64,000 bases of DNA from Liolophura sinensis. Lineage: Eukaryota > Mollusca > Polyplacophora > Chitonida > Chitonidae. Where the stretch lies: NCBI RefSeq assembly GCF_032854445.1, contig NC_088300.1, positions 51,992,984 to 52,056,983 on the forward strand, given 5' to 3'. The notes beneath the pieces are model-generated. The model saw nothing but the letters and a program-made list of their open reading frames with translations. It made no database searches and had not been told where the DNA came from. The translations under genes were made by a program, and so were the position numbers. Shown here piece by piece: positions 1 through 64,000 of this stretch. Each line of letters opens with the position of its first letter. Position 1 is the stretch's first letter.

Positions 1-205
1 ATTTGATTGGTGTTTTACGCCGTATTCAAGAATATTTCACTTATACAACGGCGGCCAGCATTATGGTGGGTGGAAACCGGGCACAGCCCTGGAAAAACCC
101 ACGACCATCCGCAGGTTGCTGACAGACCTTCCCACTTACGGCCGGAGAGGAAGCCAGCATGAGCTAGACTTGAACTCAGAGCGACCGCATTGGTGAGAGA
201 CTGAT
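1..205 (-). repeat. tRNA-derived SINE (family A), clipped by window edge
   Basis: Copy of the commonest repeat of this window, read on the minus strand. From its 3' end it shows the motif for 'gtacggcgtaaaacaccaat', then 'ccataatgctggccgccgtc', then the 'gggctctgcccggtttcc' box and the 'agctcatgctggcttcctct' box. The tRNA-like head, complete in the copy at 23523-23783, is lost here after about position 205. Family A copies also lie near 10.9, 23.6, 26.1, 33.2, 38.3, 40.6, 41.3, 42.0, 48.8, 51.0, 56.8 and 59.6 kb. Confidence 0.75.
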
Positions 206-312
206 ATTTTGATATCCTTATGCATCCATATATTGAATCTTCAATTTTGAGTCGATTTTGACCAGGTATTTGAGATATTCGGAAAAAAAAAATTCTCTGC
301 GTTGAATTTTAG

Positions 313-3300
313 GTATCAACGGCTTTGTGTACGGAAATCTGAACGACCTTGACATGTGTCCGGGAGATCTAGTGAGCTGGCACGTGCTGGCTCTGGGGTC
401 AGAGGTCGACATTCACTCCATCTACTTCCACGGTCACACAGTTCTAGAGGGAGAGAACCGGCGCAGTACCGTAACGGTTCAGCCCGGCTCACACCACACT
501 CTGGTCATGGAAGCTGATGCGGAGGGTGAGTAATACAAGTGTTATATGTATGTATATCTCAGTTCTGAGTGCCATGCGAGGCGGCAGCAAGGGCATTTTT
601 AAAATTTTTGGCATGACCCGACGCGGATGTGATCCAAGTTCTCCCGGCTTCGAGGTGCACCCTGTAACCATTAGGCCACGGTGTTATATGATAGGCATAT
701 GATAAGCCTACGGTCCATCTAGTAAGGTGGGAAAAGGGAGTCATCAGTAAGAGAATTGATATATCGTCCTGAACATGGAGCAATAGTTTTATACCCGAGT
801 ATTATTAATTAATTAATGTATAATTAATATTATCTCATTTTAAACTGTATTTCATAAAGTTCCTCTGTTGAAACTACAAGGTAGAACACACGAGAACGCA
901 GTATTGCCTTGTACAATCAACTAGGTCACTCTTCTAAACAAGGCCAACAAATAGCGTTGTTTTATATTCGTAGATTATTCCAAGTTAAAATATCATCTTT
1001 CCATGCACTGTTTATCATTGATATGTGAAATCAGGCTTAGAAACAGGAATGCAATCACAATAGCTTACAATAATGCACGACGATGCCAGGGTGTCCAGTT
1101 TACAAACGTATTAAGCACAAGACCCGTGGTCAGACATGAGTCGCTTCATTTTAATCTTTCATGGATGTCTCCTCACTTGGCGCCTCATTCTGTAGGATTT
1201 AAGTTAAACTCAGTGGCAGTTCATACAGTGACTATATAAGGTGTCATGCATGGTGTAAATGACATGGCGCGTTAGTGATCTAACTAATAAACAAGTAAAT
1301 TATGTTCCATATCATCATAAATGTATGTGTGCATAATTGTAGACTATGAAAATGTTTTGATCAGGTGACTGGGCTATCGTCTGTCGGACACACGAGCACT
1401 ACAATGCCGGCATGGTCGCCATATTTCATTCTCACCAGTGCGAGGAAGGCTACAGACATAAGAAGGATTTGAATTCCGAGGGCAGCGCAGCGAACCCTCC
1501 GAATGTCATCCCTGTCAGGTCAGAACGGACGTTCTACATAGCGGCTGAGGAGGTCACGTGGAATTACGTCCTATCTGGCAAGGATGGTGTAAAAGGGGGA
1601 TCGATCGAAGATCCGAAACAGTGAGTAAAGCTCCATGAAGGACCGTACCACATTACGAAAGCATATACATTTTTGCTGGAATAGCAGAAAAGGCGACACA
1701 TACATTACTGATGCGACATTATAACATTTTCAGGAGGAGTGAACCGGGCCGAATGGTTATAAAGTTCTCGCCTTTCAATCATTATGTCACATGAGGTGTG
1801 GTTTCAAATCCGGCCTTGAACAGGAAATTTGTCGATTTCCCGCTCCCGCTGTTCCTTTGGATTTGGCGACATAAGCGGCTGGTGACCCTCATGTGACCGT
1901 TTGTAATAGTCTAACACTGATGACCATTTGTCTTCCAGCAATATGGTGTGCATATCTGCACGTCACATGTGGAAAAGCTGATCAGTAGCTACCCAAAGAA
2001 GGGTGGTTTACTCTGGGTTCCTCCACCCACATACTGACACCAACCTGTAAGTGAAACATTCTTGAATATGGCGTTAATCTACAATCAGTTAAAGAGCATG
2101 TCTGCTGACTAGTTTTATGTTTTGTTCTCGTCTCTACCGACTGGCTATTAACTCCTGTGAGATCAAGCGATCGAATCCAACCCCTGCTAGTTTATAAGGT
2201 ATCTGGCGAATCACGATCGCTTAGTCTGGGAACACCGGTTTTCTCCACCCATAAACCAGATCACTGTCATATAATAAAGTTCTAGGACACGATTTTAAGC
2301 ACAAATCAATCGATCAGTTAATCAATTAAACACCAGTATTAATTAAACATATAGTTAAAAGTCCCTGTGATAAAGGAAAATATTAAATATATTTAGTCAC
2401 TTGCCACTGATGCTGTGCATTTTGTAGTAAACATTCTCTTTAACACAGCTTGTATTTCGTGTATTGTTTTCAGTCGTGGCTATAACTTTTTGAGGCACAC
2501 AGAGGGTTATCTAGGAACTACTTACAAAAAGGTTGTGTACAGAGAATACCACAGTGAAAACTTCCAGTTCCGGAAGGACCGTTTTCGGATTGCCGGAGGT
2601 ATGGAGCCAATATACGGGCCCGTTATAAAGGCGGAAGTCGGAGACGTCATACATGTCCACTTCAAGAACAATGCTTTTAGACCATTTTCAATTCATGGCC
2701 AAGGTGTGGCCTACAACAAATCGTCAGAGGGTTGTGCTTACATGAATGCCTCTTGGCAGGACAGTGGTGTGGTGGATGCCGGAGGTAATTATACCTACGT
2801 ATGGACCGTCACCCCTGCCTCAGGACCCGGTCCCAAAGATCCCAACTGTATCACCCACATGTACTATTCGGCGGTGGACCCGGTGCGGGACACGAATTCA
2901 GGCCTGGTCGGGCCCCTGATCATCTGCCGAAAAGGTACCCTAACCGGAAGTGGTGAAAGGGCTGATATCTCTCCAAGCCCGCGGGAGTTTGCGCTGCTAT
3001 TTGCCATATTTGATGAGAATTTAAGTTGGTATTTGGACGAGAATATTGCCACGTACGGAACAAATGTTGATAAAACAAGTGAGGAATTCATCAAAAGTAA
3101 TAAAATACCAGGTAGGTCTCGTGAAAAACGGTGGATTAGACATATCTTATGATTAAACCGCTGTCTTTAAAGAATAACAGCGGATTTTTTTTTATAGTTG
3201 TATCGAAACATACGTATCAGAGGTATTGTGTGTAAGTTCTCATGCACATGAGTAAACTAGGCGAACTGTTAAAATTAAGGTTCAGATTGAATAATTTATC

Positions 3301-4010
3301 GAAGTGCTCAGAGTTAATTTACTCTTCGATTTTCTCCAGATTCCGTCTCGTTTCCTCCATACTCCGTCTCTTCAGACCATGTCTAATTTCCTCCAGATTA
3401 TGCCTGGTTTCCGACAGATTATGTCTGGTTTCCACCAGACTCCGCCTCGTTTCCTACAGACTATGTGTAGTTTACTCTGTCTAGTTTTCACTAGACTATG
3501 TCTGATTTCCTCCAGACTGTGTATATTTTTATCCAGATTCGGGTTGTTTCAGACTGTGTTTGTTTTCCTCTCGACAGTCTGGTTTCATCCACAAATTCTT
3601 CAGTGACAGAATGGCTTTTCCATTTAAATATAATACTTAAGACATGAATCAAACTGCAGATGAATAAGATAACATGTGTTTCACTTTCAGGCGTCAACGG
3701 CTTGTCCCTAGGTAATCTGGTGGTGGATATGGGAACTAACGGCAATGTGGAGTGGTACCTCATGGCAATAGGGGCAGAGTCCGACATACATTCCATACAT
3801 TTTCATGGACATACATTCGTCCAGTCCAAATATAAGAAACATCGACGCGATACGATAGGTTTATTTCCGGGAACTACAGCCACGGTCTCTATGAAGACGG
3901 ACAATCCGGGTCTTTGGTTGTTACACTGTCACGTGAACAACGAACCAATGATCGGCATGGAAATGAAATATGAAGTGGTCGATAGGCATTTGAACTTTGG
4001 GTCGTCATAG
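313..4010 (+). CDS. Hephaestin/ceruloplasmin-like multicopper oxidase, 3' part (four exons)
   Basis: Copper ferroxidase-family protein; its N-terminal part lies left of the window. Exons are 313-525, 1365-1620, 2474-3111 and 3691-4010 (stop TAG). Phases match (1, 2, 1) and all introns are GT-AG, giving 474 visible residues. Exons 1-2 end a cupredoxin domain like ceruloplasmin domain 4: HSIYFHGH, then V-C-R-T-H with a downstream A-G-M, so the type-1 Cys, His and Met are kept but not the type-3 histidines. Exon 3 is a domain-5-like unit (motif NSGLVGPLIICRKGTL) and opens domain 6. Exon 4 has HSIHFHGH and LLHCHVNNEPMIGM: the HCH trinuclear ligands and type-1 Cys and Met are present, but the expected type-1 His after HCH is Glu. 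The protein ends at FGSS without a hydrophobic tail, so unlike hephaestin it is probably secreted rather than membrane-anchored. A decayed SINE and a 21-bp array lie in its introns. Confidence 0.9.
600..695 (-). repeat. tRNA-headed SINE fragment (third family)
   Basis: On the minus strand the block reads as a tRNA-like head ('gtggcctaatggttacaggg', a diverged B-box near 635) followed by 'gcgtcgggtcatgcc' and an A-rich stretch. It lies in intron 1 of the oxidase fragment. The cloverleaf is not intact, so this is a SINE head rather than a tRNA gene. Confidence 0.45.
1735..2080 (+). repeat. SINE family B copy, diverged
   Basis: A tRNA-like head ('ggccgaatggttataaag', B-box-like 'ggtttcaaatccggcc') is followed by a body and a tail resembling 'ctgggttcctccacccaca' and 'cattcttgaatatggcgtta'. 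The same tail recurs near 2.2, 17.9, 19.7, 45.3, 51.5 and 53.5 kb. It sits in an intron of the oxidase gene. Confidence 0.5.
3325..3600 (+). repeat. 21-bp pyrimidine-rich minisatellite in oxidase intron
   Basis: Roughly a dozen units of about 21 bp modelled on 'tttcctccagactatgtctgg'-like sequence; the cleanest units run from about 3397 to 3480. Each unit joins a pyrimidine run to CAG/TAG, as a 3' splice site does. The array ends about 90 bp before the true acceptor of the last oxidase exon (AG at 3689-3690). Confidence 0.75.
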
Positions 4011-5259
4011 ATCGATGAGTTGGTGGGAAATGCCGGATATCGTTTAGGAGGTGATGTTTAAACAGTTTTAAAGTTTTAAGTGAAGGCAAATATGCAAAGG
4101 ACGTAAGGTGATAGGCTTGTCAAGGTATAGACGAGAAAATTCTTTGTCGTAATATGTGAATATGTCATCTCACGGACACCTGAATAACAAAAGTTATTCT
4201 GTTTATGGTCTCGTGAAGTCCATAGCAACGTAAATCAGGTGTTACTTCTGTGACAATGCTGCATCCAATGGCTGTTTCCATGACTACCCAGATACATGAC
4301 CTGAACCAATCTTGCTTGATCGTATTATTTATATGACCGCTCTACACCTCTACGACGTGCTTAGTTGGATGTTTATAATAAAAAAAAGATTATAATAAGA
4401 TATAGTAAGATTATTATGAGATAAGATGATAATTTGAGCGGTAAATCAGTCAAAAAGGGATAGTATGCACTGTGTGATAAGCTGATGACACAAGGAAAGA
4501 AATGGAGTGAAATGTGAAATAAATTGTGTGCATGACATCCAAAGTTTCCAGCCCATAGTTATTCTGTCTCTGCCTGGAGAAACTGCATACATAACCATGC
4601 TTTGAATGATTTCAAACTGTGCTGTATATGTATTTGTATGTCAGTACATGTATGTGTGTTTTTCGTTTTAATTTATCTGTAGTAGTTGTAACTACAGTAG
4701 TTGTTGGTTAGTTGCATTTTCCTTTCAGATATTGAACCTACATTTGTGTATTTAAACCGGGCATTTTCTGTATTTGTAACATGCAACACTTTGAAGTTGT
4801 ATTAAATCTTTAAACCTTTTATACGCCGTACCACACTTATAAACATGTACATATACTAAATATCTGGCAATTCCATGTATGTATAGTCTCAAGCCCCTTT
4901 GTCTTATTTTACTGTGACTGTCCGTTAAATGCAAAATGTGCAACACCGCATTTTGACTAATTCTAGACTGGTGACGTATAATACTTTGCAGTTAACATCA
5001 TTGCGTATTCTTTACCTAATTCTACTTAAGCCATGGTGCTAGGGGCTTGTAATTTGCTTTTTCCAGCTATTACACGGTCGTCGCTGCTCTGGTTTTACGT
5101 TCTATGCTGTACGCCTCTAGTTATTTTGTATATAATTTGTTCACAATAAAGATGAATACCGTTTTTTTAATACAAAGGTGAAGGAACCGTGCTTTTCAAA
5201 TAAACATTGAAAGTAATTGCTTGTTGTATACTTTATTGATACCAAGTCTGTCATCATTA
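4011..5259. other. 3' UTR and spacer, no gene recognised
   Basis: AT-rich sequence after the oxidase stop. It holds two AATAAA hexamers and short A/T runs. No reading frame resembles a known family. Confidence 0.5.
4518..4523 (+). terminator. Candidate polyadenylation signal of the oxidase gene
   Basis: AATAAA about 510 bp after the stop codon. A second AATAAA at 5145-5150 is an alternative. No mRNA evidence is available to choose. Confidence 0.35.
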
Positions 5260-5700
5260 CTATGTTCCAGTCATCATTAATATGTCCCCAATCATCATTA
5301 CCGGACTCCCAGTCATCATTAATACATCCCAGTTCATCATAACAGTATCTCCAGTCAACACTAATATTTTCCAATCATCATTACTGTATTCCCGGCCAAC
5401 ACTAATATGTCCAAGTTATTATTACTGTATTCCCAGTCATCACTAATATGTCCAAGTCATTATTACTGTATTCCCGGCCAACACTAATATGTCCAAGTCA
5501 TTATTACTGTATTCCCGGCCAACACTAATATGTCCAAGTCATTATTACTGTATTCCCGGCCAACACTAATATGTCCAAGTCATTATTACTGTATTCCCAG
5601 CCAACACTAATATGTCCAAGTCATTATTACTGTATTCCCGGCCAACACTAATATGTCCAAGTCATTATTACTGTATTCCCAGTCATCACTAATATGCCCC
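5260..5700. repeat. 41-bp minisatellite
   Basis: About seven near-identical 41-bp units built from 'cattattactgtattcccgg' plus 'ccaacactaatatgtccaag', running from about 5400. Before them are degraded half-length units ('cagtcatcattaatatgtcc'-like, about 20-22 bp). The 41-bp unit therefore looks like a dimer of an older half unit. Confidence 0.85.
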
Positions 5701-7329
5701 CAGTCTATCAGTCTTCTCAATCATTCATAGGACCCCATCAATGTATAAACTATGGTGTTTACTGTGCTTAGTGGAAGTAAACAAGATTGGGGGCACTTTT
5801 CATCGTAATTTGCTTTGGTTTGATAATTATATCTGGTGTTGCTGCGCTGTGAATCAGCCTTCGGAATGTGGGTGAGCTACTTCATGTAGATCTGGATTTG
5901 TGAGACTAAACCAGTTCTTGAACCTTTTGTTAATGCTGTATAAAGAAAGTACTGGTATCGCAAGTACTTTCCACTTGACCGCCTCAGCGTTTAACACGAG
6001 GTTTACAGCAAACGCAATGGGCTGTCGATTTAACCAGTAAAGCTTATTCACCTCCCTCTGGCTCGGCTGCGGCTCGACGTCGAACTGGTTGGGATCCACA
6101 TGGACAGGTGTGGCAGGTTTTTCTCGGTTTTCTGCCCTGCTTACCCCATCCACAAACGCTGGACTATTCTTCAGTTAAGGGTAAATAGAGCATCTCCAAT
6201 TCGTAACCCTGAAGTATCAATTTCATTAAACGAGAGTTAAAAATTTTCTTTTGTTTTGAGTTTAATGGATTTGCTACAACAGGATCACGAATTGGACATT
6301 CTCTTCATCCCCTAAATGGAACATCGGGAAAAAAGTACAAAATCATGCCTCAAATTAGTGAGGCTGTTTTGTCTTGTGTCTCTGCTTACAGAAGTGCGAA
6401 GCAGTTTAAGGATGTGATGTCTGTCTTTCATAAACATTTCTTTGCCTGCATTTACTGACCAAAATCTGGGTGATTTTTTACATTATTATCTACACAATTA
6501 AAACTGAGTATCCGATAACTATTGTTTACGAACATGATTGTCAGAGGAAGACCTCGAGCATATCTACGTGTGTGAGAACACCGGCTGAAATGCACCTAAA
6601 CTGCTTTTATAATGCAGAAACATTAAAACAGTAAAACAAAGTAGCTCGGCGCCTGTGTAGATTTTTATCATTGAGCTGCCGTTAGCCAAATAAGTAGCTC
6701 TGATCATTGTTGACGAATGATGGAATGCGAAATTTATCCCATACCCCTTTATCCCATGTTCTGGGTCACATTTATGGGATGACGCGGAAAATCCAACAAA
6801 TAAATAAATAAATAAATGAGATGAAATTAGCTGTATCAATTTTATCATGACAGTGGAAAGCCAAGGGAATCTTCCAAAGGTAATTAGAGAAGCTCTCAGT
6901 AAACACTGCGGCCACTTTCACAAAACTGAAGAAGAGTTCTCCTAATTCTTTCATAACCGACCTTGCCTAGGTCAGAGAGCCCTAAAGCCACTTGATCTGT
7001 GAAGCAAACCAAGAAAAACTGACGTATGCGGTTTGGTAAAAGTACCGCTATGATTTATACTTCCTTGTTTTCGTCAACCGCACGCATGGTGTTTGTAAAT
7101 GTACCAGTAGTGCCTGCCATTGTTACACAACACGGTTGCCATGCACACGACACTAAATCAGTTCAGAGAGCCTTTCACACTCCATAATGTCAAACTGAGC
7201 GGTTGGATGAATGAAATAGCTTTATTGGCAAAGCCAAAGAATAACCATCAATGGAATGGAAATATGCAGCGTAGTGAATACGCCCGGGCGTGTTTGGCAG
7301 TCCATTGTTATTATGTCGTCAGCTCGTTG
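5701..7329. other. Intergenic spacer, no gene recognised
   Basis: No coding exon or known repeat could be supported. A short (AAAT)n run lies at about 6800-6818. The reading frames are short and lack family features or splice context. Confidence 0.4.
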
Positions 7330-7612
7330 CGTACATTTTAGCCTGTTGTGAGCGAGCCTTTACCAGGCCGCACCTCCATGACCGACTCTACAGATAAGCC
7401 TCCAGGGATAACAACGGTTCGATCATACAAGCCTAACTTACATAGAGAAAAGAAAAAAAAACAGGACAGATCGAAGAGAAAAAGAAGTTCTAAGAGTAAG
7501 AATATATGTCTGTGGTGTGTCAGAAGAGAACTGTTTGCAGCTGCGGACTTCCGATCCTGTGTACTGTTTTCTACTGATTACATCGCCTGACAATATTCCG
7601 TCCAGCGGTGAG
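7330..7612 (+). other. Candidate 5' non-coding exon of the SLC23 gene, with a small basic uORF
   Basis: A strong donor, GAG|GTAAGT, lies at 7612/7613. Upstream, an ATG at 7378 opens a Lys/Arg/Ser-rich frame (includes REKKKKQDRSKRKRSSKSK) that stops at 7588-7590, before the donor. The next strong acceptor on this strand next to a coding exon is ..cacacag at 9693-9699, six bases before the SLC23 start ATG. I infer a leader exon spliced to the coding start. Its 5' end cannot be placed. Confidence 0.25.
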
Positions 7613-7859
7613 GTAAGTTTGCCTACTTACTGTTTGAGAGACACGTGACTAACTCCACTCGTCTACCTTATAACTAATAAGACTTAATGATAACTAATTA
7701 TTATAAGACACTTTTGAACAACCGGGTCCAGGGGTGAATTTTTTTAAGACTATGTAAATATGATAATTTGAACAATGCTATACAAATCAGGACCGGTACA
7801 TATGGTATAACAATACAGTAACACAACAGAAAACACATTATTTACCACGCCCCGACATC

Positions 7860-8460
7860 TCCTACTTGTCTCACAGACATATCTCCTTTTGTAACACAGG
7901 CAACAAATATTTTTATAACAGAGACATCTACTGCTTTTTACAACAAAGGCATCTAATGGTTTTATAACAGAGATATATACAGCTTGTGTAACAGAGACAC
8001 CTACTGCTTTTGTAACAGGGCCATCTACTGCTGTTGTGACATATCTCCTTTGTAACACAGGCAACAAATATTTTTATAACAGAGACATCTACTGTTTTTA
8101 TAACAGAGACATCTACTGCCTTTTGAAACATCTACTGCTTTTATAACAGAGACATCTACTGCATTTTGAAACATCTATTGCTTTTATAACAGAGACATCT
8201 ACTGCATTTCGAAACATCTACTGCTTTTATAACAGACATCTACTGCATTTTGAGACATCTACTGCTTTTATAACAGACACATCTACTGCATTTTGAGACA
8301 TCTATTGCATTTTGAAACATCTAATGATTTTATACAGAGACATTCACTGCATTTTGAGACATCTACTGCTTTTATAATGCAGAAACATTAATTGCTTTAA
8401 TAATGCAGAGTCATCCACTGCTTTAGTAGCGGAGACGTCTACTGCTTTAAGCACAAAGGA
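7860..8460. repeat. Degenerate ~43-bp minisatellite ('gacatctactgc')
   Basis: Many imperfect copies of 'cttttataacagagacatct' followed by 'actgcattttgaaacatcta'. Periods vary between about 20 and 43 bp through internal deletions. It contains no coding features. Confidence 0.7.
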
Positions 8461-9699
8461 ATTTACTACATTTGTGACTGCTTACAGGGGAGCTCGATGA
8501 TTGGGTGTTGTCTAGGGGTTGACCAGGGTAGGACAAGAAAAACAGCACTGACCCCACACTTACAGAAATCTGACGTACAACTATATTGCTAAAAAGTGTT
8601 CAAAATATGCTGTCTCAAGATACATAATTCACCCCATATCGACGCTTGCACGACAATATTTTCTCTCCAGTTTTCGAACCCATATGTTAGCGTGTTCTCC
8701 CACAAACACAAGGCACCCTCTACAACGAGTAACTACATATGGACTGTACCAGACATGTTTAGTGTATCGTTCGATATTTTACGGATTCAAAATACCGAAG
8801 CCACATTTCTTTCTTTTCATCGTACGTCATTCTGAAACCGACAACGCTGTAATACGTATGTGCAGTATCTGTCTTATATTTAGATAAATTAAGCTCATTA
8901 TTTTTCATAAGAACGGATACAGACTTCAAATGGTTACTATGCTCGTTGTAAGCTAAATTTCAAGCTGAAATGTAAATCAGTGCTAATACTAGTCAGGCTT
9001 CTGATTATAACATTCTCTGGGGGTAGCGGGCAGGTGAGGTCAACTTTCGGATCAGATAAATAGCGCATGCTCATGAATAAACTAGCTGTTGACCAACAAT
9101 TCTTGTTGATGGTATAACCAGTTAAACTGGCAATTGGCCAATTCGTTTGCAAATTCACTTGATTAGGTGAATACGCTTAATACTATGTTTTGCACATATC
9201 CCCAGATCTCCATGTGATAAAACTATTTCCGTAATATATATGATCATAAACGATGTATGATCACAAACGATGTGATCTCGCAAACCATGTCTATTTTTAT
9301 AATCATAAAATTTAGTTTGATTGTGATTCTGCGCCGGCATCAATACATCCTCTGCATTTTCTGTATCACTTAAACGTCTGAAAATCTCCCATGGAAAAGT
9401 TGCATAGTATGTTTAGATATCTGAGACCACACAGAATAGACGACATTAAGCATATCTTTTGCGAAACATACCTTTTTGTAGTGGTGTATGTCAGCAGGTG
9501 GTAGACTGCATGGCCTAAATCTCGTCACACGACGTCGAGAAGTCTACAAAGGAGAAAGAAAGGAAAATCGAGCTATAGGGATGATTAGTACAACACACCC
9601 AATTGTATAACCTTTTCGTAATGAAGAATTTACTGATATTAATTGAGGTTGCGTGAAACAAACATTTCCGGATATAAGCATCACTGGACTATCACACAG
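8461..9699. other. Spacer upstream of SLC23 coding start
   Basis: Unique AT-rich sequence; nothing recognised apart from the acceptor-like end at 9693-9699. Core-promoter motifs could not be assigned with confidence. Confidence 0.4.
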
Positions 9700-9705
9700 G
9701 TAACC

Positions 9706-12700
9706 ATGTTGAACGAGAAGTCATCTAAAAGTACCAATGGAATGATGCAAAAGCTTCCCCCGGAAGAGGCTGAGGATGAGGAGAGTGAGGATATAGTCGT
9801 ACAGGAACTTGCCCCGGCCCTGCTGTACGGCGTCTCCGACATACCGCCTCTCGCGGTGTCTTTACCATTCGCCCTGCAGGTAAGAAAGTACCGATAACCA
9901 CGAAAGTGTCGCACAGCGCTGCTAGAAAGGTTACATTGAGATAGTTTCAAAGTACTGTACTCTAGTGGTACCATTCGAATTGTTTTAAATTTTATACTGA
10001 TGCACAATGGTTTATAGCTTTCTCAGTGGCAAACAGTTTTGGATTTTTCCCCTAAGTTTACACAACGCGCAGAAAAAGTTTACTCCGCGAGGAGAATGTT
10101 TATATATCGCAGAGAAACGGTTCACACGGTGAGGAAAAGGTTCACACTGCGGATAAAATATTCACACCGTAAGGAAATGGTTCACACCGCCAGGAAATGG
10201 TTCAAACTGCAGAGAAATGGTTCACATCGTGAGGGTAGATTAACACCGTGAGGAAATGGGTTACACCATGAGAAAAGGTTTACACTGCACAGAAATGATT
10301 CACTGCGCGGAGAAAAGGTTTACACATCGCGGAGAAAATGTGTTCTTTCGTTTTTGAATACTTTAATTTGTTTTGTTATTAATGGTAATTTTAATAGTAA
10401 AATCTAAGGATGTTTTAAATCGCTGTATGGTCAATATATTATATCAAAATTATTCGATAACATTATAAGGCGCTCGGTCCTAATGTCAGAATTTTTATAG
10501 CGCTATCTGAGATGCCATGCTGAGGATACTGTGCAGGCACAATTCCCTTCCCGGTACCGACACTGAACCAGCTTTTGGTTTGTTCCCTCACCGGGACGCC
10601 ATGCTGAAGGCGACAGACACCACGACCCACCCCGCCACTGTACACTGAGCGTTTCTGTACTTGCCCTATACACCTTCTGCTGACCGCCGCGGAATCTCCA
10701 GTAATACAAAATTTAAAGAGATTATACTGGAGCATTTGGCTAAAAATCAGTCAGTGCCGCCAGAATCATGAACATTTCGGCATTGACACCAATCAAATTC
10801 TGGTTATCATCTTAGAATTGGCCCAATTAATTACGTTTCACACATTACCAGCATTGTCTGTGCGCGTGTTACCGTTTAAAACGTTTAAAAAAGTTAAATT
10901 TATTTATTTATTATTTTGATTATTATTTTTATTTATTTATTACGACGGGGGCCAGCATTATGGTGGGAAGAAACCGGGCAGAGCCCGGGGGAAACCCACG
11001 ACCATCCACTGGTGAGAGTCTCCCGCGTCATTACGCTGCGCCAGCGCGCTAACCAACTGAGCCGCGGCGGCCCCCTAGAAAAATTTATAATGCAGTTCGA
11101 ACTTTTACAAATTTTCGAATCACTCATGTATTGTAGTAGTCTGATATTTTCTGAAAGGCATTGATTTGAGATATTCTTGGTAAATAGAGAAAATTTTATT
11201 CATTGTTTTGCCAACAATCTCCTGTATAGCCTTTCCAAGTTATTCTTTCTGTTCCAAGCTTGGTCATGGGCTCGAGTCTCCCTCTGTGTCCTCTCCTCCC
11301 TGCTGTGCCAGTCTCTTTGATATTTGATGGCTTTCTTAATATTAATGTACATGTATTACAGTTGGGGTGTGTTTAAACATTAGTTTTAATCATGTTTTGA
11401 TTGTTTAAGCATTAGTTGTAATCATGTTTTGGTTGTTCACAGATTTGCATTCAAACTGTTTCTGCCGTTATCACACACTCGATGCTAACCGCCAAGGCCA
11501 TTTGTGCTCCTGCCATAATAGCCGCCAGAATCATGAACACTTCGGTATTTTTATCCGGCTTAACAACATTGCTACAAACAACTCTGGGCGTAAGGTAATT
11601 TTGTTTAGCCGCAGTAAATCTGCTTTTGTATTTGTTTATGTTATTAATGTAATTTAAGATCATTTGTTACGCAAGCAAAAGGCCCTAGGTAAATATGATG
11701 AATGCAGTTATGTTGTGCAGAAAAATATTTAGAAATCCGTTTTGAACAAAACAAACGACAAAAAAATTAATCAACCAATAGCGACACTTTAGCTAACTGT
11801 CTATAGTGTCAACTAGTGCTCACCCGTTATTTGACAATTTGAATAGTTTTTCCCTTCATGATTAGACTCTAACGCCGAATTCACGAGGATTCCTAATTGT
11901 GTAATACGATAACAGTTATCATTCATTCTGGTTCTACCTGCTCATCAAGGTTTAACTGAAATATTAGCTAATGTAAAACCTATAACCATTCATCCATGTC
12001 ATTTCAGGTTACCTATTTTCCAAGGACCTTCAATCCTATATATTATGCCATTACTGGTAAGGGCAGCTTTGCCTGTCTGGTCGTGTCCAGCCAGCACAAA
12101 TGGTAAGACCTGTTAACGCCGTCTCGACTGTGAAAATAGTAAAAACTGTTGACACAGCCTCGACTTTGAAAATGGTAAGAACTGTTGACACAGCCTCGAC
12201 TGTGAAAATGGTAAGAACTGTTGACACAACCTCGACTTTGAAAATGGTAAGAACTAATAACACAGTCTCGACTGTGAAAGAAGTAAGAACTGTTGACACA
12301 ACCTCGACTGTGAAAATAGTAAGAACTGTTGACACAGGCTCGACTGTGTAAATAGTAAGAACTGTTGCCACAGCCTCGACTGTGTAAATAGTAAGAACTG
12401 TTGACACAACCTCGTCACATAGGAATAATAAGAGTAACTTTTAGCTAAACGTCGTCAGTACGTACGCTGAGAACTGTTAGCACGATCAACAGAAGAAATG
12501 ATAAGAACTGGTGGTTAAGCCTCGTCAGTATGTATGCTGAAAATTGTTGAGACAGTCTCGATACTGGCAAGAATGGCAAGAAATAAGTCTTGACAGTGAA
12601 AATGGTATGAACTACAGCACGAACTAGAAGAGCTGTTGACACAGCATAGTCATTAGGAATTGTAGTGACTGTTGACAGTCTCCTCAGTACAAATTGTAAT

Positions 12701-15700
12701 ACATGCTGACACAATCTAATCAGTGCGAATTGTAGTACATGTTGACAAAGTCTAATCCGTGCGAATTATAAAGCATGATGACAAAGTCTAATCAGTGCGA
12801 ATTGTAATACATGTTAACACAGTCTAATCAGTGCGAATTGTAATACACGTACATGTTGACACAGTCTAGCCCCCAGCAATTGTAAGAACTGCTGACAGTC
12901 TCGTAAGCATGAAAGGAAAGAACTGATGACTAATAAATATATGTATATAAAATATATCGTGATGTAAATTCACCCTTGTTCTTGACCAGGAAATGGAACG
13001 ACCGCTGCAAATTTGACTGACACTGACGGTGCACAAGATTTCATAAGCTGGGATATTCGTCTTGCAGAAGTGAGATCATGCATTGTTTTATCTCAAACCT
13101 AAATCCAAACAAAGTAATACAGTTCACTTAAACTGTTGCCTATTTCTCTGTCCTCGTGAGTTAGATCTGTGAGCTAGTGGAAGTATGTATCGTACATTTA
13201 CTTAATCGACTTAGAGGAATCCATAACCTGTCAGGTACAGTTAGCACCGGGTAGTTAGATCACGAATCTGCCTTAAACAAGTCAAACTTAGGCTTAGCTT
13301 CAAAACAGGTCACTGGGCTAAAATTGCGATTAACTTAAGAATTCTTACTTTAGTATTGAGAGATGTCTTGGTCCTTCACTATAAAATTTAAAATAAGAGT
13401 TTAAAAGAAATACAACATTATACCAAATGTATCTATCTCGCCGTATCCCGCATAAAGTTTATTTTTGGTGGAGTTTTTCAAGTGACGAACCCAAAACGAG
13501 ACAGGCGGATCAATGAACAAAGTGAGCAAAGCCATGTACGAATCTTTGTATGAGTGTGGATCTCTACCCTAACTATATATATTGCATGTACACTCCGCCA
13601 GGTTTCTGGATCTTTAATGGCAGTCTCGCTGATCCACGCGATATTGGGCTACACCGGACTGGTTGGCTATATTGTCCGCTCTATCGGACCAATGACCATT
13701 GCCCCAGCTATCACCTTGGTCGGGCTGGATGTTGTGATGGTGCTGAAAGGCTTCGCTGAAATATCCTGGCTCATAGCTGGCATGTAAGTGAAGAAAATAT
13801 TTCTAGGTGCATTTGCCATAGTATATTGTCTCGGTTCGTTTCAAATTTTCAGTTATTTTTATGTCATATTTCACCGTGGCCTAACTCCCTGTTTTGCAAA
13901 ATGTCGTTCTTTATGATATCCGTGATTGTATATTGCACAGTTCAGGAATATTATACTTATAGTTGGAACAGATTCTAGAGCTTTGACTACTCCCTATTTG
14001 CTCAAGAACTCACCAATGGATGGAAGTCATTGTAGTGTCAATTATTGAAACAGATCTTTAGGAAAAGGATTACATTTTGAAAAGTAAATATTGCACGAAT
14101 GTTTAGATTTAATTTGATAAAGAAATTTGATGATTGCCATCATCACATGCTTGGTTCTCTGACTGTACCCAACACAATATTCATTCCCTTTCTTTTCATA
14201 GCTAGCAACAGCATGGTTTCCGAGTAGACCACCGCTGTGTTGGTTCCTTATCTTCGAGTTCCTTGTCTTTGAGCTACAATCTTGTTGTCTTCTCTCTTGA
14301 TAGCAACCACTTTCTTTCTTCTTTGTGTTTGAGTAGCCACGATAATCTTGGTTCTCTTTCTGTGAGTAGCAACAGCAACCCTGGTTCCTTGCATTTGGGT
14401 ACCCAACACAATCTTGGTTTTTTGTCTTTGTTTTCCCGCCACAATCCTGGTTTCTTGTCTTTGGGTATCCACCACAATACTGGTTTCTTGTTTTTAGACA
14501 TTCACCAAAATTCTGGTTTCTTTTCTTTTGGTACCCACTACAATCCTTGTTTATTGTCTTTGTGTACCCACCACAATACTGGTTTCTGTCTTCAGGTACC
14601 CAACACAATCCTGTTTTTTTTTTCTTTGGGTACCCACCACAATACTGGTCTCTTGACTTTGGGTACCCGCCATAATCCTGATCTCTTGTCTTTGGGTACC
14701 CTCCACAAAACTGGTTTCTTGTCTTTGGGTATCCGCCACAATACTGATCTCTTGACTTTGGGTACCCGCCACAATCCTGGTCTCTTGTCTTTGGGTACCC
14801 ACCACAACACTTGTTTCGTGTCTTTGGGTACCCGCCACAATACTGATCTCTTGACTTTGGGTACCCGCCACAATCCTGGTCTCTTGTCTTTGGGTACCCA
14901 CCACAACACTGGTTTCTTGTCTTTGGGTACCCGCCACAATACTGATCTCTTGACTTTGGGTACCCGCCACAATCCTGGTCTCTTGTCTTTGGGTACCCAC
15001 CACAACACTGGTTTCGTGTCTTTGGGCACCTGCCACAATACTGGGCTCTTGTTTTGGATACCCACCACAATACTGGTTTCTTGTCTTTGGGTACCCACCA
15101 CAATACTGGTTTCTTGTCTTTGGGTACCCGCCACAATACTGGTTTGTTGTCTTTGGGTACCCGCCACAATACTGGTTTCTTGTCTTTGGGTACCCGCCAC
15201 AATATGGTTTCTTGTCTTTGGCCACAATATGGTTTCTTGTCTTTGGGTACCCACCACAATCTTGATCTCTTATCTTTGGATACCCACCACAATACTGGTT
15301 CCCCTGTAATCTTTAATCCTTGTCTTTGTGATGCCCCGGCAATCCCTGGTTCCGCGTTTTCTGTAAGTTCATGGCTGATTTTATACTGGCAATAATACTG
15401 GAAAGTGCCCATAACAGTTCCTTGGTATTCTCTGCTTTCAGAACTTTCTTGGTGGTAATCATTTGCTCTTGTTATCTGGCCAATGTACGAGTCCCGCTTC
15501 CTTCGTGGAACAGAAAGCGAGGAATTTATATTCAACGATGTCTAATTTTCCGTCCGTTTGGGGTAAGAATTTCATCCCTACAAGATACATGTGGTTCCAA
15601 ATTCAGGGGACGTACTGGGGACTGTCTCCATGTGGATGTTGACAACATCATACCTTGATTCAATATTTCTTTTGAAAACACGTATAAAATACATCTGTGG

Positions 15701-18700
15701 CGAATGGCTTAGTACAAATATAAAACAATCCCTAGTTTGTAGCCGCTTATACATTGTTAAAAGCGTCGATATTTCACGCATTAAACAAAACCACATTTCT
15801 GGGGTTGGATGTGGGACAAAAATGGAAACACAAGCAGAAAGCTGTTATACTTAATTTACTGTTCAAATGGTTCTCTTACAGATAATAATCGCCATGATCA
15901 TAGGCTGGCTGCTGTGTTTTATATTGACTGAGACCGGGTTTTTCTCTGATGACCCAGATGTTCTCGAATACCAAGCTCGAACAGACAGCAAAGGTGACGT
16001 CATTGAGATGGCGTCATGGTTTTATGTGCCCTACCCAGGTACGTGCGAAAGCTTTCGCGGGCATTTCTACTAAGAATATTTGAGAGTGTCACTAACAGTT
16101 TGTTCATTAATAATAGTTGTGTCAGGGATAGTGTGGTTTTAAGAGTATTGAAAGTGATGTACATCCCATTCAAGCCGACACCGACCCCTAAGATTGGATC
16201 CATTGTTGGATTTTGGGTTTGACAAAATAAAGTCTTTTTTTTTCAGGACAGTTTGGTCCTCCAAGCTTCAGCACTGAATTGTTTTTCGGTCTTATTATCG
16301 CTATGGTAAGCTCAGTTCTGGATTCGGTGGCGGACTACATCCTGGCAAGTAAAGTCTGCCGAATTAGTAAACCTCCGCCTCATGCCGTAAATCGGGGGCT
16401 TGTAGTGGAAGGTGCGTGTAGTATTCTGTCTGGGGCGTTTGGGGCGGGACACGCCACGACCACGTACAGCGGCCTTATTGGAAATCTGTCACTGACCGGG
16501 GTAAGTTCATTTCTGTCAATATAGTAAACCTATGGAATTAAAATAAAACAGACAGGCAATTAAATGAATTAAACGTCGGTAGACAAGAGGCCGTATTTCA
16601 CCGATTACGTGTCGCCATTTGCCAGCTATCACATTCTGTTTTGATTCTCTATGCTGTACGTCTTTAACTATGTTTATAAAAACACATGGGGAAATTATTC
16701 GTGACTAGCGTCAGTTTTACCATTTTGCATTCTACTCGTTAACCGAGAAACGGACCTTTAAAACTGATAACTGATAAATTTGTTTTGGAATTCCCAGGCA
16801 AAACATAAGTATTAGGCTAGTTATATGCAAAACATATGTATTCAGTTATAAGCAAAACATAGCTATAAATCAGACTAGTTGTAAGTACAACATTTGTATT
16901 GTATTATTAACAAAGCATGCTGATGTATCATATACACAGAAAACAGAAGATGTCATTTGTTTCTTAACATTGCCGTGCCAATCTCGCCAAAATCCCATTC
17001 ACGAAATGCAAATCGTTTTCACCCAGACAGTTCAACAGATTGTAAGAACGTTTTCCGTTTGTTTGAAGGCGTTATCGGGGATTTATTTGATATTTCTTCG
17101 TGCAGATCGGCAGTAGGCGAGTGTTCCAACTTGTTGGAATCATACTCATGTCTGTGGGAATCTTTGGCAAGTTTGGCGCTTTACTTGTGACGATGCCGAA
17201 ACCAATCGTGGGAGGATTTTCTTCTGTCGGCATGGGCTGTATGATCGGAATGGCACTGTCCAGTCTGGAAGAGGTCGATCTCACTTTACCCCGCAATGTC
17301 ATCTCCCTGGGATTACCCCTGGTGCTAGGTACAATGATACCCAGCTGGGTGAAGGCCAATCCTAATGGATTGGAGACAGGTAAGATATTACCTGTATCAG
17401 GTACCTGCAAGGTTCCGCTGAAACGAATGTTAATGTTGTTGGACTATATAGGGTTAAAGCTGTTTTAAAAATTATTTATGGTGAGAACACACACAACGGA
17501 ATGGAGACGCAACTGTTGCCAAAACATTTAGAATGACTAACTTACATGTATCTATGATGCCCAAAATTCAAATAACAGGAAAAACCAAATGCCAATTTGG
17601 CTTCCCAATTCAGCACGTACTATAGGCCAACAATTCTCAATGAGGGGAACGGAAAGTGGGCAATGCTTGTCTTGCAATGGCTAGGACAATCTAGGTGCAA
17701 GTTTATTTCTGGCCTTGGGGCAGAGAATTTGTCCTTCCCCCCGCTATCCTGAAATAAGCAGGAATATTGGCCTCGGTGGCAATAAGCAGTCGACTACATC
17801 CGTGAGCTTGTCTGAGCATTCTGACATGTATTGAATACCACTCAATAGTGTGCATGTCTGTACATATCAAACGGAAAAGTGCCTCAGTAACTTGCCAAGG
17901 GTTTGTGGTTTATCCCGGGTACTTCTGTTTTCCCCACCCATGAAAAGTAGTTACCATCGCATATGAAAAATTCTAGAGTATGTCTTGAAACAAAAATCAT
18001 ACATTCTGACAAGTCAGTTAGCCAAGCTATCATTTTGCCTGTCGGCCAATGTGATATCTTTAAATTTGATGTCCATATATCATTAAAGTTTGCATATTTT
18101 CGTCCATTCTAGGTGTGAGCGAACTCACTCAACTTCTGAACGCTTTGTTGAGTAACTCCATGTTTGTGGGGGGCGTAACAGGATTTTTCCTGGACAACAC
18201 ATTACCAGGTAATCTACTGACAATATGAAACGCTCTGGGGAACCTGTACCCTACACCACATGTACTGCTAAATAATGACATCATTAATCATACAAGCTTG
18301 GAAAAAATAAAAAAAATCCATCGACAAGTCACACTATATGTGATGTAAACTTTTAAGAATTGCCCCATAAGCACGTTAAATCATACCAATAATCGTCGAT
18401 CAGTGGGGTCTCGTATTGCAATCTAGTGTCCAGTAACTCGACACAAGAGTTTACACGAACCTGAGGTGCTGATTGCCAACTCTACACTCATCACCCGCCC
18501 CAACCCCACCAATCTTCTCCACCAACACCAATCACTTCGATGCATAAACCATACCTCCTTCGTAATCCTATCCGGGTACCACTTAAAGCACAATAACATT
18601 TGTATATACAATAATAAAGGTACGTGAACAAGTTGAGTTCTAAGCTTTTCCTCACCCACGTATGTATACCATTGTTCGTACAGGTAATGGGAAGAAGAAA

Positions 18701-18853
18701 TCTACTGGCAGCGACACTATAGATGGGGAGGAGGAGAATTTTGAGAACAGAGCTGGCCTGGCGCCGTACGACTTGCCCTTTGTGAAAGGGTATCTGCGTC
18801 GGCAGAGATGGACACGATTTGTGCCAATCTTACCTCACACGCGGAAATTGTAA
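9706..18853 (+). CDS. SLC23 (nucleobase-ascorbate transporter) family membrane transporter, 11 exons
   Basis: Sodium-coupled ascorbate or nucleobase carrier of the plasma membrane by family. Exons: 9706-9879, 11443-11594, 12008-12102, 12990-13069, 13602-13783, 15442-15562, 15882-16038, 16247-16500, 17106-17379, 18113-18208, 18684-18853 (TAA). All phases match and all junctions are GT-AG; the total of 1755 nt gives 584 residues, close to human SLC23A1/A2. Family marks: LPFALQ in TM1, [15 protein letters not shown], an NGT glycosylation-type loop, [48 protein letters not shown] and APYDLPF. Oddities: the TM1 QH pair is QI, the TM8 Glu-containing motif reads DSVADY, and the NxG signature before GSRR reads S-G-L-I-G, losing the Asn. 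The start ATG is preceded by an acceptor. Introns 1, 3 and 5 carry minisatellites. The family call is firm; the substrate is not. Confidence 0.95.
10060..10345. repeat. 20-bp minisatellite in SLC23 intron 1
   Basis: About fourteen degenerate 20-bp units of the form 'aaatggttcacaccgtgagg'. The array is intronic and AT/GC mixed, and is not coding. Confidence 0.75.
10895..11078 (-). repeat. SINE family A copy with internal deletion
   Basis: An AT-rich tail run is followed by the family A body and the tRNA-like head ('gctcagttggttagcgcgct' on the minus strand). The segment between the 'ccatcc' box and 'gtgagag' is missing. It lies in intron 1 of the SLC23 gene. Confidence 0.8.
12102..12930 (+). 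repeat. 36-bp minisatellite that includes the exon 3 splice donor and nearly fills SLC23 intron 3
   Basis: The first unit starts at the exon 3/intron 3 boundary: the true donor is G|GTAAGA at 12102/12103. Units of exactly 36 bp follow at 12138, 12174, 12210, 12246, 12282, 12318, 12354 and 12390, each beginning GGTAAGA or AGTAARA. After about 12420 the array is more diverged ('gtaatacatgttgacacagt' type) but aligns to the same 36-bp unit until about 12930. Intron 3 is 12103-12989, so the array makes up over 90 percent of it. Confidence 0.9.
14225..15310. repeat. 33-bp minisatellite with 99-bp higher-order period, SLC23 intron 5
   Basis: About 33 units based on 'cttgtctttgggtacccacc' plus 'acaatactggttt'. 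Between about 14640 and 15010 three unit types (endings 'actgatct', 'cctggtct', 'cactggttt') cycle in a fixed order, giving a 99-bp higher-order repeat present at least three times. Because 33 is a multiple of three and the unit lacks stops in several frames, long spurious open frames run on both strands. Confidence 0.9.
17690..18000 (+). repeat. SINE family B copy, diverged, SLC23 intron 9
   Basis: The body and 3' half resemble the other family B copies: 'gtgcctcagtaacttgccaa', 'tttatcccgggtacttctgt', 'ccccacccatgaaaag' and a weak tail. The head is degraded. Confidence 0.5.
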
Positions 18854-19108
18854 CGTCGTGGTGCAAACCACGACCTGATTGGACGACAAACTATCCATAC
18901 AGTGGATAGTAAACTGATCACACACAGCATCAAACTGATCAAAATGAGTCACCTCCGCAAGTGTCAGTGTTTGCGAGCCAACATCTTGGGTCTGTAACAA
19001 CGCTCAGATTGATTGAGGGTAGTGTTTGTCTGTGGTTCGGTTAACAGGAATCTTGGAGGAGATCCTGTAAACTAAGTCTTTTTATACCCCTGAATTTAGA
19101 TCTGCGGG

Positions 19109-19114
19109 AATAAA
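19109..19114 (+). terminator. Candidate polyadenylation signal of the SLC23 gene
   Basis: AATAAA about 255 bp after the SLC23 stop codon; the first hexamer in the 3' flank. Confidence 0.5.
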
Positions 19115-19194
19115 TTATCGCTCCAACATGTACTGTGCGACTCTCCAGTAGGTGTTCTTTCCAATTTTTGTGAGACTTTTTTTCTCATTTTCTC

Positions 19195-19460
19195 CCACTT
19201 CGTCATAATGCACGCCGTCATGACGCCCTCCTTCGCCCTGATGGCCGCCTTCCACGTGATGGCCGCCTTCGTCAGGGTGCTGTTTTGGTCAATAGTCATG
19301 AATCCCTCCTTCGTCATAATGTCCTCCTTTGTTATGACGGCCGCCTTCGTCATGATGGCCGCCTTCGTCAGGGTGCCATTTTAGTCCATCGTCACACTAC
19401 CCTCCTTTGTCATGATGGTCGCCTTCGCGCTGGTGCCATCTTTCGTCATGGTGCCTTCCT
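19195..19460. repeat. Imperfect ~18-bp repeat ('ccgccttcgtcatgatgg')
   Basis: Degenerate direct repeats of about 18 bp with CCTTCGTCAT cores, just downstream of the SLC23 gene. No coding evidence. Confidence 0.65.
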
Positions 19461-19499
19461 TCGTCATATTGTTATTTTCGTGATGAGATGCATGGCATT

Positions 19500-21540
19500 G
19501 CGTGTTTAGACCTGGGCTTGGTCACCTAATATCCCTTGCTCTCTCACTGTTCATGGGACCTTGATTACAATAAGCTGTATAAAGTTCGTTGAAGATTACT
19601 CGTCTTCCTCTAATATGGTCACATGTAAGTGTTCGTCAGTAGCTTGCTAAAGCCCGGTGGTTTTCCTTGGGCACTCATCAACCTGACCGCCATCGTATAA
19701 GTGAGAAAATCTTGATTTTGGCGTTCAATAACGACCAAATAAATAAACGAGCAAGTAATAAAAGTAAATAAGTAATAATGAAGCAATAGAGAATACTGCA
19801 TTATAAATTGTTATCATAGTACAAATACCGTGTGGAAGAATCCCATACAAGTCAACACAAGATTTCAATTAAGATTCCGCTTTTAATTAGCATATAAACA
19901 GTTTCCTTTGTTGTGTAAACCATCTCACTTTACTTAAAATATATAGTAGTCAGGAATATGTACTGCATCTTTTCTTTTTGTCATTTATTTCCATCTGCTT
20001 ATCTTGACACAATTCTAAAACGAAGAAATCTTCGTATAGTTTTTTATGTGATATCCTGCTTTGTCTCGATTGTTTAAGCTATATGAATGAAGAATGACGC
20101 CAGTTATGTTCGAAAACTCGAATTACGTGAATACAATTTATTCCTCACAAGGTTTAAGCTTCACTTGGATTGGTCTTGTTATCTTACTTCGGACTGCCAA
20201 AGCACGGAAACCCTCGAAACCTACCAACATTAAAACTTCAACACGACGAAACAGGCCTGATAAGATAATTTTCCGTGGATGAATCAAAGTTTTTGTGACC
20301 AATCAAAAACGCCATGTCGAATTAGACATCAGACACCATCTGGTTATAGCATATATCGTCCATAATTTGACGTCCAACTTAGCTGTGAGATCGGTTGGCC
20401 ATGTTCCCAGCGTTTAGCTTCCTCTTAAACTACCTTGAATCGTTACCTTTTGTAATCTGGAATTCTGTCCTGTCTCCTGCACTGTCCTCAAGGTGTCAAA
20501 GCTGTATGTTGTCACCTTGAAGTAATTTTGAACCGGTGCCATCACTCGGGCAGCACCCGGTCTTTGCAAACTGTCACATCACGTGACTGAGCTGCTATAG
20601 GGTGGATACGGATGGATTTTGTTTAGTTGTTATTAGTTGTTTCTGTTCATTATGATGACAATAACTAAAGTTAAGGCTCCCAAATATCTTGTCTATCGCT
20701 ATCTTAATTGTATCCACCTGCTGGCTTGAATTCAAAGCGTTCCACGAGTTTATCTTTTTCTGGACGAGGCCAAGTGGAGTCGACGATTCGAAAATGGTGG
20801 CTAGTGAAGATCGTCCGGTGGCAAGTGAAGCTACATTTGTGTTAATTGTGACAAATGACCTTCATTTTGCACAAATAACATATAATTTTCACAAAATTAC
20901 TACTGGATTCAAGGAAATCTGTTTTGTAGCTTACAACTTTAACATGTGGTGAGGAGAGCGCACTCGAAAAGACCGAGTCCAGGTTAATGAAAGGGAGTGT
21001 ACAAATCTGTACTTTTGAAAGGTAAGCTAGAAAGATGGAGGGCATTCAAATATAGTCACGTACATTTCAATTATCCTCCTGCAATGGATATGGTGTACAC
21101 CCTCTCTTAAGACCATTGCTGGTCTCTAGGCAGTAGGTTGGGACTTCATCAGTGAGTTTGCGCGCCCCAAACTATTATTGCAACTGAGGTCTGGCAAAGA
21201 ACGATGGATGTTTTCATCTAGAAACTCTAATCACTACTATATAAGTGAAATATTAGGGCGTTAAATCCCATCGAAATAAATAAATAGATAAATTTATGGA
21301 TAAACAGACAAGTAAATTAATGAATAAATATGTGGCATTTGTTCACTGAATTTTCTCTCAGCTTTTCATTTCATCTAAGTGAATTTAAGCTTTCATTTCC
21401 CATCGACGTTTAAACATTTGAAAATTTATTCTCCCTATCCAGACTGAAATCACATGGTTTTTGATACCCAGTAGCAAACTGTACAAAATAAGCAGTGCTC
21501 AGTGCACCACATAGACTGGTCATGCAAGGAGCCATGTGCA
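19500..21540. other. Intergenic region with SINE tails only
   Basis: It holds a family B SINE 3' half at about 19615-19760 ('accgccatcgtataagtgag', then A/T-rich tail) and a further SINE-like tail at about 21110-21300 ('tataagtgaaatattagggc', 'aaataaataa'). Between them nothing resembling a gene was seen. Confidence 0.5.
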
Positions 21541-21559
21541 TAGGATATTACATCTCCGA

Positions 21560-21965
21560 CAGACCGTTGTCATGGATTATTGCGGCGATATCACGACATT
21601 CAAACAGAAGCGTACGGTGATTAATCACGGATTATTGCGTGGCGATATCACGACATTCAAACAGACGCGCAGGGTGATTAATCACGGATTATTGCGTGGC
21701 GATATCACGACATTCAAACAGACGCGCAGGGTGATTAACCATGGGTTATTGCGTGGTGGTATCACGACATTCAAAAAGACGCGTAGGGTGATTAATCACG
21801 GATTATTGCGGCGATATCACGATATTCAAACAGTCGCTCAGGGTGATTAATCACGGATTATGGCGTGGTGATATCACGATATTCAAACAGTCGCTCAGGG
21901 TGATTAATCACGGATTATGGCGTGGTGATATCACGACATTCAAACAGACGCGCACTGTGATTAAT
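21560..21965. repeat. 57-bp minisatellite with paired palindromes
   Basis: About seven to eight units of about 57 bp. Each has GTGATTAATCAC (or GTGATTAACCAT) followed by GGATTATTG, and GTGATATCAC or GCGATATCAC, ending in a 'cattcaaacagacgcgcagg' box. One or two units lack 3-4 bp ('attgcggcgat'). The array lies between the SLC23 3' flank and the receptor relic. Confidence 0.85.
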
Positions 21966-22125
21966 TCCGATCCAGTGTATTCGTCGATTAACTCACATGA
22001 TGACAACGACTCGATGTCGTGTACTCAGTGAAATAGCTGTTTATTGTAGATACTGTTTCATTTGTTAAGGAGCGTGTAAATCCCAGTTTAATTGTATTTG
22101 ACGTTCGTATATGGAAAGATCAGGT

Positions 22126-22662
22126 ATGAACTTCATTGGAAAATTCACTCTTTATCTGTGCGGTGGCGTTTGTCGTCTTGATCATGTTTTCTGGACAGCA
22201 CCACCCTCGACTTTGGACAATGATTGTGGTAAAGATCTTTTGTGGAACAAACAATCTCTGTGTTAAAAAGCAGCCTAAAGAATACGGCTCATGCATGGCC
22301 GACTCCCACACTTTCCGATGTGACGAAATGTGCCACATCTATGGAGACTGTTGTCCTGATATGTTTTTGGGGAATTCTCCAGATACACCGTCAAGTCCAT
22401 TTCCATATGTTTCCTTCTCAAAGGATACATGAACGACATTTGGAAATTTATCGAAGGTTTTCTTGCTACGTTCGTGTCCAGTAAACTCCGAATCGGACAG
22501 AGCGAGAAACTGTGAACGGCCGAAGTTTAAGGAGCAATTCAATGCGACTCCAGCACCCGTCGTTTGTTCCGGGGTCACATAAAGGAAGGTCTTTTATGCC
22601 GATGTCACGGAGTCACGGATTCCAAGACATTGAGCCTTCAAGTCGCTTGTAAGGTAACTGTG
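22126..22662 (+). pseudogene. Decayed receptor-like exon with somatomedin-B-like Cys cluster
   Basis: One frame gives a hydrophobic leader (SLFICAVAFVVLIMFSG), then a Cys pattern ending C-D-E-M-C-H-I-Y-G-D-C-C-P-D, which resembles a somatomedin-B module. The same frame continues with SCPVNSESD, RNCERPKF and VVCSGVT. After a shift of one base it goes on as KEGLLCRCHGVTDSKTLSLQ and ends at a GTAACT donor (22663). This order recalls the extracellular region of lophotrochozoan secretin/methuselah-like receptors. Lesions: no in-frame ATG (the ATG at 22126 is in another frame), a TGA at 22430-22432, and a frameshift near 22577. Two lesions could be sequence errors; three argue for decay. Confidence 0.45.
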
Positions 22663-22794
22663 GCTCTGAAGAAGAGGAGGTCAAAGGCTGAACTGTGGTC
22701 ACAGCTGTTGACGACCAGTGGATATGTTATCAAACCCTCCCGAATGACGTCACACCGCGAAAGTCAACGAACAGTGGATGTCATATACAGAGGA

Positions 22795-22937
22795 TATTGC
22801 ACAGTGAAGGTTGAATACCATAAATATCTTATCGTGGAAATGATAACCCACGAGACGCAAAGCAACGAGTGGGTGGGTTATCATTTCTACAAATCACGAG
22901 AGCAATATTTATGGTATTTAACCTTCACTGTGCAATA
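22795..22937. mobile_element. Foldback (MITE-like) inverted-repeat element
   Basis: The left arm starts 'tattgcacagtgaagg' and the right arm ends with its exact reverse complement, 'ccttcactgtgcaata'. The arms stay complementary inward through 'ataccataaatat' and 'aaatgataaccca', giving about 60 bp per arm around a short centre near 22856-22868. No coding capacity. Confidence 0.8.
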
Positions 22938-23522
22938 CCCTATTTATTGTGTCTATCCTGACATTTTTTCTCCATGTATATAAATGCGTGTCAATTTATC
23001 TGTCGCATCCGTGAAAAAAATAAGCAATGTGCCATCTTCGTCGTATTTCAGATTCTATTCATACGCGCTGCAATTTCGTTCACGTCTGCGCTCACAAAAC
23101 CTTTTTACAGTTTTAAACGCTGTCTGCAAGTAATTATACATTCTACAAAGGTGCTTATTGCTAATGCAATATAGATACTTTCGTAAATTAAGCACATGGC
23201 GAATTTCTACCTCTTTTTTGGCGAACTATATATTGCGCTGTAGTGCACGGCTTTGTGTACTTTGTGTATATTTCTCTCTTCTTAGCTTATTGGCAGAAGT
23301 TTTTGTTGCAGTGTTGACTGTTCGGGCAGGAGAGTTTTGGAGGACATCGCCTTCGAGGACACCTACAGTAATGTTAGGTTTCATTGCGGAGGCCATCCTG
23401 CAGCCTACAGCCTCCCAACATGTCGCTTCCCGTTCTTGCACAGGATCAACAGTATTTTGGGATACTGGAGGAAAGGCTGGTTGACTTTCAACCTGTCCTC
23501 GTCAGGCATGTACATGTAGAAT

Positions 23523-23783
23523 TTATTTGGTTTGATTGGTGTTTTACGCCATACTCAAGAATATTTCACTTATACGACGGTGGCCTGCATAATGGTGGGT
23601 GGAAACCGGGCAGAGCCCGGGGAAACCCACGACCATCCGGAGGTTGCTGAAAGACCTTCCCACGTACGGCCGGAGAGGAAGCCAGCATGAGCTGGACTTG
23701 AACTCACAGCGACCGTATTGGTGAGAGACTCCTGGGTCATTACGCTGCGCTAGCGCGCTAACCAACTGAGCTACGGAGGCCCA
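23523..23783 (-). repeat. SINE family A, complete copy
   Basis: The best-preserved copy. On the minus strand it runs from a tRNA-like head ('gctcagttggttagcgcgct', B-box-like 'gtgagttcaagtcc') through the body to 'gtatggcgtaaaacaccaat' and an A/T tail. Confidence 0.9.
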
Positions 23784-23926
23784 TACATGTAGAACAGTTT
23801 ATACGTGTGTCAGATATAGACATGCCGACCGAACTGTCCAGAGTGACAAATGATGAGGTGTTGGACGCAAATCCAACAATCACAGACACCGAAAACACTT
23901 GACTGGACATCCTCAGTGGTGAATTT

Positions 23927-24226
23927 ATGTACCAGGCCGGAAATAGGAACATCACCCTAACTAGTACACCTGTAATTTGTCCACATTCTAACAACTTTTC
24001 ATCGAGTTTTCAACTGGTTATAAATGAGACATTTCAAATAGCTCCCTCAGTCCAGTTTCCATGGTGTAACACGACAGCATGCCAAGACATCATACCCTTC
24101 GCACTGTCGCAAGACAACTTTATCTTCAACCCTGTCACATCAAATTTGCAGATTAGGAATTATCCCGTTCAGCTCCAAGCAAATTCGTCCCGCCCCTGTG
24201 ATGGAATATGGAAGCTGGATGAGGAC
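23927..24226 (+). other. Hypothetical exon-like open frame, function unknown
   Basis: Open frame with N-glycosylation-type sequons (NIT, NFS, NET, NTT, NSS) and several Cys (VICPHSNNF, FPWCNTTACQD). It may be part of the extracellular region of the decayed receptor just upstream. It then runs into a CpG-rich block where the frame loses protein character. I do not recognise it. Confidence 0.25.
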
Positions 24227-24490
24227 ATCTCGCCCCGCGGGCCGCGGCACAAGGACGGAGCAAGTCGCGCGCGACTGGTACCACTGTCGTGCCGTGGCCT
24301 GCAACCCGCTGGGACGAAGGAAGAGAACGATAACGTTCGCGCGCTAACGGTGACCGTCATCGTCCGCTTGTGTCGCGCCCTGTGTCATGAGGACGGCAAA
24401 TCGCGCGCGAATGGTACCGTTCTCTTGCCAGTGGGGTGTGGCCCGAGGGGACGAGGACGGCACTGATTGCGTCTCGCGGTCCGCGACCAC
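24225..24490. other. CpG-rich block with internal direct repeat
   Basis: In AT-rich surroundings this stretch is strongly GC- and CpG-rich (cgccccgcgggccgcgg, tcgcgcgcgac, gtctcgcggtccgcgacc). Two related segments, at about 24250-24330 and 24385-24460, share 'gacgg', 'caagtcgcgcgcgactggta'/'aaatcgcgcgcgaatggta' and a 'cccg..gggacgagg' box. Confidence 0.6.
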
Positions 24491-25439
24491 GTGATGTACA
24501 GTAGGCCTACGTTCTATAGATCAAGAGTAGAAATCTGGAGGGCAACCCGCTGATAGAAATTGACATGTGTTTGTCGGGGTCATTCTTAAACCTTGCACTA
24601 GATTTATGAAATGTACAGACTTGTAGAGGCTACCAATAAAAATTATACATGTACATAGTGTTACGGTATTGAAAACAGCAACAGAAAACAGACTCAGTGA
24701 CTCAATATTACAATGTAAACAATGCTTTATATATAAAATGAGACGTACAGTTTTACAGACAATCCAACAACAACAACATAAAAAAACATACACATCAGTA
24801 TTACCGGTCTTTAAAAGTTTCCAGTTCACCTTTGCATCCCAAGGAACGAATTCCAGGAGATCCAACGTAAAGACCATGGGATAAACACACAGTTCACACG
24901 AGTCACAAATTGTCCCCATCCGGTACTTCGCTAGGTTAGCGAACGCGAACACAGTACACAGGTTACACAGAACTGGAACAGTCAAGCCTTTGAATGACGT
25001 CACACCCGCAGAGCACAACACAGGGTAAATACAGGCATGGAGGTATAATCCACTTTAGAACAATCACAGCTCCCGCAGAAACTCACAAACGAGCCGTTCA
25101 GAGACGTAGAGTAATGTCACCTTGTGGCAGAACGAACGTCCTTTGCAAAACTGAAAACTTCAGTTTAGAGTCCTTGACGACCTTGTCGGGCAGGTGAGGT
25201 CAGCGTGTTAAACAAACTACACAGTCAACACTGTATAATCATAATAAAGATCCGAACACCAATAAACGTGACTTCCGCAGAAATTCACATAAACCAGACA
25301 TCAGTACTACTGTGGTACAAAAACGGTGCCGGCATAAAAATCTGTCCTCCCAAATGAAACTGGCATCACCAGCTCATATCAAAATAATGGACTCGATACG
25401 AGAGCGTCGCACACTCTCCTGGCTCCCAGTGGATGCAGC

Positions 25440-25530
25440 AAAAATACCTCCTCTCTGCACAGAAAACACGGCTTATATACGTCCCAGGGGGATTCAACTA
25501 TTTTTAAACACAGAATTAACAGCCAATGAA
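25440..25530 (-). promoter_or_regulatory. TATA/CCAAT promoter on the minus strand, possibly within an LTR
   Basis: On the minus strand, GTATATAAG (25472-25480 on +) is preceded about 45 bp upstream by a CCAAT box (25523-25527, read CCAAT on + and ATTGG on -). Further upstream is a GC box-like 'aacaggcccggttatatatg' near 25600. No host gene recognised here starts from it. The layout (about 1.1 kb of non-repetitive sequence to about 24520, no protein family downstream) would fit a solo LTR, but terminal TG..CA ends and target duplications were not established. Confidence 0.35.
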
Positions 25531-26002
25531 CAGCCAGTTAAATAAACAGAGCATTGAACAAGGTGCTTTCCATCAGGCCCGCTCTGTACATATATAACCG
25601 GGCCTGTTATGCTTTCACAAAGGTCCGCAGACTAACAGTACATGAAGACGTTAAATAGTCATACATAACAATAGTTCTTACACATCATTTGAATCGAAAA
25701 TGCTTCAAAACTGTGTATAAATGTTTTATAACATCAACAACGGAATATGTAGATACTGTATATAAGTTGTATGATATAATGTTGGCAACCGATATTCAAG
25801 TATAATCTTCTGAAGACTAAGAAATTGATGTAGCTCCCTCAATGACAATGTAATATAAAATTTATCTCCAAAAATGTATCCGTTTGTTTAGAGGTCTGCA
25901 TTTGTATGTTATACCAAAGATTCTAGTTCACGTCCTTTTTCCCTGAATCTTACTTGTGTATCCAGATACTCTCCGATTTTATTTTCGTGATATATTACTA
26001 GT

Positions 26003-26262
26003 TCTCGACGAGGCCGATTGGTTAGCGTGTTAACGCCGCACAATGACAATGGCGTCTCTCACCAACGTGAGTTCAGTTCCAGATCATGCTGTCTTTCTCT
26101 CCCGTCGTATAAATGTGGAAAGATCTGTCAGGAGCCTGCGGATGGTGGAGGATTCAAATAGGCTCTGTCCTTTTTTTCACCACTACAATGCTGACCGACA
26201 TTGTATAGGTGAAATCTTTTTGAGTACGGCGTAAAACAACAATCAAATAGATAAATAAAAAC
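26003..26262 (+). repeat. SINE family A, diverged copy
   Basis: Head-like 'ggccgattggttagcgtgtt', 'gtgagttcagttccag', the body 'aggagcctgcggatggtgga' and tail 'gtacggcgtaaaacaacaat'. The tail includes an (AAAT)-like run. Confidence 0.75.
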
Positions 26263-26359
26263 ATACCCGCAAACATATATACAAACATGCATTGATATAA
26301 ATGCGTACATACAAAGTTTACGTGTGGGGGGTGGGGGGATATATTTTCTAATCTTGTAG

Positions 26360-26529
26360 GGTTGTACTAGCTTGAAGCAAAACCTCAAGCCACCTCAAGC
26401 CGTGCCACCAGGCGTTTCCGGGGTCTCCATTACGCTAGATGTAAGCAACACACCACATGTGCCGAGTGTCAAACTCGAATCTGTGAACTTGCTCATTTCA
26501 CATAGAGCTGGGAAGTGGGCCTGTGGCAT
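26360..26529 (+). other. Candidate orphan exon of unknown function
   Basis: A good acceptor (ttttctaatcttgtag, AG at 26358-26359) opens a frame of 56 codons with no stop, ending at GTAAGG (26530). The peptide includes PPGVSGVSITLDVSNTPHVP and ends HRAGKWACG. It might belong to the receptor-like relic that flanks it, but I recognise no domain. Confidence 0.3.
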
Positions 26530-27369
26530 GTAAGGTACATACTCAGAATAATGAAATGAACACGATGAAGTGATACATATTTTGATATCGACAACTACTA
26601 TTCTAGCACGGTACACGATTTGAATACTGATTTCACTCAGTCGCCTAATCCATACCTTGCGTCTTTCCAACATCACCGAAAATTGTTGACTGCTTCTCTT
26701 TGCATGATTCCGTCCTATTTTCGTACTTTGTATACTATCTTAGTTCTTTGGTGGTTTGTGTTATACGTCGTTTTGGGGAATTGGCATTGCGAATATTGAC
26801 CCGGAATGTCTTTATTGGTTGATGTTGATATACGAGTGTCTGTGAGACGCATAGATCTTATTTAATTTCATATTAGAAGAATGGCAACCCATGGGTATTT
26901 CATGATACGTGCAAATAGCGAGAAAAAAGCCTTGCCATTTGTATATAAACACTATTCTGGGTTTATCTCATTATTAACATGCACTGTACACCTGTGCAGA
27001 TGGAGCCATATCATATAAACGCGTAGACATGAATGGATGGATATTACATAGATATAGGAGGACATAGAAAGATACAGGAAAAAACATTACACGAAGTCGT
27101 CGTCATATGACTGAAAAATTATTAAATACCAGAAAAAGCCCTAAGCATTCATTTAATTCCTTCATTGTATGAAAAGGGAAATCAGTGCTGAGAAGGGGCG
27201 GCCATTAGATCAAAATACACGTAGTTCAGTAACCCCTATACTAAAGTTTCTCGTCAGTGAAATATTGACTGTGAACAATGCGCCCATTAACATGCTCACA
27301 GAGATGTATCATAGCTGTAGCTCAGCGAGTTGCTCCATGAAACCCTCTGTACTTTTCGGCTTTTCTTAG

Positions 27370-27500
27370 ATTTTGGACAATCTGAGGTCTATTTTCCAGT
27401 CAGATTCTTGTGGTACGTATTCACAGTACTGTCGGGGAGTCAAGGTGTCATGATTTCCATGGCTTACTGTGCGAATAGATGGACATGGGAAATGGTTCGC
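27370..27500 (+). pseudogene. Candidate TM7 exon of a secretin/adhesion-type receptor relic
   Basis: The acceptor ttttcttag (AG at 27368-27369) and donor CGC|GTAAGC (27501) bound 131 nt in one open frame. The peptide has FLWYVFTVLSGSQGVMISMA then N-R-W and EMVR, which resembles the seventh helix of family B/adhesion receptors (N/S-x-x-Q-G, F-I, N-R-x-V). No exons for TM1-TM6 were found between 24.2 and 27.4 kb. With the broken N-terminal exon at 22.1-22.7 kb, this looks like a remnant of one decayed receptor gene. Confidence 0.35.
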
Positions 27501-28289
27501 GTAAGCCGTGATAGATATACCCATCTGTACCCACTTCAGGCATGTCAGCACACTGATGTAGGAGTGTTTAAGGTCCCAAAAATTCTTTTGGGAGAAAGCC
27601 CAAATGGTTAAAAGCTCTTTTTGAAATTTTCACACACGAAATGTGACAATAAATGTTTTAACTTAATTCATCCTCACGTATACTTATAGATATTTTAAAA
27701 AAGAAGAAGAATAAAAGCGGAATTCCCCACGACTTTCGAACCTCCGATCTCATTATAAGCCCATTAACTGCAAACCAAATGACAAAGAAGAAAATAACAT
27801 ATATAGGCCTAGTATGTGTCAAAAACCGCGGAAAAGGTTTTTTAGTAATTCATGATTCCTTTCAAGCATATTACCCTCGCGCTGAAGGCTACTAGCCGGT
27901 GTGTATGAATAGTGTATAGTGACTTGTGGAACTAGTAATTAAAATAACACTTGACACAAGCAACACAGATGAATGTCTGCTAATGACTAGAGTCATTACA
28001 ACCATGATGTATACGTCATGATGTTTATGACGTTGTCAGTCTTTGGTTATATATACATGTATACATAAAGAACGGTCTTTACATCTAATCATACCACTTC
28101 ATGAATGAACGTATTAGCACATCATTTTAAAAAAAAACTGTTCTGATCGTGTCTGATTCGCAGCATCCTAGCAGTACTAGACCCACTGTTACATAGAATT
28201 CCTGTAAGAAGAGATCCCTGACGAATGCCTATATTGTGAGGCACTAGGCTGGTTCTGTGACGGGCATTTCTCTTCGAGGGTATCACAAC
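27501..28289. other. Spacer upstream of the lectin gene
   Basis: Unique AT-rich sequence. 'gttatatatacatgtataca' near 28045-28065 could supply a TATA element for the downstream lectin gene, about 230 bp before its ATG. Nothing else is supported. Confidence 0.3.
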
Positions 28290-28841
28290 ATGGCGGCGTG
28301 CGTGGCAATTCTCATGTGGCTACTGATTCAGACGATGATTTGCCATGGAAACCAAACCAACACAACCTTGTGTTCAGATGGGTGGGAGAGATGCTTGAAT
28401 AAGTGTTACAAACTGCTGACTCATCCCAATATCACGACATACGACAAGGCGATGCAGCTCTGCCATTCCGAGGATGACAACGCTACCTTGGCTATCTTGA
28501 TGAAAAAAACGACGAAAATGTGCTTTGTCAACTTGCTGGTCAAATCGGAAGTGGACAAAGCCTTAATAGTCCTGAACGACAGGGATGAAGAAAATATGTT
28601 CGTATGGAACAGTCAGAATGATCTCATCGTCAAGGATTGGGAACAACCAGAACAAGGAAGGATTCAAAGAGGTATCCTGGACCAAAACACTGCAGACAAA
28701 GATTGTGTAGAAGTAACATCGTCTGGAGATTGGCAGTTGACAACCTGTGTTCTCCCAGCCGGATGGACATGGACAGTGTGTCAGAAACCCATCCTCATGG
28801 GTAAAATCTGCGGTCTGAATGGCGCTACGTTGATCCACTGA
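28290..28841 (+). CDS. Secreted C-type lectin-like domain protein, single exon
   Basis: 183 residues. The start ATG at 28290 has a favourable context (A at -3, G at +4); the frame is open upstream but without ATG. Residues 1-20 (MAACVAILMWLLIQTMICHG) are a signal peptide. The rest is one C-type lectin-like domain: C-S-D-G-W-E-R-C-L-N-K-C-Y opening, an aromatic/hydrophobic core, then CVEVTSSGDWQLTTCVLPAG and the closing W-T-V-C-Q-K. The canonical EPN/QPD and WND calcium-sugar motifs are absent (W-Q-L replaces W-N-D), so classical calcium-dependent sugar binding is doubtful. Such intron-poor lectins are common, expanded recognition proteins in molluscs. There is no transmembrane tail. Stop TGA. 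Confidence 0.85.
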   Translation: MAACVAILMWLLIQTMICHGNQTNTTLCSDGWERCLNKCYKLLTHPNITTYDKAMQLCHSEDDNATLAILMKKTTKMCFVNLLVKSEVDKALIVLNDRDEENMFVWNSQNDLIVKDWEQPEQGRIQRGILDQNTADKDCVEVTSSGDWQLTTCVLPAGWTWTVCQKPILMGKICGLNGATLIH

Positions 28842-31800
28842 ATCGCTGAAATTTGATAGCAGAATACTTTCTGGTAGATGTATTTGTAAGTTCCAAGATT
28901 GAGTAAGAAGGTTGGCTTGAGTACGTGGTATACAATGTTTTGATTTTGTTCACTAAATTGATGAAAATTCCTGACTATATATGAAAAATGAAAACTTCCT
29001 CGTAAATTAATTATGAAAATTCATGTTAACTAGTAAGTAGCAAGTTTATCGCAGTCATCGACAAGCTTGAATTTAAAAAAAAAGTGGTAAAAGAGGTGCA
29101 GTAAAGTTTATGTTAGGTTACTTTTATAAATAATGTTGAGATTATGCTATGCCCAAGTGTGGCTTTGCGACTCAAGTAACACAACGCAGGGTGCTGTAAA
29201 GTTACATACATGGTCTAAAAATGGCACAGATTTACAAAATATGGGCCAAAAACGCCCTTTGATTCCGGGAGACTCGATCGAGGTCGTACGAGACTTGCTA
29301 ATTCAGCCATAACTTTCGAAAGAAAAGGCCAAGGGACGAGCCTTATAATATCCCCCCCCCCCCACCCAAAAAAAAAAGCCAAAGGGAAAAGATGTCCTCA
29401 TTTTCACTCCACGAATGCAGAAGTTTTTTTTTAGCTACTTGCTTGTTTGAAATACCAGGCTGTGACACGAACTGTAGGCAGCCACTAGCCTTTGTCCTAC
29501 AACGGCCATGAGGCTACAGGACGGCCCTCTAGCTCAGTTCACACTTCACCTACAGGCATGCCGTACCGTGAAGCCTGTAATCGGAACCCCAAAAAATTTT
29601 GAATTGGCATTTCTCTGTGATATAAATCGCCGTTTCCATTCACTATAATTCAATCCGTATGTATGTTTGCCGCTGATACTTTTTTTTAAAACATGAAACA
29701 TTACCTCGATTGTTAATTTCACTGCGTCGTCAGCACAACTCACAATCAGCTGGCCCGGCAGCTTGGATCCTCGAATCACAGACGGTATCTCTCAATTTGG
29801 CTATAAAAATTCCACTGTGAAACCGTGCCAAACTCTTCACATGTACTAGAAGAATTCGGTGGATGTCCACTTCGTGTCAGACAAACCGGATGGAAACGCT
29901 TTTGTGTCATCTACGTTGCCGATATGTGAGCGAAAATCGGTTATCGTATTGCCCATTTGTTATGCTGTACAGGCATTTCCCGGATGTAATATAACTCCGG
30001 TAGCCTATCTTTCAAAATATTTGTTGTAAAACTGTTTACTGATATTATTTTCAGGGTGTTAATTAAGAGTTGTGAATGTAGGAGTAACTCTATATTAAGT
30101 CACGCGTATTTTCTGGAAAACCACACAGTGAGTAGGCGTAATGCATGGATTGCTTTGCAGAACTTTTCAATACACAATTCCGGCAGGTATTCACAGCATG
30201 ACGTCACCTGACCAGGGCTCCGCGGTCGACCAGTTAGGCAGGAGGTCCAACTTAAATGGGTTTTAAGTGTAAAAAAAATGAAGTCGTTCGGGTTCTCCTT
30301 TAAGAACAAATCTGTTTCATACTCGATCTCTTCACGACTGACCATTCGAATCTATCGATTCTGTGCTCTGTCGAAATACTCCAGGTTTTCTGACACGAGT
30401 GGAAAGCGAAGTAGTGGGTCAATGGACTTCCTGGACAATCGAAATACCTTGGCAAACGAGTGCAAATTTTCACTGAGGCAGGGAGGAGGCAGTGTGTCGA
30501 TTACTCTTCTCATGTAGAGGTCTGTAGCCTGTCAGCGGGATAAGCTAGCTTGGGTTACTTGGATGAGCTATGCAAAACTGAATTGATAAAAAGTGTACAT
30601 CATTCATAATCATTAATGTGGATGTGTATATAGCATGGCGCCACTCGGTTCAGCAAAAAGTAATACAGATTTTTACCGTCACCAACATTCCGCTTCATGG
30701 CACGAACAGTTGCCCTGCTATCAGGCCAACTTCTCACCTTACGCAGGAAGAAGTCAATTAGCCCTAGCTACGCCTGCTACACTTTGCCAGTGGTAAAACT
30801 TTTATAACTTGACTCTGGATAGGCCTATAATAAGATATTAATGCATTTTGCGACCAAATTTTCAGTGTAACCAGATCAGTGGTTCTGAGGAAGAAATGTC
30901 CAATATGGCGGTTAGGTGGGTCGCACATGCGTAAAGTTTTATGTATCAGCAGGTAGCCAAAGCGATTTGGTGAAGAACTGTCTAAGAAGTTAAACAGCTG
31001 TGATACACAGTTTTTTTCACAAAAAATGATCATGGCATAACATCAAATCGACAATATTTGAGCTGTATCGTAGCAAGGACGTGTTAATACCAGGAGGCGG
31101 TGAAGTTTCCGATGCGATGAGAACATCCAAAATCAAATCAAATAGACGGACATGTTTAAAGCATATTACCCAGAGCATATTAAAAGAGTCTTCATGAAGA
31201 GTTACATCATATCAATGGTTTGTATTTTTCTCTTAGACAAAATGAGAAATTAAGAAACTCCTAGCCGAAAGGAAAGCGTTAGTTCAGCGAAACAAAAGTT
31301 ATATGATAGCATTGGAGGAATCTCTGTTCAGTGTTTTTGATCCCCTGGATTATAAAGATGGGACAGAGGCCTCTGGAACAACTGTTAACTAGGTGTATAC
31401 TGAAAAACAGACACCCCAAGCAGCAGGACAGCACCAGTCGACTAAACAATACAGATTTGAATTTCAAATAAATGCCAACCAACTCTCATATAAGACAATG
31501 TATCACCCACCCTATCACATAACGCGCGCCAGAGCCACCCCACCCACACTACCAACAGCAAAAACCACCTCACCCACGCTATCCCCGCCAACAACCACCC
31601 CACTCACGCTACCTACGACAGAACCACCCCACCCACGCTACCCACGATACCCAGGCCAGAAGCACCCCAACCACAACAGAACCATAAGACCCATGCCACC
31701 CGTCCCATTATTTGTCCCCACTTCTCCCACTTCATCTTCACAACATCAGCATCAACTTCACTCATAGCAACATCTACTTTTAACGATAATGTGTGTACTG

Positions 31801-33130
31801 TACCCACCTTCACTCTCATCACCCTCTTCCAGTCGAACTGCATGGAATTCACTCTGTCACTGGCTTAAATTCCTATATTCGTGGTATCCCTCGAAGACAC
31901 CAATTAGTTTTAACGAGGTGCCATATCGGGCATTCTCCTTAACACACACAATTTTATTTTCGGTGGGAGCAGTGCTCCCGACTGTGTTGAATGTGGTGCT
32001 CAAACATATGAATGTGTAGACTTCGCTCATGTTAGGCAAAAATTCTACACAGTCCACTCTCTAAGGATTGTTTCTGTTTAAGTGGTTTCAAACATGCCCG
32101 TCTATTTTTGTTCTATTTTTGGCGTTCTCTATCGAAAACCATTCACTGATTCCTGTTTTAAACTTGTTCTGGCTGCGATCGCCGCTGTGGTGCTAGGTCA
32201 TAATCACTGTTTCATCCATTCTAGTCGAATAAAATCAAAGACATCACGAATAACTTAGCACGTGACAGTTCTTGTCAGCAGTTCAGAAGAAAGAGTGCGA
32301 AAAGTCAGTTGTAAATGTGACGCTCAATATTTTTTCCCGTTATCTTTAAAGAGAAAAAGACACTTGAAAATAATTTGTGTATGGTGGATATTTGGGAACG
32401 ACCTTATGGTACAAATAGTCTTTGTGTAATAATGTTATAAATGAGAATGTAACACGTTAAATAAATATTTATGCTATAATTTAGTCTTTTCAGCTGGCAA
32501 ATGTGATCAACCTGGATTTTGTATATTAACCTATATTTTAATATATTTATAAATATTCTCATAATTCAGATTAAATGCATATGTTAAGATATAAACAAAT
32601 TTACATTTAAATATATTTATTAGACATGCTTCACATCCTTATTTAGAACATTATTAAACAACGACAATAAATACCAAAAGGTGTTCCCAATACCCACCAT
32701 ACAAAAATATTCTAAATGTCATTTTTTCCTGAAAAACAAATGATTTTGGCATCATTTTTAAATTTTCGTTTTTAAAAATGCACTAGTGGTAACGTCTGCC
32801 CGCAACCTGCGGATGGTTGTGGGTTTCACCTGGGTTCTACCTCGAAAATCGAACGGCGCTACGAAAGATGTATATGTTGAGAATACATTATTGAGTTCGT
32901 AGAGTTCATACCCAAGTTTTTGAAGGATCTGTTAGACAAATTAACTGACATCATCCAGTATGACATAAACAGGATGTCGTCAACCATTTCTAGATTCAGT
33001 CGGCTTATGAAACATTTGGAAGGAAAAGGCAACCAAATATATCTGAATAGGAAAGTTCAGCCCTGAAGATGAGATGGTTCCATAGAACATGTACAGATAA
33101 AAGAACGTTAAGCCGTAATTTTAGATCAAA
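28842..33130. other. Gene-poor region
   Basis: No coding gene could be supported. It contains a poly-C/poly-A run at about 29351-29380, a Pro/Thr-like low-complexity stretch (31530-31660, repeats of 'ccacccacgctaccc') and a short family A SINE piece near 32795-32850. 32340-32700 is very AT-rich. Short frames at 30.1-30.5 kb on both strands have no recognised family. Confidence 0.45.
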
Positions 33131-33135
33131 ACACC

Positions 33136-33358
33136 GTTTATTTATTTGAATGGTGTTTTACGCCATACTCAAGAATAATTCAGTTATACAACGACGGCCA
33201 GCATTATGGTGGGAGGAAACAGGGCAGAGCCCAGGAGAAACCCATGACCATCCGCAGGTTGCTGCAAGACCTTACCACGTACTGCCGGAGAGGACAACAT
33301 GAGCTGGACTTGAACTCCTGGATCATTAGTGCGCTAACCAACTGAGCCACGGAGGCCC
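33136..33358 (-). repeat. SINE family A copy
   Basis: Full body and tRNA-like head on the minus strand ('gcctccgtggctcagttggt' at its 5' end), with a short deletion before the head. Confidence 0.85.
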
Positions 33359-33699
33359 GCCGTATAAAAAGAACAATAAAGGATGAAAACATTGATTAAG
33401 GCCAGCAAAACAATATAGGAATGCCATCCGAAAAAGTAATAAACAATAAAGAGAAAAATGCAAAGATGAAATTAAACTACTTAAAAATCAAACACAAAAG
33501 TATACTGGAAACATGTACATAAACCGAATAAAACAAAAGCAACTCCTTTGATATCTTTGGTAACTATGTGCATTTTCTTTGAAAAACCTCGCTCTGGTAA
33601 GGGAGACAACCATGTGGAGGAGTTAGAAGACTTTCCTTTGACCACATGCAGCACTGATTTATTTTTTGAAGCAAATGACTCGGCCCACTGTAGTCGCTT

Positions 33700-33845
33700 A
33701 CTCTTCGCAAGCGGGAAGATTTCTCAGCAACTTGCAGATTATCTTGGGCTTCCCCTGGGGTTTGCCCGGTTTCCTCTCACCAACAAAGTGGCCACCGTCG
33801 TATAACTGAAATACGTTTGAATATGACGAAAAACATCAATCCTAA
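33700..33845 (+). repeat. SINE family A 3' half, diverged
   Basis: 'ggtttgcccggtttcctctc' followed by 'ggccaccgtcgtataactga' and an A-rich end. It lacks the head. Confidence 0.65.
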
Positions 33846-34029
33846 AAATTAAATTAAACTTCTAAAAATCTAAAATAAGGATAACATAAATGACCAAGCT
33901 AATTACAGACCTATATCCTTCCGACACATTTAAAATCCAGTTAAATACACCTGGTTAAAGCAAGCATAAGTTTTATTAAATAATTTAGGACCATCCAATA
34001 TTTGGGCGAGTCAAACATTTGCAAACAGG

Positions 34030-34223
34030 AGATGGCTACTTCAGCGTCTGGATCGAAGATTACGCGATCAGTTTATTCAAAACTGGACAGAGAATATTGG
34101 AAACTCCCCCAAAAGTCGCTTTTGGCGGGAAATCAAGACCAAACTTGAGTTCAAAAAATACCTTTATGTGTTAAATGACCAACTCTTACTTTCTTTACTT
34201 CGCTTTCGAACGTCAAACCAATG
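34030..34223 (+). mobile_element. LINE ORF2 C-terminal relic
   Basis: The frame reading FIQNWTENIGNSPKSRFWRE, then KYLYVLN and LLRFRTSNQ and a stop resembles the C-terminal region of LINE-type reverse transcriptase polyproteins (W-x-x-x-I-x-x-S-P-K-x-x-F-Y/W motif, then L-x-x-x-R-x-S/T-x-x). Only this tail is present. Family assignment is uncertain. Confidence 0.45.
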
Positions 34224-34427
34224 AGAGGTTTAGAGGCTGGTAGATGGTAATAGGTAGACATGTATTCACGACTTTGTGATAAGTAATAAAGTAGACTAGG
34301 TCATGAACGATACTATATTTTTGAGTGTTTTTCGAGGGAAAAAAGAGCCGAAAAAATCTCGCTGTATTTTATTCGCAGGAAACAATCGCACGGATTAAAT
34401 AGCTTGTGTGTTAATAAAAACATTAGA

Positions 34428-34590
34428 CGTACCTGGGAAGGTCTACCAGCAATCTACGGATGGTCGAGGGCTTCCCCCAGGCTCTGTCCAGTTTCCTCCC
34501 AACACAATGCTGGCCAGTGAAATAAGTGAAATATTCTTGAGTAAGCGTAAAACATCAATCAAATCAATGAATAAATACAAAAAATCATTG
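34428..34590 (+). repeat. SINE family A 3' half
   Basis: 'tctacggatggtcgagggct', 'ggctctgtccagtttcctcc' and 'gaaatattcttgagtaagcg', then an (AAAT)-type tail. Confidence 0.75.
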
Positions 34591-34818
34591 GGATTATAAG
34601 ATTAACTCAATATAAACTGACGGCCAAAAGAAACTTTAAAAAGAGTTCAAATCAATTTACCTTGCCAATGCAAAAAAGAGGATGACTGAAGACCCAACGA
34701 CTATAGATACTGAAAGTCTTCAGTAAGAACGGTCAAAGCAGCCCTAAAATCATTTTACAAGTGAACAAACATAGCAGGGGTAGAAAAATAGCCATTCCAT
34801 TTTGGTTAACAATGGGCA

Positions 34819-36084
34819 GGGTATACAATAAGTTGATTATTTTTAAACCAGTCAATATCAAAACCAATCAATATCGCGTGTGGCCACCCCTTGCTTCAAT
34901 GCATGCAAAAACTCTCCGACGCATAGAAAAAGTCAGTCGTCTGATGAGATGACGCGGGATTCGTTGCCATTCATCTTGGAGAGCGAACGCCAGTTCTTGT
35001 CGGTTGGCTGCAAGGTGTGGCTGTTGTCTTACTCTACGACCCATATCCCAAAGGTGTTCTATGGGGGACATATCTGGGGAACGGGCAGGTCACGGCAAGA
35101 CGTTGACGTCTTTGACGTCCAGGAAGTTCTGCACAACTCGAGCTGTATGGGGCCTGGCGTTGTCATGCTGGTACCGTACACCACGTGGCTGCTGTTGAAG
35201 GAATAGCAGGACAACAGGACGTAGAATTTCATCCACGTAACGTTAAGCTGTTGGGTTCCCGTACATGGTGACCACTGGTGTCTGTTCCTCACAAATCCCA
35301 CCTCACACCATCACACTGCCACCACCAAACGGTACCACCTCCTGGACGCATGATGCAGCCGTTCGTTCGTCTCTTCGACGGTAAACTCGCTGTCTACCAT
35401 CGGCTCGGAACAGGCAGAAGTGGCTTTCATCCGTGAAAACGACACGTTGCCAATCACGTCGCTGCCAACGGCGTACAATTCGAGCTCCTCGCAACCTCTG
35501 GCGACGACGTTCGGCTGTCAACAATTGCACTCTGAATGGTCAATAGGCCCTAATTCCGTGAACCATGAGTCTCCTGGACACGATCTTCTGACCGACCCGG
35601 TGACCTAAGGCATTGATTGACGATGACGTTACTGTTAGGAAGCGGTTCGTCAGGTGTAAGGTGCGGAGGTACCCGTCTTCTCTGGGCGTAGTTACCCTAG
35701 GCCTGCCTGTTCTTGGCCTGTCCGATATCTGCCCTGTCTGTCTGTAACGTTGCATCAAGTTTGACACAGTTACACGAGAGCAGCCGAAGGTCCTTGCAAT
35801 GTGGGCATGGGTGGCTTCCATGGATACCATACCCAGGGCCCTCTCGCGTTGTTGTGGAGTCCATCGAGGCATTACTTTGGTGGTTTTTAGTCAGTGTGAA
35901 AGGTTTTTGTACACTTATTATGGTATTAATTTCGTCAAAAGGCTGGTTAAATTCAACTCACGGAGTCGTAAAGTTTCCTATGGCCGTCAGTTTAGTAACC
36001 AAGTCCTGTTCAGTTTTTACGTATTTGTGTTACTGTCTTACTGAATCCTTTTTATACACCCTTTCCGATAACTTTTGTATACCC
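34819..36084 (-). mobile_element. Tc1/mariner transposon, non-autonomous by mutation
   Basis: About 1.27 kb between inverted ends: GGGTATACAATAAGTTGATT at the left (from 34819, reading in) and GGGTATACAAAAGTTATCGG at the right (36084 reading in on the minus strand). The transposase gene fills most of the interior. Precise ends and the TA target duplication are approximate. Confidence 0.75.
34868..35872 (-). pseudogene. Tc1-family transposase with four nonsense codons
   Basis: A single frame of 335 codons starts at ATG 35872. The N-terminal paired-like helix-turn-helix region (HIARTFGCSRVTVSNLMQRY) is followed by GRPR. The catalytic region has TDES, then HDNARPH, then SPDMSPIEHLWD; 34 residues separate the second D from the E, so it is DD34E as in Tc1. 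Premature stops lie at codons 111 (TGA, 35542-35540), 190 (TGA, 35305-35303), 210 (TAA, 35245-35243) and 261 (TGA, 35092-35090). Codons 190 and 261 sit where Trp is conserved in the family. There is no frameshift over 1 kb. The product cannot be made, so the copy is dead. Confidence 0.9.
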
Positions 36085-36624
36085 ACCAGATAAAAGCCTG
36101 AGAGTAAAGTAAACTATATAAGAGTCATGTGACCCCGATGGTATTTGGTCACACCATGGTCCAGTGGCACAGTTTTAATGTGATTGTGTACTGTGATGAC
36201 AACACAGCACTTTGAGTAATTCCAGACGAGTGACGTCACGTAAATTGTAAATTCATTTGTTTTTACCTGATTCCGCCCGCATTAGAAGACCTGCAGAGTT
36301 AATTAGGGATATAATTGATGTAATGCGAAATCTCGCTTCTCATTGTGAATGTTTTGAAAGTAATATCACTAACACGTGAACAAGAGTCTAACTGATAACA
36401 TGCATACCTCGTTCTCAAACGTCATTTTGTCATCCAAGAATTTCATGCCGTAAAATTTGACATTATGGTCAAGGATATCAACAAACTGAAAACAGACAAC
36501 GCGGGAACCTGTGCCGAACTGCGTGAAGTCCATCTAAAGCCCCCATGCCTCCATGAATTACTGATGACCAGTCGTGCTGGACACACCACAGGACCCTACA
36601 TATGTATCTGCAAAAAGGTTAATT

Positions 36625-37355
36625 AAAAGAATAAACCCGGCGGGTGACGTAATATCGTCCGTCTTGCACACACGTGTTTTGTTTAAGGTCAAAACACTCT
36701 AAAATCAAAGTTGCATGATAACTTTGCATGGCTTAAACATCAATGAACTAGGCCTACCAGCACATCTACAAGAAATTTTAACATTATTACACAACAATTT
36801 GAAATGTACAGTTCCTGTGCAATCATTATCAGGGGATAATATATTTATTAACATTCGGCTCGTGATCATATATGGTATGGAGTTATGTTTACAAGAACGT
36901 TAATTTCTGTCATATCGCAGACGTGAAAACATTTATGTTAATGGAATAATTCGCAGAAACGGATTGACGCCGTTAAAGAGACATTATCCCAAGATTCAGT
37001 TTGCCTTTCACAGAAACAATATTACTAAATATTCAAACAACTTTTCAAAACATAACAGTGCAGGTATGCGAATAACAACTGAGTAATACGCTCCAGTTAC
37101 TTTAACATTATAAACATGGCGTCAACACAACAGAACTTTGTTTAACAGAATTAGTCAAAATACAACAAAAAAACACTGCTCGTTATACTTTGGTTAATTG
37201 TAAATACTATTTTCAAAGTTGTGAAACACATCTTATCATCAACATGCCTGCAAACAGGTTTATTTTCAGAATAAACCCGCTGGCGAAGCAACATCGTCCG
37301 TCTCGGACACACGCGTTTTGGTTAGAGTCAAAACACCCACCCACTCAAGTTACAT
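36625..37355. repeat. Direct repeat pair flanking a unique segment
   Basis: About 100 bp near 36630-36730 ('gaataaacccggcgggtgac', 'aacatcgtccgtct'-like, 'cacacgtgttttgtt', 'gtcaaaacac') recurs, diverged, at about 37268-37350. The second copy ends about 160 bp before a Harbinger nuclease fragment, so the pair may be remnants of such elements. Confidence 0.5.
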
Positions 37356-37514
37356 ATGGAAGTGACTTAAAATACGAAAATCGGACTTTCGCCCGTGCAA
37401 CGATGCATATACACTATACCAATGTAACAATGTAAAATTTGGTAACATGCATGGTATAAAATCCCAGTACTTAATGTTTCATATTTCTGGCCGCCGAAGA
37501 AACGTTTCGTTCCA

Positions 37515-37955
37515 TTGCGTTTAGCTACCGTGTGGGAGCTACCACGGTTGGTACCATTGTCTCGGAACGTTGTCAAGTTTTGTGGGAGAAACTATCTTGC
37601 GCCCATTTACATGAAGATGCCGCAAGACAGTGAAGCGTGGAGGATTATAGCAGCTAATTTTGACGACAAATGGCAGTTTCCACACTGTCTAGGAGTTCTG
37701 GATGGAAAACATGTAGTGATGAAAGCTCCTTGGAATTTAGGTTCACTCTATTTTAATTACAAGGGCACGTTTTCCACTGTTCTTCTGGCAATGGTAGATG
37801 CAAACTTGAAGTTTATATCCATAGATGTTGGGGCATATGGGCGTAACAGTGATGGAGGAATTTTTTCCAATTCGAATCTTGGTAAGGCTATAGCTAAAGA
37901 TGCTCTACATTTCCCAGCCGATGAACCTATATATAATACATGGACATTTCAATAG
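37515..37955 (+). mobile_element. PIF/Harbinger transposase (DDE nuclease) fragment
   Basis: The frame reads WQFPHCLGVLDGKHVVMKAP, then GSLYFNYKGTFSTVLLAMVD and DVGAYGRNSDGGIFSNS. These are hallmarks of the HARBI1-like DDE_Tnp_4 nuclease, with catalytic Asp in LDGKH and in A(M)VDA. The N-terminal third and the C-terminal part with the last acidic residue are missing; the frame stops at 37955. Truncated copy, not functional alone. Complete elements also encode a Myb-like protein. Confidence 0.85.
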
Positions 37956-38179
37956 TCTGTTACACACAAGTTGACAAACTTCACTGTGGAATAATTGATC
38001 TTGAGGCGAGATTGCTCCGCAATAACCTGATATTCACGGTTAAAAAGGGGGAAAGGGCGGGAGAAAATTTTAATCAATTTCTTTATGAGGTCTAATCTAA
38101 ACTTATTGAAGGCAGATATGTATATGTATATATAAAGGAAACGAGTTTTGGCTGGGAAGAAACCATAGAACACACACAT

Positions 38180-38181
38180 AG

Positions 38182-38265
<84 letters not shown>
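38180..38265. repeat. (AC)n(AT)n microsatellite
   Basis: An alternating AC run of about 40 bp passes directly into an AT run of about 38 bp. Short frames across it are artefacts. Confidence 0.95.
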
Positions 38266-38269
<4 letters not shown>

Positions 38270-38287
38270 TCTGCGTTCAATAAGTTT

Positions 38288-38435
38288 AGAAGGTCTGCAG
38301 CAACCTGCGAATTGTCGTGGGTTTACCCCGGACTCTGCCCGGTTTCCTCCCACCATAATGCTTGCCGCCGTCGTATAAGTAAAATATTATTGAATACGGC
38401 GTATAACACCAATCAAATAAAAATAAATAAATAAG
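38288..38435 (+). repeat. SINE family A 3' half
   Basis: 'aggtctgcagcaacctgcga' through 'gaatacggcgtataacacca' and an (AAAT)n tail; the head is missing. It directly follows the microsatellite. Confidence 0.8.
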
Positions 38436-38439
38436 TTTA

Positions 38440-39470
38440 TAGATTAGACCACAGAAAGACAGAAATTAACCGCCAAATTATTACATTGTTCGTAGGCCTA
38501 CACCATCCCCGAAATAAAACATTTAAAAAACGCTTGCTGTTCATTTTCCATCTTTCATTTTCATGATTTGAACAAAAACACACTACATTAATAATTCTTT
38601 ATATAAATATGGTATACCATTATCTGTTCTTCAAACTAAAAATCTGAGAAGACAAATTACACGTTCATTACGGAGGATATTTGAATTGACGGACTTTCCT
38701 TAGCTTCACCCGTGGTAAATATTTTTTGTTTCAGTGCCTGATTATAGGAAATACATTGCCTATTTTTATTTATAGCTTAAGTACTTATGTGATCTACATT
38801 TGCCATTAACCCTTGAGAATTTAGAGTTTACTCTGGTCAGCACGTTATTCTCACTTCAAAGGGCAGCACGTGGCATACCAAATGTAACCTGGTCAAGTAG
38901 GGTCGAGGTCATTTAAAATGTCAAACCGTAGGACATGCTCTCGTTCACTCCATTTCTTCATGTCTGTTATAAACTCTCTTATTGCCTGGTACAACGCCGC
39001 CACCTGCCACCAACACTGTACGTGACAGTGCATTGGAATCAATAAGCATGTATTTATCCTTCAGATATTCAGTCAAGGGATTTTAGGGTGAGTTATTTGT
39101 AGCACGCATTGTTCTTTATCTTCTAAGATATTCTGAGAAAACACTATGGAATTAGAAAACAACACACATTATCATGCAAACTATTACCGGAACTTTTATC
39201 AGTGGCACGCGCAGGTTCACTTGTAGCAATTCTAGCTTTACCTTCCACTAGGCTTTTCTGACAGATGGTTTCAACACTTGTTACACCCGTGCCTGTTTAA
39301 TTATCTGTTTAATTACACTTAGCATTATGGCGGGAGAAAACCGGGCCCCCCATATATATAAGGCCGAAGACTTATGTTTATAATAAGGTAACCAACAACA
39401 CATCATCGTGGGATTAAACGGAGTCTAATGAACGGTCGTAATCACCATTCAAAGTCCCATTTTAGAGGGT
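38440..39470. other. Intergenic, nothing recognised
   Basis: AT-rich unique DNA with a short family A piece near 39308-39346. No exon-like segment with family similarity. Confidence 0.4.
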
Positions 39471-39476
39471 TTATTT

Positions 39477-39478
<2 letters not shown>

Positions 39479-39514
<36 letters not shown>

Positions 39515-39600
39515 TTTTTTGGGGTTTTTGTTGTTGTTGTTTGTTTTGTTTTGGTTTTTCGTGGGGAGGGGGTGGTTCTTTCCTTTTTTCCAGGGGTTTA
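39479..39600. repeat. (GT)n microsatellite and G/T-rich tract
   Basis: A TG run of about 32 bp followed by T-rich and G-rich simple sequence. Confidence 0.9.
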
Positions 39601-40509
39601 GGGTTGGTGGTCAGATACATTGTGACCTCGACAAATCTACTCTGTCTGTAAGTAGGCCATTTTGTAGCCAGTGATGAGTTACAGTGCATTTGATAAATCA
39701 CAATTAATATACATCTGCCTTCAAACTAACCAGCCTCTAAACGCGTGTACATGGTATCGTGCTCTGGAATTATCTCTATGACTTACTTAACGGGAGAGAT
39801 TCGAGTGTTGATTGTTAAGTGGAAATGTGTCATATTTAGTTGACTGTTGAACCCAATGAAAATGTGTTGTGAACAAATTTTAGTGTTTTGTTTCAATAAA
39901 GTATGGTCAAATCTTGATTACTCACCGCAATTTCCCTTTGTCTTTTTATTTTTTTTTTTATTATTTTTTTCTTATTTTGATTTTTTTTTACTTTTAATAA
40001 TGTGGTGATATACATTATAATGCAAAGGAACTAAATCTCGGGATCCTTGGTCGTCCAACACAATTCTGAGTTTATGAAAGCAAGCCAATATAAAAGTAAA
40101 TGTCAACAGAATCTACAGCACAGAGAGCAAAGCTGGAGCCGGGACGATAGATTGCCATTCATGTTTGGACAAATAAATAAGTAAATCGTGTACGCTGTAA
40201 CCCCCCCACCCCCTCCATCTCCTTACAACATACAGGCGAATACCTCTCTGACCAGCAAGTAATCTGCATGCGATGTCTGGTTCCTCTTGTATTCTATTCT
40301 GTACTTCTATCATAAACGTGTTATCCATATCAACATCAGAATATGGGATCATTTTCGTTAATACTCATAGTGTACTTGTTAAGGTAGACTTAACGGTTTT
40401 GTGACACTGTTAGACATTGTATGGACACATGCATGGGAGGGGGGTGCATGTTGTCTCCGCTAACATGTATTAAGTTAGAGAACGTGCTAATCCGTGGACG
40501 TTAACTTTT

Positions 40510-40690
40510 ATTTGATTGCAATATTCTTGAGCATGGCGTAAAACACCAGAGCCTCGGTGAAACTCACGACCATCCGCAGGTTGCTGTCAGGCCCTCCCAT
40601 GTACGTACCGAAAGGAAGCCAGCATGAACTGAACTCACAGCAACCACATTGGTCAGAGCCTTCTGGGTCATTACGCTAACCACCTCGGAC
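40510..40690 (-). repeat. SINE family A, partial copy
   Basis: Tail, a body with a deletion, and a partly lost head ('gcatggcgtaaaacaccaga', 'ccatccgcaggttgctgtca', 'aggaagccagcatgaact'). Confidence 0.7.
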
Positions 40691-40870
40691 TCGGTGCACA
40701 ACCCCGCTCTCGCCTCCCCTCCCCCTGTCAACTCTGTGTGAGTTTGGTTATGTACAACTATTTCCTATTTGTTTTTTATTGGATTCATGTTTGTGCTGGT
40801 CTTACTAATGAATATTTCATTTATATGAACTTTATGAGCATTAAAGGAGACCCAACAAACCAAATGAACC

Positions 40871-40880
40871 TATATATATA
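40871..40880 (+). promoter_or_regulatory. Possible TATA element for the METTL27-like gene
   Basis: An isolated TATATATATA about 200 bp before the start codon of the methyltransferase gene. Only position supports it; short TA runs are common in this DNA. Confidence 0.2.
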
Positions 40881-41081
40881 GGACAGACATCTGAAACAGC
40901 ATACGACCTTGTCACAAACGAATTGGCGACCACGTTACGGCATGGTGAGAAAGGTGCATATCTGGTACAGATCTCGACTAGGTTTATCTGATGGTCAGCC
41001 AGATTACATGTGTCTGGGGCCAATAAATAGGGACCGGACAGAGAATGCTGGGACATACATAAGGCTAACAGAAATAGAGCG

Positions 41082-44000
41082 ATGGCCGAGTACCACGTCG
41101 CACAGAAAGTGGAAGCTATAACGGTAGGAAGCAAACTCTGCAGGAGTGAGATTATCCAAGAGTACCAGGAATGGGTGAAAGATGGTAAATACGACCAGGT
41201 GAGTTGTTAGAGGCAACAGCAACGAATTTTTAAACAGACCGGTTTGAAGAAATTATTTATTTATTTATTTGATTGGTGTTTTACGCCGTACTCAAGAATA
41301 TTTTCACTTAGACGACGGTGGCCAGCATCATGGTGGGAGGAAAATGCCCGGGGGAAACCCACGGCCATCCACAGGTTGTTGGCAGACCTTGAAGAAATTA
41401 AAACCTGTATTTGCACCTTTGCCTCAGTGCGAACCCTGACAGCGACTGAGTTCCCAAATCTGTAAAGTGTATGTACAATCTGTTGACCAAAGATGGCAGT
41501 CATGGACAGATTTTCATGTGGTTACGCTATGGTAACTCAACATATTCCCCATGCAAGCTGATTTTCATCCCATAGCCTTGTCTGAGGAAGGCATAAGGTG
41601 ATGAACACCAGTTCATGAAGACAGCAGTATTCTTGATGGACTTTTCGAAAATTTTACAGTAGTTTAATAGCTTTAAAAGTAGTACGGATAATGTCTTTTT
41701 GCATTCGGAATAGAATACTTAATAATAAGAACGCGGTTGATTGTTTTGCCATGCACGTATGTTACGCACTTATACAGGCGAAATAACTCTGTGTTGCAGG
41801 ACATGGCCACCCTGGGATTCGCCGGCCCATCTCTGACAGCGGATTACATAGCAACTTACTTCCCAAATAACAAGGATGACGTCTTCATCCTAGACGTGGC
41901 AGCAGGGACAGGAAAAGTAGGGATTGAGGTTAGTTCATTTTTATATAGATATTAACAACTAAGTTTACCTAAATAATTTATTTATTTATTTGATTGGTGT
42001 TTTACGCCGTAGTCATGAATATTTCACTTATACGACGGCGGCCAGCATTATGGTGGGTGGAACCGGGGCAGAGCCCGGAGGAAACCCACGACCATCCGCA
42101 GGTTGCAGGCCGGATTTACCTATATAAAGATCATTACCGAGTTTAATATTTTTTAATTTACCTAACAAAACTCTATATTTCTTTCACATTATCTGATTCT
42201 TGTAACGTTGAAAACATAGATTTCATATTGAGTATTTGTGATGTTTGTCTTGAGATGATATAACATTTCGCCCTGTGTAAAGGTTTCGCAATGTTATACT
42301 TCAAAAATTCACACATGTCCATAAAATGCAAAAAGTTTTGGCTACGAAGTTATTTGTCAACCTTGAAGATGAACTGCAAATGTGATTTATTTATTTTCAG
42401 CTACTGAGGCGTGGTTTCTCCCAAATCGACGCCCTGGATCCGTGTTCGGCCATGCTGAACGCGGCGAAAGAGCGGCAGATTTATAGGGATTATATCAGTG
42501 CCGAAGTGAACGGCTCTGAGCTGGATATACCGGATGGTAAGTTTAAAGGACAGACATAAGCACGATGCCCTCCGTAAGCTCTCTTCAAAAAAAATGCCAT
42601 TAATGTTTTCCATATGGTGAAAATCTTTTCTTTCTTTCCAAAGTTGTGTCAAAGCCTAAATAGACTCGTCATGTGATATATGTCAACCCTATGCACTTAA
42701 CTCAATGGTTCGTCGTGTGACCTATATCAACCCTATGGTTCTACTCAAATCTTTGTCTTGTATCTGTACAATAATGGATATGTTATTCCAAGCGAAAACT
42801 TTTTGATGCAGGTACGTACGATGCTATCACGTGTGTCGGTGGGATAGCGGATGGTCATCTACCGGCTGAGTCTGTCACAGAAATGCTACGCCTGATCAAA
42901 AATGGTACGATATCGGGCTTTCGTGAAAAATCCTTAACAGTTTTCAATCAACTTTCATCTGTCTGCTTTCATTTCTTCACGCCACCCATAAAACCACTAC
43001 ATTTTGTTTCAACCAAATTTGTGCCAGCTTCCATGGTAATGGGTAATGGCTACATGGGGAAACATTGCGAATGTTCTTTTTCCTTTCTTATGCGTGCTGT
43101 AGGCGCATTCTTGTGTCATGTTTCCCAGTCAATACAAATAACAAACCGACCTGACTGGTTGCTTTCATGACCACCTGTATTTCCTCAGAAAATGTCTTCC
43201 CACCCAATCCACTGTACACCTCCAGCAGGTTTCCAGAACCAGCTGAATCTACAAATTCAGAACATTCTTTTTATAAATGAGTACAGACACAGCACTTTGA
43301 ATTTCGTGCAGACACATCTTAAAACATTTGGAGTATTTGCTGAGCGCCGTTTTCTTTAGTCTCTAGTTATTAAATATCCATTCATGTATTAATATCATGC
43401 TATTAGTGTTCATTTTATGGTGTTTAATTATGCCTATGGTATGGATGCTGTACTATTTGTGTTTATTGTATGGTGTTTACATGTACATCGTATGGAGGCT
43501 CTACGTCACATTTGTGTTTATTGTACGGTGTTTACGTGTACAGTATTCACGCTCTACGTCACTATTTGTGTTTATTGTGTGGTGTTTTCGTCTACGGTGT
43601 GGACGCTCTACGTCACGGCTATCCTTGACCAATCGTAAGAAGCGGTGAATGGGTTGAGTGACGTACGGCGCCCTGATTACACGAGAGAACCTTGTATTTT
43701 ACAGTAATGTCACAATAACAAGACACCGTGTGCAAGCCATGACGGGGCGACAATCGCGCGATAGTCCAGCGCCCATAACTCAGCAAGGCATAAGTATTAC
43801 AAACGTGTACAATAGTGGGCAGTATATAGCGATCCACAGTTGGCAGATATATTGGTATATTAATGATATGCAATTATCCGTGTTCATCTTGATGTTTTTT
43901 GGTTTGTGTAAGTGCTTTGGGCCATGAAGGCATAAACAATCTGTGCTATATTATGGTGTACAAACACCATATAGACTGGAGATACACAATTCATAAATTG

Positions 44001-44789
44001 CTTTTTTAAAAGTTGTTGGACTATTCAGATGTGGAAATGTGCTAATATTGTTTGTACATTTACAAAAATGATTACTGCTTACAGAGTGGGCAATTTCGGT
44101 GCTCAGAAACACAAATGTTCCACGTGTCTCTCCATGATTTGTGTGGGGTTTACAGCTATTCATGTCTTCAAAATGAAAGGGCTCAATGTCCACTCATTTA
44201 TGCCTTTAGCTTGAAAGTGTAATTAAAGATATAGTTGTACGGTTTTATTTTCACTATCAACTGAATTGTGTGCATTATTGACCTGCTTATTAAAACTTTA
44301 TACGTTGTTTGTCCATTATTGCTGTCAAATTTTAAATACAAATATAATTCCTAAGACATGTAAAACTAAACATTCTGGTATAATACTGCATATTTAAATC
44401 CTAAAGAGACGCATACAAACTGAACGATTGTGAATTCAATTTAATACTAATATACACTTCAAAATTACCTTAAAATTAGGCGTGTTAAGCGTAACTATAA
44501 CATATGGATTTACATTTTTCCAATGACTGACTAGTAATAAATCTATAAGTGTCGACGTGTAACACCCTGGAAAACCATTCTTCTTGTAGGTGGTATTATA
44601 GTTTTGACTGGTAACGCCGGCGTGTGGAGAGAGCTCCCGGAGTATTCCGTCAAAATGGCGGCAATCATTAAGGGCTTGGAGAAATCTGGAAAACTCTGTG
44701 TCATCAAGGAAGAGATATCAGATAATTATCGGTTCAGCATGGAAAAGGCAAGAACACAAGGAATCACGATTGTTATGAAAAAGTTGTGA
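41082..44789 (+). CDS. METTL27: METTL27-like class I SAM-dependent methyltransferase, five exons
   Basis: Cytosolic methyltransferase-like protein of 224 residues (human METTL27 is slightly longer); its substrate is not known to me. Exons are 41082-41198, 41800-41928, 42401-42536, 42812-42904 and 44590-44789 (TGA), with phases 0, 0, 1, 1 all consistent. The N-terminal YQEWVKDGKYDQD motif precedes motif I, VFILDVAAGTGKVGIE (SAM-binding glycine loop). Motif II region: IDALDPCSAMLNAAKE, where the acidic Asp after the second strand would bind the ribose. Then GTYDAITCVGGIADGHLP and LRLIKNGGIIVLTGNAG. The last part is the usual C-terminal strand segment (ITIVMKKL). Introns hold two family A SINEs and a ~55-bp array. 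No lesions. Confidence 0.93.
41252..41390 (-). repeat. SINE family A fragment, METTL27 intron 1
   Basis: (AAAT)n tail plus the 3' body only ('gtactcaagaatattttcac' side and the 'cccgggggaaacccacggcc' box); no head. Confidence 0.8.
41973..42106 (-). repeat. SINE family A fragment, METTL27 intron 2
   Basis: (AAAT)n tail plus the body up to 'cgaccatccgcaggttgc'; no head. It has nearly the same truncation point as the copy in intron 1. Confidence 0.85.
43400..43620. repeat. ~55-bp tandem repeat, METTL27 intron 4
   Basis: About four imperfect units with 'tttgtgtttattgtatggtg' and 'gctctacgtcac' cores. The unit length of about 54-57 bp is not constant. Confidence 0.7.
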
Positions 44790-44975
44790 ATATAACCAAA
44801 ACGCATTTGTTTCACATTTTGCAGTTTTAATTTATCCCAATTCCGTACAACTGCAATTTAAATAATACTCGGTCATATGACGAAACCCAAAGCTTGATTT
44901 ATTTTAGACTAGAAGCAAAGTGGAAAAATTTTTAAGTTATTCCAGTAGCTTATGTTCATTTTTATGTTTTTAAAA

Positions 44976-44981
44976 AATAAA
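44976..44981 (+). terminator. Candidate polyadenylation signal of METTL27-like gene
   Basis: AATAAA about 190 bp after the stop codon, the first hexamer downstream. Confidence 0.5.
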
Positions 44982-45084
44982 GATCTGGTCACTGTTTAAG
45001 AATATGCTACTATAGTTGACTCTGTTTATGCGTCCGTGGCTTGACACTCGACTGACCATCACTAAAAGCCTAAACATCGTGTAG

Positions 45085-45395
45085 GTGAAACCGGTTGGTC
45101 AAGCTTATTGCCTTTCAATCGTTAGAACATATGACGCGCAGGTTCAAACCCTGCCTTGGGAAAAGAATTTATCTCACGGTGTCACCGTCCGTAGGCCGTT
45201 TGCGCAGTAGGCCTATACCGTTTGTTTAAGGCCATTTGTCTTTCGCTCTGCACAAATCTGTACATCTCACATGAGAAATCTACTCAAAGGCCCATGGTTT
45301 ACGCCGGGTTTTCCGATGTCCTCCACCCATAAAACTGATCCACATTGTATAAGTTAACATTCCATGAGTATGGGGTTAAGCAACACTCAGATATT
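45085..45395 (+). repeat. SINE family B, fairly complete copy
   Basis: A tRNA-like head with 'tttcaatcgttagaac' and B-box 'caggttcaaaccctgcc', then the body, then 'tttacgccgggttttccgat', 'cctccacccataaaactgat' and tail 'catgagtatggggttaagca'. Confidence 0.65.
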
Positions 45396-46129
45396 AAAAA
45401 ATATATTCTTACCATGCACTATAACTGTTTGAATCTTAACCTTTTAAACATTTTGTACAAAAGTACAATATCTGCACGGCACACACAGTGCATTCATGTA
45501 CTCGAATAATACTCAAAGAAAACCACTCAAAGGCTATCTTTTTGTGCCTTATTTTCATTTATGACAGTACAGATGGTTTTCTTTAGATTGTCCCCATTAA
45601 AAACCAACTTTAAAAGAGCGTTTTTCGTACTTTAGCTTCAAGAAAATAAACAAAAAACAAATTACACATCTAATGTTAAAAGCTTATGCTAACTGTTTTA
45701 ACGTAGGGTTATTAACTCAGGCCAGTGTCGAGTATTATGTATAATAGGTTAAGGTATACAATGAATAACTGTCACTGAGAACTAGCCTGTGCGTTCAATG
45801 TCCAGTGACCTTAACTTAGAGACATTGCTTAACCATCGTTATCAGAGTAGGACGGCTGCTTCGAAGCCTAGTGACGCGACCAAGAGGTTACTGGTTTTTT
45901 GATAACGCAGGCTAAGTACACACAAATTTAAACACATATATACACGTTCTACACCCGACACAATTTCTTATGTAGATATTAATGGAACTGAGGCGTGGGT
46001 ATCCATGCAGCACACGCACAAGTTTACCATAGCTTTACATATAGGCCGTGGAATTTTCCGATGAGAAAGGAGAAGAGTTTATCTGAGCTAGGCTTGAAAT
46101 CAGAAATAGTTAATGAACATGTATCCGTT

Positions 46130-46251
46130 TAAAAAAAATAAAATAAATAAATAAATAAAATAAAAAAATAAATAAAAATAAAATAAAAACAATTGTACTA
46201 CATGTATATATATATATACACGAATTTTATTAAGACCACAATAAATACACC

Positions 46252-46285
<34 letters not shown>

Positions 46286-46315
46286 CTGTGTGTGTGCGTG
46301 TGTGTCTGTGTATTC
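46130..46315. repeat. A-rich, (TA)n and (TG)n simple repeats
   Basis: An (AAATA)n stretch, short TATATATA blocks around 46208 and 46252, and a TG run with C interruptions to about 46310. Confidence 0.9.
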
Positions 46316-46383
46316 TGAGTTTAGAAGAGAACGGTGAAAGTTTTGCCTGGCGCCATCGTCACGCTCAATTATATACAGGGAGC

Positions 46384-46640
46384 GGCTCGTGGCTGAACTT
46401 GCCCTGCAATAGTTAGGCCACTAGGGACGTGGGTTCAATCCATTCGCGGACAGGAATTTTTCCTCTTTCTATTCATCTCGGGCGTTGGTGGCAGAGGCAG
46501 TCATTGGTGCTCTTGTGAGTGGCTTTACCGTAGCTGAAGTTTCCATCTATATGACGTATGTCATACGTGAGAATGAATGAATGAATGAATGATCAGTGTT
46601 TAACATCACATTGGCAGCATTTCAACCGTATCCTGGCGAC
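46384..46640 (+). repeat. tRNA-headed SINE remnants
   Basis: A head-like segment ('gcaatagttaggccactagg', 'gtgggttcaatcc') is followed by a body, a (GAAT)n run at 46572-46592 and 'gtgtttaacatcacattggc'. The last part resembles the 3' end of another molluscan-type SINE, so this is probably a composite of two insertions. Confidence 0.4.
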
Positions 46641-47460
46641 ACGCGTCGTTAAGTTTGTCATTAGTTCGTCAATAGTTGGTTTACATCGGGTTTCCTTCTA
46701 CCACAGAACTGTTTGTTTACCGAAACGAAGTACTGTGACATGGGCATATATATCTGGGCTATGAAAACGTTAGCTGTGCGAAACAAAATGTCAGAACTGA
46801 AGAAAGTTCATCAGAACAACGCCATATACGCGAAATGCAGCTATCGCAACGAGCCTCAGCTGCAACGTAAGCCTAGGCTTTTCAGTTGGATATTAAGTAC
46901 CATTACAAGACTGTGGCACTGTTGTTATAAATGTTATAGATGGGAAACACGAGGCCTCTGACGATCCGGTAGACCACGTGCCAATATACTAGAACATAGG
47001 ACCTTCTCATACGATACTGGATCAAATACAGCTTTGCTAAAATCAAGACATTGCTGAAATATGTCTCATAATAGAGTAAACATGAAACTTAATAACAAGG
47101 TTATTGACTTAGAAATAAGCGATATTACATCAAATATTAATTGTCAACATCAACTTAATCGAATTATCCACTTTTGTGAAATTTTTATCTCATCTTAATG
47201 TGGCCTTTTTTGGTCTTTGGTTTAATTTGAGCTCTTTAATTCACGGATATGAAGAATTGACTGCATGTGACCCTGATCTCTTGCCTTAAAGAATAACTTC
47301 ACAGAGTTGCTTCAGTGACGAGTCGCTCTTACTACTTGGCGTCTTTTAGGAAAACTTTTGCCCGAAACGGCATAAAGGAAGTTGACAGATTTGATAGTGT
47401 CAGTGTGATAATGTGCACAACCCTCTCATACTCTGATATTAGATACATTTGACTAGCGCC
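46641..47460. other. Spacer, nothing recognised
   Basis: AT-rich; short frames only. Confidence 0.4.
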
Positions 47461-47462
47461 CA

Positions 47463-47700
47463 GTGAAATATGGCTGTACCAGAATGAGATTCCTTGCCCA
47501 CACGACTCCCCCTGCCCATATGACTTACCCACACGATTTAAACTGCATCGAACATTTGTGGAATGTAAGCGGTGAATGGATGTTGGGTGAACATTCCTCA
47601 AAACAAGCCGTTCAGAATCTGGTTGCCACCCTGGGACGAGCATGCTAAGCAGTTCTGCATTCTCATGGAGGGCACACCAGATATAAAGCCATGCTGACCT
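47463..47700 (+). mobile_element. Tc1-like transposase C-terminal relic
   Basis: The frame gives PHDLNCIEHLWNVSGEWM, matching the PDLNPIEHLWD-type motif that carries the last catalytic Glu of Tc1 transposases. After a stop it continues with a GGHTRYKAMLT-like ending, also typical. A short, decayed copy from a lineage different from the 35-kb element. Confidence 0.5.
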
Positions 47701-48540
47701 TGACCATCACAATTATTCGCTTATTCGATCGTTTACGCGCCATTCCGTTTTTCTCTTATACGATGACGGTCATTTTCATGAGTACGTGGGGTGAAGGACC
47801 GACCTTTAGCATGTTATTTACGATCTTTTCCACATATTGGTGGAAGACAAGCTGTTTTCATGCATAGTAGACCGTGCAAACGATCAAACGAACGTAAAAA
47901 TTCCGTGCACGGCAGGATTTTGAATCCATACTTTGTGAATTTTATGGATCCTTTACAATTAACTTTGCTGTGTCTATCACTTTGGACTTAGGTCAACGAC
48001 GACAATGCGTGTCAATTTTAAACACTCGCTCTATCACCTTGGACTTAGGTCAATGACGACAAGGCGTGTCAATTTAAAACACTCGCTTGCAGTCGTCCGT
48101 TGATTAATTAGATTATATTTATTGTACACTGCTGGACTATATACACGCAACTCAAAGTTAACAAAGCAGTCTAACTGGACATCGTCACTGACACCAACAT
48201 GCACCATGCTTTGCTCTTGGTACATGCAAGCCTGAACATAAACGACCTTCAATATGTTTTTAATCATTGAGAGTCATGAAACAGGTGGAATCTGATTAGA
48301 TACGGTTTTAATCGGAAAGGTCAATGACAACATTAAATGTCTAACTATGGGTTGTACTCAAAGTAAGGCCAAACATTTTAACATCAGGCAAGTTTAATGT
48401 TTCATTTTTCTGTAATCCCTTAACCTCTCTGTATTTATATGCTGAATTGATTTCACAGCACATAGGCTTAGTACTTAGTTGAACATACCCTTAAGTTGCA
48501 TACGAGAGCATATCGGTATGTTCTTAATGTAAATCACGTT
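47701..48540. other. Spacer with a small direct repeat
   Basis: 'tatcactttggacttaggtc'-like sequence occurs twice (about 47975-48025 and 48030-48085), a roughly 55-bp direct duplication. No gene recognised. Confidence 0.4.
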
Positions 48541-48550
48541 CTCGTTTCAG

Positions 48551-48590
48551 ACAACATGTACTGGCTGTTACGGCAACTACATTTCCTCTG
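48551..48590 (+). other. Candidate 40-nt exon
   Basis: Flanked by a strong acceptor (tctcgtttcag) and a strong donor (G|GTAAGT). It lies about 1.1 kb before the Myb-like start codon, so it may be a non-coding leader exon of that gene. No protein similarity can be judged at this size. Confidence 0.25.
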
Positions 48591-48704
48591 GTAAGTGCTT
48601 TAAAACACATGAAAAAGATAAAGGAAAATGTTAAAGGTTGACTAATTCCTTAATAAATTGTGCACTCAAAAAAAGCCTACATCAATAAACTTATTTAGTG
48701 ATTT

Positions 48705-48957
48705 ATTTTTATTTGCTTGGTGTTTTACACCGCATATCTCACTTATACGACGGCAGCCAGCATTATGGTGGGATGAAACTGGGCAGAACCCGGAGGAAAC
48801 CCACGACCGTACGTAGGAAGGTCTGTCAGCAGCCTGCGGATGGTCAGGAGGAAGACAGCATGAGCTGGACTTGAACTCACAGCGACCGCATTGGTGAGAG
48901 GCTTTTGGGTCATTACACTGCGCTAGTGCGCCAACCAACTGAGCCACGGAGGCCCTT
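48705..48957 (-). repeat. SINE family A, near-complete with internal rearrangement
   Basis: Tail, body and complete tRNA-like head. Part of the body near 48815-48850 is locally inverted relative to other copies ('aaggtctgtcagcagcctgc' is in the opposite orientation). Confidence 0.8.
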
Positions 48958-49124
48958 GTTAAATTTAACAAAAAGTCGCTTGTCTGAGAGATGCTAGAAT
49001 GTTAATGCAGTAGATTATTCTGTCAAATATTCTATTCATTCAACACAAGGACTCTAAAGTAAAAGGATCATATGTAGAATATGACACAGACTCTCTGTTA
49101 AAAATTAAGATTATTTTTTTTTTT

Positions 49125-49206
49125 AAGTGTAATGCCGGCTGTCGTCGTATAAGTCAAATATTCTTGAGTACGTCGTAAAACTCCAGTCAAATAAGTAAAT
49201 AAATAA
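49125..49206 (+). repeat. SINE family A 3' end fragment
   Basis: 'ctgtcgtcgtataagtcaaa' through 'gagtacgtcgtaaaactcca' and an (AAAT)n tail. Confidence 0.75.
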
Positions 49207-49708
49207 ATATCCTCGCACAGCTGTTTAACAGATATAAAGCAAGGGCGAGAAGGACTTGAGTGAGGTACCCCATGCCTTGCTCTACGCAACAAAGTACAGA
49301 ATCCAGCGAGCTGTGCTACTTCGCTGAGTGTGTGTGTGGGGGGGTGGGTGGGAGGGGCAAATCTGTCTTACGCTCGTAGACTATATCTGTATTTCCCTAT
49401 ATTAAAGCCAGCAGTGAATCAGTGAATACCCCTGTCCTCTTCGCCCATGCGAACAAGGCAAGCAGTCATGCAGAAATCCATCTAGGGAAAGCGGAATAGG
49501 TGAGCAGTGAGCTGGCGTGCCTTCAAGAAGAGGTAGCCCAGAATGGATCGCTCTCGCTCTGTCCTGCACCGCAGCGGTCAGTGACCTAGATCGAGCCCGG
49601 GCTGCACGTCGTGTGAGTCGGGTCTCGTAGACGGCACAGGCGGACGAACATTAACAGATTTCTGCGGAGGTGAAGTGGTGGTTCTACGGCGTGTTGGATA
49701 AATTCACT

Positions 49709-52620
49709 ATGGCCAAATCTACCTCCGTGTACGACAGAGGAGAGACATGGAGTCACAAAGAAACGTTGGCCCTGATAGAGGTGTGGGGAGAGGAGGCGAT
49801 GCAGCACAGACTTATGGTTTCAAATAGGAACATGGACGTGTTTGAGGAGATAGCCGCCGCGGTGCGCCTGAGGACGGGCTGTGAAAGGACGGCCTCGCAG
49901 TGCCGCAGCAGTCAAGCGGATCAAGTCGGACTACTCCAGAACCTTAAAGCAAAGCAGCGACGGAACGAAGCCTGTGAAAAAGTTTGCATTCTTTGACGAG
50001 CTGGACAGAATACTCAGAGCACGGCAGTCCATGGTCAGCGACCAATGTAATGTTGTACTGTCATCCAGTCAGGAGATACCAGATGAGCTGGCTAACGAGG
50101 AGAATGGTAAGTTATAGCGATACAGGCCTTTAATATAGTATATTAAATATATACGCACTAGACCTTGCATACTTATGACACTATTTCACTAACAACTTTT
50201 TTCTTAATTTTTTAATAACACTGTTGTTTAATAAAGTATTAAGGAACTTTTCATTTATAGGCCTAGATATGAGGTCGGTTTTATGAATGGAGTAAACCGG
50301 AGTGCCCGGAGTGAACCGGAGTAAACCGGAGCCCCCGAAGTAAACCGGTGCGTTCGGAGTAAACCAACGGCCCCAGTTTGGAAAGTTAGCATGACAACCT
50401 CTGACACCTGTGCTAACAGTGCCACGTTTCAGTCCTTAGTCTTCAGTCATAAGATTTACCTAATGGTCACACATTACCGGTAAAATCCTGTCTCTCGTCA
50501 GTTTTCATCAGTTAGGGTTTGATTCTAAAAGTTGCTGTACATGATTTAAGTGTAGCAAATTACACATCCGCTAGCACCATGGCTTAAGCTGAATTAGGCG
50601 GCAACAAATATCCATGCAGTGATGTTCAACTCATTTTACTTACAGACGTCACTCCATGGTCTAGAATTACCTAAAAGGGTTGCGTTGATTTCGCATGAAA
50701 TAAACAAATAGAAAAAAAAAACAATGAAAAGGGACGCCTTGGGGATATCCGCCACATGGCCGACAGTGTTGACATTGTGATATGTTAAATCCCAATCAAA
50801 CAAGATTAGTCTGCGTTTTAAGTCCACCAAACATTTTTTTTTTTTAAATTTTTCCAGACTACCCAACCTGTAGCCGAGGCGTCTCCATGGCCTCGTGGTT
50901 AGCTTGCTATAGCGCATCACAGTATAATAAGACCTAACAGCGTAGAGAGTAGAACCAGAGCAGCGACGACAGTGGAATAAGTGACAAATGATCACACCTA
51001 ACCGATGACTAACCCAGGGCCTTCTCACAAATGCGATCGCTGTGAGTTCAAGTCCAGCTCCTTCTGGCTTCCGCAAATGTATGAGGTATTCTTGAGTATA
51101 AAGTAAACTTCAGCCAAATAAATAAATAAATCAAAATATAGACTAGGCTGATGCTCTTAGAGAGTAATTGTACGTATTAATTTTGTTTGAGAGTGAAGTA
51201 AACAAAAGCTTAAGATCAATGATGAAACTGCCCCGTATGATCAGTAAAGTAACGGTAGGCAATGTAAATTTTTAATGAATCTACAAACAAAATTAAGAAT
51301 CTAGATTGCCTATTTTTCTTGTTTGTGAATACCTTTGTGAAAATAGGCTGTAGACTGTGTGAGTGGGTTCGCTTGCACTGCCTTAGAGGAGTGCGTTGAG
51401 GAACAATTGTATACTAGTACAGCCTAAAAGTTTAAAAGTCGCACCTGGTAGAGTTTTCAGTGACCTTCCAAAGATGGGCGGTTTTCTGCATGTGAGCACT
51501 CCGGTTTTTCGCCCACCCGTGAAACTGACCACCATTTCTTTATTATATAGCGTTAAATCAAAGTTCAGACATTTGTTCCGTAATATAAACACATTAATGA
51601 GATATTATCATTAGAATAACATTATAGTGCAGGTTAACTTGAGACAAATAGAAAACTTTAAATAAAATTAGCCCTTACCCTAATCTCAACCCCTAGTCGA
51701 ATTCTGGAGAATAAGAAAAGTAGAACGCATGTTGTTCTTTGTCTTTAACGTTATCTCATGCAGCGGCTTTGATTGATCTGGAGTATACCAATATAATCTG
51801 CATGTGACAAATAGCCAGGTGCCTTGTATGAATATATTTAACTTACGTTTTGTGTTTTGTAGAGTACTTGTCCTCAAGTGAGAGCACTACGCAGGAGCAG
51901 CCTTTTGACACTGCGGATACTGCGTACCCACTGGTTGTGTTCAAGGTAGAGAACCCCGAGCTAGATGAAACTGGGTGGAATCAGGGTAACCAGGAATCTC
52001 TGGAACCTGCCGATCCACAAGATAAAAAGGAAAGCAAGGTCACAAAACGATCACTGGATAATCTGTACGATTCTGTCCACCGACTGGAAGAGATGATGAT
52101 AAAACGAGCGAGACATGAGGAAGATGTAGAGCGTATGCAAAAGAGGCAAGACCAGAAGTGCCTCCAACAGCTGAGCGAGGTATTGGAACGGCAGAAACTT
52201 CAGCAGGGCGAGATGACCTCCATGCTGAAGCAGTTGGTGGACATAGACGGTGTATCACGCACAAACAAGGATGGCGGGGACGTAAAAACTACATGTAGCG
52301 AGCAATCGGCCTTGTTGACTGTGACTCAAAACATGGTGGATGTTGTCACCAAGTTGACTGCGTCTTGGGAAAAGCTCGCTGACCAGCAGGAAAGAGGGGA
52401 ATCTCTGAGGAGAGAAAGAGAAGATCGGAGGTACAACTTGCTCAAAGAGACTCTGGAACAGCAACGACGCGACGAGAAAGACATGTTTTACAAAGTCATG
52501 GATATGCAAATGAAAATGTTTCAGATGTTTTGCTCAAGTCTGCAGTCCAGTTCATCCACAAATACGCCTTCCGTTCCGATGGCGTCGGGCTTACCACAAG
52601 CTTTCTCTACCGGATTGTGA
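49709..52620 (+). CDS. Myb/SANT-like DNA-binding protein, two exons, one apparent frameshift
   Basis: Probable nuclear DNA-binding protein. Exon 1 is 49709-50106 and exon 2 is 51863-52620; the phase-1 junction creates Glu. The ATG at 49709 opens MAKSTSVYDRGETWSHKETL, the first helix of a trihelix Myb/SANT-like domain with its conserved Trp. Then come FEEIAAAVRLRTGCERTASQCR and, in a frame shifted near 49910, VKRIKSDYSRTLKQ and FAFFDELDRIL. The domain spans the shift seamlessly, so one base is extra or two are missing. Exon 2 encodes a Glu-rich linker, then long charged coiled-coil helices (RHEEDVERMQKRQDQKCLQQ and onward) and a Ser-rich tail. Such proteins are often descended from the Myb-like partner of PIF/Harbinger elements. 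It is either a young pseudogene or a gene with a sequence error; the rest of the frame is intact. Confidence 0.75.
50885..51125 (+). repeat. SINE family A with inserted segment, in the Myb-like intron
   Basis: Head 'atggcctcgtggttagcttg', then about 90 bp not found in other copies ('cagcgtagagagtagaacca', 'gacaaatgatcacacc'), then 'gcgatcgctgtgagttcaag' and a tail with (AAAT)n. A relative of the inserted part recurs at about 52840-52905. Confidence 0.6.
51455..51560 (+). repeat. SINE family B 3' fragment
   Basis: 'cagtgaccttccaaagatgg', 'agcactccggtttttcgccc' and 'accaccatttctttattata': the diverged tail of family B, in the Myb-like intron. Confidence 0.45.
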
Positions 52621-53329
52621 CAGGGTCGTCATCATGTATCTATATAGCCTACATCACAGAAAACACTGGGGTACTTGTTGATGTTTTAATACTGTGTAAA
52701 TTACAAAAATTAGACTAAATTACAAATTCGTGTTATTTTTTTTCCACAGAAAATTACACTAAAGACCTATAGAACATTAGTATTAGTACAATGGTATAAC
52801 ATACTTATTTATTGTTGACTAATGTTCTCAATATAACCGACAGCATAGAGAGTAAAAGTAGAGCAGTGATGACAGTGTGATATTTGACAAATCGCCATAC
52901 ATATTGTTGGTGAATTTAGCCAGAGGTAAATTTACCTCAGTTTCGGATTTATTCTTGTAGTTCAGGTATGTGCCTAAAAGTAGCAACGTACACACCTAAC
53001 AAACAGTCCATACATAGCTATGAATAAACAGCACATGTACATGTGAACAAGACTTATATATATAGATTCCTCGCCGTTAGGCCTAACGTATTGACGAAGG
53101 CACTGTTAGCGTTAAGGGTTATGTTAGCAGGGCATGTCCACGAAAGAAATCACCAAATCTTTAGAGTAGAACATCGGCATATGATGCACGGTTCGAAACT
53201 CAGAAAGTATCCTGACTGCACAAAGGCACACCGATTTGGTCCGTCAAATAACAAGTCCTGTTGATTTATAGCTTTCTCGAGGTTGTACGTTGCCATTATC
53301 TTTGCCTCGCGGGAACTCTTGGGTTTAGG

Positions 53330-53590
53330 CAGGGAATGTGCTGATTACTGGGATCTGTGTTGCTAGCGGCTGGCGACGCTCGTGGGAAGTACTATTTCCA
53401 GTACGTTCGCTTACCATAACACTAATATAGTGTGTATATCTATGTCACACGTACGTGAGAAGGTTCGTCTTTAACTTGCCAAAGACTGGTGGTTTATATT
53501 CTGGCTTCCTCTACTCTTTCAACTGGCCGTGATCGTGCAAGTGACAAATCCTTGAAAATGCATGGCGTTAAAACAATGAAATAAATTATT
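53330..53590 (+). repeat. SINE family B 3' part
   Basis: 'gtctttaacttgccaaagac', 'ggtttatattctggcttcct' and 'gaaaatgcatggcgttaaaa', ending in an A-rich run. Confidence 0.55.
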
Positions 53591-54048
53591 TCGCCATATC
53601 TTATAAGCCAGATACGACAACTTACCCGTCAAGCCACACCGACACTTGGTCGATTATTCTTGATGCTAAGATTTCTAAGATTAAAGTTTTATAAGCATGA
53701 TTCGGCTTAGGGTGAAACTTTACTGTTTCTGAGAAACGAACTCGCTAATATCTTTTCAGTTCCGTTGTACATTTCCAACAAAGATGATAGACAAAGAACA
53801 CCAATGTTATCGATCAGTATATATTTTATTAAATCCATTCCACATTTGAGAAAAAGGCATTCTGGGTATCAAAATCTGTTAAAATTATTGTATATTATGT
53901 ATAATCTATATATCGTAAATGGTCATGTACGAAAACACATTTGTCATGCAATGCTGTTTCACTGAGAGTAAGGCAACCTGTAGTGCAGCCTTTTCTGTGA
54001 ACTTCTTACCTGCCCAAAATTCTGATTAAAATACCTGTATACCTGCAG

Positions 54049-54476
54049 TGGTATTACATAGTCATATCACAAGCTCCGGCCGCAAATCCGATTTCCTCTC
54101 GATCACTCGCTCTTGTCTTCGTAAACGTGAAATTCATTCAATTAAACCCTATACCTCAAATTTTGAATTGCATTATGAACGCTCTGAATTGTCTTTAAAA
54201 ATCCCGAAAGGCTCTAATACCATATCCTGCGTTCTGGCCAATACAACCACAAATGTTGTGCAATTATTTATCTCATTGGTGATGGGAAGCAGCAATGATG
54301 AAAAAAATGTCAATTCTGTTCTTCATATTTCGACCTGGTTAATTCAGAATAACATAACTATAGAGTGTCACACTCTGATTTTGAAACTTTTCAAATTCCT
54401 TCCAATTCGGTTAATACATGGAGTTATGGAAGACAAAACAATAAAGCAAATTAATGAACAGGGTCTGACAATGTGA
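54049..54476 (+). other. Hypothetical exon-like open frame of unknown function
   Basis: An acceptor-like ctgcag at 54043-54048 is followed by an open frame of 141 codons to a TGA, without an early ATG. The peptide is mixed (RSCLRKREIHSIKPYTSNFE; TIECHTLILKLFKFLPIRLI) with no domain I recognise. Base composition is like its surroundings. It could be a terminal exon or chance. Confidence 0.2.
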
Positions 54477-55161
54477 ACCACTGTAAAACACTGTTATCCT
54501 GACCCGCATCCCCAATACCCTGAGCAGAACATACATGCATGGGTCATAATTATATAACGTATGGGTCATTTCAAGACACTTATCGATGTATATCACAGAC
54601 TTAATTCCATATAATCATACAATCTTACGGCCTACAATGTCAAAGATTATAAACATCAAACCACAATAGTGATGTATTAATAAAATATTTACACTTGAAC
54701 AAGTAGCACAGAAAACTTATTAAAACAACTTCAGGAATATCAACGAAATAAACTACATGTATAATTGTTTGTTCAATGAATAGACCATTTTCTGCAATAA
54801 TTTTGTCATATTTTCTTCACTACGGAATAGAGAAAGGTTCTTTCGAAATGATATGATGTAGTACATGTACCGCAGGTTTCTGCCCAATGGGTAAGGAATG
54901 TATTTGGAAAGTACATAATAAAAAATAGTATTACTTGATATAAGAACGTAACAAATTTGTATGTCAGACTTTGATCAAATACTCATCATAAACAACAGCA
55001 ACAACAACAACAACAATTATCCATAAAAACAGGCTGTAAACTTTGTCGTGGTTTTTGCTTAAAGCACTGTCATTGTTTGATCATAAAGAACCTATGCTGC
55101 TAATTCTGACAGTCAAAGTTTATCATTGAAACCATCACATAAAACACGGACAGTAGAATAA

Positions 55162-55903
55162 TTTTCTTCCCGTAGAAAAGTGATTCCTTCATAGAGAATC
55201 ACAAAATTTCATATACCAGTATATGCAAACAATTATATGCAGAGATGTCATTGAAATTAAATCAAAGGTTTTTAATGATTATATTCAATGAATACTTTAA
55301 TATTATTCCAAGACATCTATCCAAAAAGTATGAACAGTGATAATGATTACATTTTTTGTATTGTAAAACAATCTGATATAAGTACGTATATTTCATATAT
55401 AATTAAACTAATTTTATATAACAATTACCCATAACGAGACTGCTCTTTCAGCGCCTCACAAGCAAGGGACATAACTCTAACAGGTATACATTTATACCAA
55501 CGATTGGAATGTACAAACTATTGTGAGACGGATTTTCTTCCCGTAGAAAAGTGATTCCTTCATAGAGAATCACAAAATTTCATATACCAGTATATGCAAA
55601 CAATTATATGCAGAAATGTCATTGAAATTAAATCAAAGGTTTTTAATGATAATATTTAATGAATACTTTAATATTATTCCAAGACATCTATCCAAAAAGT
55701 ATGAACAGTGATAATGATTACATTTTTTGTATTGTAAAACAATCTGATATAAGTATGTATATTTCATAAGTAATTAAACTAATTTTTGGTAACAATTACC
55801 CATAACGACACTGCTCTTTCAGCGACTCATAAGTAAGGGACATAACTCTAATAGGTTTACATTTATACCGACGATTGGAATGTACAAGTTATTCTGTGAG
55901 ACG
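55162..55903. repeat. Tandem duplication of a 371-bp unit
   Basis: Copy 1 (55162-55532) and copy 2 (55533-55903) both start 'ttttcttcccgtagaaaag' and end 'tgtgagacgga', and differ at only a small share of positions. The unit is AT-rich, non-coding and holds small hairpins (gtgattc..gaatcac; catatac..gtatatg). Confidence 0.9.
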
Positions 55904-56323
55904 GATCGGAAGCTAGAGACCACGCGATTTCCTTAGTAACAAACGGCGTCAGTGAGAAAAATGGTCCTCCCAACGTTATTGCATAGGAAAATACCTATTT
56001 TTGAATCTCTCTCAGTGATTTTATATCCGTTGGATTTGTATAATTTTCAGCTTCCAGATAGTCTGAGTATTTCTGCAGAGCTTTCATGACGTTATTTTGT
56101 AGGCCTTACTGCTTGCTACCGAAGTGGCAAAAAGTGACCTTTTCCCCCAATGCTTTAATATTGGGCAGCCATTTTTTTTTTTTAAAGACACGAAAGGGTG
56201 GTCACGTGACCCCCAACTTTTGACCCGTCTTACAGTGTAATGTTAATATCATTTTCAATAAAAATAAACAAAATCATCCTGCTGCATTTCAAACCTGAAT
56301 GCATATTATCAATTAAAACTGTC

Positions 56324-59300
56324 TCAAACCGTTATAATCCGATCAAGAGACCCGTTACTTTCATTATGAATGTTACGGGAGGTGGACTCTGGTGATTCTG
56401 GACAAGTTGTCTCCCCCTGGTTAGAAGTACTGTTATCTAGAGACAGATGTCGGATTTTTCCAGTTATCTGCTCGTCGCAATGTCTGTAATACACGGGACA
56501 CCTCATACCAAAATTCCGAAACTCTTTGACAAATGTAAGGAAGTAAACCATCATGGCAAGAGCCATAGCCCACTCTGAAACTGTAGAGACGATGTGCTCT
56601 GCAAAACCCTAAAAAAGAAAGGAAAGAAGCCTCACGTTAACCTCTAAAGCATTACGACTGATTCGACTCATTCGTACACATTCAGCTAATCTACAGGTTG
56701 CACCAACAGAACAGATTTTATTTATTTATTTTTTTTGATTGGTGTTTTACGCCGTACTCAAGAATATTACACTTATACGACAGCAGCCAGCATTATGATG
56801 GGAGGAAACCGGGCAGAGCCCGGGGAAACCCACAACCATCTGCAGGTTGCTGGCAGACCGTCCCACGTACGGCCAGAGAGGAAGCCACCATGAGCTGGAC
56901 TTGAACTCACAGCAACCGCATTGGTGAGAGACTCCTGGGTCATTATGCTGTGCTTGTGCGCTAACCAACTGATCCACGGAGGCCCCCAGAACAGATAGAT
57001 TACGTAATATAATAATGTAGAATCGACACTACCAACACCGTGTGTCACAGCGATGGGCTACGTTTACTACCAGTCATTCATGGCCATCAGGAGAAAGCGA
57101 TTCAACTGTCTTGATATACTAATTACTTTCACCAGGTCATCCCCCTGTTCACCCCGTGCTCGGGATCCGTCCATTATACTATTCACAGGTACATTATAAT
57201 GATACGTTGATCATATGTTAATTATTCAGCCCTTAATTATTTACCTAACGTTGTACTGTTAGGTCTATTCATGACTATTTCACTTATACGATAGCAGCCA
57301 ACATCATCGTGGGAGGAAACCGAACAGAGCCAGAGGGAGTGGGAGTTTGGTGGGGGGGGTGAGAATTCTCAACCATCCACATGTTACGGACAGATCTTCC
57401 CACGAACAACCAAAGATGAAGCCATGCAGCATGAGTTAGCTGCATTTGAATTTGCAGCGATCAGATTGTTGAGATGCTAATGGGTCCTTGTGCTGCACTA
57501 GCGTGCTAATCACTAATAGACAGAGCACAGCATATGGACATATATATAATAAACAGGTGGTTGAGTTACCCCTTCGTCTTGTTGCCAATACTTGGGGTCA
57601 AAGCCGGAAAACTTGCCCATTGCTACAGGTGTGGACACAACTACTGATCAAGATTAAGGCTATACAATATAACATACTGCAGTGAACTCAACATCAAAAG
57701 GTCTGCATGCAATTTTGGTGTTTCCACCACATATACACATAAATCCAATACAAATCTCTCACAGCAGGGCTGAAGGTGATCAATTGGGTATTCTAAACAA
57801 CTAAACATATCCATGCAAATTCCTGTATCATTCACTTTGGTTTTATGAAAAGCTGGATATATCAAATGCTAAAAACCAAATCATTAATCTTGTTCTCAAC
57901 ACTTGTATATATAATTGCAAAATCTCACATCATTTAGTTTGTATTGTTATTTCCAAGTATTTAGAGTATTTCCAGATGTATACTAAACAGTATACTTATG
58001 TATATGTATACAGATGTATACTAAACGTAAAATATGTGCGACTTTTAAACACCTACTCATTACAATGAAAAGCCTCCCATCATTTACATTGGTATTCTAC
58101 GTGTATGTATCTGGAGGTACCCTTTAATTTGGCATTCTAAACACCTACACACTACAATGCATATTATCTGAACACTTGGTTAAAAAAATGCAAACCACTA
58201 TGATCTAATTTGGTAATCCAAATATCTGGATATATGTCCCATATAATTTACTGTCAGTGCTTTTGTCCAATTGTTTCTAAATATTTACTTTGACTGTCTA
58301 TGTCTATGGTACATAGGCTGGCCTATTTGTGATATTACAAGAAATTGCTGATCCATAAAAGTTTATTACCAGAAGCTGAATATTTAAATAAGCCAATCCT
58401 AACATCACAAAAAGATAATTTCAAAGCTTCAGTCATTGTAGCCTTGCATAGCATTTCTATTGGCCTAACTTCACTTTTGTAACATTTTCACCTACGTGTA
58501 CATGTATTTGCAGGAATATCGTTTTTTAGGATAAGGATTAATCACACGAACGTGAAGGGTTAAAATATAAATGGTACCGCATTTCTTTGTTGCCACGTCT
58601 TTGTATCTCCATCAGGGAACTTATTAGCAGCAATACCACCAAAGACAAGTACTTTTAAACAGTTAAGGGTTAGTAGAAGTGCAACATAAAAAGGTGCATT
58701 AGTTAGTGTAACTAGAATATTCCTAGAACATATCGAAAATTCAAAACCAATTTCCTGTGATATACCCTGTGTGCAAAACACTTCCAATACATGCACGCAT
58801 AAAGGCAGCAAACATAAAAAGTGTGACAAAGAAGACCTTTTTCATACAGTCAAACACACTGTTGCAATCTGTAAAAATACATGCATAGGCACTCTTATTA
58901 TTATTATTATTTTATTTATCACTATATTCACTTTACATCCATTTAATAAACAATTATGGTTTAATGGCACTTCTGCAGCATTGTACATCATATTTCAAAT
59001 TTTATCTAAAAAAAAAAAATTTACCTTGTGGCCTATAAAAACTGGCTTTATGGAATTGGCTCAATGAGACATTAGGCCAGACTAAAGGTAAAACTTGTCT
59101 CAACTCTGACATTTTAAAAATTCTACAAGCAGCCCGAATGGCACTATGAGGAAATTTTGTAGGAGTTATGAGTTTAAAAAAAAGCTTGTTAAAACAGTGT
59201 TAGTCAGATCCTAATTTCTCTGACCTGATATGAATATCTATATATATCTACTTCGTATACGATACCTGCACTAATATTGGATAAAACTGGTCATTAAAAA

Positions 59301-61048
59301 AGGTCAAACCTGGATACAGGTGCTAGCTCAGAAAAAGGATACAGATAATGAAGAAAACTGTGTTGGTGACGCAAATACCCAGACGTAAGTTGGCAATTTT
59401 CAGCGATGCTCCGCACAGTTTGTAGGTGATGTAGGTCTGACACCAGCAATAGATTGACCCAAGTCCAAAGGTCATGAATGCTCCAATCAAATGAACAACC
59501 AACACTTTTGTTTCCTGCAAAATCAATAAAAAAGTCAGTTTAATATTTATTTATTTATTTATTTGATTTGTGTAATATTTCGCATAATGGCTGCCAACAA
59601 TATGCTGGGAGGAAACCAGGCGCAGCCCGGGGGAAACCTACGAGCATTCGCAGGTTGCTGGAAGACCTTCTCACTGTTGGCTACAGAGCCACCTGTCAGT
59701 TTATTAAATTCAATGAAACCATATGATACATTTGGACATGTACAATGTAGGTCAACATGGGGTGTTTTTCCAGACAACTCTACACGACAATTTTTTTCCT
59801 TTGATAGCTCAGTGTTTTATGACATACTGACAAATATTCATTACTTTCGTTGTTGGACAAATAGCCCTTCATCTAATTTACATTTACGTGTATAAGTAGT
59901 GTGAATGTGTCTACACAAGCACATGTACACGTATAAGTAATGTGACTGTATCACATAACATATCTACACAAGCACATGTACATGTATAAGTAATGCGACT
60001 GTGTCACACAACATATCTACACAAGCAAATGTACATGTATAAGTAATGTGACTGTGTCACACAACATATCTACACAAGGAAATGTACATGTATAAGTAAT
60101 GTGACTGTATCACATAACATATCTACACAAGCACATGTACATGTATAAGTAATGCGACTGTGTCACACAACATATCTACACAAGCAAATGTACATGTATA
60201 AGTAATGTGACTGTGTCACACAACATATCTACACAAGCAAATGTACATGTATAAGTAATGTGACTGTATCACACAACATATCTAAACAAACACATGAATA
60301 AGTAATGTGACTACATCACAGAACACATCTACACAAATACGTGAATAAGTAATGTGATTGTATCACACAACACATATACACAAATACATGTATAAGTAAT
60401 GCAACTTTATCACACAACATATCTCCACAAATAGATGTATAAGTAATGTGACTGTATTACACAACACATCTACACAAATACATGCATAAGTAATGTGACT
60501 GTATCACACAAAACATCTACATAAGCACACACACTAAATATTTAGAGCAAAGTCAATAACAATGTAAAATATTTATCTAGTGTTCATTATATATAACCAG
60601 TGAATGTGACCGCTGGCAAAATACTGTCTAACTGTCCCGCATACACACTAACACATCATAGAGAATAAACACATGGTCTCAATGACCATCTGACAGCATA
60701 AATGCCCCATCGACAGTAAGAGCAAGGGAGTCTAGAAATTCCCAGCCTAAGGCCAGGGTTGACCCAGCACCTTGTTTTCCTAGTGGCATACAGTTGAACG
60801 CCTTACAACTTGGCCATGTCTCACCCCAAAAAGGCTGTCACACCAAATAACATAAAAGTAACATAAAAGTAACATAAACCAACGTACCTGAAAGTTAGCC
60901 ACAATGCTGGCTCCCAGGGCTGAGCATATGCCAAGTACAAAGCCAATGTTGTTTAAACAAGACAAGTGAACACATGAACGTTGGGTTATATCCCTTATTT
61001 TCAGATTCTCCTCCACATCCCTGTATCTTATGTACAGCGTGATCCCAG
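56324..61048 (-). CDS. DRAM: DRAM-family (damage-regulated autophagy modulator) multi-pass membrane protein, four C-terminal exons
   Basis: A lysosomal/autophagy membrane protein by family. Minus-strand exons in order: 61048-60888, 59514-59343, 58651-58578 and 56608-56324 (stop at 56326-56324); junction phases match. Exon 1 here gives GITLYIRYRDVEENLK then the helix IGFVLGICSALGASIVANFQ (cf. DRAM2 VLGILSCLGLSIVANFQ). Exon 2: VLVVHLIGAFMTFGLGSIYC, then the next helix. Exon 3: LVFGGIAANKFPDGDTKTWQ. Exon 4: GFAEHIVSTVSEWAMALAMM then VYFLTFVKEFRNF, the family's S/A-E-W helix, followed by a polar Ser-rich cytoplasmic tail. The exon 2 donor (T|GTATCC) is weak. The N-terminal helix exons are not identified; 61570-61635 is a candidate but poor, and the true first exon may lie beyond the satellite. 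DRAM1 versus DRAM2 cannot be settled. Confidence 0.85.
56712..56985 (-). repeat. SINE family A, complete copy 3' of the last DRAM intron boundary
   Basis: A/T tail, full body and complete tRNA-like head ('ggcctccgtggatcagttgg' on the minus strand). It lies in the last DRAM intron, about 100 bp upstream (in gene sense) of the last exon's acceptor. Confidence 0.9.
57260..57510 (-). repeat. SINE family A, old copy
   Basis: Recognisable tail and body ('cttatacgatagcagccaac', 'gggaggaaaccgaacagagc') with a G-rich insertion near 57330-57362 and a decayed head. It lies in the last DRAM intron. Confidence 0.65.
59548..59690 (-). repeat. SINE family A 3' half, DRAM intron
   Basis: (AAAT)n tail, 'ggaggaaaccaggcgcagcc' and 'cgcaggttgctggaagacct'. 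No head. Confidence 0.75.
59905..60535. repeat. 53-bp minisatellite with 159-bp higher-order period, DRAM intron
   Basis: About 11-12 units built on 'acatgtataagtaatgtgac' and 'cacaacatatctacacaagc'. Units 1-3 recur as units 4-6 with the same variants (cataac/cacaac, aagcac/aagcaa), giving a 159-bp higher-order unit. Later units shorten and diverge. Confidence 0.9.
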
Positions 61049-62089
61049 CTACAAAGAGAAATGTTCAACAAGAATAATTCTGAAAATTGTTTTTTATTAC
61101 TATAATGACATACATATAATGTATATCATGTTCAAAATCTTACTGATGTTTACTGTTAGTTTTGATAACTGACATATTCTAGAGACCATTCTGGAATAAG
61201 TACAAAAGTTTAAACTTTATACGTCAGACTATAATACTGCAAGAGACATTTCCTCTCATTATCCAAATTACTTAGCTGCACTGTCTATATAATGTAGATG
61301 TGGAGTATACATTGTATTCATACTGGCATGTTGATGAAGCAGATAAATACCCAAAACAGCCCACACTGATGGACAGTCAGGGATAGAAATTAGAAGTGAA
61401 GTCAGCATGACAATTGTTCTGTTGACCCCTAAAAGTTACCAGACATTTTTGCAACTCACATGACAAAATTCCTAAACTGTTGGCCGATATATAATTAAAA
61501 ATGCACTGTGTACTTAGTTTTGACATGCAACTGTTTTAATAATTTACCAGGGGCTTAATTTGTGCTCACCGTAATTTTCACACACGGAGTAATACATCTC
61601 TTCCAATCTTCTTTGAAATATATTTGCGTAGCTGACTGTTTAGTCGATTGCTTGGTGAACTCAACTTTAAGTAGACCGATCATTTTGAGCAATCAATATG
61701 TTTCCCTTTGCTGCAAACAACTACTTCACGTGGCGATATGCACCTTGCTTATCTTCGCTCAATGAAAGCCATAGGAACAGAGTACTCAATTTTTGAAACA
61801 AGAAAAGTCTTGTAGAGGAAGTTTGTTACATTTCAATGAAACGTGATATACCAATGTTTTAAAGTAATTTGACCTTTTGTTACAAATAAAAGGCGCCACT
61901 ATGAATCCACTTAGTTTGGGAAAGTGATCAAAGGAGCAAAACTTTATGTATGTGCAAATTTTCATCATCAAATATTCAACAGGACACTTGTCAATGCTGC
62001 ACAGAAACTTTGACGAAAAAGACCACTTTTTTGCCAGACCTGTCCAACAAGACAATGGTAATTTTGAACCCCGACAGAAACCCCAAGTA
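61049..62089. other. Intron or upstream spacer
   Basis: Apart from the weak exon candidate, no coding segment or repeat was recognised between the DRAM exon and the terminal satellite. Confidence 0.4.
61570..61635 (-). other. Weak candidate upstream exon of the DRAM gene
   Basis: The minus strand shows aaacag before 61635 and a GTGAGC donor after 61570. The phase would join correctly to the 61048 exon, giving NIFQRRLEEMYYSVCENYAG. The peptide is more polar than expected for this part of DRAM proteins, so the call is doubtful. Confidence 0.2.
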
Positions 62090-64000
62090 CAGAATTGCCC
62101 AGCTACACCTGTATGACGGGCATGTGGATGTGTTCAGCTACACCTGTATGACAAAAATGTATCTATGTGCCCAGCTACACCTGTATGACAGACGTGTGGA
62201 TGTGCTCAGCTACACCTGCAGGATAGATATATGCATATGCCCAGCTACACATGTATGACAGACATGTGTGGATGTGTTCAGATACACCTGTATGACAGCC
62301 ATGTGTGGATGTACTCAACTACACCTGTATGACAGACAAATGTGGATGTGCTCAGCTACACCTGTAGGATAGACATGTATGCATGTGCCCAGCTACACAT
62401 GTATGAAAGATATGTATGGATGTGTTCAGCTACACCTGGATGTGTTCAGATACACCTGTATGACAGGCATGTGTGGATGTGCTCAGCATCACCTGTAGAA
62501 CCAACACATGTGGATGTGCTCAGCTACACCTGTATGGCAGATCTGTGGATGTGCTTAGCATCATCTGTATGAGAGATGTGTGGATGTGCTCAGCTACATC
62601 TGTATGACAGACAAGTCTGGATGTGCTCAGCTACATCTATATTGCACATGTGTGGATATGTTGAGCTACACCTGTATGACAGAAATGTGTGGATGTGCTC
62701 AGCTACACCAGTATGAGACACATGTATGGATGTGCTCAGTTACACCTGTATGACAGACATGCGGATGTGCTCAGCTACACCTGTATGACAGACATGTATG
62801 GATGTGTTGAGTTACTCCTGTAGGACAGACATGTGGATGTGTTGAGCTACACCTGTATGACACATAAGTATGGATGTGCTCAGCTACACATGTATGACAG
62901 ACATGTGTGAATGTTCTCAACCACACCTGTATGACAGACATGTGTGAATGTTCTCAACCACACCTGTATGACAGACATGTATGGATGTGTTGAGTTACTC
63001 CTGTAGGACAGACATGTGGATGTGCCCAGCTACACCTGTATGACAGATATGTGCATGTGCTCAGCTACACCTGTATGACAGACATGTATGGATGTGCTCA
63101 GCTACACCTATCTGACAGACATGTATGCATGTGCTCAGCTACACCTGTACAACAGGACAGTATGGATGTGTTCAGCTACACCTGTACAACAGGCATGTAT
63201 GGATGTGCTCAGCTACACCTGTATGACAGACATGTATGATGTGCTCAGCATCACCTGTATGATACACATATATGGATGTGGTCAGCTACACTTGTAAAAC
63301 AGATATGTATGGATGAGTTCAGTTTTACCTATACAACACACATGTATAGATATTCTCAGCTACACCTGCATGATAAGACATATATGGCTGTGCTCAGCTA
63401 CACTTGTAAGACACACATATATGGATGTATTCAGCTACACCTGTATGACAGATATGCATGGATGTGCTCAGCCACACCTGTAAGACAGATATGTAAGGAT
63501 GTGCTCAGCATCACCTGTATGACAGACATGTATGGATGTGCTCAGTTACACCTGTACAACACACACGTATGGATATGCTCAGATACACCTGTATGAGGGG
63601 CATGTGGATGTGTTCAGCTACACCTATATGACAAAAATGTATCTATGTGCCCAGCCAATCCTGTACATCAGACATGTGGATGTGCTCAGCTACACCTGTA
63701 CAACAGGCATGTATGGATGTGCTCAGCTACACCAGTACAACAGGCATATACGGATGTGCTCAGCTACACCTGTAAGACATACATGTATGAATGTATTCAG
63801 CTACACCTGTATGACAGACATGTGGATGTGTTCAGCTACACCTGTAGGACCAACATGTATGGATGTGCTCAACTACACCTGTATGACAGACATGTATGGA
63901 TGTGCTCAGATACACCTGTATGACAGACATGTATGGATGTGTTCAGCTACACCTGTACAACAGGCAAGTGGACGTGCTCAGCTACACCTGTAAGACACAC
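62090..64000. repeat. 37-bp satellite array running off the window
   Basis: About 50 units based on 'ctgtatgacagacatgtatg' plus 'gatgtgctcagctacac'. Variants include 'tacaacaggcatg', 'taggacagacatg' and 'cagcatcac', with some indels. The array continues past the right edge. Because 37 is not a multiple of three, frames shift each unit and the many short open frames are artefacts. Confidence 0.95.

Follow-up and report, generated by a model that had tools for sequence, protein, structure and literature searches.

Tandem repeats that lie across exon-intron boundaries, known as mirages, have been described in the lancelet genes Adh3, BflGb6 and BflGb9 (PMC3087553), and TnC and PGBD5 have been added to the list (PMC3902484). 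In the globin paper, the Adh3 units are given as 10-72 bp and the BflGb6 copies as 3 and 6, haplotypes are said to differ in mirage length, and somatic instability is cited for Adh3 (PMC3087553). The repeated AG/GT signals are treated there as possible cryptic sites, and regular splicing was judged to be undisturbed on the basis of Adh3 data and the authors' own RT-PCR (PMC3087553). The hosts named in the available portions of both accounts are lancelets only (PMC3087553, PMC3902484), and our search of open-licence papers found no mirage report outside this group. Two other systems bear some likeness to what follows: intron 1 of an earthworm metallothionein gene, described as holding intronic tandem units of minisatellite size (PMC12783039), and the proposal of Rogers (1989), as cited in PMC3087553, that introns may be gained through tandem duplication of AG/GT proto-splice sites.

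Here we report a 36-bp repeat at the edge of exon 3 and intron 3 of an SLC23-type gene which is, as far as our searches show, a new example for an SLC23 gene of the described mirage kind. The repeat extends over the exon-intron boundary (12098-12930, including the exon bases 12098-12102), and its units are minisatellite-like copies of that boundary with a splice signal in many but not all of them: GTAAGA occurs in eight of the nine core units and, in the degenerate tail, only at 12882. The unit length of 36 bp falls within the 10-72 bp given for Adh3. The likeness to the amphioxus mirages has its limits: SLC23 is another gene, the exonic share of its repeat is just 5 bp, and its copies outnumber the 3 and 6 of BflGb6. 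The SLC23 repeat takes in the exon edge and donor, unlike the metallothionein array as described. It shares with the Rogers model, as cited, a splice-site-bearing stretch in tandem copies, but here the intron predates the duplication. We conclude that the array is real and mirage-like, and that it probably lies outside lancelets.

The array at the edge of SLC23 exon 3

The window, by which we mean the whole stretch of 64,000 nucleotides that was analysed, is part of a 609-Mb assembly (G000:C6). It contains an intact 11-exon SLC23-type gene, resembling those of vitamin C transporters, at 9706-18853, read as one open frame in a hand-built exon model. For the product of exons 2-5, alignment to mammalian SLC23A1 chains in the PDB reaches E 7.9e-21 at best, which supports the splicing of these exons, and several later exons align likewise to mammalian SLC23A1. 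The features around intron 3, all on the plus strand, are:

12008..12102 (+): SLC23 exon 3, ending in AAATG, with which array unit 1 begins (intact open reading frame; SLC23A1 alignment)
12098..12421 (+): nine good 36-bp tandem units across the exon-intron boundary (30-35 of 36 positions matching the consensus)
12103..12989 (+): SLC23 intron 3, 887 bp, phase 1
12422..12930 (+): degenerate tail, in which the 36-bp repeat continues over 15 alignment rows (on average 69% of positions matching the consensus; score 220 against a shuffle maximum of 36)
12931..12989 (+): non-repeat intron with the 3' splice site, 59 bp
12990..13069 (+): SLC23 exon 4 (gene model; SLC23A1 alignment)

TRF reports two arrays of period 36. 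The first, at 12098-12414, has 8.8 copies with 87% matches and a score of 459; the other lies at 12657-12847. When a single 36-bp consensus is aligned cyclically, the alignment runs unbroken over 12098-12930 with two of the three scoring schemes, and with the strictest it ends at 12897. The score of the tail was obtained from 12422-12935 alone, the 100 first-order Markov shuffles used as its null having a mean of 24.4. Pairwise, units 1-9 differ by 2-12 substitutions, and identity declines from core to tail. The array thus makes up 828 of the 887 bases of intron 3 (12103-12930; 93%), in agreement with the earlier note on this DNA, which had the 36-bp phase kept to about 12930 over more than 90% of the intron. 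In a genome search that skipped very common words, the array sequence was found at one place.

The left edge of the array is sharp. The 36 exon bases 5' of 12098 match the unit at 9 positions, and exon 3 compared in any register gives a mean of 9.1 and a maximum of 16. The earlier note had placed the start exactly on the exon boundary; TRF and the unit alignment agree with it that the array begins at the exon 3 edge and not inside the intron, but position 12098 lies 5 bases inside the exon rather than on the boundary itself. The register shared by the exonic AAATG, the donor and the core units is exact, and it stays unbroken through the copies.

Several other elements were observed in the window. 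The upstream neighbour of the SLC23 gene is a ceruloplasmin-like multicopper oxidase gene, an intron of which holds an array of about 21 bp at 3330-3529 (TRF). Its units resemble acceptors (TTTCCTCCAG ACTA...), and a presumed exon start follows about 160 bp downstream, at 3691. Intron 5 of the SLC23 gene contains a 33-bp array of 28 copies at 14381-15300 (TRF). SINE-like copies with a conserved tail occur at 53-75, 10950-10972, 33196-33218 and 56744-56764, among others; each of two tail patterns that occur in molluscs is matched 10 times across the window, with none expected by chance, and these matches suggest a mollusc-like host. Pfam gene calls, covering 1 to 59993 on the plus strand and 20001 to 49996 on the minus strand, include transposase-like matches to DDE_Tnp_4 at 37698-37913 (+) and DDE_3 at 35042-35446 (-), with coordinates derived from frame positions. 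Rfam gave no match at gathering score in the window, and ARAGORN with the bacterial code found no tRNA there.

Decoy donors and the reading frame

The donor-like copies and the stop that follows exon 3 are located as follows:

12103..12108 (+): presumed authentic donor GTAAGA (U1 pairing -8.0 kcal/mol)
12114..12116 (+): in-frame TAA, met on use of any downstream decoy (frame reading)
12175..12180 (+): decoy donor ATG/GTAAGA, identical to the authentic one (U1 pairing)
12211..12216 (+): decoy with the same sequence as the authentic donor (U1 pairing)
12247..12252 (+): decoy with the same sequence as the authentic donor (U1 pairing)
12283..12396 (+): four weaker GTAAGA decoys, at 12283, 12319, 12355 and 12391 (-4.5 kcal/mol)

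There are 75 GT dinucleotides in 12095-12989, and the four with the best U1 pairing are the donor at 12103 and the decoys at 12175, 12211 and 12247, which have 11 bases in common and an equal pairing energy. The next best site reaches -4.6 kcal/mol, at 12903. These energies are for pairing with the U1 end. In unit 2 (12139) the motif reads GTAAAA instead of GTAAGA. The earlier note had listed donor motifs every 36 bp from 12174 to 12390; its coordinates are right, counted from the base before each GT, but only three of these decoys equal the real donor. Its proposal that downstream donors would extend exon 3 in frame into a stop is borne out. Readthrough from exon 3 reaches the TAA at 12114, so that use of any decoy would mean an early stop, and in-frame stops are present in eight of the nine core units, unit 8 being the exception.

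Such an arrangement invites the reading that the array is a regulatory splicing device, in which identical donors draw U1 or divert transcripts to stops and array length tunes SLC23 through nonsense-mediated decay. Three decoys equal to the real donor in U1 pairing, and a frame that leads every decoy to the same TAA, are consistent with this reading. So are the modest standing of the real donor, seventh of the ten modelled donors of the SLC23 gene (range -4.6 to -11.0 kcal/mol), and the fold stability of the transcript stretch 12070-12450, which exceeds that of shuffles (z -3.05, with 1 of 100 shuffles as stable). Yet conservation does not set the donor 6-mer apart. With unit 1 left aside as being under splice constraint, the GTAAGA columns come third among the 36 circular windows when core units 2-9 are compared; in the tail, where one GTAAGA is left, they come 15th of 36. 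Special conservation of the decoy donors is rejected on these ranks. The array is also absent from the three paralogs read (see below), and lancelet mirages are reported to leave splicing undisturbed (PMC3087553). Retention of the 6-mer in the core would reflect recent homogenisation and not selection for decoys.

Genome-wide, tandem triplets of GGTAAGA at 15-45 bp spacing were found at 1552 places vs 1870 for the reversed word, both figures being places that overlap within arrays and not counts of arrays. Enrichment of donors in tandem arrays is therefore rejected, and donor words form tandem arrays commonly here without special reason. These counts, together with the conservation ranks, give no support to the suggestion in the earlier note that the array tunes splicing or acts as a nonsense-decay switch. 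We regard a splicing device as improbable; a nonsense-decay switch based on decoy donors may be possible but is unsupported, the switch reading being backed at present solely by donor identity and frame. Recursive splice sites were also considered and rejected, AG/GT being found in none of the nine core units, where ATG, ATA or GAA precedes GT. Separately, the matches listed in the genome include a plus-strand array of 52-bp units at G000:C1:1329115-1329329, in which a pyrimidine-rich ...CTCCCCTTTTATAG is followed directly by GTAAGA; these units have the form of tandem recursive-splice-like acceptor/donor pairs.

The intron in paralogs and other boundary arrays

Of the 75 matches to SLC23 exons that a protein search of the genome gave, 11 belong to the gene in the window. 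Three paralogs (L062, L063 and L064, all on C12) were read at the position of intron 3, around exons 2-5, with splice sites placed by eye; in L063 the donor GTGGGT was preferred to a nearby GTAAAT as the one that preserves the phase. In each of the three, a phase 1 intron occupies the same site, after ...ATG/GT, and is followed by the counterpart of exon 4; in L062 the edge reads AAATG/GTAA. The 36-bp unit is absent from all three, their cyclic scores of 24-32 being in the range of Markov shuffles. TRF lists nothing for L062 and, for L064, just an AAAT run that lies outside the intron; L063 carries a 57-bp array, unrelated to the unit, some 98 bp into the corresponding intron.

Because all three paralogs have both the intron and the ATG/GT edge without the unit, intron and edge are older than the array. 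Beyond the edge, the paralog introns are unlike the unit over their first 31 bases (7, 10 and 11 of 31 matching), so only the ATG/GT edge is shown to be ancestral. Intron lengths are 260 bp (L062), 871 bp (L063) and 885 bp (L064), vs 887 bp in the window gene. The earlier note has the intron growing with the array, but such growth is not required for an intron of this length: L064 reaches 885 bp with no TRF row inside it, although L062 measures only 260 bp.

The repeat might instead be an ordinary intronic minisatellite that adjoins the exon, its match to the edge being coincidental. The genome is rich in tandem arrays in which donor words are not enriched, the window SLC23 gene has further ones in introns 1 and 5 (TRF), and L063 shows that an unrelated array can sit in the corresponding intron; the lack of likeness between the unit and the paralog introns past the edge points the same way. 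A chance match, however, sits poorly with the exact register of the exonic AAATG and donor with the core units, and with an ATG/GT common to the window gene and its paralogs. We give coincidence a low probability.

A separate tandem duplication, of 65 bp in two copies, crosses the exon-9 donor of a further paralog (L048; C7:55668689-55668991, minus strand), and both copies carry the exon-9 end and donor AATACAG/GT:

G000:C7:55668605-55668737: 65-bp duplication, two copies, over the exon-9 donor of SLC23 paralog L048

In the window gene, a 32-bp repeat in two copies at 11370-11437 ends 5 bp before exon 2. The base rate of such cases was estimated for SLC23 alone (the PF00209 family gave 109 matches), with HSP ends as approximate exon ends. 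Overlapping HSPs were merged, L001-L031 and the window gene's 8 loci were left out, and the window stretch 9501-19000 stood for the window SLC23 gene. Three of 114 ends (57 distinct matches) fall inside an array or no more than 10 bp from one, and two of the three are in the window gene, one being the intron-3 case that prompted the test. The expectation, 0.97, is for randomly placed positions that lie no more than 10 bp from an array edge, a criterion slightly unlike the observed one, and the Poisson chance of at least three is about 0.07. The excess of boundary arrays at SLC23 exon ends is suggestive but not significant.

Intron birth through tandem duplication of an AG/GT-containing exon stretch, as in the Rogers-type gain, would account for tandem copies that bear splice signals, but it is ruled out for practical purposes, since all three paralogs have the intron in the same place and phase without the array. 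An assembly artefact, in which the repeat was collapsed or expanded, is also extremely unlikely: tandem arrays are hard to assemble and one haplotype was seen, but the substitutions that distinguish units 1-9 and the gradient of identity from core to tail argue against it.

Origin and significance

The reading we prefer, and hold with considerable confidence, is that of a boundary-spanning intronic minisatellite, or mirage: the edge of an existing intron was duplicated and expanded, and its copies are passive. The seed would have been a stretch of 36 bp, with 5 bases from the end of exon 3 and 31 from the start of the pre-existing intron, duplicated in tandem, and the array would then have expanded by slippage or unequal exchange. 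Unit 1, tied to the exon, would have kept a working donor, the inner units turning over and the 3' units decaying. Splicing would proceed mostly from the first donor at 12103, with the copies passive, and occasional use of a decoy would run into the TAA in unit 1 and yield a transcript prone to nonsense-mediated decay.

From the sequences compared, the array was probably seeded by duplication of the exon-intron edge, a conclusion supported by the ATG/GT common to all three paralogs and by the unbroken register of the copies. Of the earlier proposal that the intron grew across its own edge, the seeding at the edge thus appears probable, and the array as the cause of intron length is not supported. 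A bolder conjecture, that minisatellites at splice boundaries occur repeatedly outside lancelets, with two cases here in a single SLC23 family of this genome, and that the variable length of the donor ladder sets the share of transcripts ending at the premature stop and with it SLC23 output, seems to us a long shot.

SLC23 intron 3 provides a clear case of a donor-side boundary array with an exact edge. It points to an array that grew where a boundary already existed, rather than to intron birth, because the paralogs read show the intron first and the repeat second. The SLC23 array is probably passive, and its three identical decoys within 144 bp, all with one common stop, make it a natural test of exon-proximal donor choice. 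Should the host be a mollusc, boundary-spanning minisatellites would be no peculiarity of lancelets.
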